A stretch of DNA of 64,000 nt from Actinomycetota bacterium. Its GTDB lineage: Bacteria > Actinomycetota > Acidimicrobiia > Acidimicrobiales > Microtrichaceae. The notes under the pieces are model-generated. The model saw only the letters and a list, made by a program, of their open reading frames with translations, ran no database searches and was not told the DNA's origin. The number at the start of each line of letters is the position of its first letter. The stretch's first letter is position 1. The translations under genes and the position numbers were made by a program. The stretch covers positions 62,001-126,000 of the forward strand of contig VGBZ01000003.1 of assembly GCA_016870275.1 (NCBI GenBank). The letters run 5' to 3'. Below are positions 1 to 64,000 of this stretch, in pieces.

Positions 1-19
1 GGAGCGTGGCGTCGGTCAT
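1..19 (-). CDS. 5' end of an unidentified gene, cut by window edge
   Basis: An ATG on the minus strand (complement of 17-19) overlaps the TGA of the E2 gene in an ATGA arrangement, which suggests translational coupling. Only the codons for MTDATL are visible before the window ends. In actinobacteria a lipoyl-attachment gene such as lipB often follows E2, so lipB is a plausible guess, but six residues cannot support a function. Confidence 0.35.
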
Positions 20-1410
20 CCGAGCTCTGCCGCCCAGTCCCGGGTCTCGATGATCTCCCGCACCTTCGCCAGGAACGCCGCAGCGTACGCACCATCGAAC
101 GCCCGGTGGTCCCAGGCGAGCGTGAGGTTCCCGACGGAGTGAACAGCAATCGCCTCCCCGCCGGCGCCATCGTCGACGACGACGGGGCGACGGCGCACAC
201 CGTCGGTGGACAGGATCGCCACCTGCGGCTGGTTGATGATCGGGATCACGACCTCGGTGCCGTAACTGCCCGCATTGGAGATCGTGAACGTCCCTCCAGC
301 GAGCTCGTCCGGGCCGAGCTGCCTGGACCGGGCCCGGTCAGCGAGGTCACGAATGTCGGCGGCAATGGCGCGGAGCCTCTGCTCGTGAGCGTTGCGGACC
401 ACCGGAGCGAGGAGACCCTCGAAGTCGAGGTCGACAGCGATGGCCAGGTGGACCTCGTTGTGAATGACCAGCGACGCTCCGTCCACAGCGGCATTCATGC
501 GGGGGAACTCGTGCAGCGCATCGATCACCGCCCGAGCCACGAACGGCAGGTACGTGAGCGAGAACCCCTCCGTGGCCCGGAACTCCTCGGCCGCAACGGA
601 GCGGACCCGGTCGACCCCCTCATAGTCGACCTCGACGATCGTCACGGCATGTGGCGCAATCGCCTTGGAGGCGACCATGTGTTCGCCGGTGAGACGACGG
701 ATCTTGTTGAGCTCCACGACCCGGTCGCCGGAGCCGTGGTGCATCGGTGCGGCATCGACCGCCGCCCGCGCCGGTGCTGGTGCTGCTGGTGCTGCCGGCG
801 CTGTTGCTGCCGGCACTGTTGCTGCCGGCACTGTTGCTGCGTCAATCGCATCGAAGACGTCTTCGCGTGTAATCCGCCCGCCGACACCGGTACCGGTGAT
901 CCGGGACACGTCGAGGCCGTTCTCGGCGATCAGACGTCGGACGAGTGGTGAGAGCACCTGCCCCGACCCAGCAGGCTCGGCCACCGGCGCAGCCTGGACC
1001 ACCGGCGCAGCCTCGACCACCGGCGCAGCCTCGACCACCGGCGCCGCCTCAACCACCGGCGCCGCCCCGACCACCGGCGCCGCCTGGACCACCGGCGCAG
1101 CCTCGACCACCGGCGCAGCCTCGACCACCGGCGCAGCCTCGACCACCGGCGCCGCCCCGACCACCGGCGCCGCCCCGCTCCCGCCGAGCACAGCGAGCAA
1201 CGTGCCCACGTCGACGGTGTCACCCTCGGCCACGAGAATCTCAGTCAGGACGCCACCGGCTGGAGCGGGCACCTCCGTGTCGACCTTGTCGGTGGAGACC
1301 TCGAACAGCGGCTCGTCCTCGGTGATCGTCTCGCCGACCGCCTTGAACCAACGGGTGATCGTTCCCTCGGTGACTGACTCACCGAGTTGCGGCATCACGA
1401 TGTCGGTCAT
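16..1410 (-). CDS. 2-oxoacid dehydrogenase complex E2, dihydrolipoyl acyltransferase
   Basis: This is the core E2 that carries acyl groups on a swinging lipoyl arm and transfers them to CoA. The 464-residue protein has one lipoyl domain (1-76, lipoyl lysine K42 in STDKVDT). A linker of about twelve APVVEA-like hexapeptides follows, then an E1/E3-binding domain near 154-189 (LSPLVRRLIAENG). A second Pro/Ala linker and the acyltransferase domain end in DHRAFDG, with catalytic H435 and D439. The E3 gene lies just upstream on the same strand, and an AceE-type E1 is 11 kb away. Those neighbours favour pyruvate over 2-oxoglutarate as substrate, but the acyl specificity is not readable from sequence. 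Confidence 0.93.
   Translation of the reverse strand: MTDIVMPQLGESVTEGTITRWFKAVGETITEDEPLFEVSTDKVDTEVPAPAGGVLTEILVAEGDTVDVGTLLAVLGGSGAAPVVGAAPVVEAAPVVEAAPVVEAAPVVQAAPVVGAAPVVEAAPVVEAAPVVEAAPVVQAAPVAEPAGSGQVLSPLVRRLIAENGLDVSRITGTGVGGRITREDVFDAIDAATVPAATVPAATAPAAPAAPAPARAAVDAAPMHHGSGDRVVELNKIRRLTGEHMVASKAIAPHAVTIVEVDYEGVDRVRSVAAEEFRATEGFSLTYLPFVARAVIDALHEFPRMNAAVDGASLVIHNEVHLAIAVDLDFEGLLAPVVRNAHEQRLRAIAADIRDLADRARSRQLGPDELAGGTFTISNAGSYGTEVVIPIINQPQVAILSTDGVRRRPVVVDDGAGGEAIAVHSVGNLTLAWDHRAFDGAYAAAFLAKVREIIETRDWAAELG
780..842. repeat. 15-bp repeats encoding the second E2 linker
   Basis: Imperfect 15-bp units (ctgccggcactgttg type) encode repeated PAATV on the minus strand. They form the Ala/Pro linker between the peripheral-subunit-binding domain and the catalytic domain of E2. 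Confidence 0.7.
979..1181. repeat. 18-bp tandem repeat in the E2 inter-domain linker
   Basis: About eleven to twelve near-identical 18-bp units (accaccggcgcagcctcg type) encode the hexapeptide APVVEA, with G or Q at the variable position, between the lipoyl and binding domains. The period is a multiple of three, so copy-number change keeps the frame. Flexible Ala/Pro linkers are normal in E2, but such nucleotide-level identity points to recent slippage or unequal crossover. Confidence 0.85.
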
Positions 1411-1473
1411 GGGTCCTCCTGGTTTCCGATGGAGTCAGCCTACGTCGCTGCCGGGAGCCGACGGGACGGTCGC

Positions 1474-2880
1474 TCAGCCGTGGAGTGAGCGTCCGGTCAG
1501 GGACAGCACCGTCTCACCGAACAACTCGCTCAGCGACGGATGGGGTTGGATGAACGCCGCCACCTCGTCCACGGTGGCCTCCCAGTTGACTGCGAGGTAG
1601 CCGCCGGAGAGTTGCTCGGTGACCCACGGTCCGACCATGTGCACGCCGAGAATCCGACCGGCTCGACCGTCGGCGTCACGTTCGGCGATCACCTTCACGA
1701 GACCCTCGGTCTCTCCGACGATCATCGCCCGACTGTTGGCGGCGAACCGGTGCTTGGAGGTCATCACCTCGTAACCGAGCTCACGGGCCTGCGTCTCGGA
1801 GTAGCCGGCGAAGGCGACCTCGGGATTGCAGTAGATGGCCCATGGAACGAAGTCGTCGTCGACCGGAGGAACGTCCTCCCCGAGCACGCGCCGCACCACG
1901 GCGATGGCCTCGGCGAAGGCCACGTGGGCGAGCTGGGGCGAGTCGATCACGTCACCGATCGCGTAGACGTCCTCGGCGTGGGTCCGGTAGTCCTCATCAA
2001 CATCGACGTGGCCGCGATCAGTGAGCCGGACCCCGGAGGATGCATCGAGGAGGCCGTCGGTGTTGGGCCGACGACCGATCGAGACGACCACGAGTTCGCA
2101 ATCGATGGTCGATCCGTCTCCGAGCGTCACGGTGGTTCCACCGACTCCGTTGGGTGCGTGACCGGAGACCGCCACTCCGGTGCGGACGTCGATCCCTTTC
2201 TTCTTGAAGCTCTGGCCGACGACACGGGTGACGTCCTCATCACAGCCGGGAAGGATCTTGGGGAGCGCCTCGAGGAGCGTCACCTGCGAACCCAGGTCGA
2301 CCAACGTCGAGGCGAACTCGCACCCGATGGCGCCGCCCCCGATGACGACCGATCGATACGGCACCTGGGTGATGTCGAAGAACTGATCGGACGTGACGAC
2401 CACGCCGTCCGGCTCGAATCCGGGAAGGATCCGGGGCACCGAACCGCTGGCCAGGATCACGGCCCTGCCGGTGATCACGGCGTGCTCGCCGGAGCCGGCG
2501 TTCCGAACGGTCACCGTCCGGTCAGCCCCCAGCGTTCCGGTGCCGGAGAACACGGTGACGTCGCGCGCCTTCAGGAGGTGCGTGACCCCACCGAAGAGCC
2601 GATCGATCACCTGCTGCTTCCGCTGGAGGACCACGGGCCAGTCGAGCGCCTTGGGCTCGACCACCACTCCGAACTCGCCTGCGCTCTTGACGGTGCGAAC
2701 CACCGCTGCGGTCTCGAGGAAGTCCTTTGCGGGGATGCACCCCCGGTGCAGGCAGGTGCCACCGACCTTGTCCTGCTCCACCACCGCCGCGGAGAGGCCG
2801 GCCGATGCGGCATACAGCGCCGCCCCGTAGCCGCCGGGGCCACCACCGATCACCACCAGGTCGAACGACGTCGCATCCAC
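1474..2880 (-). CDS. lpdA: dihydrolipoyl dehydrogenase (E3)
   Basis: FAD-dependent E3 that reoxidises dihydrolipoamide with NAD+ in 2-oxoacid dehydrogenase complexes. From a GTG at 2880 the protein is 468 residues. It shows the FAD Rossmann motif VIGGGPGGYG (11-19), the redox-active pair C43/C48 in GGTCLHRGCIPAK, a second NAD-binding GGGAIGCEFA motif, and the C-terminal HPHPSLSE with the catalytic His-Glu. The frame stays open upstream to 2931, but the added residues lack E3 homology and no Shine-Dalgarno decides the start. It lies upstream of E2 on the same strand, with 63 bp between them. Confidence 0.93.
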   Translation of the reverse strand: MDATSFDLVVIGGGPGGYGAALYAASAGLSAAVVEQDKVGGTCLHRGCIPAKDFLETAAVVRTVKSAGEFGVVVEPKALDWPVVLQRKQQVIDRLFGGVTHLLKARDVTVFSGTGTLGADRTVTVRNAGSGEHAVITGRAVILASGSVPRILPGFEPDGVVVTSDQFFDITQVPYRSVVIGGGAIGCEFASTLVDLGSQVTLLEALPKILPGCDEDVTRVVGQSFKKKGIDVRTGVAVSGHAPNGVGGTTVTLGDGSTIDCELVVVSIGRRPNTDGLLDASSGVRLTDRGHVDVDEDYRTHAEDVYAIGDVIDSPQLAHVAFAEAIAVVRRVLGEDVPPVDDDFVPWAIYCNPEVAFAGYSETQARELGYEVMTSKHRFAANSRAMIVGETEGLVKVIAERDADGRAGRILGVHMVGPWVTEQLSGGYLAVNWEATVDEVAAFIQPHPSLSELFGETVLSLTGRSLHG

Positions 2881-2932
2881 GGACCTGAGCCTAGCGAGGG
2901 CGGCCACCCGGGCGAACTGCACGGATCGCAAC

Positions 2933-3022
2933 TCAGATCACGATGAGCACCTGCACTGCGAAGGCCACCAGCACCGCCAACCCACACAACAAGGCCAGGA
3001 TGATCAGCATCCGGGTGCTCAC
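2933..3022 (-). CDS. possible 29-residue single-pass membrane peptide
   Basis: A GTG-initiated frame reads VSTRM followed by a continuous hydrophobic stretch (LIILALLCGLAVLVAFAVQ) and stops before lpdA. A GGAGG lies 15 nt upstream of the GTG, which is longer than ideal spacing. The peptide is essentially one transmembrane helix with a positive N-terminus, so it would insert in the membrane if made. It has no recognisable family. It could be a chance frame in the gap between lpdA and the divergent SDR gene. Confidence 0.35.
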   Translation of the reverse strand: MSTRMLIILALLCGLAVLVAFAVQVLIVI

Positions 3023-3115
3023 GCCGCTCAAGCTAGACCTCCGAGGACTCCCGGTTAGTGTCACCCTCGCTCTGGCATCAGACCGCTGTTGGTCGGCGAG
3101 CAGAAGGAGGATTCC

Positions 3116-3883
3116 GTGCGAGACGCTCTGGGCGAGGTGCAGTCGGTACTCGTGCTCGGCGGTGGTTCCGACATCGGGCGGGCACTGTGTGTGCGACTCG
3201 CACGAGGTCGCTGCCACACCGTGGTGCTCGCCGGTCGACCCGAGGACGGCATGGACGTCGTCGCCGATGCCGTCCTGTCCGCAGGTGCCACCACCGTCGA
3301 GCAGATCCACTGGGAGTCGACCGATCCCAGCTCCCACGAGCAGATCGTCGAGGAGGTCTTCGACCGTTTCGGCGACATCGACCTCGTCTACGTCCCTGCT
3401 GGAATCCTGGGGAGTCAGGAAGCGTTCGACGCCGATCCGGCGTTTGCCGCCAAGGCCGTCGAGATCAACTTCGCCGGACTCGTGTCGTCGTGCCTGGCCG
3501 TCGCCCGACGGATGCGAGCCCAAGGGCACGGGGTGATCGTCGTGATGTCTTCGGTCGCCGGCGTACGCACCCGCGCCGACAACTTCGTGTACGGCTCCAC
3601 CAAGGCCGGTCTCGACGCCTTCGCCCAGGGACTCGGCGACTCGCTCGTGGGGACCGGGGTCCGGGTCGTCGTGGTCAGACCGGGGTTCGTGCACACCAAG
3701 ATGACCGAGGGGATGGACGCAGCGCCCTTCTCGACCACCCCCGACGCCGTGGCGCAGTTGATCACCGACGGCCTGGCCAAGGGCCAGGAGGTGTTGTGGG
3801 CACCACCTCTGCTCAAGTTCCCGTTTGCGGTGTTCCGCAACCTCCCGCGCCTGCTGTGGCGGCGGGTGGCCGCCCGCGGCTGA
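3116..3883 (+). CDS. DprE2-like SDR, decaprenylphosphoryl-2-keto-ribose reductase family
   Basis: A short-chain dehydrogenase of 255 residues, the length of mycobacterial DprE2. It has LGGGSDIG at 14-21, the catalytic YGSTK (Y159, K163) and a C-terminus with KGQEVLWAPP and LPRLLWRR, both close to what I recall of DprE2. DprE2 performs the NADH-dependent second half of the ribose-to-arabinose epimerisation on decaprenyl phosphate for cell-wall arabinan. AAGGAGG five bases before GTG 3116 sets the start. No DprE1-like flavoprotein is in the window, so the partner must be elsewhere, or the substrate differs. Subfamily assignment is an inference from resemblance. Confidence 0.75.
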   Translation: MRDALGEVQSVLVLGGGSDIGRALCVRLARGRCHTVVLAGRPEDGMDVVADAVLSAGATTVEQIHWESTDPSSHEQIVEEVFDRFGDIDLVYVPAGILGSQEAFDADPAFAAKAVEINFAGLVSSCLAVARRMRAQGHGVIVVMSSVAGVRTRADNFVYGSTKAGLDAFAQGLGDSLVGTGVRVVVVRPGFVHTKMTEGMDAAPFSTTPDAVAQLITDGLAKGQEVLWAPPLLKFPFAVFRNLPRLLWRRVAARG

Positions 3884-3937
3884 GGTCTCGGTCCGACCGC
3901 CCGGAATGAGCGCACCACCGGCGTGGTTGTGCCGTTC

Positions 3938-4837
3938 ATGGATGTCGCCATCACCGGTTCCTCGGGGCTGATCGGTTCGGCTCTCGGCCGTTCCCTGACC
4001 GCCGCCGGCCACCGGATCGTCAGGGTCGTACGGCCGTCGTCGAGCGACACCACCGGCGAGACGATCACGTGGGACCCGGTTGCCGGGACCATCGACACCG
4101 CGGCACTCGAAGGGATCGACGCTGTGGTCAACCTCGCCGGTGAGGGAATCGGCGAGCGGCGGTGGAGCCCCGAGCAGAAGCAACGGATTCTCGACTCCCG
4201 TGTTCGCGGGACCGATCTCATCGCCACGGCGATCGCCAAGCTCGACCGTCCCCCTGCGGTCTTCCTGTCCGGATCAGCCATCGGCTACTACGGCGACACC
4301 GGGAGCGACACCGTCGAGGAGTCCCGCCCCGCAGGAACCGACTTCCTCGCCTCGGTGTGCGTCGAGTGGGAGGCCGCGACCGCCCCGGCGGCCGATGCCG
4401 GGATCCGCACGGCGCTCCTGCGGACCGGGATCGTGCTCGACGCCACCGGCGGTGCCCTGGGCAAGCAACTCACGTTCTTCAAGCTCGGTCTGGGGGGTCG
4501 GTCCGGTTCCGGTCGCCAGTACTGGAGTTGGATCACGCTCGCCGATCAGGTGGCCGCCATTGAGTTCCTGTTGACCGCCGAGGTGGCCGGACCCGTCAAC
4601 CTGACTGCGCCCAATCCGGTGACCAACGCCGAGTTCGCCAAGACCCTCGGGCACGTACTGGGCCGTCCGACCACCGTGATCCCCATGATCGGTCCACGCC
4701 TGTTGCTCGGCCGGGAACTCGCCGACTCGCTCCTGCTCACCAGCCAGCGAGTCGTTCCTTCGATCCTCGAGCAGGCCGGATTCGCCTTCTCCGAGCCGAC
4801 GCTCGAACCGGCTCTCCGCTCCGTCACCGGCCGCTGA
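3938..4837 (+). CDS. TIGR01777-type NAD-dependent epimerase/dehydratase family protein
   Basis: An extended SDR of 299 residues with a start GSSGLIGSALG (Rossmann loop), LSGSAIGYYGDTG in the middle, and the C-terminal DUF1731-like segment (NLTAPNPVTNAEFAKTLG). This YfcH/SulA-like family is widespread, and its substrate is unknown. I chose ATG 3938, where the dinucleotide fold begins after two residues; an in-frame GTG at 3923 is possible. It is the first of three closely spaced rightward genes ending at 5982. Confidence 0.85.
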   Translation: MDVAITGSSGLIGSALGRSLTAAGHRIVRVVRPSSSDTTGETITWDPVAGTIDTAALEGIDAVVNLAGEGIGERRWSPEQKQRILDSRVRGTDLIATAIAKLDRPPAVFLSGSAIGYYGDTGSDTVEESRPAGTDFLASVCVEWEAATAPAADAGIRTALLRTGIVLDATGGALGKQLTFFKLGLGGRSGSGRQYWSWITLADQVAAIEFLLTAEVAGPVNLTAPNPVTNAEFAKTLGHVLGRPTTVIPMIGPRLLLGRELADSLLLTSQRVVPSILEQAGFAFSEPTLEPALRSVTGR

Positions 4838-4860
4838 GGACCCTGAACTAGGTTCCGATC

Positions 4861-5307
4861 GTGACTTCGGAACACATATCGGCCTCGCGAGTGATCGACG
4901 CTGAGGCATCGGAACTGTTCGACCTGATCGCTGATCCGTCCATGCACGCAGTGTTCGACGGTTCCGGCAGCGTGCGGAGTGTCAGGGGCGGGAGTCGCAA
5001 GCTCGCCATGGGCGACCGATTCACCACCAGCATGCGGATCGGGGTGCCGTACATCATCTCCAACCGGGTGGTCGAATACGACGAAGGTCGGCGAATCGCC
5101 TGGGCCCACATCGGCGGATGGCGCTGGCGCTACGAGTTCGAGCCTGTCGAGGACGGCACGCTCGTCACCGAGACCTTCGACTGGTCCACCTCGCTGGCCA
5201 AGGCGTACATCCGGGCTGCCGGGTGGGGACCCCGCAACCTCCAGAACATGGAACGTACGCTCGAACGGCTCGACGCCTACATGACCAACGGCCGCTCCGG
5301 CACCTGA
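4861..5307 (+). CDS. SRPBCC (START-like) family protein
   Basis: 148 residues beginning with a GTG. The N-terminus ASRVIDAEASELFDLIADPS is the typical start of the polyketide-cyclase/START-like helix-grip fold. A run of alternating strands (MRIGVPYIISNRVVEYDEGRRIAW) and a long C-terminal helix ending in NMERTLERLDAY follow. Such proteins bind hydrophobic ligands in a central cavity; nothing here reveals the ligand. It is 23 bp after the epimerase-like gene and 3 bp before the HAD gene, so co-transcription is likely. Confidence 0.85.
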   Translation: MTSEHISASRVIDAEASELFDLIADPSMHAVFDGSGSVRSVRGGSRKLAMGDRFTTSMRIGVPYIISNRVVEYDEGRRIAWAHIGGWRWRYEFEPVEDGTLVTETFDWSTSLAKAYIRAAGWGPRNLQNMERTLERLDAYMTNGRSGT

Positions 5308-5310
5308 GCA

Positions 5311-5982
5311 TTGGCCACCTCGGGCCGCGGGCTGGCTGCGTTCGACTTCGACGGGACGATCAGCCGCAAGGACACCCTCATCCCGTTCCTGCTCCGGGCC
5401 ACCGGAAGGGCGCGCTTCGCCTCAGGATGGCGACAGGTGGTCGCCGCCGGCGCCCGTGGCCGGGTCGACCTGCGGGACCGCGACGCGGTCAAGGCGGAGC
5501 TCATCGAACACCTGCTCGCCGACCGGCTCGAGGCCGACCTGCGGGAAGCGGGCGAACACTACGCCCGGGACCTGCTCTCCGAGGATCGCCTCCGGCCGCT
5601 CGTCGTCGACCGGCTCCGAGCGCACCGCGATCGGGGCGACACCTGCGTCATCGTCTCAGCATCGCTCGTGTACTACCTCGAGCCGATCGCCCGGGAGTTC
5701 GGCCTGCACGGCGTGGTCGGCGTCGAACCGGAGGTCTGCGACGGCCGGCTGACCGGCTCGCTGTGTCGTCCCAACGTGCGTGCCGAGCAGAAGGTGGTCC
5801 AGCTCGACGCCTGGCTCAGCGCCCAGGGCCTGGTGCCGGAGACGGGACACCGCTCGGCGTACGGCAACACCTCGGGCGACCATGCGCTCCTACGCGGCGC
5901 TGACCACCGCTATTGGCTCGGCCGGCCTGGCAAGGTGCCCGACGGCGCCGAGATGCTCACCGCAGCCACGCCGCTGCGGTGA
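5311..5982 (+). CDS. HAD-IB family phosphatase
   Basis: 223 residues from a TTG start lying 3 bp after the preceding stop. HAD motif I is AFDFDGTI (nucleophile the first Asp, general acid the second), motif II is VSAS, and motif IV is seen as YGNTSGDHALL. The insertion after motif I is helical, as in the phosphoserine-phosphatase-like HAD-IB group. Actinobacterial relatives are usually called HAD-IB hydrolases without a proven substrate. Tight spacing suggests translation coupled to the SRPBCC gene. Confidence 0.85.
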   Translation: MATSGRGLAAFDFDGTISRKDTLIPFLLRATGRARFASGWRQVVAAGARGRVDLRDRDAVKAELIEHLLADRLEADLREAGEHYARDLLSEDRLRPLVVDRLRAHRDRGDTCVIVSASLVYYLEPIAREFGLHGVVGVEPEVCDGRLTGSLCRPNVRAEQKVVQLDAWLSAQGLVPETGHRSAYGNTSGDHALLRGADHRYWLGRPGKVPDGAEMLTAATPLR

Positions 5983-5986
5983 TGCG

Positions 5987-6766
5987 TCACTTGGGCTGCA
6001 TGCGTGACCCGCTGTCGATGCGGATCGACTCACCGTTGATGTAGGTGTTGCGGATCAGCTCGACGGCCAGGGAGGCGTACTCCGAGGGCAGGCCCATGCG
6101 CTTGGGGAACAGGGTCTGAGTCGTCAGGGCATCCTTCAGGCCCTGGTTGCCGCCGTAGATCGGGGTGTCGAAGAACCCGGGCACGATCGTGTTGGCCCGG
6201 ATGCCCACGGCGGCCAGGTCGCGGGCGAGCACCAGCGTCAGCCCGACCAGGCCGGCCTTGGACGCCGTGTAGGAGGCCTGGCCGATCTGCCCCTCGTAGG
6301 CGGCCACCGAGGCGGTGTTGACCACAGCGCCCCGGCTGCCGTCGTCGTCGACCGGATCGGTCTGCGAGATGGCCGTGGCGGCGAGGCGGGTGACGTTGAA
6401 GCTGCCGACCAGGTTGATCTCGATCACCTTGCGGAACGCCTCGAGGTCGTGGGCGGACTCGTAGGACCCGTCGCGACCGATGGTCCGCGACGCCCAGCCG
6501 ATGCCGGCGGAGTTGACGACCGACCGGAGCGGGCCGAGCTCCTTGGCGGCCTCGACCGCAGCGATCACCTGCTCCGTGTCGGTCACGTCGGCCACGGCGA
6601 ACAGGCCGCCGATCTCCTTGGCGAGCGCCTCGCCCCGTTCGGCCTGGTGGCCGAGATCGGCCACCACGACCCGGGCGCCCTGGGCGGCGAGCGCCCGCAC
6701 CGTGGCCTCGCCGAGGCCCGAGGCCCCGCCGGTGACGATCGCTGAGGTGTTGCTGAGTTCGATCAT
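5987..6766 (-). CDS. SDR family 3-hydroxyacyl-CoA dehydrogenase (HSD10-like)
   Basis: 259 residues with TGGASGLGEAT for NAD binding and the active-site segment NTASVAAYEGQIGQASYTASKAG (split here as NTASVAAYEG and ASYTASKAG), giving the Y-x3-K pair. The C-terminal LFPKRMGLPSEYASLAVELI and the ending RIDSGSRMQPK match what I recall of type II 3-hydroxyacyl-CoA dehydrogenases. The likely reaction is NAD-dependent oxidation of 3-hydroxyacyl-CoA in fatty or branched-chain acid breakdown. ATG 6766 is chosen because homology begins at MIEL. The gene is convergent with the HAD gene, leaving 4 bp between stops. Confidence 0.85.
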   Translation of the reverse strand: MIELSNTSAIVTGGASGLGEATVRALAAQGARVVVADLGHQAERGEALAKEIGGLFAVADVTDTEQVIAAVEAAKELGPLRSVVNSAGIGWASRTIGRDGSYESAHDLEAFRKVIEINLVGSFNVTRLAATAISQTDPVDDDGSRGAVVNTASVAAYEGQIGQASYTASKAGLVGLTLVLARDLAAVGIRANTIVPGFFDTPIYGGNQGLKDALTTQTLFPKRMGLPSEYASLAVELIRNTYINGESIRIDSGSRMQPK

Positions 6767-6840
6767 GGTCCCGCAACGTAGTGAGGCCCGGGCGGTCGGC
6801 GCCAACCCCGGACCGGTCGGGAGCCCGCTATTCTCGGCTC

Positions 6841-8346
6841 GTGAGCGAGGATCGGTTCGACCCCACCTGGGCGTCGGTGTCCACCCACCGTGTCCCCGAG
6901 TGGTACGACGACGCCAAGCTCGGCGTGTTCCTGCACTGGGGCATGTACTCCGTGCCGGGCTGGGCCCCGCAGGTGCCGAACATCCAGGAGATGCTCCACG
7001 ACCACGGACCGGTGTCCATGCTGCGGAACAACCCGTACGCGGAGTGGTACCGCAACACCATGCAGATCGAGGGCAGCCCCACCTGGCAGCACCACCAGGA
7101 GACCTACGGCGGCGCGCCCTACGACGACTTCCGGGCGCCCTTCGACGAGGGCACGGCCACCGCCGACCTCGACGCGATCGCTGCGGTCTGCGCCGAGGCC
7201 GGGGCCAGGTACGTCGTGTTGACCTCCAAGCACCACGAGGGCTTCACGCTCTGGCCGTCGGAGGTACCGCACCCCCGGTTGGGTGCGTACCACGCGGCGC
7301 GGGACCTGGTCGGCGACCTGGGCGAGGCCGTCCGGGCCCGCGACATGCGGATGGGCCTGTTCTACTCCGGTGGCTACGACTGGTCCTACAACGGCGCCGT
7401 GATGCGCCGTCCGGCCGACGCCCTCCTGGCAACACCGACCGGCGATGCGTACCTGCGCTACGCCACGGCGCACGTCCGGGAACTGGTCGACCGATACCGG
7501 CCGTCCGTGCTCTGGAACGACATCTCGTGGCCCCCTGGCGGCAACCTGGCCGCACTCTTCGCGCACTACTACAACACCGTCCCCGACGGCGTGATCAACG
7601 ACCGCTGGCTCGAGCCGACGATCCCCCGGAACGTGCTCACCGACAACCTGTTCCGAGCAGCCGGCGAGGTCGCCCAGGCGGCGTGGCGGTTCCTGCCGAG
7701 CGGCTCCAAGTCGCTGACGTTCCCCACCGCCCATCACTACGACTTCTCGACCCCGGAGTACACCTCCTTCGACCAGATCTCCGAACGGAAGTGGGAGTCG
7801 ACCCGGGGTGTCGGCCACTCCTTCGGCGCCAACCGCAACGAACGCCCCGAGGACATCGTGACCGCGCGCGAGCTCGTGCGGATGTTCTGCGACATCGTCG
7901 CCAAGAACGGCAACCTGCTCATCGGCGTGGGTCCGGACGGCTCGGGTCGGCTGCCGGAGCAGCAGGTCGCCCCGCTGCGGGGGCTGGGGCGGTGGATGGC
8001 GGTGAACGGCGAGGCCATTTACGGGACCCGACCGTGGACGACGCCGTCGACCACCACGACGGAGAACTCGCAGGTGCGCTTCACCAGTCGCGGGGACGCG
8101 GTCTACGCCCTGCTGGTCGACGAGCCCGGCGCGACCACGTTCGGTCTCCGCGGCGTCGACGCCCACGACGTCACCGACGTGCGCCTGATCGGACTCGACG
8201 AGACACTCGAGTGGAACTCCGACGACGGCGTGCTCACGGTCACGGTGCCGGACCGCCTCCCCGTCTCGGCTGCGCACGTGCTCGCCATCACCGGAGGCCT
8301 GCGTCCGACCACGTCGGATCTCCCCAGCCACCACCGCCCGGCGTGA
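6841..8346 (+). CDS. GH29 alpha-L-fucosidase
   Basis: 501 residues from GTG 6841. The N-terminal WYDDAKLGVFLHWGMYSVPG and the HHEGFTLW segment are typical of GH29 TIM-barrel fucosidases. The retaining nucleophile is predicted as D227 in LWNDISWP, which aligns with the LWND motif of the Thermotoga enzyme. A C-terminal beta-rich domain begins near 400. No signal peptide is evident, so it would act in the cytoplasm on imported fucosides. The last 59 bp overlap the end of the convergent HyuB gene. Confidence 0.92.
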   Translation: MSEDRFDPTWASVSTHRVPEWYDDAKLGVFLHWGMYSVPGWAPQVPNIQEMLHDHGPVSMLRNNPYAEWYRNTMQIEGSPTWQHHQETYGGAPYDDFRAPFDEGTATADLDAIAAVCAEAGARYVVLTSKHHEGFTLWPSEVPHPRLGAYHAARDLVGDLGEAVRARDMRMGLFYSGGYDWSYNGAVMRRPADALLATPTGDAYLRYATAHVRELVDRYRPSVLWNDISWPPGGNLAALFAHYYNTVPDGVINDRWLEPTIPRNVLTDNLFRAAGEVAQAAWRFLPSGSKSLTFPTAHHYDFSTPEYTSFDQISERKWESTRGVGHSFGANRNERPEDIVTARELVRMFCDIVAKNGNLLIGVGPDGSGRLPEQQVAPLRGLGRWMAVNGEAIYGTRPWTTPSTTTTENSQVRFTSRGDAVYALLVDEPGATTFGLRGVDAHDVTDVRLIGLDETLEWNSDDGVLTVTVPDRLPVSAAHVLAITGGLRPTTSDLPSHHRPA

Positions 8347-9895
8347 GCATCCGGAGGACGTCGCCAGCCCTGAGCTGAATCGTGCACTTGTCCGGTAGCC
8401 GCTCGGCTCGGGTCTCATCGCCACCCGGCAGGAGCCAGTTCTCCCCCGACGCCCCGGGTTCCCCACCCGCAAGACCCCACGGCTGCGAGGCGCGTCGCTC
8501 GGTGATCAGCGACACGGTCGCATCCTCGAGCATCTGGAGGTCACGCTCGATGCCCTCGCCGCCGGATGCCGCACCGACTCCACCGCTCCCCCTCCGCAGC
8601 CGATAGCGCAGCACCCGCAACGGGAACGCCCGCTCCAGCGCCTCGATGGGCGTGTTCCGAGTGTTGGTCATGTGTGTCTGCACTCCACTCATCCCCGGTT
8701 GCGGCTCGGACTCAGCCCGACTCGGATCCGGTGGGCGCCCTCCCTGGCCGCCGGCGATCGTCTCGTAGTAGACCCACGCGTTGGCCGGGCCGCCGCCGGA
8801 ACCTCCGATCAACACGTTGTTCATGGTTCCCTGCGACGCAGCGGCCACGGCCACGCCGGGGACCTCCGCCAGTGCCCGGGTGGCCACGTCGACGATCCGT
8901 TGGCTCACCTCCACGTTCCCAGCTCCAACTGCTGCGGGGAACTGCGCCGCGACGATCGAACCAGCCGGTGCCACCACCGTGACCGGCTGGAGCGCCCCGG
9001 CATTCGTCGGCAGGTCGATACCGACGACGCTGCGAACCACGTAGGCCACCGCAGAGACGGTGACGGCCTCAGGAGCGTTGACGTTCCCCCAACCCTGGGG
9101 GTCGGTCCCGGTGAAGTCGAACTCGATCTGCTCCCCCTGGATCCGAACCGTGCAACGCAACTGGGCCGGCGATCCGCCCGGACCGATCGAATCCATCCGG
9201 TCGGTCGCAGTGAACTCGCCGTCGGGCAGGGCGGCGATGGAGGCACGCGCCAGCCGCTCCCCGTGAGCGAGCACCTCCTCGGTCGGTGCCCGCAGCAACC
9301 GCATCAGCCGCTGTGCTCCCACCACGTTGGCACCGATCTGGGCATCGAGGTCACCGCTCCGCTCCCATGGAGTTCTCGAGTTGGCGAGCACGAGCGCCCG
9401 CAGGTCATCGTCGAGCCGGCTCGGCGGGATGCGCAGCCCCTCAGCCGCCACGTCGACGGCATCGGCCGGGAGCGATCCCGGTGCCGCACCACCCACATCG
9501 GCGTGGTGCGCCCGGTTGGCGACCCATCCGAGCAGGTCGCCGTCATCCCACACGGGCGTGACGACCGTGATGTCGTTCAGGTGGGTCCCACCACGGAACG
9601 GATCGTTCACCACGGCGTGCTCACCGGGACCGAGTTGCGAGTCACCATCGCCCTGGCCGACGTCGAACGCCTCGACCACGGCGGCCACCGATGCCGGCAT
9701 GGACCCCAGGTGCACAGGGATGTGCGCCGCCTGGGCCAACGCCCGGCCGTGTGCGTCGAACACTGCGGCCGAACAATCGGCACGCTCCTTGATGTTCGGA
9801 CTGAACGCAGCCCGCTGCAGTACCGCTCCCATCTCGTCGGCCACCCCGGTCAGCCGGGCGATCAGCACCTGCAACTCCGAGGGTGACAGAGTCAT
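8288..9895 (-). CDS. HyuB, hydantoinase B/oxoprolinase family subunit
   Basis: 535 residues starting MTLSPSELQVLIARLTGVADEM and including NIKERADCS and the VNDPFRGGTHLNDI segment characteristic of the HyuB/oxoprolinase-B family. The C-terminus GDVLRMLTPGGGGWGDP is also standard. With HyuA it forms an ATP-dependent amidohydrolase or carboxylase acting on hydantoins, 5-oxoproline or ketones. The substrate cannot be told from sequence. Its ATG overlaps the HyuA TGA (ATGA), and its 3' end overlaps the fucosidase gene by 59 bp on the other strand. Confidence 0.92.
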   Translation of the reverse strand: MTLSPSELQVLIARLTGVADEMGAVLQRAAFSPNIKERADCSAAVFDAHGRALAQAAHIPVHLGSMPASVAAVVEAFDVGQGDGDSQLGPGEHAVVNDPFRGGTHLNDITVVTPVWDDGDLLGWVANRAHHADVGGAAPGSLPADAVDVAAEGLRIPPSRLDDDLRALVLANSRTPWERSGDLDAQIGANVVGAQRLMRLLRAPTEEVLAHGERLARASIAALPDGEFTATDRMDSIGPGGSPAQLRCTVRIQGEQIEFDFTGTDPQGWGNVNAPEAVTVSAVAYVVRSVVGIDLPTNAGALQPVTVVAPAGSIVAAQFPAAVGAGNVEVSQRIVDVATRALAEVPGVAVAAASQGTMNNVLIGGSGGGPANAWVYYETIAGGQGGRPPDPSRAESEPQPGMSGVQTHMTNTRNTPIEALERAFPLRVLRYRLRRGSGGVGAASGGEGIERDLQMLEDATVSLITERRASQPWGLAGGEPGASGENWLLPGGDETRAERLPDKCTIQLRAGDVLRMLTPGGGGWGDPTWSDAGLR

Positions 9896-11763
9896 GTGGG
9901 TGCCTCCTCGGTGGCACCCACGGCACCAGCGCCGCCAACCGGACGCAACACGAGCGAACCGAGCGGTCCGGGCTCCCCCCACCATCCCTCTGGCACCCAC
10001 ACTGTGCAGTCCTCCCGGGACACTACGGTCGGACCCTGCACCACCTCGGCGAACGGCACCACCTCGGCCAGCACCTCGCTGATCGACGACGGCGGCGGTG
10101 CCGACGCCACGGCCCGCACGGTGACCACCTCCACGGGGGTTCCGTCCCTCCGGAATCCGTTTCGACGCCAGTGCTCCGCCGGGAAATCCGAGACCGTCGG
10201 CACGGTGACCTCGTGGCTCTGCCCTCGATAACGACAATCCACCATCGTCTCGACCTCCACCAGGTCGGCGTCGATCTCCTCGGCCAGAGCGACCCGCGCC
10301 CGATCAGCGAGCGCCTCGATGAACTCATCGAGCCCCTCGTGGTCGGCCAGGCCCGCCCAGGTGCGGACGAGTTCCCGGCGGGGCGGCGAGACCAGCAATC
10401 CGACGGCGGAGAGAACCCCGGCGGTCGACGGAACGATCACCGTCGGGATGGACAACTCAGCAGCCAGGTTGCAGGCATGCAACGGTCCAGCCCCGCCGAA
10501 CGCCACGAGCGCCAGACCGGTGGGGTCCACTCCCCGCTCGATCGACACCTGCCGGAGGGCCTGCTCCATCTGCGCGTCGACCACGTCGATGATCCCCTGG
10601 GGATCCACGCCGGCCTCCTCACACGCCCGGCGGGCGGCTGACTCGTCGAGCACACCGAGGCCGGGGAACGCAGTACCGGGAGGAATCCGTCCGAGCAGGA
10701 GATCCGCGTCGGTGACGGTCGGATGACGGCCACCGAGTCCGTAGCACGCCGGGCCGGGGTCGGCCCCGGCGGACTCCGGCCCGACCCGGAGGGCGCCGCC
10801 GGGGTCGATGCGAGCAACGCTCCCCCCGCCGGCTCCGATCGTGTGCACCTCCAGAGCCGGCACCCGTACCGGGTAGCCACCCACCACGTGACCCGATGCC
10901 AACGCCGGTTCCCCGTCGAGCACCAGGCCGACGTCGGTACTGGTGCCTCCCATGTCGAAGGTGACGGCATCACCGAAGCCGCACGCCACGGCGATCGCCG
11001 CCGCTGCCCGCACCCCGGCGGCCGGGCCCGACAACAGCAGGCTCACGGGATACAACGATGCCGCAGCCAGTCCGACCTGACCGCCGGCGGAGGTGGTCAC
11101 CACGATTCGCTCGGCCACTCCGACGAGCCCGTCGAGGTAGGGGCCGCAGACCGGCCTCAGCCCGGCGTTGAGCACCGTCGTCACGGTGCGCTCGTACTCG
11201 CGGAACTCCGGCGACACCTCGTAGGAGGCACTGACGTCCCATCCGGCCGCCCGCAACTCCTCGGCCACCTCGTACTCGTGATCGGCGACGAGATCGGAGT
11301 GCAGCAGGCACACAGCGACGGCCCCACATCCCGCCGGCGGCGGTGGAACCAGGCCCGGCCGGTATGGAGTGAGAACGGCCCCGTCGGCATCGAGCCGTTC
11401 GACCACCTCGAGTCGGTCGCTGCGTGCCACCAGCACCGGCGGACGATCAACCCAGGGGTCGTACAAGGAAGGGCGGTCTTGACGCGCGATCTCGATCACG
11501 TCGGTGAAGCCGGCCGTCGTCACGAGCGCTACCCGGGCCAGTCGACCTTCGAGCAGGGCGTTCGTCGCCACGGTCGTCCCGTGGGCGAGCAGCGCAGGGC
11601 TGGTGCTGCCAATGGCATCCCGCACGGCACGCCCGGGGTCGTCGGGGGTGCTCGGGACCTTGCCGATCGACCCGTCAGCACGGACCACGTCGGTGTAGGT
11701 CCCACCCGTGTCGACCCCGAGTCGTTGTTCGACCGGCTGCTCGACCGGTTCGTCGAACCCCAT
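9892..11763 (-). CDS. HyuA, hydantoinase A/oxoprolinase family ATPase subunit
   Basis: 623 residues from ATG 11763. A GTG at 11772, two bases after the preceding gene, would add three residues. It has the N-terminal nucleotide-binding LGVDTGGTYTDVV, a TFDMGGTSTDVGL ASKHA phosphate motif, GAGGGSVARID and FGGAGPLHA, all landmarks of the HyuA family. It pairs with HyuB directly downstream through a 4-bp overlap. The order RNase H-fusion, HyuA, HyuB suggests one transcript, though no functional link to the first gene is apparent. Confidence 0.92.
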   Translation of the reverse strand: MGFDEPVEQPVEQRLGVDTGGTYTDVVRADGSIGKVPSTPDDPGRAVRDAIGSTSPALLAHGTTVATNALLEGRLARVALVTTAGFTDVIEIARQDRPSLYDPWVDRPPVLVARSDRLEVVERLDADGAVLTPYRPGLVPPPPAGCGAVAVCLLHSDLVADHEYEVAEELRAAGWDVSASYEVSPEFREYERTVTTVLNAGLRPVCGPYLDGLVGVAERIVVTTSAGGQVGLAAASLYPVSLLLSGPAAGVRAAAAIAVACGFGDAVTFDMGGTSTDVGLVLDGEPALASGHVVGGYPVRVPALEVHTIGAGGGSVARIDPGGALRVGPESAGADPGPACYGLGGRHPTVTDADLLLGRIPPGTAFPGLGVLDESAARRACEEAGVDPQGIIDVVDAQMEQALRQVSIERGVDPTGLALVAFGGAGPLHACNLAAELSIPTVIVPSTAGVLSAVGLLVSPPRRELVRTWAGLADHEGLDEFIEALADRARVALAEEIDADLVEVETMVDCRYRGQSHEVTVPTVSDFPAEHWRRNGFRRDGTPVEVVTVRAVASAPPPSSISEVLAEVVPFAEVVQGPTVVSREDCTVWVPEGWWGEPGPLGSLVLRPVGGAGAVGATEEAPT

Positions 11764-11774
11764 GGCACCCACGC

Positions 11775-12872
11775 TCAGACCTCGGGTAACTCGAGGTGCC
11801 AGACCTCGCCGTCGAGGCCACGGCGTGCGAGCGCCTGCTCGTAGCGGGCTCGCACGTCCTCGGCCGCCTCGTCGACGCCGTCACTCACGGCGATCACCGA
11901 ATCCACGACCGCCCGCATCCACCCGTCGCGACGGGCGAGCGACGACTGCCGACCAGCAGGATCCACCGGACGCTTGCGCTCGAGCACGACGGTCCGCTCA
12001 GCAGCCGCCACCAGTGACGCGAACCGGGAGGCGTCGACCTCGGGCCATCCGGCGGTGGGGTCCGGATACGGGAGCACCGCCACGAACGGGACACCCGCTC
12101 GGACCGCAGCGCGGGCACCGATCTCCTCGGCTCCGGGGCGGAGCCCGCTCATCACCACGACATCCGGATGAAGTTGGCGCTGTGCGTCGATCACCTCGGC
12201 CAGACGGTCGACCAGCAGCGCCCCGCTCGGCGAGTCGGCCAACGCCTCAGACCGGAGGCCGACTACGGCGAGTCGCCAACCGGGAGGAACCCTGGGATCC
12301 CGCTGTGTCGGGTCGACAGCGCCAGCGTCGGGAACAGAGCGGACCGAACCGGAACGACCGGGGCCGGAAACCCGAGCATCGATTCGGCCAGGACCGTTCT
12401 CGGCGAGCAACGCCGGATCCGGTGGTGACTCACCTGATTCGCCCTGTCCCAGAATCGCAGCCCGGACTGCGAGTTGATCAACCAGATCGTTCATCTCGTC
12501 ACCGCTGTGGCCCTTCACCCACTCGAGTGAGAGGTCCCTGCGGTCACGGAAGTGCGGAACGAGCTGCTCCCAGAGGTCTCGATTGGCGACCGGCTGCTTG
12601 GCGGAGGTCCGCCAGTCCCGACGAATCCAGCCATCCCACCAACGGTCCCGCCAGCAGTGCACGACGTAGGTCGAGTCCGACACGATCCGCAAGGGACCCG
12701 AGAAGCGCTCCGCTGCTCGCAACGTGGCCGTGATCTCCATCCGCTGGTTGGTCGTGGCCGACTCAGCTCCGCTGGCCCACTCACCACCGGGCACGGCCCA
12801 CGCCCAACCGCCCGGTCCCGGATTCCCCCGGCACGCGCCGTCGGTGTAGGCCACCTGTTGCTCGTCGTGCAC
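11775..12872 (-). CDS. RNase HI fused to a C-terminal SLOG-like domain
   Basis: 365 residues. The N-terminal 145 form a complete type I RNase H with the four carboxylates D11 (TDGACRGNPGPGG), E46 (NQRMEIT), D66 (SDSTYV) and D132 (VDQLA), plus the KGHSGDEMND handle. It would cut RNA in RNA-DNA hybrids. After an acidic Pro-rich linker, residues about 195-360 (WRLAVVGLRSEAL, VVVMSGLRPGAEEIGARAA, VPFVAVLPYP) look like a Rossmann-type nucleotide-binding domain of the SLOG/YspA kind. Bacterial RNase HI is usually about 150 residues, so the extra domain is notable. The second domain's ligand is unknown. Confidence 0.85.
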   Translation of the reverse strand: MHDEQQVAYTDGACRGNPGPGGWAWAVPGGEWASGAESATTNQRMEITATLRAAERFSGPLRIVSDSTYVVHCWRDRWWDGWIRRDWRTSAKQPVANRDLWEQLVPHFRDRRDLSLEWVKGHSGDEMNDLVDQLAVRAAILGQGESGESPPDPALLAENGPGRIDARVSGPGRSGSVRSVPDAGAVDPTQRDPRVPPGWRLAVVGLRSEALADSPSGALLVDRLAEVIDAQRQLHPDVVVMSGLRPGAEEIGARAAVRAGVPFVAVLPYPDPTAGWPEVDASRFASLVAAAERTVVLERKRPVDPAGRQSSLARRDGWMRAVVDSVIAVSDGVDEAAEDVRARYEQALARRGLDGEVWHLELPEV

Positions 12873-12900
12873 CCTCCGAACCTACCCGTAGGCTGGAACC

Positions 12901-15636
12901 GTGCCGAGCGACACCAACGAGCCCGGCGGATACGCCGCTCAGCTACCCGATACCGACCCGGCCGAGACCCTCGAGTGGCTCGAGTCCCTCGACGCCGTGG
13001 CGGCGCGACACGGCCCCGCCCGCGCCCGCTACCTGCTCGTCAGACTGGAGCAACACGCACACGACCTCGGACTGGGGGTCGCTCCGCCGGTGAGCACCCC
13101 CTACGTCAACACCATCGCCACAGAGGATCAGGCGTGGTTCCCCGGAGACGAGGAACTCGAGCGCGAGATCCGTCGATACGTGAGGTGGAACGCTGCCGCC
13201 ATGGTGGTCCGCGCCAATCACCGCTCCGATGCGATCGGTGGCCACCTGTCGACCTTCGCCAGCTCAGCTGCCCTCTACGACGTCGGCTTCAACCACTTCT
13301 TCCGGGGCAAGGCGGGCGGCCGGGCCGGCGACGCCCTGTACATCCAAGGCCACGCGTCACCGGGAATCTACGCCCGTGCATTCATCGAGGGACGCCTCGA
13401 CGAGGACGACCTCGACCGGTTCCGGCTGGAGGTCGACCGACCAGAGCGACGGGGCCGGGGCCTCTCCTCGTACCCCCACCCAAGGCTGATGCCGGACTTC
13501 TGGGAGTACCCGACGGTGTCCATGGGACTCGGACCGATCCAGTCGATCTACCAGGCCCGGTTCAGTCGCTACCTCACCCAACGTCGGATCGACGACACGA
13601 CCGACAGCCGGATCTGGTGCTTCGTCGGCGACGGCGAGCTCGACGAACCCGAGTCGCTCGGCGCCATCTCGCTCGCCGGTCGCGAACACCTCGACAACCT
13701 CACCTGGGTGGTCAACTGCAACCTGCAACGACTCGACGGACCCGTTCGGGGCAACGGAAAGATCATCCAGGAACTCGAGGCGATCTTCCGAGGGAGCGGG
13801 TGGAACGTGCTCAAGGTCGTCTGGGGCAGCGGCTGGGACGAACTGCTCGCTCGTGATGTCGACGGGGTACTCGTCCAGCGCATGAACTCGACCCTCGACG
13901 GCGAGTTCCAGCGTTACGCCATCGCCGATGGCGCATACATCCGCGAGCACTTCTTCGGGCCCGATCCGCGCCTGCGCGCCATGGTCGAACACCTGAGCGA
14001 TGCCGACCTCGAACGCCTCCCCCGGGGTGGCCACGACTACCGCAAGCTCTACGCCGCATATCGCGCCGCCGTGGAGACTGCAGATGCCCCGACGGTGATC
14101 CTCGCCAAGACCATCAAGGGGTGGACGCTCGGCGAGGGTGTCGAGGCGCGCAACTCCACCCACCAGATCAAGAAGATGACGGTCCCGCAGCTGATCGAGC
14201 TCCGTGATCGTCTGGGCTTCACCGAGGAGATCCCCGACGACGCACTCGCCGGAGGCGTGCCGCCGTACCTCCGCCCACACGCTGGAAGTCCCGAGCGCTC
14301 CTACGCGCTCGAGCACCGGATCGCCCTCGGAGGCCCCCTCCCTTCACGCGAGGTACACACCACCCGTCCCCTCGGCGCTCCAGCGCCGGAGGTCTTCACC
14401 GAACTGCTCGCCGGTTCCGGCGGTCAGCCCGCCTCGACGACCACGGCGTTCGTCCGACTGCTGCGCAACCTGTGCCGGGACGCCACGGTCGGGGAGCGGA
14501 TCGTGCCGATCGTTCCTGACGAGGCCCGTACGTTCGGCATGGACTCGTTGTTCCGGGAACTGGCCATCTACGCCCCCGGCGGGCAGCGCTACGAACCGGT
14601 CGACCACGACCTGTTGTTGTCGTACCGGGAGTCGAGCGACGGGCAGATCCTTCAGGAGGGCATCACCGAAGCGGGAGCGTTCTGCTCGTGGACGGCGGCA
14701 GCCACCTCCTACGCACACCGGGGCGTCCCGATGGTGCCGTTCTTCACGTTCTACTCGATGTTCGGGTTCCAGCGGATCGGCGACCTCATCTGGGCGGCGG
14801 CCGACGCCCGGGCCCGCGGGTTCCTGCTCGGAGCGACCGCCGGGAGGACCACCCTGCTCGGCGAGGGTCTGCAGCACCAGGACGGCCACTCCCACCTGCT
14901 CGCCTCGACGATCCCGACCTGCCGCTCCTACGACCCGGCCTTCGCCTTCGAGACCGCCGTCATCATCCGGGACGGGTTGGGACGCATGTACCCCGCCGGT
15001 CACGAGGCCGACGGCGAGGACGTCTTCTACTACCTCACCCTCTACAACGAGAACTACCCGATGCCGGCCATGCCCGACGGAGCGGAGCCCGGCATTCTCG
15101 AAGGCCTGTACTGCGTCTCCGCAGCTCCACCCTCCGACGGACCGCAGGCCACGGTTCTCTTCTCCGGAACCCTCTGGTCGGCCGCCGTGGACGCCCGTGA
15201 CGAACTCGCCACCCGCTACGGCGTCGCAGTCGACCTGTGGTCGGCGACCAGCTACCAGCAGCTCCGAACCGATGCGATCGACGTGGAACGATGGAATCGG
15301 CTCCATCCCGACGCCCCACCCCGAGTCCCGATCGTCACGAAGCGTCTCTCGGGCCGACGGGGTCCGGTGGTTGCGGTATCGGACTACCTGCGGGCCGTGC
15401 CCGACCAGGTCGCTCGTTGGATACCGCGCCGCTTCACCTCGCTCGGCACCGATGGCTACGGCCGGTCCGACACTCGAGAGGTACTGCGTCAGTTTTTCGA
15501 GGTTGATGCAGCGAGCGTCGTCATCGCCGTGCTGTCGGGTCTGGTTGCCGACGGTGTCCTCACGGCGGCGGCCGTCAGCGATGCCATCAACCGCCACGGC
15601 ATCGACCCGGATCGAATCGCCCCCTGGCTCAGCTGA
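12901..15636 (+). CDS. aceE: pyruvate dehydrogenase E1, homodimeric AceE type
   Basis: 911 residues from a GTG, the usual length of homodimeric E1. It decarboxylates pyruvate with thiamine diphosphate and acetylates the E2 lipoyl group. Visible landmarks are NTIATEDQAWFPGD near 75-90, HLSTFASSAALYDVGFNHFFRG, and the TPP motif GDGELDEPESLG from residue 243 running to NCNLQRLDGPVRGN. IQEGITEAG and MFGFQRIGDLIWAA lie in the pyrimidine-binding region. It is divergent from the RNase H gene. E2 and E3 candidates sit 10-15 kb away on the other strand, unlike the contiguous ace operon of enterobacteria. Confidence 0.95.
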   Translation: MPSDTNEPGGYAAQLPDTDPAETLEWLESLDAVAARHGPARARYLLVRLEQHAHDLGLGVAPPVSTPYVNTIATEDQAWFPGDEELEREIRRYVRWNAAAMVVRANHRSDAIGGHLSTFASSAALYDVGFNHFFRGKAGGRAGDALYIQGHASPGIYARAFIEGRLDEDDLDRFRLEVDRPERRGRGLSSYPHPRLMPDFWEYPTVSMGLGPIQSIYQARFSRYLTQRRIDDTTDSRIWCFVGDGELDEPESLGAISLAGREHLDNLTWVVNCNLQRLDGPVRGNGKIIQELEAIFRGSGWNVLKVVWGSGWDELLARDVDGVLVQRMNSTLDGEFQRYAIADGAYIREHFFGPDPRLRAMVEHLSDADLERLPRGGHDYRKLYAAYRAAVETADAPTVILAKTIKGWTLGEGVEARNSTHQIKKMTVPQLIELRDRLGFTEEIPDDALAGGVPPYLRPHAGSPERSYALEHRIALGGPLPSREVHTTRPLGAPAPEVFTELLAGSGGQPASTTTAFVRLLRNLCRDATVGERIVPIVPDEARTFGMDSLFRELAIYAPGGQRYEPVDHDLLLSYRESSDGQILQEGITEAGAFCSWTAAATSYAHRGVPMVPFFTFYSMFGFQRIGDLIWAAADARARGFLLGATAGRTTLLGEGLQHQDGHSHLLASTIPTCRSYDPAFAFETAVIIRDGLGRMYPAGHEADGEDVFYYLTLYNENYPMPAMPDGAEPGILEGLYCVSAAPPSDGPQATVLFSGTLWSAAVDARDELATRYGVAVDLWSATSYQQLRTDAIDVERWNRLHPDAPPRVPIVTKRLSGRRGPVVAVSDYLRAVPDQVARWIPRRFTSLGTDGYGRSDTREVLRQFFEVDAASVVIAVLSGLVADGVLTAAAVSDAINRHGIDPDRIAPWLS

Positions 15637-15667
15637 CCCTCCACGACCCGGTGGGTAGCCTGAGGCA

Positions 15668-16288
15668 ATGGTCAAGATCCTGATTCCAATCACCGGCGAC
15701 GACGCCTCTGACCGCCTCCTCCAGGACGAGCCGCTCGCTCTCGTGATCGGAATGCTGCTCGACCAGCAGGTGCCCATGGAGTGGGCCTTCAAGGGGCCGG
15801 CGACGCTCCGAGAGCGTCTCGGTGGCCAACTCGATGCGGCGTCGATCGCTGCCATGGACGTCGAGGAGTTCGTGGCGATCTGCTCTGAGAAACCAGCTGT
15901 CCACCGGTTCCCCTCCAGCATGGGATCACGGGTGCACGATCTCTGCGCCTTCATCCTCGACCGCTACGACGGCGACGCCGGCCGCATCTGGAAGGGCGTG
16001 CGATCGGCGCCGGTGCTGCTCGAGCGCATCCGGGAACTGCCCGGTTACGGCGAGGAGAAGTCCAAGATCCTCCTCGCCATCCTCGCCAAGCGACTCGGTA
16101 AGCGACCCAACGGCTGGGAGGAGGCCGCCGCTCCGTTCTCCGACGACGAGCCGAGATCGGTCGCCGATGTCGGCTCACGAGAGCAGCTCCTCGAGGTCCG
16201 GGAGTGGAAGCAGATGATGAAGTCCGCCCGGAAGTCGAAGGCGGATCAGGCTCCCGGCTCGTCGTCCAACGACCCGACCAGACGCTGA
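15668..16288 (+). CDS. HhH-GPD base-excision repair glycosylase-like protein
   Basis: 206 residues. LVIGMLLDQQVPMEWAF corresponds to the glycosylase helix that carries the Gln wedge. LPGYGEEKSKILLA is a helix-hairpin-helix for DNA backbone contact. The family is the small actinobacterial HhH-GPD group (TIGR03252 type, from memory) lacking the C-terminal Fe-S cysteines of EndoIII and MutY. A lesion has not been assigned that I know of. The basic tail (MMKSARKSKAD) may add DNA affinity. Its 3' end overlaps the convergent hydrolase by 43 bp. Confidence 0.85.
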   Translation: MVKILIPITGDDASDRLLQDEPLALVIGMLLDQQVPMEWAFKGPATLRERLGGQLDAASIAAMDVEEFVAICSEKPAVHRFPSSMGSRVHDLCAFILDRYDGDAGRIWKGVRSAPVLLERIRELPGYGEEKSKILLAILAKRLGKRPNGWEEAAAPFSDDEPRSVADVGSREQLLEVREWKQMMKSARKSKADQAPGSSSNDPTRR

Positions 16289-17058
16289 CGCGCCAGCCAC
16301 CCGAGCAGCACAGCAACCGCCCGCGGATCGTGCCGGAGCTCGTGGCCGGCCCCTCCGACCACCCTGAGTTCCGCCGAACCGTGTGCCTCCACAATCGCCT
16401 CGGCGTCACTCAGCGGGGTCAGATCGTCGCTGTCGCCGTGGATGACGAGCAGCGGCCGGGCGCTGAGGCGCGCTGCTCCATCCAACGGCCGCACGAGACG
16501 GAGTTCCTGCGCCCAGCGGTCGACCGACGGAGGGAAGCGCTGGTCGGTGATCACGCCGACTTCGCGGGCGTGGAGGACCAACCGTCGCGGGTGCTTGGCC
16601 CAGTCGTCGAAGTCCGCCGGTGTGGCGAGCGCCGCCACTCCCCGTACCTCGGGGTTGCGACCGGCCTCGCAGAGCGCCAACGACCCACCGGTGCCGAAGC
16701 CACAGAGCCAGACATCCCGTACGCCCAGCGATTGAACATGTTCGACTCCGGCGTGGACATCATCGAGCCAGCCGGTCAGCGAGAACTGGCCCTCCGAGCG
16801 GCCGCACCCGCGGAAGTTCATGCTCAACGCCACCCAACCCACCTCGTGCGCAATCCGCTCGGCGAGTTCGGGAAACGACAGCCCCGACTGCGGCGCCTCC
16901 CGGCCACGAGTCGGAAAGCCGTGGCACACGACGACCCCAGGGGTGTCGGCGACGGCCTCGGCGGGTTCGGCGAGGTGTCCACGGAGCCGCAGGCCACCCG
17001 AAGGGAAGCCGTGGTCCATGGTCGGTGCCGATACCTCGACATCGACCTGTTCCTCCAT
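16246..17058 (-). CDS. alpha/beta-hydrolase fold protein lacking the usual nucleophile serine
   Basis: 270 residues with an alpha/beta-hydrolase layout: PGVVVCHGFPTRG (oxyanion loop), SMNFRGCGRSEG, a nucleophile elbow, VIHGDSDDLTP (acid) and GGAGHELRHD (histidine). At the elbow the sequence is GFGTG (120-124), so glycine 122 sits where GxSxG needs the nucleophile Ser. Either the protein is not a classical esterase or it binds ligands without catalysis. It is followed 6 bp upstream on the same strand by a 72-residue gene, suggesting an operon. Confidence 0.8.
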   Translation of the reverse strand: MEEQVDVEVSAPTMDHGFPSGGLRLRGHLAEPAEAVADTPGVVVCHGFPTRGREAPQSGLSFPELAERIAHEVGWVALSMNFRGCGRSEGQFSLTGWLDDVHAGVEHVQSLGVRDVWLCGFGTGGSLALCEAGRNPEVRGVAALATPADFDDWAKHPRRLVLHAREVGVITDQRFPPSVDRWAQELRLVRPLDGAARLSARPLLVIHGDSDDLTPLSDAEAIVEAHGSAELRVVGGAGHELRHDPRAVAVLLGWLARQRLVGSLDDEPGA

Positions 17059-17063
17059 GGCGA

Positions 17064-17282
17064 TCAGTCGGTCACTGCGAGGCGCTGCTTGGCGAACAGC
17101 TTGTAGCCACGGTTTCGAGCCTCGGGCAACGTGTCGGGCCCGAAACTCTGGTAGGCCTCCGCAACGATCAGCTCCTCGACGAGGTGGGCGTCGGCCTCGT
17201 CAAGTTGATCGAGGTCGTAGACGACCTGCGTCCGCTTGTCACCCAGGAAACGGTGGTGTTCGAACTTCGATGGTCGCTCCAT
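17064..17282 (-). CDS. small conserved-looking protein, function unknown
   Basis: 72 residues from ATG 17282: a mixed N-terminus (MERPSKFEHHRFLGDKRTQ), VVYDLDQLDE, an acidic helix ADAHLVEELIVAEAYQSFGP and a basic tail. No motif identifies a function. The strong GC bias at third positions and tight fit between neighbouring leftward genes make it a credible gene. Confidence 0.65.
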   Translation of the reverse strand: MERPSKFEHHRFLGDKRTQVVYDLDQLDEADAHLVEELIVAEAYQSFGPDTLPEARNRGYKLFAKQRLAVTD

Positions 17283-17331
17283 GACCCGCAGGCTACCGAC
17301 CACTCGCTGGTGAGCGCGAACCGCCACACCC

Positions 17332-17781
17332 TCACGACGACGACGGATCCGCCGGTCCCTCGACTTCGCCACCGATCGCGCCGATCGCCCGGTAGTAGCG
17401 CTCCTCGACAGCGAGGACAGCTGCGACGTCGGCGTCACCCACGTCGACTCCTTGACTCTCGAGCCGTCCGATGATCCACGCCAGTGGCTCGTCATCGGGT
17501 ACGAGCAGCAATTCGGTCCCGATGTCCTCGGCCGTGGCGAGCGACGCCACGCCCTTCTCGGCGAGGTAGTCGCAATGGGCTCCGAGCACGGCGCGCACAT
17601 CGTCGAAGGAGAGTCGAGCTGTAACGTCCTCAAGGAGCCGCTCAGCGACGAACTCGACGGCCTCGTCGAGGTCGTAGACGCTGCGCCGAGGTCGACGGGC
17701 GAGCGAGCCGGTCACTGCGCCGATCGAGACGGCTGCGATCACGAAGACCGCCACCGCCGCCAGGATGATCCAGACGATCAT
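17332..17781 (-). CDS. membrane-anchored protein of unknown function
   Basis: 149 residues with an N-terminal transmembrane helix (IVWIILAAVAVFVIAAVSIGAV) followed by RRPRR, so the rest should be cytoplasmic. The soluble part is helical and acidic (DEAVEFVAERLLEDV, FDDVRAVLGAHCDYL). I recognise no family with confidence. It starts 13 bp after the acyl-CoA dehydrogenase stop on the same strand. Confidence 0.7.
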   Translation of the reverse strand: MIVWIILAAVAVFVIAAVSIGAVTGSLARRPRRSVYDLDEAVEFVAERLLEDVTARLSFDDVRAVLGAHCDYLAEKGVASLATAEDIGTELLLVPDDEPLAWIIGRLESQGVDVGDADVAAVLAVEERYYRAIGAIGGEVEGPADPSSS

Positions 17782-17794
17782 CCGGAAGCCGACC

Positions 17795-18910
17795 TCAGAT
17801 CCCGATGCGCTGAGCGAGCAGCTCCCGGTGGTAGGTCGGGTCTCCGAAGAGCAGTTCGGAACTCTTGGCCCGCTTGAAGTAGAGGTGCGCCGGGTGCTCC
17901 CACGTGAACCCGATGCCGCCGTGGATCTGAATGTTCTCCGCAGCGGAGTGGAAGTACGCCTCTGAGCAGTAGGCCTTGGCGAGCGACGCCACCGACGGAA
18001 GCTCGTCGTTCAACTCCGAGGCGCACCAGCCGGCGTAGTACGCCGCCGATTTCGCCGACTCGACCTCGAGCAGCATGTCGGCACACTTGTGCTTGATGGC
18101 CTGGAACGAACCGATCGGTCGACCGAATTGCACCCGATCCTTGGCGTACTGGACCGACGAGTCGAGCACTTCCTGCGCTCCGCCGACCTGCTCGGCGGCG
18201 AGCGCCACCGCCGCCAGGTCGAGAACCCGTTCGATGGCGGCCCACCCCTCGCCGTCAACTCCAATCAGGCGGCCTTCGACGTCGGCGTACTCCAGGCGGG
18301 CCTGCTTTCGGGTCTGATCCATTGTCGACAGCGCCGTGCGGGTGAGGCCGTCGGCGTCTCCGGAGACAGCGAACAGGCTCACGCCTGCATCGGTGCGGGC
18401 TGCGGTGATGATCAGGCCTGCCGTGTGACCATCGAGGACGTAGAGCTTGGTCCCGGAGAGCTTCCAGACGTCGCCGTCCCGGGAGGCGGTCATGGTCACG
18501 GCGGACTCGTCCCACTTCCCATTGGGTTCGGTGTAGGCGAGCGTGGCGATGGTCTCCCCGGACGCAATGCCCGGCAGGTAGTCCTGTTGTGCGGCGGTGT
18601 CACCGGAGTGGATCAGGGTCTGGGCACCGAGCACGACGGTGGCGAAGTACGGGGCGCACAGCAGGCGGCGACCCATCTCCTCGAGCACTACGACCAACTC
18701 GACGAACCCGTAGCCCTGGCCGCCGAACTCCTCTGGGATCACGAGCGCCTGGAGGCCCATCTGTTCGGCCATCTGGCTCCACACCGCCGGGTCGTAGCCG
18801 TCGATGGTCTCCATGAGCTCACGAACCGTCGCCTCCGAGGACTTGTCGTTCAGGAACGCCCTGACGATCCCGCGAAGCTCCTCTTGTTCCTCACTGAATG
18901 CGAAGTTCAC
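17795..18910 (-). CDS. acyl-CoA dehydrogenase
   Basis: 371 residues with the standard three-part fold. The N-terminal helical domain has AEQMGLQALVIPEEFGGQGYG. The middle beta domain has ATLAYTEPNG and WKLSGTKLYVLDG. The C-terminal helical domain has QVGGAQEVLDSSVQYAKDR, FGRPIGSFQAIKHK and IQIHGGIGFTWEHP. It would use FAD to introduce a 2,3-double bond in an acyl-CoA. The C-terminal pattern (LYFKRAKSSELLFGD) resembles the FadE-type enzymes that replace the classic YEGT segment. Chain-length specificity is not visible. Confidence 0.9.
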   Translation of the reverse strand: MNFAFSEEQEELRGIVRAFLNDKSSEATVRELMETIDGYDPAVWSQMAEQMGLQALVIPEEFGGQGYGFVELVVVLEEMGRRLLCAPYFATVVLGAQTLIHSGDTAAQQDYLPGIASGETIATLAYTEPNGKWDESAVTMTASRDGDVWKLSGTKLYVLDGHTAGLIITAARTDAGVSLFAVSGDADGLTRTALSTMDQTRKQARLEYADVEGRLIGVDGEGWAAIERVLDLAAVALAAEQVGGAQEVLDSSVQYAKDRVQFGRPIGSFQAIKHKCADMLLEVESAKSAAYYAGWCASELNDELPSVASLAKAYCSEAYFHSAAENIQIHGGIGFTWEHPAHLYFKRAKSSELLFGDPTYHRELLAQRIGI

Positions 18911-19031
18911 TCTGATCCCTCATTCGATCGGGGTTTGTGTCGGTTGTTGCGCCGTGATTCGGTCTGCACCTCCGGCGTCACTTGAGTTCTACCCCAGCGG
19001 ACACGAACCCGCACACCCGAACGCGTACTTG

Positions 19032-19041
19032 TGTGTACACA
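19032..19041. promoter_or_regulatory. perfect palindrome, likely antitoxin operator
   Basis: TGTGTACACA is a perfect 10-bp palindrome 18 bp before the antitoxin ATG. It contains TGTACA, the operator core reported for YefM-type antitoxins, and closely resembles P1 Phd operator sites. It sits just upstream of a possible -10 (TAGGGT, 19048-19053), a position suited to autorepression. Confidence 0.6.
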
Positions 19042-19059
19042 TGCGGCTAGGGTTTTGTG

Positions 19060-19338
19060 ATGATCGAGATGGGAACCCGGGAACTGCGCCACGACCTCGC
19101 AACTGCAGTACGCCGCGCCGGAGCCGGGGAGCGGATCGTGGTCACCATCGCCGGGCGGCCGATCGCCCAACTCGGTCCAATCGAGCCGATCGGCACCGAC
19201 GTCACGCTGGCCGATCTCGTCGATCGAGGCCTGTTGGAACCGGCCCGGCGATCCGACCGACCCGAGCCCGCCTTCTCCATGCCGCTGTGGGCGGGAACCC
19301 GAATCGATCAACTCGTGCGCGAGGTGCGCGGCCGGTGA
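19060..19338 (+). CDS. Phd/YefM-family antitoxin
   Basis: 92 residues from ATG 19060 (a GTG directly before it is also possible). The N-terminal MIEMGTRELRHDLATAVRR with GERIVVTIAGRPIAQLGPI is the dimerising DNA-binding fold of Phd/YefM antitoxins. The C-terminal half (PEPAFSMPLWAGTRIDQLV) would wrap the toxin. A TAGGGT lying seven bases before the ATG would make the mRNA leaderless. Its TGA overlaps the toxin GTG (GTGA), the usual toxin-antitoxin coupling. Confidence 0.88.
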   Translation: MIEMGTRELRHDLATAVRRAGAGERIVVTIAGRPIAQLGPIEPIGTDVTLADLVDRGLLEPARRSDRPEPAFSMPLWAGTRIDQLVREVRGR

Positions 19339-19739
19339 CCGTCGCGATCGACTCGACTGGGCTGCTGGCGCGCTTCCTCGACGGGCCGGCGCAACGAGTC
19401 GCACTCGCCGCCATGGCCTCCGACCCGGACTGGTGTGCCAGCGCACTGGCGCTGGCCGAGGCGCTCATGGTCCTCGACCGGCTCGGCGACGATCCTGCGC
19501 GGACCAACGAACTGCGCCGAGCCCTTCGCGATGACTGGGAACGAATCAACGTGGTCCCGGTCGACCAGCGCTGCCTCGACCGGGCCGCAGACCTGGGGCG
19601 CACGCAGCCGGTACGCACCGTCGACGCCGTCCACCTCGCCGCCGCCGACCGGCTCCCCCGCCCGGTCACCTACATCACGTTCGATCCGATCCAGATCCCG
19701 GTGGCCGTCGCCCTCGGCTTCGATGTGGCCAGCATCTGA
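19335..19739 (+). CDS. VapC-type PIN-domain toxin
   Basis: 134 residues from GTG 19335. The PIN nuclease acidic quartet is visible: D6 (AIDST), E42 (ALALAEAL), D97 (VRTVDAVHLAAA) and D117 (YITFDP). PIN toxins cut RNA, often tRNA or rRNA, with Mg2+ or Mn2+. It is paired by overlap with a Phd/YefM-type antitoxin rather than an AbrB- or RHH-type VapB, a mix known in actinobacteria. The RNA target is not predictable. Confidence 0.88.
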   Translation: MTVAIDSTGLLARFLDGPAQRVALAAMASDPDWCASALALAEALMVLDRLGDDPARTNELRRALRDDWERINVVPVDQRCLDRAADLGRTQPVRTVDAVHLAAADRLPRPVTYITFDPIQIPVAVALGFDVASI

Positions 19740-19768
19740 CCCAGCCACCGGCATGTCAGACTGCCACG

Positions 19769-20392
19769 GTGCCTGACGCCACCTCGACGCTTCACCACGC
19801 CGACACCGACATGGAGATCCACAAGGTCGTCGTCGGGCCCATGGACAACAACGTCTTCGTGCTGCGCTGTCGCCACACGGGCGATGCGGTCCTCCTCGAT
19901 GCCGCAAACGAGCACGAGCGGCTTCTCGAGCTCGCTCGGGGACTCGGTGTTCGGCAGATACTCGAAACACACGGGCACTGGGATCACATCCAGGCCGTGA
20001 CAGAGTTGCGCGACGCCGGCTACTCGGTCGGTGTCACCGCAGAGGACGCAGCGATGCTCCCGAGTTACGACGAGATCCTCGGTGACGATGACGAGATCGC
20101 CGTCGGACACCTCCGGCTCCGGACCATCCACACGCCGGGCCACACGCCGGGCTCGATGTGCTTCGCCGTTCGCAACAAGCCCGTACTCTTCAGCGGAGAC
20201 ACGCTCTTCCCCGGAGGCCCGGGCGCAACCGGATTCGAAGGAGGTGACTTCAACGCCATCATTCAGTCGATCGACCGTCGCCTGTTTGCGACCCTCTCGC
20301 CCGACACGCTCGTCCTTCCCGGTCACGGCGACGACACGACGCTCAGCGCCGAGTTGCCGCACCTGCAGGAGTGGGTGGACCGAGGTTGGTAG
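19769..20392 (+). CDS. MBL-fold metallo-hydrolase, glyoxalase II-like
   Basis: 207 residues from a GTG. The metal-binding loop is ETHGHWDHIQ (HxHxDH), followed by HTPGHTPGSMCF (third-site His) and LPGHGDDTTL near the C-terminus. The overall short form resembles glyoxalase II or persulfide-dioxygenase-like hydrolases that cleave thioesters with a di-metal centre. It begins 29 bp after the toxin gene, so it may be co-transcribed, but no functional link to the toxin-antitoxin pair is evident. Confidence 0.85.
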   Translation: MPDATSTLHHADTDMEIHKVVVGPMDNNVFVLRCRHTGDAVLLDAANEHERLLELARGLGVRQILETHGHWDHIQAVTELRDAGYSVGVTAEDAAMLPSYDEILGDDDEIAVGHLRLRTIHTPGHTPGSMCFAVRNKPVLFSGDTLFPGGPGATGFEGGDFNAIIQSIDRRLFATLSPDTLVLPGHGDDTTLSAELPHLQEWVDRGW

Positions 20393-20424
20393 CCAGGGGG
20401 CCATCAGAAGCGGACCGTTTGCAC

Positions 20425-20439
20425 CGGCGGTTGTCGCCG
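20425..20439 (+). terminator. weak hairpin after the metallo-hydrolase gene
   Basis: CGGCG-gttgt-CGCCG forms a 5-bp GC stem 32 bp after the stop codon. There is no T-tract, so it is at best a weak or factor-assisted terminator. Confidence 0.25.
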
Positions 20440-20564
20440 CCAGATCCGTCTGCTACGTTCGCATTTGGGTGCCTTGACGGTAGCCATGTCCCAACACGCA
20501 GGTCCCGACCGTCTCGTCGTGCTACCTGCAGCCCGGCAACCTACGTGACAATTTGGAGTTGACC

Positions 20565-21095
20565 ATGTCCACCACCACTTCATCCCCCTGGCGTCGCAGC
20601 CTGACGCTGATCGCCACCGTCGTGGCCGCCGCCGCTGCGGTCCTCTTGTCCCTGACTGGCACCGCCGGGGCGGGACGCTCGGCCGACACCCCCCCCACGA
20701 CATGTGTAAATATAGATCCTTCTCTAGATATTGGAGAGGTTGAAAAAAAACCTCCACTGACTATTTGCAATACGGTCCCGACGACCGCCTCAACCGCCTC
20801 AACTGAGCCCTTACCGATCGATCCGTGCGTGCCGACCACCACGGCCCCGGCCACGACGACCACGACGCCGCCGACGACGGATGCGCCGCCGACGACGGGG
20901 AAGATGCCGACGATCGATGATGCGCCGCCGACGACGGTTGTTGAGCCGCTGACGACGGATGATGCGCCGGAGTCCGTCGCTCTGGGTGCGCCGGTGGCCA
21001 AGGTTCAGGTCCCTGCGGAGTGCGTCTCGCCGAACAATGCGGCGGCCACTCCCAGTCCGCCCAGTCCGCCCAGTCGCATCCGATTCACCGGCTAA
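20565..21095 (+). CDS. secreted Thr/Pro-rich protein
   Basis: 176 residues from ATG 20565. An N-terminal basic segment and hydrophobic core (SLTLIATVVAAAAAVLLSL, ending TAGAG) form a likely Sec signal peptide. The mature part is low-complexity Thr/Pro/Ala (TTTAPATTTTTPPTTDAPP type), typical of extended surface or O-glycosylated stalks. C47 and C68 flank an unusually AT-rich coding patch at 20701-20760. No catalytic domain is visible. An in-frame TTG at 20553 would add four residues before the ATG. Confidence 0.7.
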   Translation: MSTTTSSPWRRSLTLIATVVAAAAAVLLSLTGTAGAGRSADTPPTTCVNIDPSLDIGEVEKKPPLTICNTVPTTASTASTEPLPIDPCVPTTTAPATTTTTPPTTDAPPTTGKMPTIDDAPPTTVVEPLTTDDAPESVALGAPVAKVQVPAECVSPNNAAATPSPPSPPSRIRFTG

Positions 21096-21124
21096 CCCCG
21101 GTGACCGGCGGCGGGACCGAGTAA

Positions 21125-21397
21125 CCCTCCCCGCCACTCCCGGGCGGCGACCGACCGGACGGCGGGCCACCTCAGATCGCCCACAGACGCCGACTCGGAT
21201 CGTGGCTGCTCTGGCGGGCCGGTCCGGCACGGGGCGCCGACGCCCGCTACGCCGAGGTCGACCACCGGGACCTGGATCGGATCCACACGTTCCGCCTGTT
21301 CCCACCGGACGGCAGCGGCGACGGGGCAGGGCCGAGCGGGCGGCGCCACGAGCGGTTCCGGGCGTGGAAGGAGGACCTGCGTGACCACCACGCCTGA
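21125..21397 (+). pseudogene. start-less remnant of a small conserved-looking protein
   Basis: Between the secreted protein and sufC1 one frame stays open from a TAA at 21122 to TGA 21395-21397 and reads like a real protein: RRRLGSWLLWRAGPARGAD, then YAEVDHRDLDRIHTFRLFPP, then RFRAWKEDLRDHHA. It contains no ATG, GTG or TTG, so as it stands it cannot start normally. It resembles small actinobacterial proteins I recall only vaguely. It may be an N-terminally truncated gene or one using a rare start codon. Otherwise this 360-bp gap holds only the sufC1 operator. Confidence 0.45.
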
Positions 21398-21418
21398 TCC
21401 ACACACACGCCCGACGCT

Positions 21419-21444
21419 ATTTCCACTACCGCAGTAGGGGAAAT
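21419..21444 (+). promoter_or_regulatory. sufC1 operator, dyad ATTT-N3-CTAC-N4-GTAG-N3-AAAT
   Basis: The most symmetrical of three copies found before suf genes. The arms ATTT and CTAC face GTAG and AAAT, and the outer symmetry extends to CTATTTCC/GGAAATAG (21417-21446). A TAGGAT -10-like hexamer (21444-21449) begins at its right edge and lies 6 nt before the sufC1 ATG, implying a leaderless transcript repressed by whatever binds here. See the sufD and sufB copies. Confidence 0.7.
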
Positions 21445-21455
21445 AGGATGATCGA

Positions 21456-22232
21456 ATGCTGGACGCATCCGATCCCGTCCCAGTCTTCGAGGTGCAGTGC
21501 CTGCGCGCGGCGCCCGCCGAGGAGCCGGAGCGGGAGATCCTCCGGGGCGTCGACCTCCGGGTCCTGCCCGGCGAGGTCCACGCCGTCATGGGTCCGAACG
21601 GATCTGGCAAGTCCACCTTGGCCAACTCGCTCATGGGCTCACCGGAGTACGTCGTGACCGGCGGTTCGATCCGCTTCCGTGGCGAGGAGATCACTGCGTG
21701 GGGTCCCGACGAGCGGGGACGTGCAGGCATCTTCCTGGCGTTCCAGTATCCCCAAGAGGTCCCGGGTGTCCCAGTGCGACAGTTCCTCCGTCAGGCACTC
21801 TCGGAACGAAAGGGAATCGACCTGTCGGTACTTGAGATCCGGCTGGCCATCATGGAGTGGATGGAACGACTCGACATGGATCCCGCCTTCGCCGACCGCT
21901 TCCTCAACGACGGGTTCTCCGGCGGCGAGAAGAAACGCAACGAGATCCTCCAGATGGCGATCCTCGAGCCCGAGGTTGCCATCCTCGACGAAACCGACTC
22001 CGGCCTCGACATCGATGCGCTCCGAGTCGTCGCCGACGGCATCAACGCCGTACGAGCCGACCGTAGCGACCTCGGGGTGGTCGTGATCACCCACTACCAG
22101 CGGCTCCTCGAGTACCTCGAACCCGATGTGGTCCACGTGCTTGTCGACGGCCGAATCGTCGAGGACGGCGGCTCCGAACTCGCCCAACGGCTCGAGCGTG
22201 AGGGGTTCGATTCGTGGCGGCAGGCGTCGTGA
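21456..22232 (+). CDS. sufC: SufC1, Fe-S assembly ATPase
   Basis: 258 residues. ABC ATPase with Walker A GPNGSGKST, signature FSGGEKKRNE, Walker B VAILDETDSGLDIDAL and H-loop ITHYQRLL. The EKKRNE variant and ETDSGLD are SufC hallmarks. SufC drives SufB-SufD conformational change for Fe-S cluster assembly. It carries a longer N-terminus than the second SufC in this locus. Its TGA overlaps the sufS GTG. It is the first gene of a rightward sufC-sufS-sufU operon behind the shared operator. Confidence 0.92.
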   Translation: MLDASDPVPVFEVQCLRAAPAEEPEREILRGVDLRVLPGEVHAVMGPNGSGKSTLANSLMGSPEYVVTGGSIRFRGEEITAWGPDERGRAGIFLAFQYPQEVPGVPVRQFLRQALSERKGIDLSVLEIRLAIMEWMERLDMDPAFADRFLNDGFSGGEKKRNEILQMAILEPEVAILDETDSGLDIDALRVVADGINAVRADRSDLGVVVITHYQRLLEYLEPDVVHVLVDGRIVEDGGSELAQRLEREGFDSWRQAS

Positions 22233-23482
22233 GGCCCGTCGCCGACCTCGAACCACTCGACGCCGCCCGGATCAAGGCCGATTTCCCCATCCTCGCCCGT
22301 CCGGCCGGCGGGTCCCGGCTGGTGTTCCTCGACTCCGCCGCCTCCTCGCAGCGGCCGACCGCCGTAGGAGAGGCGATCGACCGCTACTACGCCGAGGACC
22401 ACGCCAACGTGCACCGCGCCGCCTATGCGCTCGCCGAGCGGGCGACCAATGCCATGGAATCCGGACGACGGCGCGTGGCGTCCTTCGTCGGCGGGTCCAG
22501 CGCTGAGGAGATCGTGTTCACCAAGAACGCCACGGAGTCGCTCAACCTGGTGGCCCGGTCGTGGGGTGCCGCCAACCTCCGCCCCGGAGATGTCGTCGTG
22601 CTCTCGCTGATGGAACACCACGCCAACATCGTTCCGTGGCTGCAACTCGCCGAGTCACACGGCGTCGAACTTCGCTGGCTCGGCCTCACCCCCGAGGGAC
22701 GACTGGATCTTTCGGGGATCGACGAGGCGCTCGACGGTGCCTCGTTGCTCAGCATCACAGGCATGTCGAACGTGCTCGGCACCGTCCCTCCCGTGGCCGA
22801 GCTCGCCGAGCGGGCACACGCCGCTGGAGCGCTCGTCTGCGTCGATGCCTGTCAATCAGCTCCGCACACGATCACACGGGTCGTCGATCTCGGTGCGGAC
22901 TTCCTCGCCTTCAGCGGACACAAGCTCTGCGGGCCGACCGGCGTCGGTGTGCTCTGGGCTCGCACCGAGCTGCTCGAATCAATGCCCCCGTTCCTCGGCG
23001 GTGGCGGCATGATCCTCGACGTCCGAACCGACGGCTTCACCCCGGCGGCAGTGCCGCACAAGTTCGAGGCCGGCACCCCACCGATAGCCGAGATCGTGGG
23101 GCTCGCAGCCGCCATCGACTACCTCGAGGACATCGGGCTCGACCGCATCGCCGCTCACGAGCACATGCTCACCGAGTACGCCCTCGAGACCCTCCCGGCC
23201 CGATTCGGTGACGATCTCACGATCTTCGGCCCCGCCAACGCCGAACATCGGGGCGGCATCGTGAGTTTTGCGTTCGCCGACATCCACCCCCACGACCTGT
23301 CTCAGGTACTCGACACCCACGGTGTGTGCGTCCGACCCGGGCACCATTGCGCCAAACCACTCATGCGGGTGCTCGGCGTGGGTGCAACGGCTCGCGCCTC
23401 GTGGTACCTCTACAACGACACCGATGACATCGACGCCCTCGCTGACGCCCTGGCCGACGCCCGGAGCTTCTTCGCCATCTGA
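22229..23482 (+). CDS. sufS: SufS, cysteine desulfurase
   Basis: 417 residues from GTG 22229, overlapping sufC1 by 4 bp; an in-frame GTG at 22214 would add five residues. It is a PLP fold-type I enzyme with PLP lysine K232 in SGHKLCGPTG and the catalytic cysteine C374 in RPGHHCAKPLM. DSAASSQRP at the N-terminus and NVHRAAYALAERAT are further SufS marks. It extracts sulfur from cysteine as a persulfide and hands it to SufU, whose gene follows 86 bp downstream. Confidence 0.93.
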   Translation: MRPVADLEPLDAARIKADFPILARPAGGSRLVFLDSAASSQRPTAVGEAIDRYYAEDHANVHRAAYALAERATNAMESGRRRVASFVGGSSAEEIVFTKNATESLNLVARSWGAANLRPGDVVVLSLMEHHANIVPWLQLAESHGVELRWLGLTPEGRLDLSGIDEALDGASLLSITGMSNVLGTVPPVAELAERAHAAGALVCVDACQSAPHTITRVVDLGADFLAFSGHKLCGPTGVGVLWARTELLESMPPFLGGGGMILDVRTDGFTPAAVPHKFEAGTPPIAEIVGLAAAIDYLEDIGLDRIAAHEHMLTEYALETLPARFGDDLTIFGPANAEHRGGIVSFAFADIHPHDLSQVLDTHGVCVRPGHHCAKPLMRVLGVGATARASWYLYNDTDDIDALADALADARSFFAI

Positions 23483-23568
23483 ACCGGATGGATCCACCGA
23501 TGGTCGGGCTTCCCCTCCGGGGCCACGATCTACCAAACTAACCAAGTCATTTCGACTGAACGAGAACC

Positions 23569-24075
23569 ATGTCAGGCCTCGAAGACCTCTACCGCGAGAT
23601 CATCCTCGACCACTATCGCAGCCCACGGAACCGAGGCGAGCTCCCCGTGCCGCCTGCGACCCGATCGGACGGGTTCAATCCCCTCTGCGGCGACGAAATC
23701 GTCGTCTACCTGCAACTCGACGACCCGTCCAAGGGGGACGATGCGTTGATCGATGACATCCGGATCGGCGGCCAAGGGTGCTCGATCTCACAGTCCTCAG
23801 CATCCATGATGTCCGCTGCGGTCAAGGGCCACACCGTCGCCGAGGCCCGGCACCTCACCAGAGCGTTCAAGGCGATGATGTCGATCCACGAGGGCGAGCT
23901 CGGCGGCGACGGCAGCGAGAGCGAACTGAGCGGCGACGACTCAGGCGACGTCGGGACCATCGCTCTCGGCGACCTCGATGCCCTCAAGGGAGTGGTCAAG
24001 TTTCCAGTTCGCATCAAGTGCGCCACGCTCGGGTGGAACACTCTTCTCCAGGGCTTCGACGAGACCGCCGACTGA
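23569..24075 (+). CDS. sufU: SufU, zinc-dependent sulfurtransferase
   Basis: 168 residues. The ligand set of SufU is complete: C40 and D42 in NPLCGDE, C71 in GQGCSIS and C151 in RIKCATLGW. In Gram-positive SUF systems SufU accepts persulfide sulfur from SufS via zinc-ligand exchange. An acidic, Ser/Gly-rich insertion (GGDGSESELSGDDSGD, 112-127) interrupts the region before the last cysteine; an insertion there is typical of SufU versus IscU, though this one is unusually acidic. Usual length is about 145-165. Confidence 0.92.
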   Translation: MSGLEDLYREIILDHYRSPRNRGELPVPPATRSDGFNPLCGDEIVVYLQLDDPSKGDDALIDDIRIGGQGCSISQSSASMMSAAVKGHTVAEARHLTRAFKAMMSIHEGELGGDGSESELSGDDSGDVGTIALGDLDALKGVVKFPVRIKCATLGWNTLLQGFDETAD

Positions 24076-24153
24076 GTCCCCGGCTCGGCGAACCGCCAGG
24101 GATCTCGAGGCAGCCGCGCTGGCACATTTCAAGCCGTTGGCCGGAGCTGGGCA

Positions 24154-24197
24154 TTGACGCTGTCACAGAGCTGTGCTTCAATCGAACACACGTTCGT
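24154..24197 (+). promoter_or_regulatory. promoter with LexA-type SOS box
   Basis: TTGACG (24154-24159) and TTCAAT (24177-24182) are spaced 17 bp. Overlapping the -10, TCGAAC-ACAC-GTTCGT (24182-24197) matches the actinobacterial LexA box TCGAAC-N4-GTTCGA with one mismatch. Mycobacterial 13E12-family HNH genes are known to be SOS-regulated, which fits the truncated 13E12-type gene downstream. Confidence 0.7.
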
Positions 24198-24200
24198 TCA

Positions 24201-24336
24201 CGGCGCCAGCCGCAACGACACGGCGCCAGCCGCAACGACACGGCGCCAGCCGCAACGACACGGCGCCAGCCGCAACGACACGGCGCCAGCCGCAACGACA
24301 CGGCGCCAGCCGCAACGACACGGCGCCAGCCGCAAC
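24201..24336. repeat. perfect 20-bp tandem repeat, 6.8 copies
   Basis: Six full copies and a 16-bp partial copy of cggcgccagccgcaacgaca, with no mismatches. The unit holds the palindrome GGCGCC. The period is not a multiple of three, and no copy carries a start codon in the frame of the following HNH gene. There are no spacers, so it is not CRISPR. It begins three bases after the LexA box. Confidence 0.95.
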
Positions 24337-24395
24337 ATCTCGCAGCCTCTGCTGCCCCAACCGCCGCCGTTTGCGACGATCTCGGAAGCTGCCCT

Positions 24396-25526
24396 GTGCG
24401 AGATCCCGAAGCATCACCGCCATCCACCGCTCAACAGTCAACCGGTGCGGCCGAGTCGAGCCACCGAACCAGCGCTGCGACTGCCGTCGGTGCGTCTGTC
24501 AGCGATTTCGCCGTGTGCGATGGGCGTATCACCTCCCACCATGCAGCCGTACTCGTCCGACTGGCCACGCCCAGGGTGTTCCGCATCGTCGCAGCGTGCC
24601 TCGATGAACTCACTGCGCTCGCCGACGGTGTGCGCTTCGAGCAATGGGTCCGTGAGGTGCAGGCTCTCGTTGCGGCCGCCGACCCGGATGGGGGTCACCA
24701 ACCCGAGAGCGCCTGCGACCGGGCCCGTCTCCGTCCAGGCCTCGGCGACACGCTCCACCTCGACGACACGTTCCATGGCGCCGCCGCCCAGCAGGTTCGG
24801 GCGGCAATCGACGAGGAGGTGGAGCGTCGCTTCCACCATCATCGCCAGCCCAACCAGGAGGAGCAGGGCCACTCAGTGCCGTCTCGGAGCGAGCTCACGG
24901 CTGAGTCGCTCGCCGAGTTGTTGCGGCGCGACACTGCGACGCAACCGCCCGCCAGAGCACCTGTCTCCGATGTGACGTTGGTGATTCGAGCCGGTGACCC
25001 ACTCGCTCCGGACGGTTCGCTCGGAGGTACGACCGTTGGAACCTCCCTCGACGGCGTCCGACTGCAGGACGGGACCGTTCGCGAGCTGCTCTGTGACGCC
25101 GTTCTCCATCCAGTGGTGGTGGACTCACTCGGGGTGCCGCTCGACCTGGGCCGCAGTATCCGGGCGTTCTCGCCCCAGCAGCGTCGGGCAGCGATCGCTC
25201 GGGATGGTGGCTGCGTTCATCCCGGTTGCGACGCTCCGCCCTCGTGGACGCACCTCCACCATCTCGACGAGGTGCGCCTTGGCGGAGCCACCGATGTCAA
25301 TCGGTCGGCGTGCCTGTGTCCGACACACCATGCGGTGTGGCACGCACCAGGCTGGCCGACCCGGTCACGTCCAGATGGGTACCTCGACATCACCACCCCA
25401 ACGGGTCAACGCCTCGTCAGCCAGCGTCACGGGCGGCCCCGCCCGGAACAAGGCGGCGGCCCCCGCCCGGTCAGTGACCGGCGAGGTCGTCCAGCCGACG
25501 GGCGAACTGCACATCGAGGTCGGTGA
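24396..25526 (+). pseudogene. 5'-truncated 13E12/DUF222-type HNH endonuclease
   Basis: From about 24480 the frame matches the latter part of DUF222/13E12 proteins (VCDGRITSHHAAVLVRLATP, REVQALVAAADPDGG) and ends with an intact HNH nuclease site: CVHPGC, then WTHLHHLDEVRLGGATD, then CLCPTHHAVWH. The N-terminal roughly 150 residues of the family are missing, and 20-bp repeats occupy their place after the SOS promoter. The first usable in-frame start is GTG 24396, which would give a 376-residue protein. It may still make a nuclease fragment. Its 3' end overlaps the convergent pterin dehydratase gene by 56 bp. Confidence 0.7.
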
Positions 25527-25764
25527 TTCCTCCAGCGTCGTGAGTCACGAGATCGACGACGACCGTGGCGTAGACGTTGGACCACTCGGGATGGTGGTCG
25601 ATCTTCTCGGCATAGGTCGCCGCCGAGGCCATGAACCCGAATGCACATCCGAAGTCGCCGAAGGTGAACACCTTGTGGAGCTTTCCGTCGATCACATTCC
25701 AGTCGTTGAGCGAGCCGAGGGCCGCTCGGAGCTGCGCCGAATCGAGCGGCTCTGGTCGCGCCAT
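25471..25764 (-). CDS. pterin-4a-carbinolamine dehydratase family protein
   Basis: 97 residues, the normal size. The active-site pattern EKIDHHPEW (H57, H58, P59) with H75 and D-AGGITDLD is intact. These enzymes dehydrate 4a-hydroxytetrahydropterin; in many bacteria without aromatic hydroxylases they act in other cofactor contexts. It is last in the leftward sufD-Rieske-sufC2 set, 9 bp after sufC2. No reason for pterin chemistry in this operon is visible. Confidence 0.88.
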   Translation of the reverse strand: MARPEPLDSAQLRAALGSLNDWNVIDGKLHKVFTFGDFGCAFGFMASAATYAEKIDHHPEWSNVYATVVVDLVTHDAGGITDLDVQFARRLDDLAGH

Positions 25765-25773
25765 TGGGCGAGC

Positions 25774-26505
25774 CTAGGCCACCCAGGCGGAGTAGCCCTG
25801 ACCCTCGAGCCGGTCGACCAGTTCCGGGCCACCACTCTCCAGGATCCGGCCGTGACCGAAGATGTGGACGGTGTCCGGGTGCAGCTCCTGCAGGAGCCGG
25901 CTGTAGTGGGTGATCGCCAGCACGCCGAGCGCTGCGGGTCCGGACGTGGCCGCCTCGAGCCGACGGGCCACGGCTCGGAGCGCGTCGACGTCGAGACCGG
26001 AGTCGAGCTCGTCGAGTATTGCGATGCGGGGCTGGAGCACGGCGAGCTGCAAGGTCTCGTTTCGCTTCTTCTCCCCTCCGGAGAGGTCCACGTTGAGGTC
26101 GCGCCCAGCAAAGGCCCGGTCGAATCCGATGACGTCAGCCTCGTCGCGCATCAGCTCCGGGACGAGCTCGGGGTCGCGGCCGGCGGCGGCGTAGGCGGCG
26201 GCGAGCACGTCGGCGAGCTGCACACCGGGGACCTCGGTCGGATACTGCGATGCGAGGAACAGGCCGGCCTGAGCCCGCTCCCACGTGGGGAGTCCGAGAA
26301 GGTCCACCCCGTCGAGGGTGGCTGTCCCACCCGTCACGTGGTAGCCGGTGCGGCCCATCAACACGTTCGACAGCGTCGACTTTCCCGAGCCGTTCGGGCC
26401 CATCAGTGCATGAACCTCGCCGGACCTCACCGTGAGCGTCACTCCGTTGAGGATCGGGGTCTCCCCCACTGTTGCATGCAGCTGGTCGATGACGAGTTCG
26501 CTCAC
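25774..26505 (-). CDS. sufC: SufC2, second Fe-S assembly ATPase
   Basis: 243 residues with Walker A GPNGSGKST, signature DLSGGEKKRNE, Walker B IAILDELDSGLDVDAL and H-loop ITHYSRLL. The N-terminus (SELVIDQLHATVGETPILNG) and length match ordinary SufC better than the other copy. Its ATG overlaps the TGA of the Rieske gene. Being in the sufD operon it is the likelier classical partner of SufD-SufB. The two SufC proteins differ throughout, so this is not a recent duplication. Confidence 0.92.
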   Translation of the reverse strand: MSELVIDQLHATVGETPILNGVTLTVRSGEVHALMGPNGSGKSTLSNVLMGRTGYHVTGGTATLDGVDLLGLPTWERAQAGLFLASQYPTEVPGVQLADVLAAAYAAAGRDPELVPELMRDEADVIGFDRAFAGRDLNVDLSGGEKKRNETLQLAVLQPRIAILDELDSGLDVDALRAVARRLEAATSGPAALGVLAITHYSRLLQELHPDTVHIFGHGRILESGGPELVDRLEGQGYSAWVA

Positions 26506-26828
26506 TGCGTTCCCTCGATCGAGACGATCACATCACCGTCGATGATTTCGACCTGGTAGGTCGGCACGGGTCGCAGTGCGGGGAGCGATTGTGGTTTCCC
26601 GGAACGAAGGTCGAACTCGCTCCCGTGCTTGGGGCACTCGAGCGTGCAGGCCCGCTCGTCGACGATCCCGCCGGCGAGCGACACGTCGGCGTGGCTACAC
26701 CGGTCCCCGATGGCGTAGACGTCGTCACCGATCCGTACGAGCGCCAGAACCACTCCGTCATCGAGCGCAAACCTTCGGGCGCCGCCATGGACGAGGTCGT
26801 CGAACGCACAAAGTCGCACGTTGTTCAT
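26502..26828 (-). CDS. Rieske-type [2Fe-2S] ferredoxin
   Basis: 108 residues with both Rieske ligand boxes: C44-x-H46 (CSHADVS) and C65-x2-H68 (CPKHGSEF). There is no transmembrane helix, so it is a soluble non-haem-oxygenase-type ferredoxin. Overlaps of 4 bp with sufD upstream and sufC2 downstream put it in the same operon. Rieske ferredoxins inside suf operons are common in actinobacteria; a role in electron supply or as a client protein is inferred. Confidence 0.92.
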   Translation of the reverse strand: MNNVRLCAFDDLVHGGARRFALDDGVVLALVRIGDDVYAIGDRCSHADVSLAGGIVDERACTLECPKHGSEFDLRSGKPQSLPALRPVPTYQVEIIDGDVIVSIEGTQ

Positions 26829-28045
26829 GTTCGATCTCCACTCATCAATTCTGCAAGCGTCGGTCGGATCGCCTCGGCGATTCCCGGAACCGGGCAGCGA
26901 TCGAGCACTTCGTCGAAGAACCCGGCGACGATCAGACGCTCAGCGACCTCGGTCGGCACACCACGGGTCTCGAGGTAGAAGCGTTGGTCGGCATCGACGG
27001 GACCGACGGTCGAGGCGTGGGCGCAACGTACGTCGTTGTTCTCGATCTCGAGGTTGGGCACCGACTCCGCCCAGGCGTCGTCGCTGAGGGTCATGATGCG
27101 GTTCGACTGCTCGGCGTTGGCGCCACGGGCGTCGGGGTGGATTCGAATGAGCCCGGTGTACACGGCGTGGGCCCGGCCGTCGACAGCGCCCTTGAACACC
27201 AGCTCGGACGTCGTGTCGCGGGCGAGGTGGTCCTGGAAGGTGCGAAGATCACGCATCTGGTCGCCACCACCGGCGTAGAGGCTGACGAGCCGGGCATCGG
27301 CGCCCCGGCCGAGGAGTTGGCAGTCCACACGGGTCCGGGCGTAGCGACCGCCGATCGCTGCGATCCACGTGTCGTAGGTGCCGGAGGCCTCCACTCGGGC
27401 GGTGACCGACCCGACCACATCGGAGCGGACCGATACGTCCTGGATCAACACGTGGCGCAGGGTTGCGTCACGTCCGACCTCGACCTCGGTGACCGGGACG
27501 ACGAGTGAATCCGAGGGCCCGGTGCTGCGGTGGACCTCCACCAGCGTCGCCTCGCTGTTCGCTCCGAGCTCGATGCGCATCCGGGGTGCGACGACCACGC
27601 CATCGGTGGTCACGACACTCGCTACGACGATGGGAGCGACGACTCGCGCCTGGGCGTCGACCGTGACCGTGACCTGAGCGGAGCAGAGCCGCTCGTTGAG
27701 AAGGGCGAAAGCGTTGGGAGATGCCTGCTCGGTCTGGACGGTCTGGACGGCATGGACGTCGATCCGTACGGGATCAGCGGCTTCCGCAGCACTGACGGAG
27801 CCGTCGACCACGACGACGGTGGCAGAAGGCGGTTGGGTCGATGCGCCGAGGAGGTCGTCGATGGTTGCTCGGGCGGTTGAGATCGATTCGAGGGCCGGCT
27901 CCACGGGCGCCCGGGCGAACCGGGTCGGGTCGATGTCGGCGACTCGGCTGTAGCGCCACTCCTCGGCGTCGGTCGTCGGGAGTTGGAGATCTGCGAGGTC
28001 CTCGGCGAGATGCCCGAACGGACCTGTCTCGACCGTCGTGCCCAC
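26825..28045 (-). CDS. sufD: SufD, Fe-S scaffold subunit
   Basis: 406 residues from GTG 28045. The N-terminal DAEEWRYSRVADID matches the SufD start. The C-terminal half has the beta-helix region QMRDLRTFQDHLARDTTSEL, then KGAVDGRAHAVYTGLIRI, AEQSNRIMTLSDDAWAESVP and CAHASTVGPVDADQRFYL, with the conserved Cys-His pair. SufD pairs with SufB and a SufC dimer. A TAAATT lying 7 nt before the GTG, just downstream of the shared operator, would give a leaderless message. Confidence 0.92.
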   Translation of the reverse strand: MGTTVETGPFGHLAEDLADLQLPTTDAEEWRYSRVADIDPTRFARAPVEPALESISTARATIDDLLGASTQPPSATVVVVDGSVSAAEAADPVRIDVHAVQTVQTEQASPNAFALLNERLCSAQVTVTVDAQARVVAPIVVASVVTTDGVVVAPRMRIELGANSEATLVEVHRSTGPSDSLVVPVTEVEVGRDATLRHVLIQDVSVRSDVVGSVTARVEASGTYDTWIAAIGGRYARTRVDCQLLGRGADARLVSLYAGGGDQMRDLRTFQDHLARDTTSELVFKGAVDGRAHAVYTGLIRIHPDARGANAEQSNRIMTLSDDAWAESVPNLEIENNDVRCAHASTVGPVDADQRFYLETRGVPTEVAERLIVAGFFDEVLDRCPVPGIAEAIRPTLAELMSGDRT

Positions 28046-28053
28046 GACGGGGA

Positions 28054-28079
28054 ATTTACCCTACGGGCGTAGGGATTAT
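28054..28079 (-). promoter_or_regulatory. sufD operator, ATTT-N3-CTAC-N4-GTAG
   Basis: Read on the plus strand this is ATTT, ACC, CTAC, GGGC, GTAG, GGA, TTAT. The inner CCCTAC/GTAGGG arms (28059-28064 and 28069-28074) are perfect. Spacing is identical to the copies before sufC1 and sufB. It overlaps the likely promoter of the sufD operon, whose GTG is 9 bp away. Confidence 0.7.
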
Positions 28080-28112
28080 TCAGTCGGCGTCGATCGGATC
28101 GGACGTTCCCTC

Positions 28113-28463
28113 TCAGTCCTTCGAGCCCGGGAGGAACCGCCGCCAGCCCCTGCGCTTCTTCTCCTCCGCTGCGAGTTCGCCCATGACCTTGGGGCCCGCA
28201 GCGTTGACGACGTCCTCTGCGGAGTCGAGGAGTGCCGCAATCGAGTCGTCCTCTCCAAGGCTCTCCGGTTCGGGCGGCGTGGGTGGCGTCACAAGGGTCC
28301 CGTGGGCCCAGTTGACGTCGGCGAGGCGAGGCTGGAACGCCTGGCAGTTCTCAGGGCACCGCCACGGCGCCTCCGGAGCCAGATCCAGGTCGCACTTCCT
28401 CACGGTGTCACCGTTCGGATAGGAGCGACTCTCGAAGAATTTGCAGTTCTCCTGCATGGGCAT
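28113..28463 (-). CDS. small four-cysteine protein of unknown function
   Basis: 116 residues starting MPMQENCKFFESRSYPNG. C7, C24, C36 and C40 (KCDLD and RCPENC) form a compact set able to bind a metal or Fe-S cluster. The rest is acidic, then a helix, then a basic tail (EEKKRRGWRRFLPG). I recall similar short proteins in actinobacteria without known function. It lies upstream of the sufD operon in the same direction, separated by the suf operator, so it has its own promoter or reads through. Confidence 0.7.
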   Translation of the reverse strand: MPMQENCKFFESRSYPNGDTVRKCDLDLAPEAPWRCPENCQAFQPRLADVNWAHGTLVTPPTPPEPESLGEDDSIAALLDSAEDVVNAAGPKVMGELAAEEKKRRGWRRFLPGSKD

Positions 28464-28580
28464 GGTGCCATTGTGGCCTACGTCGGAACGACACCTCGCT
28501 CAGGTGGGGTCTGCTGGCCGGGAACTTTGACCCAGTGCCGGCGACTCAACAGGGGTACCGACCGGGCCGATGCTGAACGG

Positions 28581-29492
28581 GTGAACACAGTCGTACCTCG
28601 GATCCTGCTCGATGCCGCCGATGTGCCCGCGTGCACGCTCAATCCGGACGGGGTGATCACCTCGCTCAACCCGGCGTTCTCACGGCTCTGCGGGCGAGGC
28701 ACCGGTGAGCTCGTCGGATCGCACGCCACGTCGCTGTGCATCGAGTCCGATCAGGCAGAGGTGCTGACCGGCCTGATCAGCCTCCTCGGCCGTCACGCCG
28801 AACTCGCTCACGTGGAGGTGCGCCTCTGTTCGGTCAGCGGCACGAGTCGACGGGTGCGCCTCACGATGGCCGCCGAACCGGTCATCTCCGATCACCATGC
28901 CACCGACACGCCGGAACGGGTCACGTCGATCGCCGTCGTCGGTCGGGACCTCACCGCTGACCGGCGACGGAACCCCCCTGTGGCGCCCGACTCCACACCG
29001 GACCGGGGAACCCAGCCGTCCGGCGCCGCTGTCAGTCCGGATCTCGCACTGACGGTCGAGGCCGCACGCACTGCGACGCTCGAAACCGGTCGTCCGTACG
29101 CCGTGATCGAACTCGCAATGACCGGACCGGCGCTCGAACCCGCCGACCTGCGGCTCGCAGCGGCGACGATCGTCGATCGAATGCGTCAGCAACTCCGCTC
29201 CCACGACACGATCGTCCGTCACCACCAAGGGGTCTGCACCGTGGTGGCGACCGACCTCGGCGATGCCCAGGACGCCGCCGGTGTCTGTTACCGCCTCCTG
29301 TCGACCACGATGGAACCGGTCGTGCTCCGGGGTGAACCCGTCGACCTCAAGCTGGCCGCCGGGATCGCCATCGACGACGGTACGAGCGACCCGGACGACG
29401 TCGTGTCAACAGCACGCAGCCTGGAGACCATTGCACTCAGCGATGGTGGTGGGTTCCGCATTCGGGCCCTCGGCGCGCTCGCCCAGGCCTGA
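28581..29492 (+). CDS. PAS protein with a degenerate GGDEF-like domain
   Basis: 303 residues from GTG 28581. Residues about 10-130 form a PAS domain (ACTLNPDGVITSLNPAFSRL, GRGTGELVGSH). The C-terminal 160 residues have the length and strand pattern of a GGDEF domain, but where GGDEF should stand the sequence reads RHHQGVC, so cyclic di-GMP synthesis is not expected. It could sense a ligand or act as a regulatory partner. It is embedded, on the opposite strand, between sufD and sufB. Confidence 0.6.
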   Translation: MNTVVPRILLDAADVPACTLNPDGVITSLNPAFSRLCGRGTGELVGSHATSLCIESDQAEVLTGLISLLGRHAELAHVEVRLCSVSGTSRRVRLTMAAEPVISDHHATDTPERVTSIAVVGRDLTADRRRNPPVAPDSTPDRGTQPSGAAVSPDLALTVEAARTATLETGRPYAVIELAMTGPALEPADLRLAAATIVDRMRQQLRSHDTIVRHHQGVCTVVATDLGDAQDAAGVCYRLLSTTMEPVVLRGEPVDLKLAAGIAIDDGTSDPDDVVSTARSLETIALSDGGGFRIRALGALAQA

Positions 29493-29509
29493 GCCTCCGC
29501 AGCGGGGGA

Positions 29510-30904
29510 TCAGCCGACGCTGCCCTCCATCTGGAGTTCGATGAGCCGGCTCCACTCGACTGCGTACTCCATGGGCAGGGTCCGTGTGATCGGCTCGATG
29601 AAGCCATTGACGACCATGGACATGGCTCGCTCCTCGGACAGTCCCCGGCTCATGAGGTAGTAGAGCTGCTCGTCGGCGATCTTGGATACGCTCGCCTCGT
29701 GACCGACCACCGCGTCACGTGAACCGACCTCGGTGTAGGGGTAGGTATCGGACACGGAGTCCTCGTCGAGGATGAGTGCGTCGCACTGCACGTGGCTGAC
29801 GCAGTTGGCGGCGTCATCCTCGACCCGCACCAATCCCCGGTAGGACGTGCGCCCACCACCGGAGGAGATCGACTTGGATACGACCTTGGATGTGGTTTCC
29901 GGCGCAGCGTGGATCATCTTGGCTCCGGTGTCCTGGTGCTGGCCTGCACCGGCGTAGGCGACCGAGAGCACCTCGCCCGACGCCTTGGGGCCGACCATGA
30001 CCACGCTGGGGTATTTCATGGTGAGGCGACTTCCGATGTTGCCGTCGATCCACTCCATGTGACCCTCGGCCTCCACGACCGCTCGCTTGGTCACCAGATT
30101 GAAGACGTTCGACGACCAGTTCTGGATGGTCGTGTAGGTCACCCTGGCCGACGGCTTGACGACGATCTCGACCACAGCGGAGTGCAACGAGTCCGAGGTG
30201 TACACGGGAGCGGAACAGCCCTCGATGTAGTGCACCCGAGAACCCTCGTCGGCAATGATCAGTGTCCGCTCGAACTGGCCCATGTTCTCGGCGTTGATCC
30301 GGAAGTAGGCCTGCAGCGGCATCTCGACCTCCACTCCGGGGGGCACGTAGATGAACGAACCACCCGACCACACTGCGGAGTTGAGCGACGAGAACTTGTT
30401 GTCATTGCGCGGGATCACGGTGCCGAAGTACTGCTTGACGATCTCGGGATACTCCCGCAGAGCGGTGTCCATGTCGCAGAACACCACGCCCTGACGCTCG
30501 AGATCCTCACGGTTGCGGTGGAACACCACCTCGGACTCGTACTGGGCGGTTACGCCGGCGAGGTACTTGCGCTCGGCCTCTGGGATCCCGAGCTTCTCGT
30601 AGGTGTTCTTGATGGCCTCAGGCAGGTCGTCCCAGTCCTCGACCTGCCCCTCAGTGGGCTTGATGTAGTAGTAGATGTCGTCGAAGTAGATCTCCGACGT
30701 GTCACCGCCCCAGTTGGGCATGGGACGCCGGTCGAAGGCGCGGAGGCTCTTCAGTCGGAAGTCGAGCATCCAGTCGGGTTCGCCCTTCATCCAGGACATC
30801 TCCCGGACGATCGCCTCGTCGAGACCCTTCTTGGGCTTGAAGACGTAGTCCTCTGCGTCGCTCCAGCCGAGCGAGTACTTGGACAGGTCGAGATCGACCG
30901 ACAT
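29510..30904 (-). CDS. sufB: SufB, Fe-S scaffold subunit
   Basis: 464 residues, the family's usual length. Landmarks are [67 protein letters not shown] and the conserved C-terminal cysteine in [13 protein letters not shown]. SufB is the main assembly scaffold, acting with SufD and SufC. GGAGG seven bases before the ATG is a strong ribosome site. It stands alone on its transcript, about 1.05 kb from the nearest leftward gene (28463), while most bacteria keep sufB directly before sufD. Confidence 0.95.
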
Positions 30905-30927
30905 GTGGGCTCCTCCGGAGGACGGGG

Positions 30928-30953
30928 ATTTCTCCTACTCCGATAGTAACAAC
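30928..30953 (-). promoter_or_regulatory. sufB operator, ATTT-N3-CTAC-N4-ATAG
   Basis: Plus-strand reading: ATTT, CTC, CTAC, TCCG, ATAG, TAA, CAAC. The left half matches the other two suf sites exactly and the right half is degenerate (ATAG for GTAG). It lies 24-49 bp upstream of the sufB ATG, in the divergent gap shared with the DUF2752 gene. Confidence 0.6.
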
Positions 30954-30970
30954 CTCCCCGTCCTGACGAC

Positions 30971-31450
30971 ATGCCACGTCGGCCCTACAGTGATGCCGTG
31001 CAGACGCACGGCCACCCCGTCCAACGCAGTTGGCTCGGCCCCGCGGTGGCCATCGGATCGGTGGCGGTCGGCTCGGCGCTGATCGCCGCATGGAACCCGG
31101 GCGACACGGGCCAACCGCTGTGCACCTCGCAGATGGCGTTCGGGGTCGACTGCCCCTTCTGCGGCGGCATGCGTTGTGTGAACTCCCTCGTCCGGGGCGA
31201 TGTCCTCGCTGCGGCAGATCACAACGTCCTGCTCGCTGTGGCACTTCCCCTGGTAGCGATCGGTCTCGCGGTGTGGTTGTGGCGCTCGATGCACGGCCAG
31301 ACGACGCCGGTGCCGTGGCCCACCGACCGACGAAGATCGATGCTGCTCGGAGCGGCGATCGTGGTGGGCCTCGTGGTGTTCACCGTTCTCCGCAACGTCG
31401 GCGGACCGCCCTGGGTCGAGTGGCTCCACTCGACGTCCTACCTGGGCTGA
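30971..31450 (+). CDS. DUF2752 membrane protein
   Basis: 159 residues from ATG 30971; an in-frame GTG at 30998 would trim nine. Three hydrophobic segments are visible (GPAVAIGSVAVGSALIAAW, NVLLAVALPLVAIGLAVWLW, LLGAAIVVGLVVFTVLRNV). The DUF2752 signature CPFCGGMR with an upstream Cys lies between the first two. Function is unknown for the family; the CxxC suggests thiol or metal chemistry. It is divergent from sufB and could share its control region. Confidence 0.8.
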   Translation: MPRRPYSDAVQTHGHPVQRSWLGPAVAIGSVAVGSALIAAWNPGDTGQPLCTSQMAFGVDCPFCGGMRCVNSLVRGDVLAAADHNVLLAVALPLVAIGLAVWLWRSMHGQTTPVPWPTDRRRSMLLGAAIVVGLVVFTVLRNVGGPPWVEWLHSTSYLG

Positions 31451-31487
31451 GCGACACTTCCCCTCGAGAACCGTTCCGCCAATCTGC

Positions 31488-32006
31488 TCAGTCCAGCCGA
31501 CGCAGAAACGACGGGTATCGCGCAGCGCGCTGCACGTAGGACTGCACGCCGAGGTCGAAGTGTCCCGGCTGCACCGCATCGGGCGTGATGGTCGCCGGGA
31601 TCCCGCGGGCCATGGACAACGGCGGGACGACCTTCCGGTTTCCGACGAACGCGCCGGCCGCAACAACCGCCTCGCGCCCGATCCGGGCGTCGTGCAGGAC
31701 GATCGAGCCGATCCCGATCAGCGCCTTGTCCTCGACGACGCACCCCTCGAGGACCGCACCGTGCCCGACCGTGACATCGTTGCCGAGCGTGGTCGGGTGG
31801 AACGGAGTGGTGTGCAGGACCGCACCGTCCTGAATGCTGCAGCGCTCACCGATGAAGATGAACCCATCGTCGCCACGGATCACCGCTCCGGGCCAGACCG
31901 ACGACTCGGCGCCGAGCACGACCGACCCGATGACGACGGCGTCCGGATGCACGTACGCCGACGGGTCGATCTCGGGAACCTGCTCGCCGAGTGCGTAGAT
32001 GGCCAC
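31488..32006 (-). CDS. gamma-carbonic-anhydrase-like hexapeptide-repeat protein
   Basis: 172 residues of left-handed beta-helix hexapeptide repeats (VIGSVVLGAESSVWPGAVI, then TLGNDVTVGHGAVLEGCVV). Family metal ligands are three histidines. H65 and H82 are present, but the third position, normally LHGC, reads LEGC (E87). The protein may bind metal with a carboxylate or be inactive. Relatives include YrdA, PaaY and CaiE. It starts 18 bp after the flavin reductase gene ends, on the same strand. Confidence 0.88.
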   Translation of the reverse strand: MAIYALGEQVPEIDPSAYVHPDAVVIGSVVLGAESSVWPGAVIRGDDGFIFIGERCSIQDGAVLHTTPFHPTTLGNDVTVGHGAVLEGCVVEDKALIGIGSIVLHDARIGREAVVAAGAFVGNRKVVPPLSMARGIPATITPDAVQPGHFDLGVQSYVQRAARYPSFLRRLD

Positions 32007-32024
32007 TGATCCTGCCCGCAGGCC

Positions 32025-32579
32025 TCAGTCGATCGACTCGTGTCGGTGGTAACCGCCGCGTGCGAACACGAGAGCACCGGCCTCGGCCCGGTGGACCTCG
32101 AGTGCGAGCACCCGGCCGATCACGACATCGTGGTCACCGGCTGGGAACACGTCGAAGATCTCGCAGTCGAGGTGGGCGACGGCGGAGTGGATGAGCGGCG
32201 AGCCGGTGACGGGCGCCGGTTCCCAACTGATGCCGTCGAACTTGTCCTCCACCCGAGAGGCGAATCGGCCGCTGGTGGCATCCTGGTCGTCGGCCAGCAC
32301 GCTGACACCGAACGCCTGCTGCTCGGCGATGACGTTCCATGTGGTCGACGATCGAGCGACGCAGAAGCCGACCAACGGCGGGGCGAGCGAGACCGAGAAG
32401 AACGAGCCGACCGTGAGCCCGACCGGTCGTCCTGCTGTTGAACCCGACACCACCGTGACCCCGGTCGGAAGGTGGCCGAGGACGTTGCGGTAGACCGCAG
32501 GGTCGATCTCGACAATCGCCGGGGCGCCGAGATGGCGCTCCCGTCCGCTGCCGGACGAGTCGGCTGGTTCCGCAGTCAT
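32025..32579 (-). CDS. flavin reductase family protein (split-barrel FMN-binding)
   Basis: 184 residues. LGHLPTGVTVVSGS near 35-48, GLTVGSFFSVSLAPPLVGFCV and FGVSVLADDQ are the FMN-binding core of the HpaC/flavin-reductase family. The C-terminal GDHDVVIGRVLALE and ARGGYHR complete it. It would reduce FMN or FAD with NAD(P)H for a partner monooxygenase, none of which is nearby. The Ser/Gly-rich N-terminal 20 residues look disordered. Confidence 0.88.
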   Translation of the reverse strand: MTAEPADSSGSGRERHLGAPAIVEIDPAVYRNVLGHLPTGVTVVSGSTAGRPVGLTVGSFFSVSLAPPLVGFCVARSSTTWNVIAEQQAFGVSVLADDQDATSGRFASRVEDKFDGISWEPAPVTGSPLIHSAVAHLDCEIFDVFPAGDHDVVIGRVLALEVHRAEAGALVFARGGYHRHESID

Positions 32580-32600
32580 GCAGTTCGAACCCTAGACGGT

Positions 32601-33512
32601 TCAGGTCCCGGTGGCCGCCTGCGGCGCGCTGCGGCGACGTCCCAGACCACGGGTGGAGTCGGCCACGGACGGGGCCTCCAACTTCAACGTCAGCCCCTCG
32701 GAAGCGGCGATCACCTGCTCCACACCACGCGAATCCCCGAGGCGCCGTGCGCCCACGAGCAGTTCGTCGATCCGAAGGTCGGTGTGCGCCGGGTCGTGGT
32801 GGAACAACACCAGCGTCCTCGCTCCGGCCTGTGCAGCCACCTCAACGGCGTAGTCGACTGTGCAGTGACCCCAGTCCGAACGCATCGAGAACTCGAGGTC
32901 GTCGAACTGCGCATCGTGGATCAGCACGTCGACCTCGGCGCACAGGTCGAGGACCGCTTCGTCGACATCGGTCGACGCCGGGGCCGGTTGCTGGTGGTCG
33001 CTGACGTAGGCGATGCTCACGCCGCCGGTCGTGATCCGGTAACCGAGGGTCGGTCCGACGTGCGGCACCCATGCCGCTTCGATCTGCACGCCGGGCACCT
33101 CGAATGACCCGATCGGGGCCTCGTGGAAGTTGATCTCGCCGGGGAGCTCATCGACGCTGACGGGAAAGTACGGGGGCTTTATGAAACGCCGGATCGAGTC
33201 CTCGAGACTCTCGACCTCCTGCGGCGGTCCGTACACGTCGAGGGAGGCCCCTTCGACGAGGAGCGGTGAGAAGAACGGAATCCCCTGCACGTGGTCCCAG
33301 TGCAGATGGGTCAGGAGGGCCGTTCCCCTGAACGGTTGGTCGAACGGTTGGTCGAGCCCGTAGAACCGAAGGCCGGTACCGAGGTCGAGGACGACTGGAT
33401 CGTGGTCCTCGGAGGTGACGACCACGCACGATGTGTTGCCACCGTAACGAGCGACGCTGTCACAGGCACATGGCGTGGACCCTCGCACTCCGTAGAAGGT
33501 GATCTCCGCCAT
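32601..33512 (-). CDS. MBL-fold metallo-hydrolase, phosphodiesterase-like
   Basis: 303 residues with TFYGVRGSTPCA and YGGNTSCVVV at the N-terminus, the metal motif THLHWDHVQG, then SDHQQP and a final His region (LFHHDPAHTD). This layout resembles the cyclic-nucleotide phosphodiesterase or RNase Z-like branch of the superfamily. Substrate unknown. It lies 21 bp upstream of the flavin reductase gene in the same direction. An inverted repeat sits 63 bp ahead of its start. Confidence 0.85.
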   Translation of the reverse strand: MAEITFYGVRGSTPCACDSVARYGGNTSCVVVTSEDHDPVVLDLGTGLRFYGLDQPFDQPFRGTALLTHLHWDHVQGIPFFSPLLVEGASLDVYGPPQEVESLEDSIRRFIKPPYFPVSVDELPGEINFHEAPIGSFEVPGVQIEAAWVPHVGPTLGYRITTGGVSIAYVSDHQQPAPASTDVDEAVLDLCAEVDVLIHDAQFDDLEFSMRSDWGHCTVDYAVEVAAQAGARTLVLFHHDPAHTDLRIDELLVGARRLGDSRGVEQVIAASEGLTLKLEAPSVADSTRGLGRRRSAPQAATGT

Positions 33513-33574
33513 GCCCCCTCGGGTGGTCAGATCGGGTGGTCAGGTTCGTCTTGTTACGCACGCTGGGCTGCCGC

Positions 33575-33595
33575 GTTGAGCCCCAACGGCTCAAC
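33575..33595. promoter_or_regulatory. perfect inverted repeat GTTGAGCC-N5-GGCTCAAC
   Basis: Eight-base arms with a 5-nt loop lie between the end of mutY and the start of the metallo-hydrolase gene, both leftward. No T-run follows on either strand. It could be a factor-assisted terminator for mutY or an operator for the next gene. Confidence 0.4.
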
Positions 33596-33670
33596 GATAG
33601 GTGAACTCAGCCTGAATCGTCACCGGGGTGTGACAGATATCTCCCGCCCGAGTCCAGCGATCACCCGACG

Positions 33671-34582
33671 TCACTCGACGCCCGGCGAACCGAGCACGAT
33701 GCAACCGGAGCGGATGTGCACCAGTCCGTCAGCGGCGAGCGAGTCGACCACGGCCTCCACCTCGTGATCGTCGCGATCCCCCCACTCGAGGACTGCGGCG
33801 ACGTCGTGGCAACGAACCGGGGCGACGGCCACTGCCCGGAGCAGGCGGCCCCGGGCCTGCCGGGCGGAACCGGCGAACGGCGCCTGCGGCGTGGACACCC
33901 CTGCGGACCGGGCGGCGGGGTCAGGCGCTGGCCATCCAGAACGCGCCCAGGCGCAGGTGCGTCGGACCGGACAACCCGTGCACTCCGGGTCCGTCGGCCG
34001 GCAGCGCAGCGCCCCCAGGTCGAGCAGCCCCTGGTTCCAGGCCCACCCGTGGCCGGCGGGCACCCAGGCGTCGGCCGCGGCCTGGGCCCGGGCTGGGGTG
34101 AGTCGCTCCCCCGCCCGCCGGGCGAGCACCCGACCGGTGTTGGTGTCGACGACGGCGACGTCCTGTTCGAAGGCGAACGCCAGCACGGCACGGGCCGTGT
34201 ACGGGCCGATGCCGGGCAGAGCGAGCAGGTCGTCGAGGTCACCGGGGACCGTCCCGCCGTGGCGCTCGACGACGAGCGTCGCCGTGGCGTGCAGGTTGCG
34301 GGCCCGACGTGGGTAGCCGAGCCCGACCCAGGCCCGGAGCACCTCGTCGAGCGGCGCCGCAGCGCAGGCGGCCGGGTCGGGGTAGGCGGCGATGAAGGCC
34401 TCGTAGTGGGCGACGACGCGGTCCGCCTGGGTCTGCTGCAGCATGACCTCGGCCACCAGCACCCGCCACGGGTCGCGGGTCCGTCGCCACGGCAGGTCCC
34501 GCCGGTTCGCCTCGGCCCAGGTGAGGACCCGGCGCTGCTCGGCGGTCGGCTCCGACGCCCCGGTCGACGACCGACGGCTCAC
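33671..34582 (-). CDS. mutY: A/G-specific adenine glycosylase MutY
   Basis: 303 residues from GTG 34582. RRDLPWRRTRDPWRVLVAEVMLQQTQ, the hairpin LPGIGPYTARAVLAFAF and VVDTNTGRVLARR give the glycosylase core with catalytic Asp. The Fe-S ligands C-x6-C-x2-C-x5-C are complete (CRPTDPECTGCPVRRTC). It removes A opposite 8-oxoG. The C-terminal NUDIX-like domain is short, as in actinobacterial MutY. Its GTG overlaps the TGA of the methyltransferase gene, which suggests coupled translation. Confidence 0.9.
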   Translation of the reverse strand: MSRRSSTGASEPTAEQRRVLTWAEANRRDLPWRRTRDPWRVLVAEVMLQQTQADRVVAHYEAFIAAYPDPAACAAAPLDEVLRAWVGLGYPRRARNLHATATLVVERHGGTVPGDLDDLLALPGIGPYTARAVLAFAFEQDVAVVDTNTGRVLARRAGERLTPARAQAAADAWVPAGHGWAWNQGLLDLGALRCRPTDPECTGCPVRRTCAWARSGWPAPDPAARSAGVSTPQAPFAGSARQARGRLLRAVAVAPVRCHDVAAVLEWGDRDDHEVEAVVDSLAADGLVHIRSGCIVLGSPGVE

Positions 34583-35358
34583 GCGTCGAGCAGGGCGCAC
34601 TGGTCCAGGACCGTGTGGTGCGGGTAGTCGAAGGTTCCCGTCAGCCCGACGTCCTCCCGCAGCAGCGTCGCCGCCTCCCGCAGCAGGGCCGCCTGGCGTT
34701 CCGGGGGCAGGACTGCGACGAACGAGATCGAACGGACACGGTCCAGGACGCCGTCCACGGTGGTCGCCACCGGGTTGTCGAAGCGTTCCTCCTGCACCGG
34801 GCCGAACCCGCCCGCCGAGTCGATCACCCCGGGCCAGCGGTGCTCGTCGTGCTGGGAGTACGGGCGACCGCCGGCGTGCCGCTCCACCAGGTCGTCCAGC
34901 GCCGTCACCCACCCGACGGACGCGTCGCGAACGTTCCAGGCCAGCACCAGCCAGCCGCCCGGACGGAGCACCCGACGGACCTCGGCGAGCGCCGACGCGG
35001 CATCGAACCAGTGGAACGCCTGGGCGACCGTCACCAGGTCGAACGCGGCATCACGGACCGGAAGGGACTCGGCGACGCCGCGGGTGCAGGGCACCGCCGG
35101 CAGCGACCGCCGCAACTGCGCCGCCATCTCACCGAGCGGCTCGACGGCGGTGCACTGCAGGCCGGCGCGGGTCAGCTGTCCGGTGAGGATCCCGGTCCCG
35201 GCGGCGACGTCGAGCACCCGGGCGTCCCGGCCGGCCGGTGTCGCCCGGGCCACCTCGACGATCCGGCCGATGGCCGCCCGGGCGTAGGTCGGTCGGATCC
35301 TGGAGTAGGTCGGCGCCGCAGCGGCGAACCCGCCGGCCGCCACCGGATCGACCGTCAC
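34579..35358 (-). CDS. class I SAM-dependent methyltransferase
   Basis: 259 residues. SAM-binding motif I is VLDVAAGTGILTGQL, followed by AVEPLGEM, the motif II region FDLVTVAQAFHWFD and a LRPGGWLVLAW loop. FHWFD is common in the Methyltransf_11-type family that acts on small molecules. The substrate is not indicated. It overlaps mutY by 4 bp, and its start lies 10 bp from the end of the MaoC gene. Confidence 0.85.
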   Translation of the reverse strand: MTVDPVAAGGFAAAAPTYSRIRPTYARAAIGRIVEVARATPAGRDARVLDVAAGTGILTGQLTRAGLQCTAVEPLGEMAAQLRRSLPAVPCTRGVAESLPVRDAAFDLVTVAQAFHWFDAASALAEVRRVLRPGGWLVLAWNVRDASVGWVTALDDLVERHAGGRPYSQHDEHRWPGVIDSAGGFGPVQEERFDNPVATTVDGVLDRVRSISFVAVLPPERQAALLREAATLLREDVGLTGTFDYPHHTVLDQCALLDA

Positions 35359-35368
35359 GGCAGAATGC

Positions 35369-35881
35369 TCAGGCGTCCCAGACGTCGTCGCCGTAGGGGC
35401 GCTTGCGCACCGGGGCGGCGTCGGCCTTCCAGACCATCACCTTGCGCTTGAAGTAACAGACCTCGACTCCGTCCTGATTGAAGCCCTTGGTCTCGACCGT
35501 GACGATGCCACGGTCACCCTTGGACGACTCGCGCTTCTCGAGCACGCGGGTCTCGGCGTAGATGGTGTCGCCATGGAACGTCGGGTTCTTGTGCTGCAGT
35601 GTCTCGATCTCGAGGTTCGCAATGGCCGCACCCGACACGTCGGGGACGCTCATGCCGAGCACCAGCGAGTACACGAGGTTGCCGACCACGACGTTCTTGC
35701 CGTGCACCGTCTCGTTCTGGGCGAACCACTCGTTGGTGTGCAACGGATGGTGGTTCATCGTGATCATGCAGAACAGGTGGTCGTCATACTCGGTGATGGT
35801 CTTGCCGGGCCAGTGCCGGTAGATGTCCCCGGGCTCGAAGTCCTCGAGGTAGCGGCCGAACGGACGGTCGTGGACGGTCAT
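35369..35881 (-). CDS. MaoC-family hydratase, candidate mesaconyl-CoA hydratase
   Basis: 170 residues with a single hot-dog fold. FGRYLEDFEPGDIYRHWPGKTI leads in, and MNHHPLHTNEWFA supplies the hydratase His. The gene is head-to-head with a methylsuccinyl-CoA dehydrogenase-like gene. From memory, a MaoC protein of this size occurs in the Streptomyces ethylmalonyl-CoA cluster next to the same kind of dehydrogenase. That makes hydration of mesaconyl-CoA to methylmalyl-CoA the likely reaction. The proteobacterial enzyme is about twice as long, so other enoyl-CoA substrates remain possible. Confidence 0.75.
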   Translation of the reverse strand: MTVHDRPFGRYLEDFEPGDIYRHWPGKTITEYDDHLFCMITMNHHPLHTNEWFAQNETVHGKNVVVGNLVYSLVLGMSVPDVSGAAIANLEIETLQHKNPTFHGDTIYAETRVLEKRESSKGDRGIVTVETKGFNQDGVEVCYFKRKVMVWKADAAPVRKRPYGDDVWDA

Positions 35882-35972
35882 GTGGGTGCTCCTGTGCTGC
35901 TCGGTCAGGACCGACGGACGGTACCGCCCGGGGCTTGGGAGGCCCAAGTGACTCGGCGGTAACCTGCGGAGC

Positions 35973-37613
35973 ATGACGAACGAGCAGATCGCCACACCCA
36001 CCTCCGCCGACCTGGTCGCCACAGCCACCGTGCTCGACGCAGCACAGGCCGTGGTCGACGCCGGAGTAGGTCGTCTCGCCAAGGACGGGATCGACACCAA
36101 TCAGGTGCTCGCCTACGACGTGGCCCACGCCGCGGCTGCGGTCATGGCCGCCCGGGGGCTCCTCTCCTACGGCTCCCGAGGCGACACCGAGTCGCTGATC
36201 ACTGCGGCGTTCACCGCAGACGCCCTGGCGGACCTGGCCGGCAAGGTCTTCGGCCGGGAGGCCGAGTGGGGCGTCTCCCCCACGGCGCTGGATTCCACCC
36301 GGGAGTTCGTGGCCACCTACCGGGACCCGGCGTTCCTGGCCTCGCTCGCCGACAACGACGGTCCCCGTGGTCTGACCGACGACTTCGAGCTCGTCCAGGA
36401 CACGTTCCGCCGTTTCGCCGAGGAGCAACTCGTCCCGATCGCCGAGCACATCCACCGCGAGAACGCCGACATCCCCGAGGACATCATCACCGGTCTGGCC
36501 GAGATGGGGGCCTTCGGCCTGTCGATCCCCGAGGAGTTCGGCGGTTTCGCCTCGGGTGACGAGTCCGACTACATCGGCATGGTCGTCGCCACCGAGGAGT
36601 TGAGCCGGGGCTCGCTGGGGGCCGGCGGGTCGCTCATCACACGGCCCGAGATCCTGGCCCGGGCCCTCGAGGCCGGTGGCACCGAGGCCCAGAAGCAGGA
36701 GTGGCTGCCCAAGCTCGCCACCGCCGAGGTCATGAACGCCGTGGCCGTGACCGAGCCCGACTACGGCTCGGACGTGGCGGGCGTGAAGGCGACCGCCACC
36801 GACGTCGATGGCGGCTACCTCGTCAACGGCGTGAAGACCTGGTGCACCTTCGGGGCCCGGGCCGATGTCCTCATGCTGCTCGCACGGACCGACCCGGACC
36901 GCAACGCCGGCCACAAGGGCCTGTCGATGTTCATCGTCCCCAAGGAGCGGGGCGACGCCCACGGCTTCGAGCTCACCCAGGACGACGCCGAGAACCACGG
37001 GAACGGCGGCGGGAAGATGGAGGGCCGACCGATCGACACGCTCGGGTACCGCGGCATGCACTCCTACGAGATCGCCTTCGACAACTGGTTCGTCCCCGAG
37101 GCGAACCTGATCGGTGGCGAGGACGGCAAGGGCAAGGGCTTCTACTACCAGATGGCCGGGTTCGAGAACGGCCGCCTGCAGACCGCCGCCCGGGCCGTCG
37201 GCGTCATGCAGTCGGCCCTGGAGCTGGCCCGCCAGTACGCCAAGGACCGGGCCGTGTTCGGCCAGCCCGTGTTCGACTACCAGCTCACCCAGGCCAAGCT
37301 CGCCCGCATGGCGATCACCGTTCAGGGCGCCCGCCAGTTCTCCTACGAGGTGGCCCGCATGATGGCCAAGGGCGAGGGCACGCTCGAGGCGTCCATGATC
37401 AAGGCCTACGTCTGCAAGGCCGCCGAGTGGGTGACGCGTGAGGCCATGCAGATCCACGGCGGCATGGGCTACGCCGAGGAGTACACAGTCAGTCGGCTGT
37501 TCGTCGACGCCCGGGTGCTGTCGATCTTCGAGGGTGCCGACGAGACGCTCTGCTTGAAGGTGATCGCCCGTCAGCTCGTGGCCCGGCACACCAACACCGG
37601 CGGCGCCGCCTGA
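35973..37613 (+). CDS. mcd: (2S)-methylsuccinyl-CoA dehydrogenase-like flavoprotein
   Basis: 546 residues, far longer than the usual 380-residue acyl-CoA dehydrogenase. An N-terminal helical extension (1-130) precedes the standard fold: GAFGLSIPEEFGG, NAVAVTEPDYGSDVAG, VNGVKTWCTFGARADV, RAVFGQPVFDYQLTQAK, IHGGMGYAEEYTVSR and the base-carrying FEGADETL. Length and extension match Mcd of the ethylmalonyl-CoA pathway, which oxidises methylsuccinyl-CoA to mesaconyl-CoA. The divergent MaoC gene and the lyase genes at 40-42 kb support this. The pathway's hallmark ccr gene is not in the window. Confidence 0.82.
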   Translation: MTNEQIATPTSADLVATATVLDAAQAVVDAGVGRLAKDGIDTNQVLAYDVAHAAAAVMAARGLLSYGSRGDTESLITAAFTADALADLAGKVFGREAEWGVSPTALDSTREFVATYRDPAFLASLADNDGPRGLTDDFELVQDTFRRFAEEQLVPIAEHIHRENADIPEDIITGLAEMGAFGLSIPEEFGGFASGDESDYIGMVVATEELSRGSLGAGGSLITRPEILARALEAGGTEAQKQEWLPKLATAEVMNAVAVTEPDYGSDVAGVKATATDVDGGYLVNGVKTWCTFGARADVLMLLARTDPDRNAGHKGLSMFIVPKERGDAHGFELTQDDAENHGNGGGKMEGRPIDTLGYRGMHSYEIAFDNWFVPEANLIGGEDGKGKGFYYQMAGFENGRLQTAARAVGVMQSALELARQYAKDRAVFGQPVFDYQLTQAKLARMAITVQGARQFSYEVARMMAKGEGTLEASMIKAYVCKAAEWVTREAMQIHGGMGYAEEYTVSRLFVDARVLSIFEGADETLCLKVIARQLVARHTNTGGAA

Positions 37614-37623
37614 ACGTCAGTGG

Positions 37624-38715
37624 TCAACCCGGTCGGTCGAACGCCAGCACCGACCTCACTGCCACGAGGTCCTCGGCAGCGACACGGTTGCGACCGATCC
37701 ACAGCGGCGTGCCCTCAGGCAGGTGTGCGTATCCCGCCCGCATCAGGGCGGCGGAGCGGTCAGGGTCGGTCGGCCAGCCCCGTTCGGTCGCTGCCGCCGT
37801 CGTGGCCCCGAGGTCGCATCGGTTCCGGCGCACCCAGGTCGACAGGTGGTCGATGCCGACCAAGAAGTCTCGCTTCGACGCATTGCAGCGGGAGTCGGCG
37901 AGGACGAGGTTCTCAACGGCGTCGTTGGGGAAACGGCTCCACGGCAGGACGTGGTCGACCTGCGCAGCAGCCGGCAGCGGTTCGGCGCAGTAGAAGCACC
38001 GACCGTCCTGCACCTCGGCCAACGAGCCCCGCAGCCAGGCGGGGAACGCAACCCGATCCGCTCCGAAGAGGTGGCGGCGGAGTTGCTCCGACTCGACGTC
38101 GATCCCGTTCCATCTCGCCACCTGACGCACCCAGTGGACCTCAACCAGCGGGCGCACCAGCGAAGCAAGTTGCACCAGCTGGTCGGATGCCCCGTCCCGG
38201 AAACGGATCGACCCTCCCCCGGGCGCGTGCAACCTCCCCAGCGACACGTTCTCAGTCCAGTCCACGTCGTAGAGGAACGGCAGCGGGACGCCACCGAGCA
38301 CCTGGAGTCGCAGCACCGGGAACCGAGCGAAGTTGAGCTCGACCTCGTCGAGGCAGCGTTCGAGCTCCCCGGGTGCCCGTGATCGGGCCGCCTCCAGCGT
38401 GGTGGCGCCACCGGCGGCCAGGTGGAGCGCCAACACGGCGCGGAGGGTCACGGACTTCCCGCTGCTGATCTGCCGGAGTGGTCCGTCCTCGGCGTCGGCA
38501 CCGAGGTAGGAGCGAACCTGCGGCAGGTACAGCCGGACGACCTGCTCCGCCACCACTCGGGTGTGCAACCGCTGCGGCGCCTTGCCGTTCGCGTCGGCGA
38601 GCGACGCAGATGCGTCCAGCAACGCCAGAATCAGGGCCAGCTTGTAGGTCGCGGTCCGCTGGCCCTCGTCGATCACCCTCAGGAGCCGCTCGGCGACGAG
38701 GCCCGGCTCGGACAT
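37624..38715 (-). CDS. HNH endonuclease domain protein
   Basis: 363 residues from ATG 38715. The C-terminal third contains a complete HNH nuclease: RCFYCAEPLP, AQVDHVLPWSRFPNDAVENL and ADSRCNASKRDFL. The preceding 230 residues are helical with no recognised domain. Such solitary HNH proteins are often restriction or defence nucleases, but no methylase or partner is adjacent. Its ATG shares one base with the preceding TGA (TGATG), linking it to the DUF4870 membrane gene. Confidence 0.8.
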   Translation of the reverse strand: MSEPGLVAERLLRVIDEGQRTATYKLALILALLDASASLADANGKAPQRLHTRVVAEQVVRLYLPQVRSYLGADAEDGPLRQISSGKSVTLRAVLALHLAAGGATTLEAARSRAPGELERCLDEVELNFARFPVLRLQVLGGVPLPFLYDVDWTENVSLGRLHAPGGGSIRFRDGASDQLVQLASLVRPLVEVHWVRQVARWNGIDVESEQLRRHLFGADRVAFPAWLRGSLAEVQDGRCFYCAEPLPAAAQVDHVLPWSRFPNDAVENLVLADSRCNASKRDFLVGIDHLSTWVRRNRCDLGATTAAATERGWPTDPDRSAALMRAGYAHLPEGTPLWIGRNRVAAEDLVAVRSVLAFDRPG

Positions 38716-39200
38716 CACACCTCGACGGCGCCGGACACCAGCCGGAGGTTGATCGGGTAGCGGTACCACTCCCCGCGGTTGGCGGCGAGGGCAGCGATGA
38801 TGTGGAACACCACGCCGGCGATCAGCACGATCGGGAACAGCACGAACCCGATGAGCACGAACATCAACAGGCCCGAGACGATCAGCGCAATCGCGAGCGT
38901 GATCGAGAAGTTGAGCGCCTCAGCGGCGTGGTGGCGGGTGAAGCGCTGCTCGGGCTTGGAGATCAGGTAGATGATGAGCGGTCCCCAGAACCCGATCACG
39001 ATCGGGAGCGCCTGCGCGAGCGTCGCCATGCCCTTCTCGGCGTCGATCTGCGCCGGACCGTAGGCCTGCGCCGCGGCCCCGTAGGGAACGGCAGGAACCG
39101 GAGGTGGCGCGGCGTCACCCCACTGGACACCATCCCACCACCGTTGCTGCCCGCTCGGATCCTCGAACCACCCGGGGGGAGTCTGCTGCTGGTCGTTCAC
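38715..39200 (-). CDS. DUF2510-DUF4870 membrane protein
   Basis: 161 residues from a GTG. The N-terminus PPGWFEDPSGQQRWWDGVQW is the DUF2510 Trp-rich motif common in actinobacterial membrane proteins. Then come IDAEKGMATLAQALPIVIGF, SKPEQRFTRHHAAEALNFS and three or four transmembrane helices of the DUF4870/Tic20-like fold. Function unknown. Stop-start overlap with the HNH gene suggests coupled translation. Confidence 0.85.
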   Translation of the reverse strand: MNDQQQTPPGWFEDPSGQQRWWDGVQWGDAAPPPVPAVPYGAAAQAYGPAQIDAEKGMATLAQALPIVIGFWGPLIIYLISKPEQRFTRHHAAEALNFSITLAIALIVSGLLMFVLIGFVLFPIVLIAGVVFHIIAALAANRGEWYRYPINLRLVSGAVEV

Positions 39201-39368
39201 GGTCGCAGCGTAGGTCAGTCGGCGACCGGGTGTGCGCCCGAGGGGGCCCGGGGTGCTGAACTGGCCTCCCACCATCAGGTGGTGAGGACGACTCGACGGA
39301 AGGCCGACCCACGTGCGGAACGACTCCGAGACCAGACGGCGACCGCACGGCGAACGCCAGACGGCACC

Positions 39369-40229
39369 GTGAACGCCACGACCGTCGCCGTCGACTGCCC
39401 GGTCTGCGGGGCTGACGCCATCGACCCCTACGCCGTGGAGAACGGCTTCGAGCTGGTGCGCTGCGGTGGATGCGGCCTGCTCTACGTGACGCCCCGACCC
39501 GACCCGGTCGCCACCGCTGTTGCGCACCAGTACGGCCTGCACGAGGGAGACACCACGCTCGCGGTCACGGGCCGTTACCGGCCCGACCGGGTCCGCCCGT
39601 ACCTGCGCATCCTCCGGGACGTCCACGGAGCATCCCTCCCTCCGACCTGCCGCCGGTGGCTGGACATCGGTTGCGGCCACGGCGAGTTCCTCACCGCCCT
39701 CGGACGATTCGCCGGCGACGACGTCTCGCTCATCGGACTCGAGCCGAACGTGACCAAGGCCCGGGGTTGCGCGGCACGAGGCCTCGACGTCCGCAGCGTC
39801 GGGCTGGAGGAGGTCGACGGGAACTTCTCGACCATCTCGTTGCTGAACGTGTTCTCGCACCTGCAGGATCCGACCGAGTTCATCGCCGGGTGCGTCGCCC
39901 GCTTGGATCCCGGCGGCGAGCTCCTGCTCGAGACCGGCGACACCGCCGACCTGGCTGCTGTGGACCACCCACGTCCGTTGTTCCTGCCCGACCACCTGCT
40001 GTTCGCCAACGAACGGATCGTGCACCGGGTGCTCACCGAGGCCGGACTCCAGGTCCTCTCTGTCCACCACTACTCCGCAGCCTCGGCGGTCCCGGTGCAG
40101 GTGATCCGGGAGTGCCAGCGCGCAGTGCAGCGCGGGGACGTCCCGCCCGTGCTGGCCGCGACGCGTCGGTGGGTGCGGGAACGACGGCGGCGGATCGACA
40201 TGTACATCAGGGCCCGTCGCCCGGACTGA
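39369..40229 (+). CDS. class I SAM methyltransferase with N-terminal zinc ribbon
   Basis: 286 residues from GTG 39369. CPVCGAD and CGGCGLLYVTPRP make a four-cysteine zinc ribbon (10-45), as in Methyltransf_23-type proteins. The SAM motif is RWLDIGCGHGEFLTAL, followed by GLEPNVTKARGCAARG, and the FSTISLLNVFSHLQDP and RLDPGGELLLETG segments complete the fold. Related enzymes modify sugars or natural products; the target here is not indicated. It is convergent with the malyl-CoA thioesterase-like gene. Confidence 0.82.
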   Translation: MNATTVAVDCPVCGADAIDPYAVENGFELVRCGGCGLLYVTPRPDPVATAVAHQYGLHEGDTTLAVTGRYRPDRVRPYLRILRDVHGASLPPTCRRWLDIGCGHGEFLTALGRFAGDDVSLIGLEPNVTKARGCAARGLDVRSVGLEEVDGNFSTISLLNVFSHLQDPTEFIAGCVARLDPGGELLLETGDTADLAAVDHPRPLFLPDHLLFANERIVHRVLTEAGLQVLSVHHYSAASAVPVQVIRECQRAVQRGDVPPVLAATRRWVRERRRRIDMYIRARRPD

Positions 40230-40247
40230 CCCGGTCGGGGCGCCCCG

Positions 40248-41120
40248 TCAGTCCGACAGAGCCTCGATCGCGTCGGCGACGGCGATCGCCCGCCGGGCGT
40301 TGTCGACGTGGAGGTTCTCGATCATGCGCCCGTCTACCGTGACCACGCCCACGCCGTCGGCCAGACCCTGCTCGAACGCCTCGATGACCCGACGCGAGTA
40401 GTCGATCTCCTCGGCCGACGGCGAGTACGCCTCGTTGCACGGCTCGACCTGCGTCGGATGGATCAGCGTCTTGCCGTCGAAGCCCATGTCCGCACCCTGA
40501 GCGCACTCGGCGGCGAACCCCTCGGGGTTCTTCACGTCGTTGTACACGCCGTCGAGAATCACCTTGCCGGCGAACCGGGCGGCGTTCACACACCGCCCCA
40601 GACCCCACAGCAGCGGCGCCCGACCGGGCACGAGCGCGGCGCGGAGTTCTTTGGCCAGGTCGTTGGTCCCCATGACCAGCACCTCGAGGCGCTCCGAGGA
40701 CGTGGCGATCTCCACGGCCCGCTCGACGGCTGACGGGGTCTCGAGCATGGCCCAGATGCGCGTGTGGTCGGGCACGCCCGCGGCCTCGATGATCCACTCG
40801 ACGGCAGCGACCTCCTCGGCCGAGTTGATCTTGGGCACGACGATCCCGGCCGGGCCGGCGGCGGCCGCGGAACGCAGGTCATCCGCGTGCCACTGGGTCT
40901 CGGCCGAGTTCACGCGGATGGTGAGCTCCCGGTTGCCGTACTCCCCCGACGTGACCGCTGCGGCCACCTTCTCGCGGGCGACCTCCTTCATGTCGGGGGC
41001 GACCGAGTCCTCGGTGTCGAAAATGATCGAGTCGCACGGGAGCGCCTTGGCCTTCTCGAGCGCCTTGTCGTTGGCGCCCGGCATGTACAACACGCTCCGG
41101 CGTGGTCGGAGTTCGTTCAC
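40248..41120 (-). CDS. mcl2: CitE-like protein, candidate (3S)-malyl-CoA thioesterase
   Basis: 290 residues in a TIM-barrel CitE fold: RRSVLYMPGANDKALEKAK, IIFDTEDSVAPD (Mg2+ ligand region), WAMLETPSAVERA, VLVMGTNDLAKELRA and MGFDGKTLIHPTQVEP. The NDLAKELR and VDGRMIENLH segments closely match what I recall of Rhodobacter Mcl2, which hydrolyses malyl-CoA to malate and CoA in the ethylmalonyl-CoA pathway. It is 27 bp downstream of the lyase on the same strand, so the two are one operon. Confidence 0.8.
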   Translation of the reverse strand: MNELRPRRSVLYMPGANDKALEKAKALPCDSIIFDTEDSVAPDMKEVAREKVAAAVTSGEYGNRELTIRVNSAETQWHADDLRSAAAAGPAGIVVPKINSAEEVAAVEWIIEAAGVPDHTRIWAMLETPSAVERAVEIATSSERLEVLVMGTNDLAKELRAALVPGRAPLLWGLGRCVNAARFAGKVILDGVYNDVKNPEGFAAECAQGADMGFDGKTLIHPTQVEPCNEAYSPSAEEIDYSRRVIEAFEQGLADGVGVVTVDGRMIENLHVDNARRAIAVADAIEALSD

Positions 41121-41147
41121 GGTTGCTCCCCTCTCACGATCCTCACC

Positions 41148-42209
41148 TCAGAATCCGTAGAGCTCGGCGAGCGACGGGTCGCGCTCGGCGAGCTGGCGGG
41201 CAAGTTCGACGACGACGTGGCACTGCTTGACCGACGCGTCGTCCTCCATCTTGCCGTTCAACATGATCGCGCCGGTCCCGTCGCCCATCGCTGCGATGAC
41301 CTCCTGGGCGTGCGCGACGTCGGCCGGGTCGGGCGAGAACACCCGCTTGGCGATGTCGATCTGCACGGGGTGCAGCGACCACGCGCCGACGCAGCCGAGC
41401 AGGTACGCGTTGCGGAACTGGTCCTCACAGGCGACGGTGTCCTTGATGTCCCCGAAGGGCCCGTAGTACGGGAGGATCCCCGCCATGGCGCAAGCGTCGA
41501 CCATCCGGGCGATCGTGTAGTGCCACAGGTCCTGCTGGAAGCTGGTGCGCTCGGCGTCGTACACGGGACCATCCTCACCCTCCGGCGGATCCTCACGCAC
41601 CAGGTAGCCCGGATGGCCGCCGCCGACACGGGTGGTCTTCATGCGCCGGTTGGCCGCCAGATCGGCCGGACCGAGCGACAGTCCCTGCATCCGAGGCGAC
41701 GCCAGGCAGATCTCCTCGACGTTGGCCACACCGCGCGCAGTCTCCAGGATGGCGTGCACCATCAGCGGCTTCGTCAGGCCGGCCTTCGCCTCGAGCTGGG
41801 CGAGCAGTCGATCCACGTAGTGGATGTCCTCGGGGCCCTCGACCTTGGGGACCATGATCACGTCGAGCTTGTCCCCGACCTCGGTCACGAGCGTGACGAG
41901 GTCGTCGAGCACCCATGGTGAATCGAGGCTGTTGACCCGGGTCCACAGTTGCGTGTCACCGAGGTCGAGTTCACGGGCGACCCGCACCAACCCCTCACGG
42001 GCCGCCTCCTTGGCGTCCATCGGGATGGCGTCCTCGAGGTTGCCGAGCAGGACGTCAGTGGTCGGGGCGATGTCGGGGAGCTTGGCGGTGACCTTGTCGA
42101 GGTGCGGCGGGAAGAAGTGGATCATCCGCGACGGCCGGAACGGGATCTCACGGAGCGGCTCCGGGGCACCCGCTGCGAGCGGCTTGAAGAAGTCCTTGGG
42201 GCTGCGCAT
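41148..42209 (-). CDS. mcl: malyl-CoA / beta-methylmalyl-CoA lyase
   Basis: 353 residues from ATG 42209. [91 protein letters not shown] and [16 protein letters not shown] follow the Chloroflexus malyl-CoA lyase, as I remember it, almost throughout. That enzyme cleaves malyl-CoA, methylmalyl-CoA and citramalyl-CoA. Glyoxylate and acetyl- or propionyl-CoA would be the products. The upstream-extended frame to 42278 is ignored because homology starts at MRSPKDFF. Confidence 0.88.
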
Positions 42210-42267
42210 GTCTCCGACGCTAGGTCGACACCCGCCGTCCGGCGAAACCGCCCGGTAGCGTTTCGCC

Positions 42268-43239
42268 GTGCGTGCCATCGTGTGTCGAGAGCTCGGCGAC
42301 CCCGAAACGCTCGAGATGGTGGAGCGAGACTCGCCACCGTGCGGTCCGGGTCAGGTCCGGATCCGGGTCTGGGCGGCCGGGGTCAACTTCGTCGATGCCC
42401 TCTTCGTGCAGGGCCAGTATCAGATCCGCCCGCCGCTGCCGTTCGTCCCCGGGTCCGAGGTGGCGGGCGAGATCATCGAGGTCGGCAGCGAGGTGAACGA
42501 TTGGTCGACGGGTGAACGCGTCGTGGCATCGATCGGCCTGGGTGGGTTTGCAGACGAGGTGCTCGTCGCCGGGAGCGTGCCCGTCCGTCTCCCCGAGCGG
42601 ATCAGCTACGGCCAGGCCGCAACCATGGGCCAGTCCTACTCGACTGCGCTGTTCGCCATGACGCACCGCACTCAGGTCATCGAGGGCGAGTGGATCGTCG
42701 TGGCGGGTGCAGCGGGCGGTCTGGGCCTGGCGTTCATCGACGTCGGCCGGATGCTCGGTACCCGGGTCATCGCCGCAGCCTCGGGGCCGGACCGGCTCCA
42801 TCTGTGCATCGAGCGGGGTGCCCACGAGATCGTGGACTACACCACCGAGAACCTCAAGGTCCGTATCCGGGAGATCACCGGTGGTGGCGCCGACGTGGCA
42901 GCCGATCCAGTGGGCGGGCCCCACGCCGACGCACTCCTGCGCTCACTCGGTGAGGCCGGTCGCCTCCTCGTCCTGGGGTTCGCCAGCGGAGAGATCCCCC
43001 GCCTCCCCGCCAATCAGGTGCTGCTTCGCAACCGCACCGTGGTCGGCGTCGACTGGGGGGCGTGGGCCATGGCGCACCCCGAGGCCCAACGTGAACTGTT
43101 CGCAGAGGTTCTCGCTGCTGTGGATGATCGGCGACTCCAACCCGTCGAGCCGACCACTTACCCCCTCGAAGAAGCCGGAACGGCGTTGCGGGACCTGCTC
43201 GAACGCCAGATCGTCGGCAAGGCCTGCCTCACCACGTGA
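42268..43239 (+). CDS. NADPH:quinone oxidoreductase-type MDR protein
   Basis: 323 residues from a GTG. It is a zinc-free medium-chain dehydrogenase: [32 protein letters not shown], the NADP motif [17 protein letters not shown] and [17 protein letters not shown]. This branch includes QOR and enoyl or crotonyl-CoA reductase-like proteins. Being divergent from the lyase gene by 58 bp it might act on CoA esters of the same pathway, but it is much shorter than crotonyl-CoA carboxylase/reductase. Confidence 0.85.
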
Positions 43240-43259
43240 CCGGCCGTTCGGCGCAGGCG

Positions 43260-44039
43260 TCAGGACGGCGGGGTCGTGGCCTGGGAGGCGCCGGCATCAC
43301 CGACGAGGGAGTTCACTGCGGTCTGGAGTTGTTCGATCGGCAGTTTGCCCGAACCGCGCTGGACCACCTTGCCCTCGGCATCGGTCAGGACGAAGTACGG
43401 GAATCCGGGCAGCCCGTAGGCCTTGGCCATGGAGCCGCTGGGGTTGTCGAGGAGGACCGGCGGCGTCCAGCCTTCGCGGGTGATCCACTTCGACGGCGGG
43501 TAGTTCGGCTTGTCAGGTGAGACCGCCGTGGCGACCGACGTGACCTTGACGCCGGGCGGGAGCCCGCCCTGGTCGATCCACGCCTGGATCTCGGGAACCT
43601 CGGACTGGCACACCGGACACCAGTGGGCGAGGAAGATGATCATCTGAGGTTCACCGGACGCCGGGTCCACAGCGAGGGGGGAGCCGTCGAACGTCTCGCC
43701 GCTCGCTTTCGGGATCGTGCGGCCGACGGCTGGATCACTCGCCGGGTCGGCCAGTCCCTGGGCGCCCTCCGGATACGGCGGGAGATCTTCGCCGGAGAGC
43801 TGGAGCGAGGCGGTCTCCTGGGTGGCCTTTGCGGCCACCGCAGCACCGGTGCCCTCTGCGGTATCGCTCGTGGACGATCGGCTCGAGAGGAAGGCGATCA
43901 GACCGACCACGACGAGCACCACAGCGATGACCCCGATCACGATCGGGACCAGATTGGAGCGGCTGTCGACGTCCTTGGCCAGCTTCGAGTAGGGATCCGC
44001 AGCGCTCGGCTTCTTCTTGGACGACTCGGTGCTCGTCAC
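43260..44039 (-). CDS. membrane-anchored TlpA-like thioredoxin
   Basis: 259 residues. One transmembrane anchor (LVPIVIGVIAVVLVVVGLIAF, residues about 31-51) follows a basic cytoplasmic N-terminus. The extracytoplasmic thioredoxin fold holds the active site HWCPVCQSEVP and a cis-Pro loop GLPGFPYFV. It would exchange disulfides outside the membrane. Its start overlaps the stop of the DsbB-like gene by 4 bp, so the two act as a BdbC/BdbD-like oxidising pair. Confidence 0.88.
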   Translation of the reverse strand: MTSTESSKKKPSAADPYSKLAKDVDSRSNLVPIVIGVIAVVLVVVGLIAFLSSRSSTSDTAEGTGAAVAAKATQETASLQLSGEDLPPYPEGAQGLADPASDPAVGRTIPKASGETFDGSPLAVDPASGEPQMIIFLAHWCPVCQSEVPEIQAWIDQGGLPPGVKVTSVATAVSPDKPNYPPSKWITREGWTPPVLLDNPSGSMAKAYGLPGFPYFVLTDAEGKVVQRGSGKLPIEQLQTAVNSLVGDAGASQATTPPS

Positions 44040-44644
44040 GACAGGACCTCCTCGAGTTCGACGGCTTGACGCTCGACAGTATCGCCGGAACTGGCCTCAC
44101 CTTCCCCGCGGCGGCCCGCCAGAACTGCGAGCGTTCCCAGCATCAGGAACGAGATGCCCGCCATGCCCGGGATCGACAGGAAGTGGAATTTCCAGACCCA
44201 GACGGTCTCGCAGGGGACATCGGTGGAACACACCGAGCTCACCGAATCCGGGAAGCGCTCAAGCAGGTAGTGGTAGGCGGCGATCACCGCCCCGATGGCG
44301 ACGAGCGGCAGGACGTAGAACCGCACGTTGCGATCGCGGCGCCACCAGGCCACGGCGAAGAGGACCACGTTCGGGTACATGCAGATCCGCTGGTACCAGC
44401 ACAACGGACAAGGCGGGAACTTGGCGATCTCGCTGAGGTACAGGCTCCCCAGCGTCGTCGTCAGGGCTACCGCCAGACCGAGCGGGAGGGCGAGTTCCAC
44501 GAATGCGTCGCGCAGCGGAACGACGGCGTCGGGCACCGAGCCCCTCACCCGGCTGAGGATCCCGAGGCCCCACGTGGCGAGCAGGAAGATGATTCCGAGC
44601 ACGGCGAGCAGAGCCAGGAACGTGGTGACCACATCAACGGACAT
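44036..44644 (-). CDS. DsbB/BdbC-family disulfide bond protein
   Basis: 202 residues from ATG 44644 with four to five membrane helices. The redox pairs are CPLC (after EIAKFPP, followed by WYQRICMYPN) and CSTDVPC in the second periplasmic loop, then the quinone-side KFHFLSIPGMAG. It passes electrons from the partner thioredoxin to the quinone pool. The partner TlpA-like gene overlaps its end by 4 bp. Confidence 0.88.
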   Translation of the reverse strand: MSVDVVTTFLALLAVLGIIFLLATWGLGILSRVRGSVPDAVVPLRDAFVELALPLGLAVALTTTLGSLYLSEIAKFPPCPLCWYQRICMYPNVVLFAVAWWRRDRNVRFYVLPLVAIGAVIAAYHYLLERFPDSVSSVCSTDVPCETVWVWKFHFLSIPGMAGISFLMLGTLAVLAGRRGEGEASSGDTVERQAVELEEVLS

Positions 44645-44707
44645 TTGCAAGCAGACTACCGATCCTGCAGTGCCCACGGGTCACCGGGGCGCACTAGCCT
44701 CACAGCC

Positions 44708-45193
44708 ATGAGCATCTACGACATCGACCTCGACGGCCTCGACGGCACCCCCGGTGTCCTCGGCGAGCAGGCAGGCAAGGTGACCCTCGTGGTTAACGTG
44801 GCCTCCAAGTGCGGACTCACCCCGCAGTACGAGCAACTCCAGGAACTCCAGGAACGCTTCGGCGATCGCAACTTCACGGTGCTCGGCGTGCCCTGCAACC
44901 AGTTCCTCGGCCAGGAACCGGGTACGTCCGAGCAGATCGCCGAGTTCTGCTCGGTCAACTACGGGGTGTCGTTCCCGCTCTCAACGAAGATCGAGGTCAA
45001 CGGCGACGATCGCCACCCCCTCTACGACGAGCTCACCCCGTTTGCCGACACCGAGGGGCACACCGGCGACGTCCGCTGGAACTTCGAGAAATTCCTCGTC
45101 GATGCCGACGGCTCGGTGGTCGGCCGCTTCGCTCCACAGATACCTCCGGATGACCCTGCCGTGGTGGCTGCCATCGAGGGCGCGCTCGACTGA
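44708..45193 (+). CDS. glutathione-peroxidase-family thiol peroxidase
   Basis: 161 residues. The peroxidatic cysteine is C35 in VASKCGLTPQY (selenocysteine in animals). VLGVPCNQFLGQEPG carries the catalytic Gln and a nearby resolving Cys, and WNFEKFLVD carries Trp-Asn. Bacterial members usually take electrons from thioredoxin. It stands divergent to the thiol-redox pair, 63 bp away. Confidence 0.92.
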   Translation: MSIYDIDLDGLDGTPGVLGEQAGKVTLVVNVASKCGLTPQYEQLQELQERFGDRNFTVLGVPCNQFLGQEPGTSEQIAEFCSVNYGVSFPLSTKIEVNGDDRHPLYDELTPFADTEGHTGDVRWNFEKFLVDADGSVVGRFAPQIPPDDPAVVAAIEGALD

Positions 45194-45204
45194 TATCAGG
45201 ACGC

Positions 45205-47967
45205 TCAAGCAGCGCTGCTGCTGGCCGAGCGCACCACCAGCGACCGGACCTCCTCGGCTGCGAGCAGCAGCAGTGCGCCGCCGACGCAGATGGACCACTC
45301 AGTGAGCGTCAACCCGACCGTTCCGAAGACGCCCTGCAGGAACGGCACCTCCACGACGAGTACCTGGGTCACGATCACTGCCGCCGTTGCGTACAGCAGT
45401 GGTCGGTTGGTGAATGTGAACCGGCTGAACAGCGACAGATCGCCGCTGCGCACGACGTAGGCGTTGGCGATCTGCAGGAACACGAACAGCGTGAACGCCA
45501 CCGTGTACGCCGCGCTCTGATCCGGCACCACGCCGGATTCGGCACCGCCCTGCCACCAGAGCACCCCGAGGGTGATCACGGCCATGATCACTGCAGTGAT
45601 GCTGATCCGGGTCAGTCGTGGACCCGTGAGGATCTTCGCTGCGGGGTCGCGTGGCGACCGATCCATGACTCCCGGCTTGGGTGGATCGAGCCCCAAGCTC
45701 ATGGCCGGGGGACCGTCGGCGAGGATGTTGACGAACAGGATCTGGATCGGGTTGAACGGGGTCGGTAGGCCGGCGAGCCGAGCAGCGAGGATCGTGATGA
45801 TCGCCGCGATGTTGGTCGTGAGCTGAAACCGGACGAACGTGACGATGTTGTCGTAGATCGCCCGGCCTCGCTCGACGGCAGCCACGATCGTGGCGAAGTT
45901 GTCGTCGGTGAGGATCATGTCGCCGGCTTCCTTGGTGACCTCGGTGCCGGTCACGCCCATGGCCACACCGATCTCGGCCTGCTTGAGCGACGGAGCGTCG
46001 TTCACGCCGTCGCCGGTCATGGCCACCACGTCGCCCCGGGACTGCAGCGCCTTGACGACCCGGACCTTGTGTTCAGGCGACACCCGAGCACACACGCCGA
46101 TGTCGTGGATACGGTCTGCAAGTTCCTCGTCGGTCATCCGCTCCAGTTCGGCGCCGGTCACCACCTCGCCGACGATCCCGAGCTCTGCAGCGATCGCTCC
46201 GGCGGTCGCGGCGTGGTCGCCGGTGATCATCTTCACCCGGACCCCGGCGGTGCGGCACTCCGCCACGGCAGCGACGGCCTCTGGCCGGGCGGGGTCGAGG
46301 ATCCCGACCAGCGCTTCGAGCGTGAGCCCCTCGCACTCCTCGGCGAGGGCCAGCGCCACGGGCTCCGACGGCGGGTGGGCCAGATCCCGGGTGGCGAGCG
46401 CCAGCACCCGCAGTCCCGACGAGCCCAGCCGGTCGTTAGCAGCCAACAGCTCTGCCCGCTGCGTGTCGTCGAGCTCGCCGCTCAGGCCACCCTCGCCCCG
46501 CACGGAGACGCACCGGTCGATCACGACGTCCGGCGCTCCCTTGACAGCGAGCAGGGATCCGCCCTCGGATCCGGGGTGGAGCGTCGCCATGTACTTCACG
46601 GCCGAGTCGAACGGAACCTCGTCGAGCCGGGGAGCGCCGTCTCGCACCACGGTCGGGTCCAGACCGGCCTTGCGGGATGCCACCACGAGGGCGCCCTCGG
46701 TCGGATCGCCGATCAACTCGGCGGTGCCGCCTGACTCGTTGACCACGGCATCGTTGCAGAGAACCCCGACCACCATGGCCCGTTGCAGGTCGGCGAGCGC
46801 CGACGGGTCCGACGGTGTCACGGCTCCATCGCTGCCGTAGCCGAGGCCCTCGATCCGGAAGTGCCTTCCGCCCGCCACGGCCTCGGTGGCGGTCATCTGG
46901 TTCAGCGTCAGCGTGCCGGTCTTGTCGGAACAGATGACGGTGGTCGATCCGAGCGTCTCGACCGAGGCCAGCCGCTTCACGATGGCCCGCTCCTTGGCCA
47001 TCCGGGACACCCCGATCGCCAGGGTCACGGTCACGACAGCCGGGAGACCCTCGGGGATGGCCGCAACAGCGAGGGCGACTGCGCTCAGGACCGCATCACC
47101 GAGGTCGTCGCCCTGGAGGAGGCCGACGAGGAGGACGGCGAGCACTGCGACCCCAGCGATGATCGCCAGTCGCTTCCCCAGCTTGTCGAGCTGGACCTGC
47201 AGCGGGGTCTCGGTCTCCTCGGCCGCGCCGAGCAGGCCGGCGAGACGACCCACCTGGGTCGACATCCCGGTGCTGGTCACCACGAGCTCGGCCCGGCCAC
47301 GGGAGAGCGTCGTGTTCATGTACCCGCAATTGGAGCGTTCGGCGAGGGGCACCTCGGCCCCGGGCTCCACGTGGACGGGATCGACCGTCTTGTCGACGGG
47401 TACGGACTCCCCTGTCAGCGTGGACTCGTCCACCGAGACCGACGCCGCCTCGACGAACCGCCCGTCGGCTGGGATCCGGTCACCCGCCTCGAGCAGCACC
47501 ACGTCGCCGGGGACGAGCGCCCCGGCGGGAACCTCCTTCACGGCGCCGTCCCGCCGGACACGGACCACGACCTCGAGCATCTGCTTGAGGGCGGCCAGGG
47601 CGTCATCGGCACGACTCTCCTGGACGTATCCCAGGATGGCGTTGATGAGCAGGACGATGCCGATCACGATCGGGTCCTTGAAGTCCCCCACTGCGGCGGA
47701 CACCGCAGCGGCGCCCAAGAGGATGTAGACGAGGACGTTGTTGAACTGATCGATGAACCGCAACCAGGCCGAACGCCGGGGGGCCTCGGCGAGTTGATTG
47801 GGCCCGTAACGCTCGGTGCGCTCCGCCACATCGGCGCTGTTGAGCCCATCGGACACGACGACACCGAGACGCTCTGCCACCTCGTCGGCATCGAGCGCAT
47901 GATCGGGAGCTCCTGGATCCTGAGCGTCGGCCGGAGCGGCGACGCCGAGGTCGGTCGGTTCAGACAT
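45205..47967 (-). CDS. P-type cation ATPase, Ca2+/SERCA-like (P2A)
   Basis: 920 residues from ATG 47967. It has the cation-ATPase N-terminal domain ([26 protein letters not shown]), the A-domain [30 protein letters not shown] in M4, the phosphorylation site [13 protein letters not shown], and [43 protein letters not shown] in M6 fits Ca2+-type or pMA1-like pumps. It exports Ca2+ or Mn2+ at ATP cost. A small divergent HTH gene starts 65 bp away and could be its regulator. Confidence 0.93.
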
Positions 47968-48031
47968 CGCCGCAGAAACTAACGCAGGAAGATGAATTCC
48001 TGACTGCACTGTGCCGATCTATCCTGTCGAC

Positions 48032-48310
48032 GTGCTATCGCACTGGACGTTCCTGACCAACCACACACACGTCCTCGTCCTGTTGGATCAGAATCCGGAC
48101 CTCCGGATCAGGGAGCTGGCAACAGAGGTGGGGATCACCGAACGGGCGACCCAGCGGATCCTCGGAGATCTTGTCAAGAGCGGGTACGTCAACCGGTACC
48201 GAACCGGTCGGCGGAACTCCTACTCCCTCAACAGGGACCTACCGCTCCGACACCCGCTCGAGTCACACCGTAGCGTGGGCGCTCTTCTCGACGCCCTCGA
48301 GTCCGACTGA
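48032..48310 (+). CDS. winged-helix transcriptional regulator
   Basis: 92 residues from GTG 48032 (GTG 48011 would add seven). The core VLVLLDQNPDLRIRELATEVGITERATQRILGDLVKSGYVNRYRTGRRNSYSLN is a MarR/ArsR-like helix-turn-helix with a wing; it is quoted only by its ends here: VLVLLDQNPD to RRNSYSLN. No ligand domain is present. Divergent placement beside the P-type ATPase suggests control of that gene, which is inference. Confidence 0.82.
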   Translation: MLSHWTFLTNHTHVLVLLDQNPDLRIRELATEVGITERATQRILGDLVKSGYVNRYRTGRRNSYSLNRDLPLRHPLESHRSVGALLDALESD

Positions 48311-48328
48311 ACCGCAGGCGGAATCGGC

Positions 48329-49440
48329 CTACTCGGAGCCGAAGTACTGCTCGTCGAGATTTGCGGCCATCCCGTCCTCACGGAGACGGAGAATCTCCCA
48401 ATCGGTCGGGACGACGAGCGGGTTCCCGGGAGCGAACACCATGCCGTAGCCCTGCGGTCGGATCAGCGGGCCGACCACCCGCAGGTCGTCCGCGCTGCGT
48501 TGTTCCACCAGATACCGGAGCACCGGCGAGTCGTAGACCATCGCCTCGGCCTGACCGGAGGCCACCGGTCCGAACGCCTCGTCAACGGATCCCACACCGG
48601 TGGCTGGCAGACCGATCGTCTCGAGGTACTCCGACGACGTCGTCTGCGAGACGGTCACCACGGAGCGTCCGTAGAGGTCACCGACCGATCGCACGTCGGA
48701 GCGGAGCCTGTCGGCGGTCAGCACCGAGGTGATGACCGCTGTGAAGTGGGCGACCAACACCAGACCGACGAGCATCCACACCATCGCCACGAGACGGCTC
48801 CACTTGGACTACACGGTGCGATCCCCATAGCCGATGGTGGTCATGGTCACGATCGCCCACCAGATGCCCTCCCACACCCCGGCGAGATAGCTGTGCGGGA
48901 AGTCGTCGTTGGTTCGGCGCTCCACCAACCAGACGATGTGCCCGACGACGACCAGCAGAAGGATCGGGACCAGCAGGCGATACAGCACCATCGTCGAGAG
49001 CAGTTCGAGAAGTTACGCCCAGACACTCGGGGTCTCCGGCCGCGTCAGGATCTGCAGGCCGGAGTCGTACATCGGGAACGAGAAGTCGAACGCCGCCTCT
49101 CCTCAGCTGTGATCGAGATCGCTCCGAGCGCAGCGTCGGTCCGACCGGACCGCACTGCGTCGAGCTGCTCGGCGACCGAAGCCACCTCGATGTAGTCGCA
49201 GGGGATGCCGAGGCGGCCAGCGGCATCCTCCCAGAACTCCACGCTGTAGCCGGCCCACCCGTTCGCATCCGGCGTTGCCAACGGCTCGATGTTGCGGACG
49301 GCGATCGACAACCGCCCGTTTCCGCCCGTCGCCTGAGCCAGCACCTCGGGATCCACGGGAGCCGGAGCAGGCAGTTGCGCTGCAGCCGAGGGCCCGAGGA
49401 GGGCTGCTCCGCAGAGGACGAGTACGGCCTCGGCCACCAC
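48329..49440 (-). pseudogene. decayed glutamate-receptor-like potassium channel
   Basis: Three frames add up to a GluR0-type protein. The first has a signal peptide and half of a periplasmic binding domain (LSIAVRNIEPLATPDANGWA, LDAVRSGRTDAALGAISIT). The second has a two-helix pore with potassium filter TMTTIGYGDRTV. The third has the second binding half (LYGRSVVTVSQTTSSEYLE, PQGYGMVFAPGNPL). A frameshift near 49090 and in-frame stops TAA (49014-49016) and TAG (48809-48811) break it. Intact relatives are glutamate- or amino-acid-gated K+ channels. Three separate lesions make sequencing error unlikely but not excluded. Confidence 0.85.
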
Positions 49441-49466
49441 ACGGGGCCACAGCAGGCGTGGTCGGA

Positions 49467-50624
<1,158 letters not shown>

Positions 50625-50754
50625 GGCCGTTAGCGTGCCACATGGAGAGCCCGATCGAAACCCTCGGCGGCCGGTCCGCTGAGGGGTGGGGAAACTGACG
50701 CTCAACGTCCACCTTGGATTCATCCACTGTGCACGAGCCTGTGCCCGGAGGCGC

Positions 50755-51729
50755 TCAGCGATTCGGTCGCAGTCCCCAGAACACGAGCTGTCGGCGAGTG
50801 GCGTCGTAGGAGTCGGTCAGGGGCCATTCGTGGCCGAAGGGAATCAGGTCGTACTCGACTCGGACGCCGTCGGCACACGAGGACCAACGAGTGATCTCGA
50901 CCTCGCCGATCGATCCGGTGGCCTCGTCGGTGCACTGCGACGCATCGGCCACGTCGGCGACCGCCGCCGATGTGGAGAAGAAGGGGCCGAGCCCTGGTGT
51001 CGACGAGGGCCCGCCACCGGGCGGGACCACGGGGTCGTCCCGTCCGGTGATCTGCAGGAAGGAGATCGCATCCGACGCCGAGCAGCCGTCGACATTCGTT
51101 CCCACCACCGAGGCGGCACCGGCGAGCCGGTCGGCGTGCTCGCAGATGTACCGGTAGGTGATCATTCCCCCGTTGGAGTAGCCGGTCATGAACACGCGGC
51201 TGCGATCCACCGGGTAGAGGCCGGCTACCGCATCGATGACGTCGTTGAGGAAGGCCACGTCGTCAACGGCGGCGGCCTGCGCCTCCCCGCAGCACCATCC
51301 GGCGTTGAAGCTCGCCTCGAAACCCTCGGGATAGGCCACCAGAATCCGGTCGGTCGGCACCACGGCGGGCCACCCGGTGAGTGCAGCGGTGATCTCCGGG
51401 GTCGATCCCAATCCGTGGTTGACCACCACGAGTGGGAGTCCGCCGCCCCCGGCAGCATCACCGTCGGCACCGAGGATGTTCTGCCCCCTCGGCTCGATGT
51501 CCTGTGGGGATGCCACGAGCGCCCGCCTGATGATTCCGGCGTCCAGAGAGGCGCCGGAACCGACGACCTCCACCCAGCGAGCACCCACGCCATCGACGCC
51601 CAGGTCAACCTGATCCGACAACGACGAGCACCCGGCGAGCCATGCCAGACCCGCCGCCAGGACGAGCGTCAACCTCCGCAACCACGGGTCGAGTTCTCGC
51701 CGCCTCAGCACGCCTCCACGGTAGGTCAC
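50755..51729 (-). CDS. PHB-depolymerase-like esterase lipoprotein
   Basis: 324 residues with a lipoprotein signal (RLTLVLAAGLAWLAGC, lipobox LAGC), so the enzyme is anchored outside the cell. The esterase core has LPLVVVNHGLGSTPE, the nucleophile elbow TGYSNGGM, LQITGRDDPVVPPGG (Asp) and PFGHEWPL (His). It resembles the LpqC/polyhydroxybutyrate depolymerase family that hydrolyses polyesters or feruloyl esters. An internal GTG near 51711 is an alternative start. Confidence 0.85.
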   Translation of the reverse strand: MTYRGGVLRRRELDPWLRRLTLVLAAGLAWLAGCSSLSDQVDLGVDGVGARWVEVVGSGASLDAGIIRRALVASPQDIEPRGQNILGADGDAAGGGGLPLVVVNHGLGSTPEITAALTGWPAVVPTDRILVAYPEGFEASFNAGWCCGEAQAAAVDDVAFLNDVIDAVAGLYPVDRSRVFMTGYSNGGMITYRYICEHADRLAGAASVVGTNVDGCSASDAISFLQITGRDDPVVPPGGGPSSTPGLGPFFSTSAAVADVADASQCTDEATGSIGEVEITRWSSCADGVRVEYDLIPFGHEWPLTDSYDATRRQLVFWGLRPNR

Positions 51730-51798
51730 CCGATCGGCCCTCCCGGCGCGCCCGGGGGGTGTCAGGCGCTGCGTGGGCCGGCGGGGAAGAATGACCCC

Positions 51799-53310
51799 GT
51801 GCCCAGACGAGTCACCACATCGTTGGTCGCCCTAGCTGTGCTGGTGATCGCTGCGGTCGCTGCTGCGTGCAGCAACGAGGAATCGGCCACCACCACCCAG
51901 CCGTCGACTCCAACAGTCCCGCCGACGACCGCCACGACGATCGTGCCCGGTTCGGAGCCGGCGATCGAACCCGACTGGGCGTGGCAGTCCGGCCGTCCCG
52001 GCGGCGACACCGCCGCTGCGGCCACCGGCCGACTCGACTCCGTGGTCCTGATCGGCGAGGGCCCGGTCGAACCGAGCCCGACCCAAACCGGGACCGTTGC
52101 GCTCAGCCCCGTGGTGGCGACCCTCGGGTCGGCCGACGGAGCGTTTCGTTCCTCCACGACGGCCCCTCCGGACGGTTCGGTTGACCAGCCCCGAGGGATC
52201 TCCTCGGCGGTGGACGGGACCACGCTCACCTGCGGATCGCTCCGACCGGATCTCGGCCCGCAGTTCGGCACCGACATCTGGTGCAGTCCGGTCGCAGCGG
52301 ACGGCACGCTCCAACCCCGAGTCGGCAACGGGAGCGAGGGCAACGACGAGGTCAGCGGCGTGGCCATGGTCAGTGACGCTGCGTACGCCTTCGTCAGCGC
52401 CACGATCGACGGCCTCTTCCCCGGCGCAGAGGATCCAACAGGTGGCTTCCTCGGTGAACGTGATGCTCTGCTCATCCGCACCGACCCCAACGGTCAACCT
52501 CGCTGGGCACGGCAGTTCGGTACTCAAGGCGATGACTCCGCCAACGCCGTGTCGGCGACCGGTGACGGTGACGCCGTCGTGGCCGGATCGGCCAGCGCGG
52601 ATCCGTTTGCGTTCGAGGACAGCTTCCTCCGTCGAGGCGGCCGCGACGCCTGGGTGGCGCGTAGCGACCCCTCGGGTAATCAACGTTGGCTCACCCCGTT
52701 CGGCACCAGCGCCGATGACGACGCCCGGGCGATTGCCGCCGGCGGGGATCCGGCCCAGGGCACCGAGGCCGTGATTGCTGCAGGGGTCACCAACGGGGAC
52801 CTGCAGATCTCCACCGACGGAGCGGAGCAGCTCGTCGCCCCGGGATCAACTGCGGCGGCGGGAGGTACGGACGGGTTGATCGCTGCGTTCGATTCCGCCG
52901 GTCGGCAACAGTGGATCACCCAGTTCGGATCGCCGGCCGACGACGACGTTCGGGGCGTGGTCGTCGACGGCAGCGTGGTCTACGTCGCCGGGACGGCCGG
53001 AGCGCCGATCACCGGCGCCCAGCGGGTCGCTGTTCCAGGAGCGCCCGACGGCGAGGCCGCCGGAGGCCGGGACGCCTTCCTCTCGGCGTACGACCTCACG
53101 ACGGGAACGTGGCAGTGGACGGCGCTGTTCGGATCGCCTGCAGACGACGAGGTGACCGGACTGGCGTTCACCGACGACGGGCACGTCGTGGTGGTGGGCA
53201 CGACTGCGGGGACGATCACTGCGACACCGCTCGTGGGTCCGAGTGACGCCTTCGCCGTGGCGTTCCCCGTGGCGAAGGGCGGGGGGAGCGGGGCGGCGAG
53301 CTCGGTCTGA
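51799..53310 (+). CDS. secreted beta-propeller (SBBP-type) lipoprotein
   Basis: 503 residues from GTG 51799. A signal with lipobox (VIAAVAAAC) is followed by a Thr/Pro linker and repeats of the form W-x-RQFGTQGDDSANAV, WLTPFGTSADDDARAI, WITQFGSPADDDVRGV and WTALFGSPADDEVTGL. Each pairs with a GDAVVAGS-like strand, the hallmark of SBBP beta-propeller repeats. Such proteins are surface or secreted binding proteins of unknown ligand. The frame is open far upstream to 50686, but that part is antisense to the esterase gene and is not counted. Confidence 0.82.
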   Translation: MPRRVTTSLVALAVLVIAAVAAACSNEESATTTQPSTPTVPPTTATTIVPGSEPAIEPDWAWQSGRPGGDTAAAATGRLDSVVLIGEGPVEPSPTQTGTVALSPVVATLGSADGAFRSSTTAPPDGSVDQPRGISSAVDGTTLTCGSLRPDLGPQFGTDIWCSPVAADGTLQPRVGNGSEGNDEVSGVAMVSDAAYAFVSATIDGLFPGAEDPTGGFLGERDALLIRTDPNGQPRWARQFGTQGDDSANAVSATGDGDAVVAGSASADPFAFEDSFLRRGGRDAWVARSDPSGNQRWLTPFGTSADDDARAIAAGGDPAQGTEAVIAAGVTNGDLQISTDGAEQLVAPGSTAAAGGTDGLIAAFDSAGRQQWITQFGSPADDDVRGVVVDGSVVYVAGTAGAPITGAQRVAVPGAPDGEAAGGRDAFLSAYDLTTGTWQWTALFGSPADDEVTGLAFTDDGHVVVVGTTAGTITATPLVGPSDAFAVAFPVAKGGGSGAASSV

Positions 53311-53319
53311 CGCCGGAAC

Positions 53320-53907
53320 TCAGCCGGCGTTCGGATCAGCAGGCAGGGACTGGTCGAACGACACCGACGGAGCTGCGGTCGAACCGGCAGGAGCCTGGTA
53401 GAAGACCCCCTTGTCGACCCCGGCGATCCCGACGAAGAGCGACCAGGGGATCGTCACCATGGATCGGTTCAATGTGGAGCACGAGTCGTTGTAGTACTGC
53501 CGGGCGAAGGCGAGTTGATCCTCGGTCCGGGACAGTTCGGCCTGCAGTTCCGAGAAGTTCGTCGATGCCTTGAGATCCGGGTAGGCCTCGGCCGTGGCGA
53601 AGAGGTTGGCGAGTGCAGTGGTCATCTGGGCATCGGCCGCCGCTGCCTCGCCGACGTTCCGGGCCGACTGCGCAGCGGCCCGGGCCTGGGTGACAGCTTC
53701 GAGGGTTCCCCGCTCGTGTTGCATGTATCCCTTCACCGTCTCGACCAGGTTCGGGATGAGCTCCGACCGGCGTGTCAGCTGCACATCGATACCGGCGTAG
53801 GCCTCATCGACGAGCACGCGCTGCTGTCGAAGGCGGTTGATGCCAACGACGGCGACGAGGCCGACGGCCACGACGAGAACCAGGATGACGATCAGGGCGA
53901 TGACCAC
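53320..53907 (-). CDS. LemA family protein
   Basis: 195 residues. One N-terminal transmembrane helix (IALIVILVLVVAVGLVAVVG) leads into long amphipathic helices: RRSELIPNLVETVKGYMQHE, FATAEAYPDLKASTNFSELQ and RTEDQLAFARQYYNDSC, all typical of LemA. LemA proteins are commonly encoded next to a DUF2207 protein, as here, 57 bp downstream of it. Function is uncertain, possibly envelope stress or secretion. Confidence 0.92.
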   Translation of the reverse strand: MVIALIVILVLVVAVGLVAVVGINRLRQQRVLVDEAYAGIDVQLTRRSELIPNLVETVKGYMQHERGTLEAVTQARAAAQSARNVGEAAAADAQMTTALANLFATAEAYPDLKASTNFSELQAELSRTEDQLAFARQYYNDSCSTLNRSMVTIPWSLFVGIAGVDKGVFYQAPAGSTAAPSVSFDQSLPADPNAG

Positions 53908-53964
53908 GTGGGAACCTTCCTCATGAGCGACTCACTTCGCACGGAGCGAGCGTAATGGCGCTGC

Positions 53965-55704
53965 TCACCACGAGCCACCTCCTCCGCCGCCACCGCCACT
54001 CCCACCGCTGAATCCACCGCCGGAGGAGCTGCTCACCGATGCGGCGTAGGCCGACGATGCGCCGCTGATCGACGATGCGACGGAGTTGCGGAGATCCGAC
54101 GAGGAGAACGTCCCGTGGGGACCGACACCGTGCACGTAGCCGAGGTTGCTCACGTCGACTCCTTGAGCGGCGAACCGCTCAGCCCACGCATCGGCCACGC
54201 CGAGCGCCGTCGCCCAACCGAGGTAGCGGGGATACCAGTCGGCGTGGGCCGCAGCGTCGAAGCGTGACTCGGAGGACTCCGTCGACAGGAAGCGAGAGAA
54301 CCCTCCGACCCGGCTCCAGAGTTCACGACCGGCCGCGGAGTGCTTCGTCGAGGCTGAACGGTCAACGGCAACCCCAGCGGCGACGAAGGCGAACACCGCA
54401 GTCGGAACGAGGAGGACCCACGGGACCCGGTTGTCGAAGAAGAACCAGAATCCCCCCGCCGCCACGACGGCGCACGCAGCTGCGCCGGCGAGGAACCTGC
54501 CGAACGTGCCGACGAGGGATCGTTCGAGATACGGAGCGGCCTCGGCAGCGACCGACGACCGCAGCATCGTCAGCGTCGAGGAGATCCGCGTCCCGGACGT
54601 GACGGTGTCGGTCACCGTGAAGTGCTCACCTGCCCCGTCCAGGCCGAGTCCGGACAACACGGCTCGACCCTCTCCGGTCAACTCGAGCGACGCCGGTTCG
54701 GCGAGGAGTTGGACCACCCAGTCCGACCCGCTACTGCTGAGCGTCACCGCTCCGCGGCCACCGAGGTCGAACAGAGTGGCCTGCAGGTCATCGGCGGAGT
54801 CCTCCTCGGCGAGGACACGGAACCCGGTCGCCGGACCCACGCCCGCCGGCGGTTCGAACAGAACCGGGAAGCCGGGTTGGCGTTCCCTCGTGGCAAACCA
54901 CAGGCCGACTCCGAGCCCCGCAGCGATCACACCTCCGAGGATCACCAGGACGAGCGACACGCCGCCGGTCGGGGAACCGGGTGGGAGGGGCAGGGAGTTC
55001 GGCGGGAACGTGGCCCGAGTGGTGACCGGGGTGAACGGATCGAGCGGTCCGGTCTCGACCGACATGAACGCGCCCTCCACGGTCGCCGTGCACGGCGTGT
55101 CGACTCCTTGGACGCACTCGACGCTCACCGGAGCGGCCGGCAGAGCGGCCTTGACGCGCGCCGACTCCATGGGCATCGACCATCCGGAACCGACCACGTC
55201 CCACCACCAAGCCGCCGTGGCGTCTCCGCCGTCGCTGGCGGGCTCCAGCGCATCGACCGTGCGCGACACGATCGTGTACACGTGTTCACCGGGCGAGAGG
55301 AACACGTCCTCGTCGCCGATCCGGGCGGTTCTCGTGCCGGATGCCGAGTCGGTCCAGGTCCAGGGTTCCGTCACACCGTCACGCGTGATCGAGATCACTT
55401 CGACGGGATGTTCGACGTCGGATCGGCGAGGATCGACGGTGTCGAAGATCCTGAAGATTCCGCGCTTTCCGGGTGGCAGCTCGACGATGAGCTGCTCGGA
55501 GACCAGGAGGTCACCGTTGGCCGAGAGCTCGTACACCGCCTCGTAGGACTCGATCGTGGCGTCATCGGCGGTCCGGGTGAGCACCGAGACCGGCGACACC
55601 TTCCAGACGATCAGCACCGAGACGACGACGGCGATCCGGATCAACCAGGCCACAACGACACGTCGACGACGAATGCTGCGCACGAGTCCCACGCTACCGT
55701 TCAC
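53965..55704 (-). CDS. DUF2207 membrane protein
   Basis: 579 residues from GTG 55704 (other GTG starts at 55692 and 55683). The layout is an N-terminal helix (VAWLIRIAVVVSVLIVW), an extracytoplasmic DUF2207 domain (YEAVYELSANGDLLVSEQLI, LPPGKRGIFRIFDTV), two groups of membrane helices near 280 and 430, a cytoplasmic domain, and a Gly/Ser-rich tail ending in GGGGGGGGSW. The Gly-rich tail is typical. It precedes lemA in the same direction. Function unknown. Confidence 0.85.
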   Translation of the reverse strand: MNGSVGLVRSIRRRRVVVAWLIRIAVVVSVLIVWKVSPVSVLTRTADDATIESYEAVYELSANGDLLVSEQLIVELPPGKRGIFRIFDTVDPRRSDVEHPVEVISITRDGVTEPWTWTDSASGTRTARIGDEDVFLSPGEHVYTIVSRTVDALEPASDGGDATAAWWWDVVGSGWSMPMESARVKAALPAAPVSVECVQGVDTPCTATVEGAFMSVETGPLDPFTPVTTRATFPPNSLPLPPGSPTGGVSLVLVILGGVIAAGLGVGLWFATRERQPGFPVLFEPPAGVGPATGFRVLAEEDSADDLQATLFDLGGRGAVTLSSSGSDWVVQLLAEPASLELTGEGRAVLSGLGLDGAGEHFTVTDTVTSGTRISSTLTMLRSSVAAEAAPYLERSLVGTFGRFLAGAAACAVVAAGGFWFFFDNRVPWVLLVPTAVFAFVAAGVAVDRSASTKHSAAGRELWSRVGGFSRFLSTESSESRFDAAAHADWYPRYLGWATALGVADAWAERFAAQGVDVSNLGYVHGVGPHGTFSSSDLRNSVASSISGASSAYAASVSSSSGGGFSGGSGGGGGGGGSW

Positions 55705-55741
55705 CGATCGACGACGAGTCGACAACGACCGGGAGAACAGC

Positions 55742-56404
55742 ATGCCGAGATTGCGACAGGTGCCACGGGCCGAAGCCGACCCACTGGCCTCGATGATGTA
55801 CCAGATGCTCTTCGGTGACCGGGACCCGGTCGCCGAACCGGGGACCGCCAGCGGCTCGCCGGGCGACTGGTGGACGGTGTTCGCCCTGGTCCCCGACGCC
55901 CTGCAGCACGCCGTCGGCGGGTTCACCTTCTACCGCTCGCCCGATCGGCGCCTCGACCCGGTCCTGCGGGAACTCGGTCAGGCCCGGACCGGATGGGCCC
56001 GGGGATCCACGTTCGTCTTCTCACAGCACTGCAAGGCGTGTCGAGATGTGGGCCTGAGCGACGAGCAGGTCGCTGCGCTACCACACTGGTCCGTCGCTGA
56101 GTGCTTCGACCCGGCCCAACGTGCGGTGCTGGCGTACACCGACTGCCTCGTCCTGCAGGGCGGCCGGACGCCGGACGGGATCATCGAAGCGCTCCGGGCG
56201 CACCTCAGCGACGAAGAGGTGCTCGAGCTGACCTACATCGTCACCACATACGACATGCACGCCGTCACCAGCAAGGCGCTGCGGCTCGAGTTCGACGACG
56301 TCGAGGACCCGTGTCGGGAACAGCCCGACCTGGAGGGTCGATTCGCCGGACTGGCACTCATGGACGACGAGCGACCGGGCGGACCTCCCCGGGACGACAC
56401 CTGA
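55742..56404 (+). CDS. carboxymuconolactone decarboxylase/AhpD-like protein
   Basis: 220 residues. The CxxC motif appears in FSQHCKACRDVGLSDEQ, the AhpD/CMD position, and the helices around it (CFDPAQRAVLAYTDCLVLQ, LSDEEVLELTYIVTTYDM) match that alpha-helical fold. Many members are alkylhydroperoxidase-like antioxidant proteins. It starts 37 bp from the divergent DUF2207 gene and is followed after 7 bp by the ATP-grasp gene. Confidence 0.82.
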   Translation: MPRLRQVPRAEADPLASMMYQMLFGDRDPVAEPGTASGSPGDWWTVFALVPDALQHAVGGFTFYRSPDRRLDPVLRELGQARTGWARGSTFVFSQHCKACRDVGLSDEQVAALPHWSVAECFDPAQRAVLAYTDCLVLQGGRTPDGIIEALRAHLSDEEVLELTYIVTTYDMHAVTSKALRLEFDDVEDPCREQPDLEGRFAGLALMDDERPGGPPRDDT

Positions 56405-56411
56405 GTCGATC

Positions 56412-57359
56412 GTGTCCGAATCCCCCAGAGGGCCTGTCGACGTCCTGTTCGCCACGGCCGAGGGATCCTGGGAACTCGACCGCGACGCAGAGTCGCTCGT
56501 CGACGCCTGCGAGCGACTCGGGCTGATCGTCGCACCCGCAATCTGGAACGACCCGGACGCCGACTGGACAGTGCCACTGGTCGTTGTACGTTCCACGTGG
56601 GACTACACCGAGCGACTCGAGGAGTTCCTCCGGTGGGCAGAGTCCGTCGAACGGTCAGCGGATCTGGCCAACCCGTCGCCGGTCCTGCGTTGGACCACCG
56701 ACAAGCGCTACCTCACCGAACTCGCTTCCGAAGGCGTGCGGACCGTTCCGGGCGAGGTGGTCGTCCCGGTCGCCGGAGCAGCCGACATCGAGGCAGCAGC
56801 GATGATGACCGACGTGATCGATCGACAACTCCGTGCCGGTGCCGGTTCCGGTGAAGCAGTCATCAAGCCGACCGTGTCGGCCGGTTCCAAGGACACGCTC
56901 CGGATCGGCACCGACGACATCGACTCCGGCGTGGATCTGGCGGTCGGACTCCTCGCAGCGGGCCGGGCGGTGCTCGTCCAGCCGTACCTCTGCAGCGTCG
57001 ACCGGCGAGGGGAGACCGGCCTGGTGTTCTTCGACGGCGCGTTCAGCCACGCCTTCACCAAGGCTGCCATCCTCCGGCGGGGTGACGGACTCGTGAGCGG
57101 GCCCTTCGCCGAGGAGCGCATCACGCCGGCCGTCGCCACGAACGAGGAGCGGGTTGTGGCGTACTCGGCCCTGGAGGTGGCCCAACACCACTGCGATGTC
57201 GAATCGCTCCTCTACGCCAGAGTGGATCTCATCCACGATGACGATGGCGACCCCGTCGTCCTCGAGCTCGAACTCTGCGAGCCGTCGTTCTTCTCAGAGG
57301 TCGATCCGGAGTCGGCGGACCGTTTCGCTCGGGCTGTCCGTGACCGGCTCGGGCGCTGA
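56412..57359 (+). CDS. ATP-grasp family protein
   Basis: 315 residues from a GTG. VVVRSTWDYTERLEEFLRW, LRWTTDKRYLTELASEGV and AVIKPTVSAGSKDT give the ATP-grasp fold, and LYARVDLIHDDDGDPVVLELELCEPSFF supplies the Mg2+-binding acids; it is quoted as two parts, LYARVDLIHDD and VVLELELCEPSFF. It resembles RimK/DcsG-like carboxylate-amine ligases that make peptide-like bonds. The product is unknown. Its stop directly abuts the stop of the convergent YceI gene. Confidence 0.85.
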   Translation: MSESPRGPVDVLFATAEGSWELDRDAESLVDACERLGLIVAPAIWNDPDADWTVPLVVVRSTWDYTERLEEFLRWAESVERSADLANPSPVLRWTTDKRYLTELASEGVRTVPGEVVVPVAGAADIEAAAMMTDVIDRQLRAGAGSGEAVIKPTVSAGSKDTLRIGTDDIDSGVDLAVGLLAAGRAVLVQPYLCSVDRRGETGLVFFDGAFSHAFTKAAILRRGDGLVSGPFAEERITPAVATNEERVVAYSALEVAQHHCDVESLLYARVDLIHDDDGDPVVLELELCEPSFFSEVDPESADRFARAVRDRLGR

Positions 57360-58064
57360 TCAGCCGGGTTCGGCGACGAGCAGGAACTCGACGGTGCCCT
57401 CGTTGCGTACCGACAGCCCCGGTGGCTGCGGCGTCTCGATTCCGTAGTCAGCGAAGACCACCGGGACCGAACCGAGCACCTGGACGCTGCGCCCGGCGCG
57501 CTTCACCTCGAGTTGGGTCTCCACCGGCTTGGTCACGCCCTTCAGGGTCAGCTCGCCGCTGACCGGAACGGTGACGGTCTCCCCGTCGGCCGGGATCGAA
57601 CCCAACGACGCTGTGGGCGCAGCGAACGTGGCGACCGGGAACGTCTGGGTGTCCATGATCCCACCGGCGAACCGTCCATCGCGGAAACTCGAATCCGACG
57701 TGATCGTGGCCACCTGAACCTCGGCGTTGATGTCGGACACCTCACTTCCGGCAACCGTGAAGCCGCCGGTGACCTTGTCGGTGCGACCCACCGCCTCGAT
57801 GTTCTGCAGTCCACCGATGCGGTCCTCGAGCACGCGGTAGCCGGCCTGCGAGCCACCGACGATCACCCACGGCCCGTCGAGCGACTCCCCGGCAGGTTCG
57901 CTGGAGGGACCGCCCGGTGCCGCAGTCGTCGTGGGGGCGTCGGCGAAGGTCAATTCCTCCGGTCCGTCGCCTCCGCCGAGGACATTGAGCAACACGAATC
58001 CGCCAACGGCGACGCCGACGAGCCCGACGATGACACCAACGGCGATCTTGGCCGACTTGTTCAC
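57360..58064 (-). CDS. YceI-family protein with membrane anchor
   Basis: 234 residues from GTG 58064, with AGGAGG five bases ahead. An N-terminal transmembrane segment (IAVGVIVGLVGVAVGGFVLL) and a Thr/Ala/Pro linker precede a YceI lipid-binding beta-barrel (GSQAGYRVLEDRIGGLQNIE, DSSFRDGRFAGGIMDTQTFP, SGELTLKGVTKPVE). YceI proteins bind isoprenoids or fatty amides in the periplasm. It follows the CopCD-YtkA-like pair on the same strand after 71 bp. Confidence 0.9.
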   Translation of the reverse strand: MNKSAKIAVGVIVGLVGVAVGGFVLLNVLGGGDGPEELTFADAPTTTAAPGGPSSEPAGESLDGPWVIVGGSQAGYRVLEDRIGGLQNIEAVGRTDKVTGGFTVAGSEVSDINAEVQVATITSDSSFRDGRFAGGIMDTQTFPVATFAAPTASLGSIPADGETVTVPVSGELTLKGVTKPVETQLEVKRAGRSVQVLGSVPVVFADYGIETPQPPGLSVRNEGTVEFLLVAEPG

Positions 58065-58135
58065 AACTGCCTCCTGGTTCGTTGCTTGCGGGACTGATCG
58101 TTGCGGGACGGCCGGTCGTCGGCCACTCGCGTCGG

Positions 58136-58753
58136 CTACTCGATGGAGCCCGGACGCGATGCCTGACGGACGAACACGATGCCGAGACCGACCGCCACGG
58201 CGGCCGCTGCGCCGCCGGCGATCCACCACCACGGTGACGATGATGTCTCCCCCGTCGACGTTGCGCTGACGGGGGACTGAGCCACCGGTGTCGTGGTGGC
58301 CGGCGCCGTGGTGGCCGGCGCCGTGGTGGCCGGCGCCGTGGTGGCCGGGACCGGGACCTCGACGTCGAGGGCGACCGACGCAGTGGGCTGGGCCGAGGTG
58401 ACGCGCAGGCTCCACGTCCCCGGGACAGGAACAGCGATGTCCCCGGCGTAGACGCCTTCATCACCACTCGGCTCGAGCGACACCGGTGTGAGCGGTGCGC
58501 CGCCGGGTTCACCAGCGACCTCACCAGCGACGGTGACGGCTGCGTCCGCCACGCCGTGCCCATCGCCGGTGTAGGACAGGCGCACCTCGATGCGCACCGT
58601 TCCCGGGCCGGTCTCGACATCGAGGACCTCGAGTTGCACCGGGCCCCCGTGGGCTCCAGCAGTCGTCGCACCGACGACAGCGACGACAGCGATGACAACG
58701 ACGGTCAGCGCTGCGCCGAGTCGGCTGAAGCGGCCGTTTCGGGGACGAATCAT
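58136..58753 (-). CDS. YtkA/FixH-like exported protein with C-terminal anchor
   Basis: 205 residues. A signal peptide (LGAALTVVVIAVVAVVGATTAGAHG) is followed by an immunoglobulin-like domain (VRIEVRLSYTGDGHGVADA, GDEGVYAGDIAVPVPGTWSL) like YtkA/FixH modules near copper proteins. A PATTA repeat stalk and a C-terminal helix (WWWIAGGAAAAVAVGLGIVFV) complete it. It overlaps the CopCD gene by 4 bp, so a role beside that copper-type transporter is inferred. Confidence 0.8.
   Translation of the reverse strand: MIRPRNGRFSRLGAALTVVVIAVVAVVGATTAGAHGGPVQLEVLDVETGPGTVRIEVRLSYTGDGHGVADAAVTVAGEVAGEPGGAPLTPVSLEPSGDEGVYAGDIAVPVPGTWSLRVTSAQPTASVALDVEVPVPATTAPATTAPATTAPATTTPVAQSPVSATSTGETSSSPWWWIAGGAAAAVAVGLGIVFVRQASRPGSIE
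58292..58349. repeat. 15-bp repeat encoding the PATTA stalk
   Basis: Three full copies and a partial copy of cgtggtggccggcgc encode Pro-Ala-Thr-Thr-Ala on the minus strand, in the stalk of the YtkA-like protein. Confidence 0.85.
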
Positions 58754-60345
58754 GGGATGCTCACGACGCTCGAGAAACTACTCGGCGAACCCAGGCGCAC
58801 GACGGTCGCCTCGAGCGTCCATTCACCGGGGGTGAGGATCGCGTCGTCAGCCACCACCGTGGAGGAGTCGACTGCCCTCACGTCCAGTCGTCGAGGTTCC
58901 ACGCCGTCGGTGCGGACCCTGAGGTCGGTGGCGTCGACTGCAACCGGTGAACCGCTGCGGTCGGCGTAACGCAACTCGATGGAGTTGGGACCACTGATTC
59001 CCGGATCGACGACGATCGAGACCACGAGGTCACCCGAGGTCGCCTCGGTCCGAATGGGTTCGGTCTCGATGACGGGCGGTGGTGTGACCACCAGGACCGC
59101 CGAGACCGCAACGACCACCAGTCCGAGCGCCGCCTCGAGACGGACCGACGACGCCAGGTCCACAACGGCGAGTGCGACTCGGCCGATGCTGCGTCGATTG
59201 ATCCAGCCGAGCAGCAACAGGACCGCTGCGAGGAGCACCTTCGCCAACAGGAGTCGGCCGTAGGAGGTGCCGATCGCATCGCCCGACCCGCCGGTCTGGA
59301 TCCACGCTCCGACCAGACCGCTCGCCACGACGATCGGAGCCGCCACGACGGCCACGGCGGCGTACTCACCGAGCAGGTGGCGGTCCTCGCTCCAGCGGAT
59401 CGCCAGCACTCCGAGCGCACCGATCCACAGCGCCGCAGCCACCAGGTGCACTGCAACCAGCACCACCGCCAGTGCCGGAACGTCGGAGCTCACGGCGTGA
59501 CCCCCGAACGCCGGCGCCACGGTGGCCAGCGCAGCGAACACCGCAACGAGAACCGGGAACCGGCGCATCACCGACGGAATGGCGACCACCATCGTGAACG
59601 CCACCGCACACCCGACCCGGGCCATCACCACAGCGCCGGACGTGGTCGCTCCGACGACGTCACCCACCGCTCCGAACGACGACACCAGCCTGCCGGCGTA
59701 GAGACCTGCGACCCCGATCAGGATCGCCGTCGTGCCGAGGAGCAGCGCCAGGGCCGATCCGATCAGAATCCCCCGGCGGCGTTGGAGGGCGCTGGCGAAG
59801 GACCCGCCCGCGTCGAGGGCGGCGAGGAGCACCGCACCGAGCGCCAGCAACGCACCGGCCGAGGCCGTCGTGCGACCCACGAACTCCACGAACCGCGACG
59901 CAGGGTCCTCACGCTCGTCCGCCGATGCCGCCGCCGTCCGCTCCCCCACACTGAACACATACGCTCCGGCGACGACGTGCCCGTCCACGCTCAGCACCCG
60001 GTAGCTGACCGTGAAACTCCCCCGGACTCCACCGATGTCGACCGGCTGGACGATCGTCGAGCCGTCGACGGACGCAGCGGACGTGGCGACGTCGGTGCCG
60101 TCGGGAGCGAGCACTCGGAGTCCGTCCGGGACGGTCTGGACCGGTTCGTCGAACGTCAGCTCGATCGACGTCGGCGCCGAGTCGATCAACGACTCCGCCG
60201 CCGGGGTTGCGCCGATCAGCCGGGCGTGGGCTCCGGCGGCCGGAGCAGGCCCGAACACCGCCGGGAGGACCACGCCGAGCCCGATGAGGACCAGCATCGC
60301 TGCGATGTCCCAGACGGCCTTGGAGTGACGGGAGCCGGGGCGCAC
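58750..60345 (-). CDS. CopC-CopD fusion membrane protein
   Basis: 531 residues from a GTG. A signal peptide leads to a CopC domain beginning AHARLIGATPAAESLIDSAP with TFDEPVQTVPDGLRV and VSYRVLSVDGHVVAGAYVFSV. About eight membrane helices of the CopD domain follow, and then a C-terminal soluble domain (VDPGISGPNSIELRYADRSG). It matches YcnJ-like copper uptake or resistance proteins, and the N-terminal His after signal cleavage would be a copper ligand. First gene of the leftward copper-type operon. Confidence 0.88.
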   Translation of the reverse strand: MRPGSRHSKAVWDIAAMLVLIGLGVVLPAVFGPAPAAGAHARLIGATPAAESLIDSAPTSIELTFDEPVQTVPDGLRVLAPDGTDVATSAASVDGSTIVQPVDIGGVRGSFTVSYRVLSVDGHVVAGAYVFSVGERTAAASADEREDPASRFVEFVGRTTASAGALLALGAVLLAALDAGGSFASALQRRRGILIGSALALLLGTTAILIGVAGLYAGRLVSSFGAVGDVVGATTSGAVVMARVGCAVAFTMVVAIPSVMRRFPVLVAVFAALATVAPAFGGHAVSSDVPALAVVLVAVHLVAAALWIGALGVLAIRWSEDRHLLGEYAAVAVVAAPIVVASGLVGAWIQTGGSGDAIGTSYGRLLLAKVLLAAVLLLLGWINRRSIGRVALAVVDLASSVRLEAALGLVVVAVSAVLVVTPPPVIETEPIRTEATSGDLVVSIVVDPGISGPNSIELRYADRSGSPVAVDATDLRVRTDGVEPRRLDVRAVDSSTVVADDAILTPGEWTLEATVVRLGSPSSFSSVVSIP

Positions 60346-60380
60346 GAGTGGACCCTACCGAGGACCTATCCTCGCCCACC

Positions 60381-60416
60381 GGACGGACCGGACGGACCGG
60401 ACGAACCGGACGAACA
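60381..60416. repeat. four 9-bp direct repeats in a divergent promoter gap
   Basis: ggacggacc, ggacggacc, ggacgaacc and ggacgaaca lie in tandem between the CopCD start (60345) and the enoyl-CoA hydratase start (60441). They are intergenic in the start choices used here. Confidence 0.75.
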
Positions 60417-60440
60417 CGACGTGGACAACCTGGAGGCAGC

Positions 60441-61277
60441 GTGAGCAACGAAGATCCCGACGTCGAACAGCAGGTGACCTACTCGGTCGCCGACGGCATC
60501 GCCCGGCTGACGATCAACACCCCCGACAGCGGGAACTCGCTCAACGCCTTCATGCGGGACCGGCTCACCGAACGTTTCGAGTGGGCCTCGGCCGACCACG
60601 GGGTGCGCGTGGTCGTGCTGACTGCGGCAGGCGGTCGGCACTTCTGCACCGGCGCCAACCTCGGTGGCCCGCAGCCGCCGTCCCCCGCCAAGCCCGATGG
60701 CGCACCGGACCGGGTGCTCGGCGATGCCGCTCGGACCATCCGCCGCGGATGGCAACGTCTCGTGGCGTCGATCCTCGATTGCGAGAAGCCGGTGATCGGG
60801 GCGATCAACGGCACCGCTGCGGGCGGGGGTGCCCATCTGGTCCTGGCGTGCGACCTGGTGGTGATGGCTGACAACGCCAAGCTCGTCGAGATCTTCGTCA
60901 AGCGAGGGATCCTCCCCGATGCGGGCGGCGCCTACCTGCTCCCGAGGATCGTGGGACCGCAACTCGCCAAGGAGTTCATGTTCCTCGCCGACGACGTACC
61001 GGCGGCGCGTTGTGCAGAACTCGGCATCGCCAACCGGGTCGTGCCGGCCGACGAGCTCACGACGGCCGTCGATGAGCTCGCAACCCGGCTCGCAGCGTCC
61101 CCCACCAAGGCGCTGGCGCTCACCAAGTGGCTGTTGAACCGCTCGTTCGAGTCGAGCCGCCACACCGCCTTCGAGGAGGAGGCCGCTGCGCAGGAACTGC
61201 TCACATCGACAGTCGACTTCCGGGAGGGGTTGCTCGCCTTCCGGGAGCGTCGGTCGCCTGAGTTCCTCGGTTGGTGA
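60441..61277 (+). CDS. enoyl-CoA hydratase/isomerase family protein
   Basis: 278 residues from GTG 60441, preceded by GGAGG at good spacing, which excludes the repeat-encoded upstream extension. The crotonase fold shows ARLTINTPDSGNSLNAFM, the oxyanion loop RHFCTGANLGG, GAINGTAAGGGAHLVLACDL and VEIFVKRGILPDAGGAYLLP (catalytic Glu region). It would hydrate 2-enoyl-CoA in beta-oxidation or a related path. Length is normal. Confidence 0.9.
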   Translation: MSNEDPDVEQQVTYSVADGIARLTINTPDSGNSLNAFMRDRLTERFEWASADHGVRVVVLTAAGGRHFCTGANLGGPQPPSPAKPDGAPDRVLGDAARTIRRGWQRLVASILDCEKPVIGAINGTAAGGGAHLVLACDLVVMADNAKLVEIFVKRGILPDAGGAYLLPRIVGPQLAKEFMFLADDVPAARCAELGIANRVVPADELTTAVDELATRLAASPTKALALTKWLLNRSFESSRHTAFEEEAAAQELLTSTVDFREGLLAFRERRSPEFLGW

Positions 61278-61360
61278 CGCCTCGGGGGTGAGTGCGGCGC
61301 GGGTCCACCTGCCCGCCCCGATGCCTTGAGCTCGGACGGCGATTCACGTTGACTCGGCTC

Positions 61361-62146
61361 GTGCCACCACGAGCCTCGATCCACGGTCCCCTCGGCGTCA
61401 CAGTCACCGTCGTCGTCGCCATGGGCCTCGGCGTCTGCTCGCTCAACGCCCTGGCAGGCTGTGCCTCCTCGGCAGGTCCGCAGGTGGCCCCCGTACCCGA
61501 CGGCCCGCCACCCTCGGTACCGGCACCGGCAGCGGCACCGGCTCCGGCGCCAGCTCCGGCACCGGGCCCGGGGACCGGAGACGGAACCACGAGCGCTGCT
61601 CCGGCCGCACCGAACGATCCAGCCGGTGCCCCGACGGCCGGCCTCCCTGCGACCGACGCCGACCGACAATTGGTCCAGGACCTGCTCGATCGTTACGACC
61701 GTGCGCTGACCGACGTCTCTGCCGCACCGGAGTCGGTGGACGACCCGGCGGATCCACTGCTCGGTGCCTGGCACCAGATCGTGCCGGCCGAGTCGGAGTT
61801 GAGCGAGAGCGTGCTCGGCCGGATCCGCGATCGTCGCGCCGAGGGCCTGCTCGTCGAACCGGTGGCCTCCGGTGGGCTCAGCTACGTCCACCACACCGTC
61901 GACGTCGTCCGGGCGACACCACCCGGCGACGTCGAGGCCGCTCGGGAGGAGTTGGCGTTCACGTGGTGCGGCTGGTCTCCCGGCCTGGGGCGACGAGTGG
62001 GTGGTCCCGTCGTCGACGACACCGTGGCCCACGCCCTCGGGACCGGTCGCATCATCAGGAGCGGGCCGGACGCTCCGTGGGTCCTCGCCAGCCTGATCGA
62101 ATCGGAACTGACCCTTCTCCCACCGGGGAGCGCCGACCCGTGCTGA
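61361..62146 (+). CDS. lipoprotein with Pro-Ala stalk, function unknown
   Basis: 261 residues from GTG 61361 (TTG 61349 is an alternative). Signal peptide VTVTVVVAMGLGVCSLNALAGC carries a lipobox, here quoted by its end LNALAGC. An Ala-Pro stalk follows, then a globular region (ATDADRQLVQDLLDRYDRAL, EELAFTWCGWSPGLGRRVG). I recognise no family. Its stop lies inside the start of the next gene (7-bp overlap), so the two are translationally coupled. Confidence 0.72.
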   Translation: MPPRASIHGPLGVTVTVVVAMGLGVCSLNALAGCASSAGPQVAPVPDGPPPSVPAPAAAPAPAPAPAPGPGTGDGTTSAAPAAPNDPAGAPTAGLPATDADRQLVQDLLDRYDRALTDVSAAPESVDDPADPLLGAWHQIVPAESELSESVLGRIRDRRAEGLLVEPVASGGLSYVHHTVDVVRATPPGDVEAAREELAFTWCGWSPGLGRRVGGPVVDDTVAHALGTGRIIRSGPDAPWVLASLIESELTLLPPGSADPC

Positions 62147-63078
62147 GGATCCGGTGCCGGCTGGCGGCAGGATTCGTGTCGTGCCTGATCGCCGTCGGCG
62201 GCACCACGGCCTGGGTCGACCCCACGCCGGCGCAGGCCACACCCGCCGCAGACCGAGCGGGCGACGGTGGAGCCACATCCCGAATCAGCGGCGATCGGAT
62301 CATCACGACGATCTTCGGACAGCAGTCCGGATCCCGACGACGTGGCCGCGTCATCACCTCCTCCTGGGTCACCTTCACCGCCACGCAGGTCGCGTACCTC
62401 CTCCAGGTGGCCTCGGTGGACCCGGCCGTTGCCGGACACCCGGCGATTCGCGACTACGGCGCCCGAGCGGTCGCTGGAACCGCCGACGACCTGAGCATCC
62501 AGTACCGGGTCGTCAACGGCCGGGCCAACGGCGAGGTCCGCCTCGTCAGCATCTCCGCCACCGCAGCGTCCGGCTGGAGCCGGCAGATGGTGACCGTCGT
62601 GCCGCCGCTGCGTCCCACGCTCAGCCCACCGGGCGGTCTCGCCGTCCCGGTCAGCCAGCCGGTGTTCATCTCATACACCCCACAGGTCTGGGGACAGGTG
62701 GTGCAGCGCACGCTGTCGAGCAACGGAGTGACGGCCCGTGTCCGGGCGTGGCCGGTGCGCTTCGAAGCCCGCAGCGGGGACCCCGCCGCCGTCGGTCAGG
62801 TGACCCGTTGCCCGGGGCGGGGCCAGGCCTACGACCCGGGCGACCCGGCGAGTCCGGCTCAGCAAGCGAGGCGACCCGGTGTGTGCACCCTGCCGTATCG
62901 GTCGCGCACCGGAATTCCGGGCCGGCCTTCGTCGTGGATCGGCGACGTCACGGTGTGGTGGTGGGCCGAGTGGAGCACCGACGGCCGACGGTGGAGGCCA
63001 CTCGGCGAGATCCCTCGGCTCACCGCACTACCCCGGGCCGTCCGGGACGTCCCGACGGCGCTCGAGGCCCGCCCCTGA
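62140..63078 (+). CDS. exported protein of unknown function
   Basis: 312 residues from GTG 62140, overlapping the lipoprotein gene by 7 bp. An N-terminal signal peptide (RLAAGFVSCLIAVGGTTAWV) is followed by a beta-rich region (ISGDRIITTIFGQQ, SGWSRQMVTVVPPLRP) and Trp-rich C-terminus (WIGDVTVWWWAEWSTDGRRW). Two cysteines (TRCPGRG and GVCTLPY) could pair. No catalytic motif. It probably works with the lipoprotein encoded before it. Confidence 0.7.
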   Translation: MLRIRCRLAAGFVSCLIAVGGTTAWVDPTPAQATPAADRAGDGGATSRISGDRIITTIFGQQSGSRRRGRVITSSWVTFTATQVAYLLQVASVDPAVAGHPAIRDYGARAVAGTADDLSIQYRVVNGRANGEVRLVSISATAASGWSRQMVTVVPPLRPTLSPPGGLAVPVSQPVFISYTPQVWGQVVQRTLSSNGVTARVRAWPVRFEARSGDPAAVGQVTRCPGRGQAYDPGDPASPAQQARRPGVCTLPYRSRTGIPGRPSSWIGDVTVWWWAEWSTDGRRWRPLGEIPRLTALPRAVRDVPTALEARP

Positions 63079-63080
63079 GC

Positions 63081-63698
63081 TCAGAGTTGCGGCGTCCGGG
63101 TGAGGTTGGCGACGTTGACGCCCTTGGCAGCAGCCCGGCTCACGAGTTCGTCGTAGAACTCGGGGCTGACCGACCGGGACCGGGTCAACAGGAAACCGCT
63201 CGCACCCGACGGATCGCTCACGATCGCCCACTGGTAGTCCGGGTCGAGGTCGACGATCCAGTAGTTGCCGGGGGGGTTGGTCGAGGCGGTCCCGACGAAC
63301 GCCACGTTGAGCCGGGCGTTGCTCGGGTCGACAGGCGCTGCGGACCCGACGATCCGTGACTGGGGCCCGTTGGGGCCGAAGTAGTTGCCGGAGTTCTCCA
63401 CCCGGACCGTTCCGTTGGGGTTGAGGGAGTACTGCGCCTTGGTGTTGACCAGACCGATGGAGAAGAACTGCTTGACGCTCCCGACCTCGTACCAGGTCCC
63501 GAGGTACCGGTTGAGGTCGACCGACGCCACGGTCGAGGTCGCTGGGGGGAACGACGGCGACATCGTGCACGCCGAGAGGCCGAGGAGTGCGCTCACTGCG
63601 GCCATGGCCAACACCGGAGTCGAGCGCAGACGACGCTTCGACCGCTGCTGACTGGATACACGCGGCTTCGGAGGGGAGATCAGCGTTGTTGGAGTCAT
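63081..63698 (-). CDS. Blc-like lipocalin lipoprotein
   Basis: 205 residues. A basic N-terminus and signal (VLAMAAVSALLGLSAC, lipobox LSAC) lead into the lipocalin motif LNRYLGTWYEVGSVKQFF. The strands NYWIVDLDPDYQWAIVSDPS and the SGFLLTRSRSVSPEFYDEL tail follow Blc-type bacterial lipocalins. It would carry lipids at the outer face of the membrane. Convergent with the preceding exported protein, 2 bp apart. Confidence 0.9.
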   Translation of the reverse strand: MTPTTLISPPKPRVSSQQRSKRRLRSTPVLAMAAVSALLGLSACTMSPSFPPATSTVASVDLNRYLGTWYEVGSVKQFFSIGLVNTKAQYSLNPNGTVRVENSGNYFGPNGPQSRIVGSAAPVDPSNARLNVAFVGTASTNPPGNYWIVDLDPDYQWAIVSDPSGASGFLLTRSRSVSPEFYDELVSRAAAKGVNVANLTRTPQL

Positions 63699-63761
63699 GT
63701 TCGATCATCGGGGTTCAACTGCCGGACGGATGCACCCCCCGGAGGTTTGTTCGCCGACGCC

Positions 63762-64000
63762 TCATCGAACGGCATCGATCCTCCAGACAGTGACCGGCTG
63801 ATCGCTCCCCGTGGCCAGACGCTCGACCTCGGCGGCGATGGCCGGAACGAACTTGAATCCGTGACCGGAGCAGGGCGAACAGACCACCACCGGCCCCCGA
63901 CGGTCGAGGACGAAGTGGTCGTCGGTCGTCGAGGTGAACAGGCACGTCGTAGCGCTCACCGGCGACGGATCGAGTCCCGGAAGCCACTGCTGCACGTAGT
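63762..64000 (-). CDS. C-terminus of a sarcosine-oxidase-like FAD oxidoreductase (partial)
   Basis: Only the end is inside the window; the frame runs off the right edge. TTCLFTSTTDDHFVLDRRG and SPCSGHGFKFVPAIAAEVERL match the C-terminal FAD/substrate region of monomeric sarcosine oxidase and N-methyltryptophan oxidase. It lies in the DAO family, which oxidises secondary amines. The usual covalent-flavin Cys of that family would be at the first Cys in the CLFT segment, which is present. Confidence 0.75.
   Translation of the reverse strand, partial: YVQQWLPGLDPSPVSATTCLFTSTTDDHFVLDRRGPVVVCSPCSGHGFKFVPAIAAEVERLATGSDQPVTVWRIDAVR

Follow-up and report, generated by a model that had tools for sequence, protein, structure and literature searches.

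A conserved palindrome before three suf transcription units of an Acidimicrobiia bacterium: probable operator of an iron-sulfur regulon and candidate target of a SufR-like repressor

The window, that is the whole stretch of 64,000 nucleotides that was analysed, carries genes for iron-sulfur (Fe-S) cluster assembly in three separate units. The first, on the plus strand, is composed of sufC1, encoding an Fe-S assembly ATPase (21456..22232; TIGR01978, 310.7 bits, cut-off 212.8), sufS, encoding a cysteine desulfurase (22214..23482; Aminotran_5, 441.3 bits), and sufU, encoding a NifU_N-type scaffold or sulfur acceptor (23569..24075; NifU_N, 67.5 bits). The second, on the minus strand, contains sufD (26825..28045; TIGR01981, 227.4 bits, cut-off 222) and a second SufC gene, sufC2 (25774..26505; TIGR01978, 265.7 bits, cut-off 212.8), with a gene for a Rieske-type ferredoxin between them (26502..26828, minus strand; Rieske, 56.6 bits). 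The third is sufB (29510..30904, minus strand; TIGR01980, 707.1 bits, cut-off 346.4).

Each unit is preceded by a copy of the same dyad, here called operators 1 to 3, located at 21419..21444 before sufC1-sufS-sufU (no strand assigned), at 28054..28079 before sufD (minus strand) and at 30928..30953 before sufB (minus strand). As the earlier note had claimed, the spacing was identical in all three: ATTT-N3-CTAC-N4-RTAG was matched with 0 mismatches at 21419-21437, 28054-28072 and 30928-30946, respectively, and an additional exact match was found on the opposite strand at 21426-21444, because the sufC1 site is palindromic. The exact pattern did not occur in 100 dinucleotide shuffles (mean 0.00, maximum 0), and with up to 2 mismatches there were 5 matches versus 0.29 expected, all five within the three suf sites. 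Nor was the motif a common one in the draft genome (G000; 3.20 Mb, 137 contigs, 96.3% complete), where a scan with the exact pattern returned the sufC1, sufD and sufB sites only, with 0 hits for the reversed-pattern control.

The three pattern sites form part of a longer palindrome, ATTTNCNCTAY-N4-RTAGNGNAAAT. When compared with ATTTNCNCTAYNNNNRTAGNGNAAAT, operator 1 (ATTTCCACTACCGCAGTAGGGGAAAT), previously described as near-perfect, exhibited 0 mismatches and was thus a full match to the class palindrome, and operator 2 exhibited 2 mismatches, its inner CCCTAC-N4-GTAGGG being perfect. Scanning the genome with ATTTNCNCTAYNNNNRTAGNGNAAAT at up to 3 mismatches revealed nothing besides these two sites; operator 3 (coding strand GTTGTTACTATCGGAGTAGGAGAAAT) therefore differs at more than three positions, its gene-distal arm having diverged. 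The ATTT end on the plus strand is gene-proximal for sufD and sufB, because both genes lie on the minus strand. Neither an nfuA-like gene nor any other non-suf target was found at up to 3 mismatches in the whole draft genome, and a looser core, CCTAC-N4-GTAGG with 1 mismatch, was uninformative there (26 places per strand versus 128 for the reversed control).

The sites abut or cover a -10-like hexamer, usually with the start codon 6-7 nt away, which is what a repressor's operator would be expected to show. As read from the sequence, these hexamers are TAGGAT (21444..21449, plus strand), 6 nt 5' of the sufC1 ATG; TAAATT (28053..28058, minus strand), 7 nt 5' of the sufD GTG at 28045; and TACTAT (30943..30948, minus strand), which is conserved and lies inside operator 3. 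Two of the three genes, sufC1 and sufD, appeared leaderless, as had been suggested, and in front of sufB there is a leader that includes a ribosome site of the GGAGG type. As to the likely promoters postulated at the sites, an E. coli-type sigma-70 scan of 21300-31100 found no promoter, so that their designation rests on the comparative -10-like hexamers. Among the family palindromes examined, TANNNT was present beside the palindrome in 14 out of 14 and on the opposite side in none of the 14, and the start codon followed 6-7 nt past the hexamer in 12 out of 14. A promoter element alone, for example that of a special sigma factor, could account for the -10-like hexamers in or beside the site in the promoters examined; however, the symmetry is two-fold over 26-30 bp, the position of the hexamer relative to the dyad varies among sufC/sufS, sufR and sufB promoters, and both arms are retained though the hexamer lies on one side only, all of which makes a purely promoter-based conservation extremely improbable.

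The motif was conserved before suf genes of related genomes; together with its rarity in the draft genome, this means that neither of the two refutations named in the earlier note (frequent occurrence in random intergenic DNA, absence before suf genes of close relatives) came about. The half-site pattern CTAY-N4-RTAGNRDAAAT was found exactly in 28 out of 33 family genomes; by coordinates, 18 of these 28 carry it upstream of sufB at a distance of no more than about 120 bp. At all 18 family sufB loci examined TTGTTACTAT was retained, and the mean column identity of the family sufB loci was 0.88 in the site versus 0.60 and 0.50 in the flanks. In the class, the palindrome was present with up to 2 mismatches in 145 of the 247 genomes; in several sufC/sufS promoters it extends to 30 bp, up to CTATTT...AAATAG. 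At each of the 30 loci fetched by the class search, which all belong to the same order, the start of a suf, mrp/erpA or sufR-like gene lay no more than 220 bp away. The palindrome also precedes a gene encoding a NifU-domain protein in G028, as well as its homologues in G003 and G004 (55-59% identity).

Two of these 30 loci lay directly before a SufR-like gene, which is how this gene was found. In the draft genome it is located outside the window (contig 1:151081-151782), where its neighbours are a divergently oriented gene of the mrp/apbC type and a cysteine desulfurase gene resembling iscS/nifS. The proposal that one repressor, encoded outside the window, controls the scattered suf units is supported, the term repressor being suggested by the position of the operator. 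The N-terminus of the predicted protein is a winged helix of the ArsR/DeoR type (Pfam HTH_20, 35.4 bits, cut-off 27), and its predicted structure (pLDDT 78.7, pTM 0.53) matches the ArsR-type structures 2p4w and 6j05 (E 5e-4 to 1e-3); when the PDB was searched by sequence, using the SufR-like profile, the result was not informative (best E 0.037). In the C-terminal part, C182, C195 and C228 were invariant in 30 out of 30 orthologues and in all 25 rows of alignment A1. Their spacing starts with C-x12-C and, in the protein of this genome, ends with x32, not x27; no conserved cysteine was found 14 residues after C195, and the C-X12-C-X13-C-X14-C motif is thereby not matched. The curated SufR_cyano profile TIGR02702 gave 21.1 bits for this protein and 30.4 bits for that of L146, versus a cut-off of 178.8; three SufR-like proteins whose genes lie at most about 8 kb from alternative sufB genes scored below it too (19-24 bits).

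The site, at up to 4 mismatches, was found upstream of 15 of the 30 best SufR-like orthologues versus 1 of 1200 simulated regions. It was present in the gene's own promoter at 51 of 80 SufR-like loci from named records, these being the best 80 of 562 relatives and including many near-copies of each other; in Aquihabitans sp. G128, a complete named genome, the SufR-like gene is preceded by a 2-mismatch site. At the 51 site-bearing loci, the last six bases of the site were TAGAAT, TACAAT or TATAAT in 49, and the start codon lay 5-7 nt downstream in all. Because a divergent mrp gene lies behind the site in 47 of these 51, it may be mrp that the site serves. The SufR-like genes with a site belong to families other than that of the window: of the 26 SufR-like loci detected by tblastn in the latter, none had a site of its own (best 6-10 mismatches).

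Operator and SufR-like protein co-occurred in the family (table 25/3/1/4, p = 0.004) and in the class (135/10/38/64, p = 9e-22, with the protein matched at E 1e-25 and the site at up to 2 mismatches; p = 2e-10 when the 42 small genomes of family f27 were left out), p-values from Fisher tests that overstate independence, as the genomes share ancestry. The family genomes with a site and no detected orthologue are G003, G016 and G031 (78, 76 and 92% complete, respectively). Under the thresholds above, 10 class genomes exhibited a site and no protein match, and 38 the protein and no site. G024, which is 95% complete, well assembled and devoid of the site, encodes only relatives of the SufR-like protein with 31-34% identity.

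An Rrf2- or ArsR-type reader had been suggested; of the two kinds, an ArsR/SufR-like protein encoded outside the window is favoured by the evidence. An Rrf2/IscR-type regulator of the same genome, such as L005 (contig 62) or L006 (contig 82), is an unlikely reader, even though the Rrf2 domain is good in L005 (135 bits; rrf2_super, 123 bits) and in L006 (84 bits), whose three cysteines are spaced like those of IscR. Palindromes of 26 bp with CC/GG arms resemble Rrf2 sites, and in G067 an Rrf2-like gene, not a SufR gene, is divergent to sufC across the site. L005, the candidate tried first, was nevertheless ruled out by co-occurrence and promoter sites: each of the 5 family genomes that lack an exact site encoded a protein of its type, and 3 genomes with sites did not (table 25/3/5/0, p = 1), G003 and G004 being genomes with sites and no L005-type protein, and none of 30 L005-type upstream regions carried the site (best 7-9 mismatches). 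Rrf2/IscR cluster ligands follow C-x5-C-x5-C-x2-H; of such ligands, L005 has only CDHEGQC, with no His three residues beyond. At the L006 locus itself, there was no site (best 8 mismatches).

A second SufR-like paralogue, encoded on contig 4 and divergent from a second mrp gene, shares the architecture and the kind of C-terminal cysteines of the contig 1 protein, and relatives with 27-36% identity to the query occur in most family genomes. However, none of the 16 loci fetched for it, of which 14 fall inside its clade in the tree, had the site anywhere (best 6-8 mismatches), and it was rejected as reader. Its clade is separate in the tree, with a member also in G015 (75% complete), which lacks an exact site. 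That it reads the operator in place of the contig 1 protein is very unlikely.

In family f32, the targets of the operator include iron-uptake and ferritin genes, as would be expected if the site belonged to an iron-sensing regulator of the DtxR/IdeR or Fur type. This is highly unlikely: the targets at the 30 order loci are Fe-S genes, and at several f32 iron-uptake sites separate, different boxes lie beside the operator, which suggests another regulator with its own box. The box TTAGGTGAACCTAA was exact in L271 and had one mismatch in L273, and a GTTAGGTACCTAAC-like box was observed in L233, L270, L281 and L284. IdeR-like boxes with at most 1 mismatch were found in 2 of 25 f32 loci versus 19 of 2000 random windows of the same loci, although part of these windows may themselves cover the boxes in question. 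The SufR-like orthologue of f32 had no site in its locus.

Overall, we consider with a probability of about 0.76 that the dyad is the operator of an iron-sulfur regulon recurrent in the class, bound by the contig 1 SufR-like repressor. This reading builds on the operator, its conservation, its promoter position, its targets and its link to the SufR-like gene, all drawn from genome sequences; from these we infer direct binding by a dimer, cluster sensing and repression as the sign of regulation. The dimeric protein, with its winged helix and C-terminal cysteine domain, would bind the 26-bp palindrome, which reaches 30 bp at several sufC/sufS promoters, and cover the -10 element, or the region from -35 to -10, of sufC1-sufS-sufU, sufD-rieske-sufC2 and sufB. 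In an Fe-S-rich cell, a cluster held by its three conserved cysteines would promote binding and switch all three units off; loss of the cluster through iron starvation, oxidation or NO, as in known SufR proteins, would release the protein and switch the units on together.

That this SufR-like clade with its new operator is the Acidimicrobiia-type iron-sulfur regulator of the class, extended in f32 to general iron and Fe-S homeostasis, seems to us an evenly balanced proposition. If true, the f32 regulator would join uptake (imelysin, Fe3+-type and siderophore binding proteins), ferritin storage and suf/mrp/erpA assembly, a job held elsewhere by RirA, IscR or Fur, which suggests a route for widening an Fe-S assembly repressor into an iron regulator. 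For a little-studied class of environmental Actinobacteriota, these data provide a concrete operator, a candidate regulator and a target list. In a literature search largely without subscription journals, we found no published description of this operator or SufR-like clade and none linking Acidimicrobiia with SufR.

In the parts of the reports available to us, SufR proteins of cyanobacteria (Synechocystis) and Actinobacteria (Streptomyces avermitilis, Corynebacterium glutamicum and M. tuberculosis, Rv1460) are described as suf regulators with suf targets, autoregulation and an operator, CAAC-N6-GTTG, over the -10 element, and Rv1460 has conserved cysteines C203, C216 and C244, starting C-x12-C (PMC8593673, PMC11995493, PMC6034842). 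The candidate resembles them in its winged-helix N-terminus, its C-terminal cysteines with the same first spacing, an operator over the -10 element and suf targets, as well as, in part of the order, autoregulation. It differs in its longer palindrome with a CTAY-N4-RTAG core, in its gene having mrp and an iscS-like gene, not suf, as neighbours, and in the position of the third cysteine and the low TIGR02702 score given above. The motif is indeed unlike the known SufR site, as had been noted: CAAC-N6-GTTG with 0-1 mismatch had 29 matches in the window, none overlapping the three operators. The available text on SufR also gives its cluster motif as C-X12-C-X13-C-X14-C and describes it as dedicated to the suf locus, unlike the f32 operator with its iron-uptake and ferritin targets. 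RisR is a member of the Rrf2 family, and IscR and RirA differ from the SufR-like candidate in both protein family and operator. RisR of Myxococcus xanthus, as far as the accessible part of its description goes, is likewise one holo-repressor for more than one Fe-S assembly operon, with a palindrome over the -10 element, but its core is GAC-N7-GTC, versus CTAY-N4-RTAG here (PMC9973013). Joint control of iron and Fe-S assembly, as the f32 targets suggest here, is a feature of IscR/RirA systems and is described in the accessible part of the report on the Caulobacter IscR regulon (PMC11475020).

In the window, the pattern ATTT-N3-CTAC-N4-RTAG, which an earlier note had placed before sufC1 (21419-21444), sufD (28054-28079) and sufB (30928-30953), was confirmed exactly at all three sites: four strand matches were found at these three places, versus none in 100 shuffles. 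With two mismatches allowed, the same three places only were recovered, versus 0.29 expected. Exact matches in the whole draft genome (3.20 Mb, 137 contigs) were restricted to the three suf promoters, with none for the reversed-pattern control. A search of the draft genome with the palindrome ATTTNCNCTAYNNNNRTAGNGNAAAT (up to 3 mismatches) returned only the sufC1 and sufD sites, the sufB site being a one-sided form of the palindrome. The sufC1, sufC2, sufB and sufD products each scored above their NCBIfam equivalog cut-offs, and clear Pfam matches were obtained for sufS, sufU and the Rieske ferredoxin.

Other features were observed around this locus. A perfect 20-bp tandem repeat (CACGGCGCCAGCCGCAACGA, 6.9 copies, 24199-24336) lies after sufU and before an ORF that we take to encode an HNH-type protein. 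Between sufD and sufB, a cysteine-rich protein of 116 aa (28113-28463), for which no Pfam match was found, is also encoded beside sufD in two fetched loci (L090 and L095) and is possibly a novel member of the suf locus. A second ORF in this interval (28581-29492), presumably encoding a PAS/GGDEF-type sensory protein, has a similar counterpart at the same place in L095. Elsewhere in the window, a small HTH protein (48011-48310), next to a P-type ATPase-like ORF, matched Rrf2 weakly, with 23.9 bits against a cut-off of 30.

The position of the sites relative to the promoter was then compared with that in the window's family, f1, using 14 palindromes located before sufC or sufS (16 loci examined, minus 2 without a site at 1 mismatch). 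A TANNNT hexamer was present on one side of the palindrome in 14/14 and on the other side in 0/14, with the start codon 6-7 nt after the hexamer in 12 of them. The same arrangement was observed for sufC1, with TAGGAT at 21444-21449 and the ATG at 21456. The sufD site has TAAATT at its end, with the GTG 7 nt further on, and the sufB site contains TACTAT; a scan for the E. coli promoter consensus found none. Such placement of an operator, overlapping or adjoining the -10 in varying registers, would suit a repressor that acts by steric hindrance, and from this position repression is likely. The earlier interpretation, in which one repressor probably co-regulates the suf units, is largely right.

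The motif also precedes suf genes in relatives. With up to 1 mismatch, CTAYNNNNRTAGNRDAAAT was matched in 31 of the 33 family genomes, and exactly in 28. The reversed control gave zero in 22 genomes and 0-10 matches per strand in the other 11 (highest in genus g6), so that 1-mismatch matches in those 11 are partly noise. In 18 family genomes, the coordinates place an exact match no more than about 120 bp ahead of sufB. On the coding strand, these sites read GTTGTTACTATC-N4-TAGGAGAAAT; TTGTTACTAT was kept in 18/18 of the sufB loci examined, and mean column identity was 0.88 in the site versus 0.60 and 0.50 in the flanks. The gene-proximal arm was degenerate in two of these loci (G013 and G018). 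Five genomes (G006, G017, G020, G021 and G025) carry an alternative SufB (about 45% identity) and still have the palindrome before sufS. An extra palindrome was found before a NifU-domain gene in G028 and before its homologues in G003 and G004.

Two kinds of SUF system were seen in the family, one with native SufB (85-97% identity) and one with alternative SufB (about 45%), and they occur together in G023; SufR-like genes of another clade were found near several alternative sufB genes. One family member (G001, contig 63) has a palindrome of the operator type (L086:2634-2659) just upstream of a gene that we read as sigma-70-like.

In the class Acidimicrobiia, the site (up to 2 mismatches) was present in 145 of 247 genomes, 110 of 175 high-quality genomes and 96 of 124 genera. 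The reversed control was non-zero in 13 genomes, 12 of which belong to the small-genome families f27 and f30. Across the phylum, 11 of 396 genomes matched at 1 mismatch, all within the class. Each of the 30 loci fetched by the class search, all of them from the window's order, has a suf, mrp/erpA or sufR-like gene starting no further than 220 bp from the site (tblastn).

In 2 of 30 loci from the order (L145 and L146), the site directly precedes a winged-helix gene divergent from mrp, whose product is the best candidate for the regulator that reads the operator. The orthologue in the window's genome (contig 1:151081-151782; 234 aa) is flanked by mrp/apbC-like and iscS/nifS-like cysteine desulfurase genes. 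Further class-search sites have this SufR-like gene just downstream (e.g., G067, G144, G152, G111, G071, G259 and G264), as do sites outside the window's order (G035, G153 and G042). Upstream of the 30 best orthologues, all from the order, the site was found with up to 4 mismatches in 15 and up to 3 in 14; in simulated versions of these regions, 4 mismatches were reached in 1/1200. In the window's family, the site was found at the sufR-like gene in 0/26 loci. Named records, represented by the best 80 of 562 relatives (many of them near-copies), had the site before the gene in 51. In 49 of these 51 loci the site ends in TAGAAT, TACAAT or TATAAT, and in all 51 the start codon follows 5-7 nt later, so the site covers the apparent sufR -10. 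Since mrp lies divergently behind the site in 47 of the 51, the site may also, or even mainly, control mrp. Among the named records, the nearest proteins are 86-94% identical to the SufR-like protein of the window's genome, and those of Microthrixaceae MAGs 69-77%.

An ArsR-type winged helix makes up the N-terminal half of the protein, as indicated by HTH_20 and by Foldseek hits among ArsR-type repressors; the C-terminal half gave a weak MetOD1 match. The predicted model, of middling quality (pLDDT 78.7, pTM 0.53), also matched TRAPPC3/BcsD structures. Because the protein falls below the curated SufR score, we call it SufR-like. C182, C195 and C228 were invariant in 30/30 orthologues. M. tuberculosis SufR needs C203, C216 and C244 for function (PMC6034842); compared with these positions, the first spacing is equal and the second five longer in the SufR-like protein. 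A tree of 52 sequences, to be read with caution given its midpoint root and long inner branches, separated this clade, with 98/92 support, both from the contig 4 paralogue and from the SufR-like genes near alternative sufB. The paralogue on contig 4 (L217) is likewise divergent from an mrp gene, giving the window's genome two such pairs; it falls in a different clade, and its locus lacks the operator.

Co-occurrence of site and protein was also determined, with counts blurred by incomplete genomes and shared ancestry. In the family, 25 genomes had both, 3 the site only, 1 the protein only and 4 neither (p = 0.004); the corresponding table for the Rrf2 protein of contig 62 was 25/3/5/0 (p = 1). 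For the SufR-like protein in the class (E-value limit 1e-25), the table was 135/10/38/64 (p = 9e-22), and 135/6/38/26 (p = 2e-10) after removal of the 42 f27 genomes, none of which had a SufR match.

A wider set of targets was observed in family f32, sampled as 24 sites in five genomes (G045, 5/6 listed places; G074, 7/7; G223, 6/6; G118, 3/6; G098, 3/5). Iron or Fe-S genes adjoin 22 of the 24 sites, the neighbours of the other two (L279 and L280, both in G223) being without assignment. Neighbours included sufB, sufC, sufD, mrp/erpA, imelysin, ferritin, a Peripla_BP_2 binding protein encoded divergently from a siderophore-interacting protein, and extracellular binding proteins, which we read as Fe3+-type, Pfam giving SBP_bac families only. 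In G247 (family f29), one of its four places (L287) was examined, and its neighbours were likewise without assignment. The G045 orthologue of the SufR-like protein is 40% identical to that of the window's genome, with no site at its locus (closest match, 6 mismatches).

Second boxes, GTTAGGTACCTAAC-like or TTAGGTNNNCCTAA-like, lie beside the operator at f32 iron-uptake genes (L233, L270, L271, L273, L281 and L284), hinting at dual control. The sufB gene of G074 (L269:3-1442) carries an apparent insert after ...VTAQYE, which we assume to be intein-like.

No published description of the operator or regulon was found in the literature searched. SufR recognises CAAC-N6-GTTG in S. avermitilis as well as in cyanobacteria, and a closely similar sequence in C. 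glutamicum (PMC8593673, PMC11995493); the operator of Myxococcus RisR is GAC-N7-GTC (PMC9973013). No copy of CAAC-N6-GTTG, at 0-1 mismatch, overlaps the three operators. As read from sequence, this is a probable SufR-like regulon whose operator is new and which recurs across the class; in one family (f32) it may have been extended to general iron control. It resembles SufR in that the operator is placed at the -10 of genes for Fe-S assembly, as well as of the regulator's own gene in some of the order, but differs in its operator, gene neighbourhood and scattered targets, which in f32 include iron genes.
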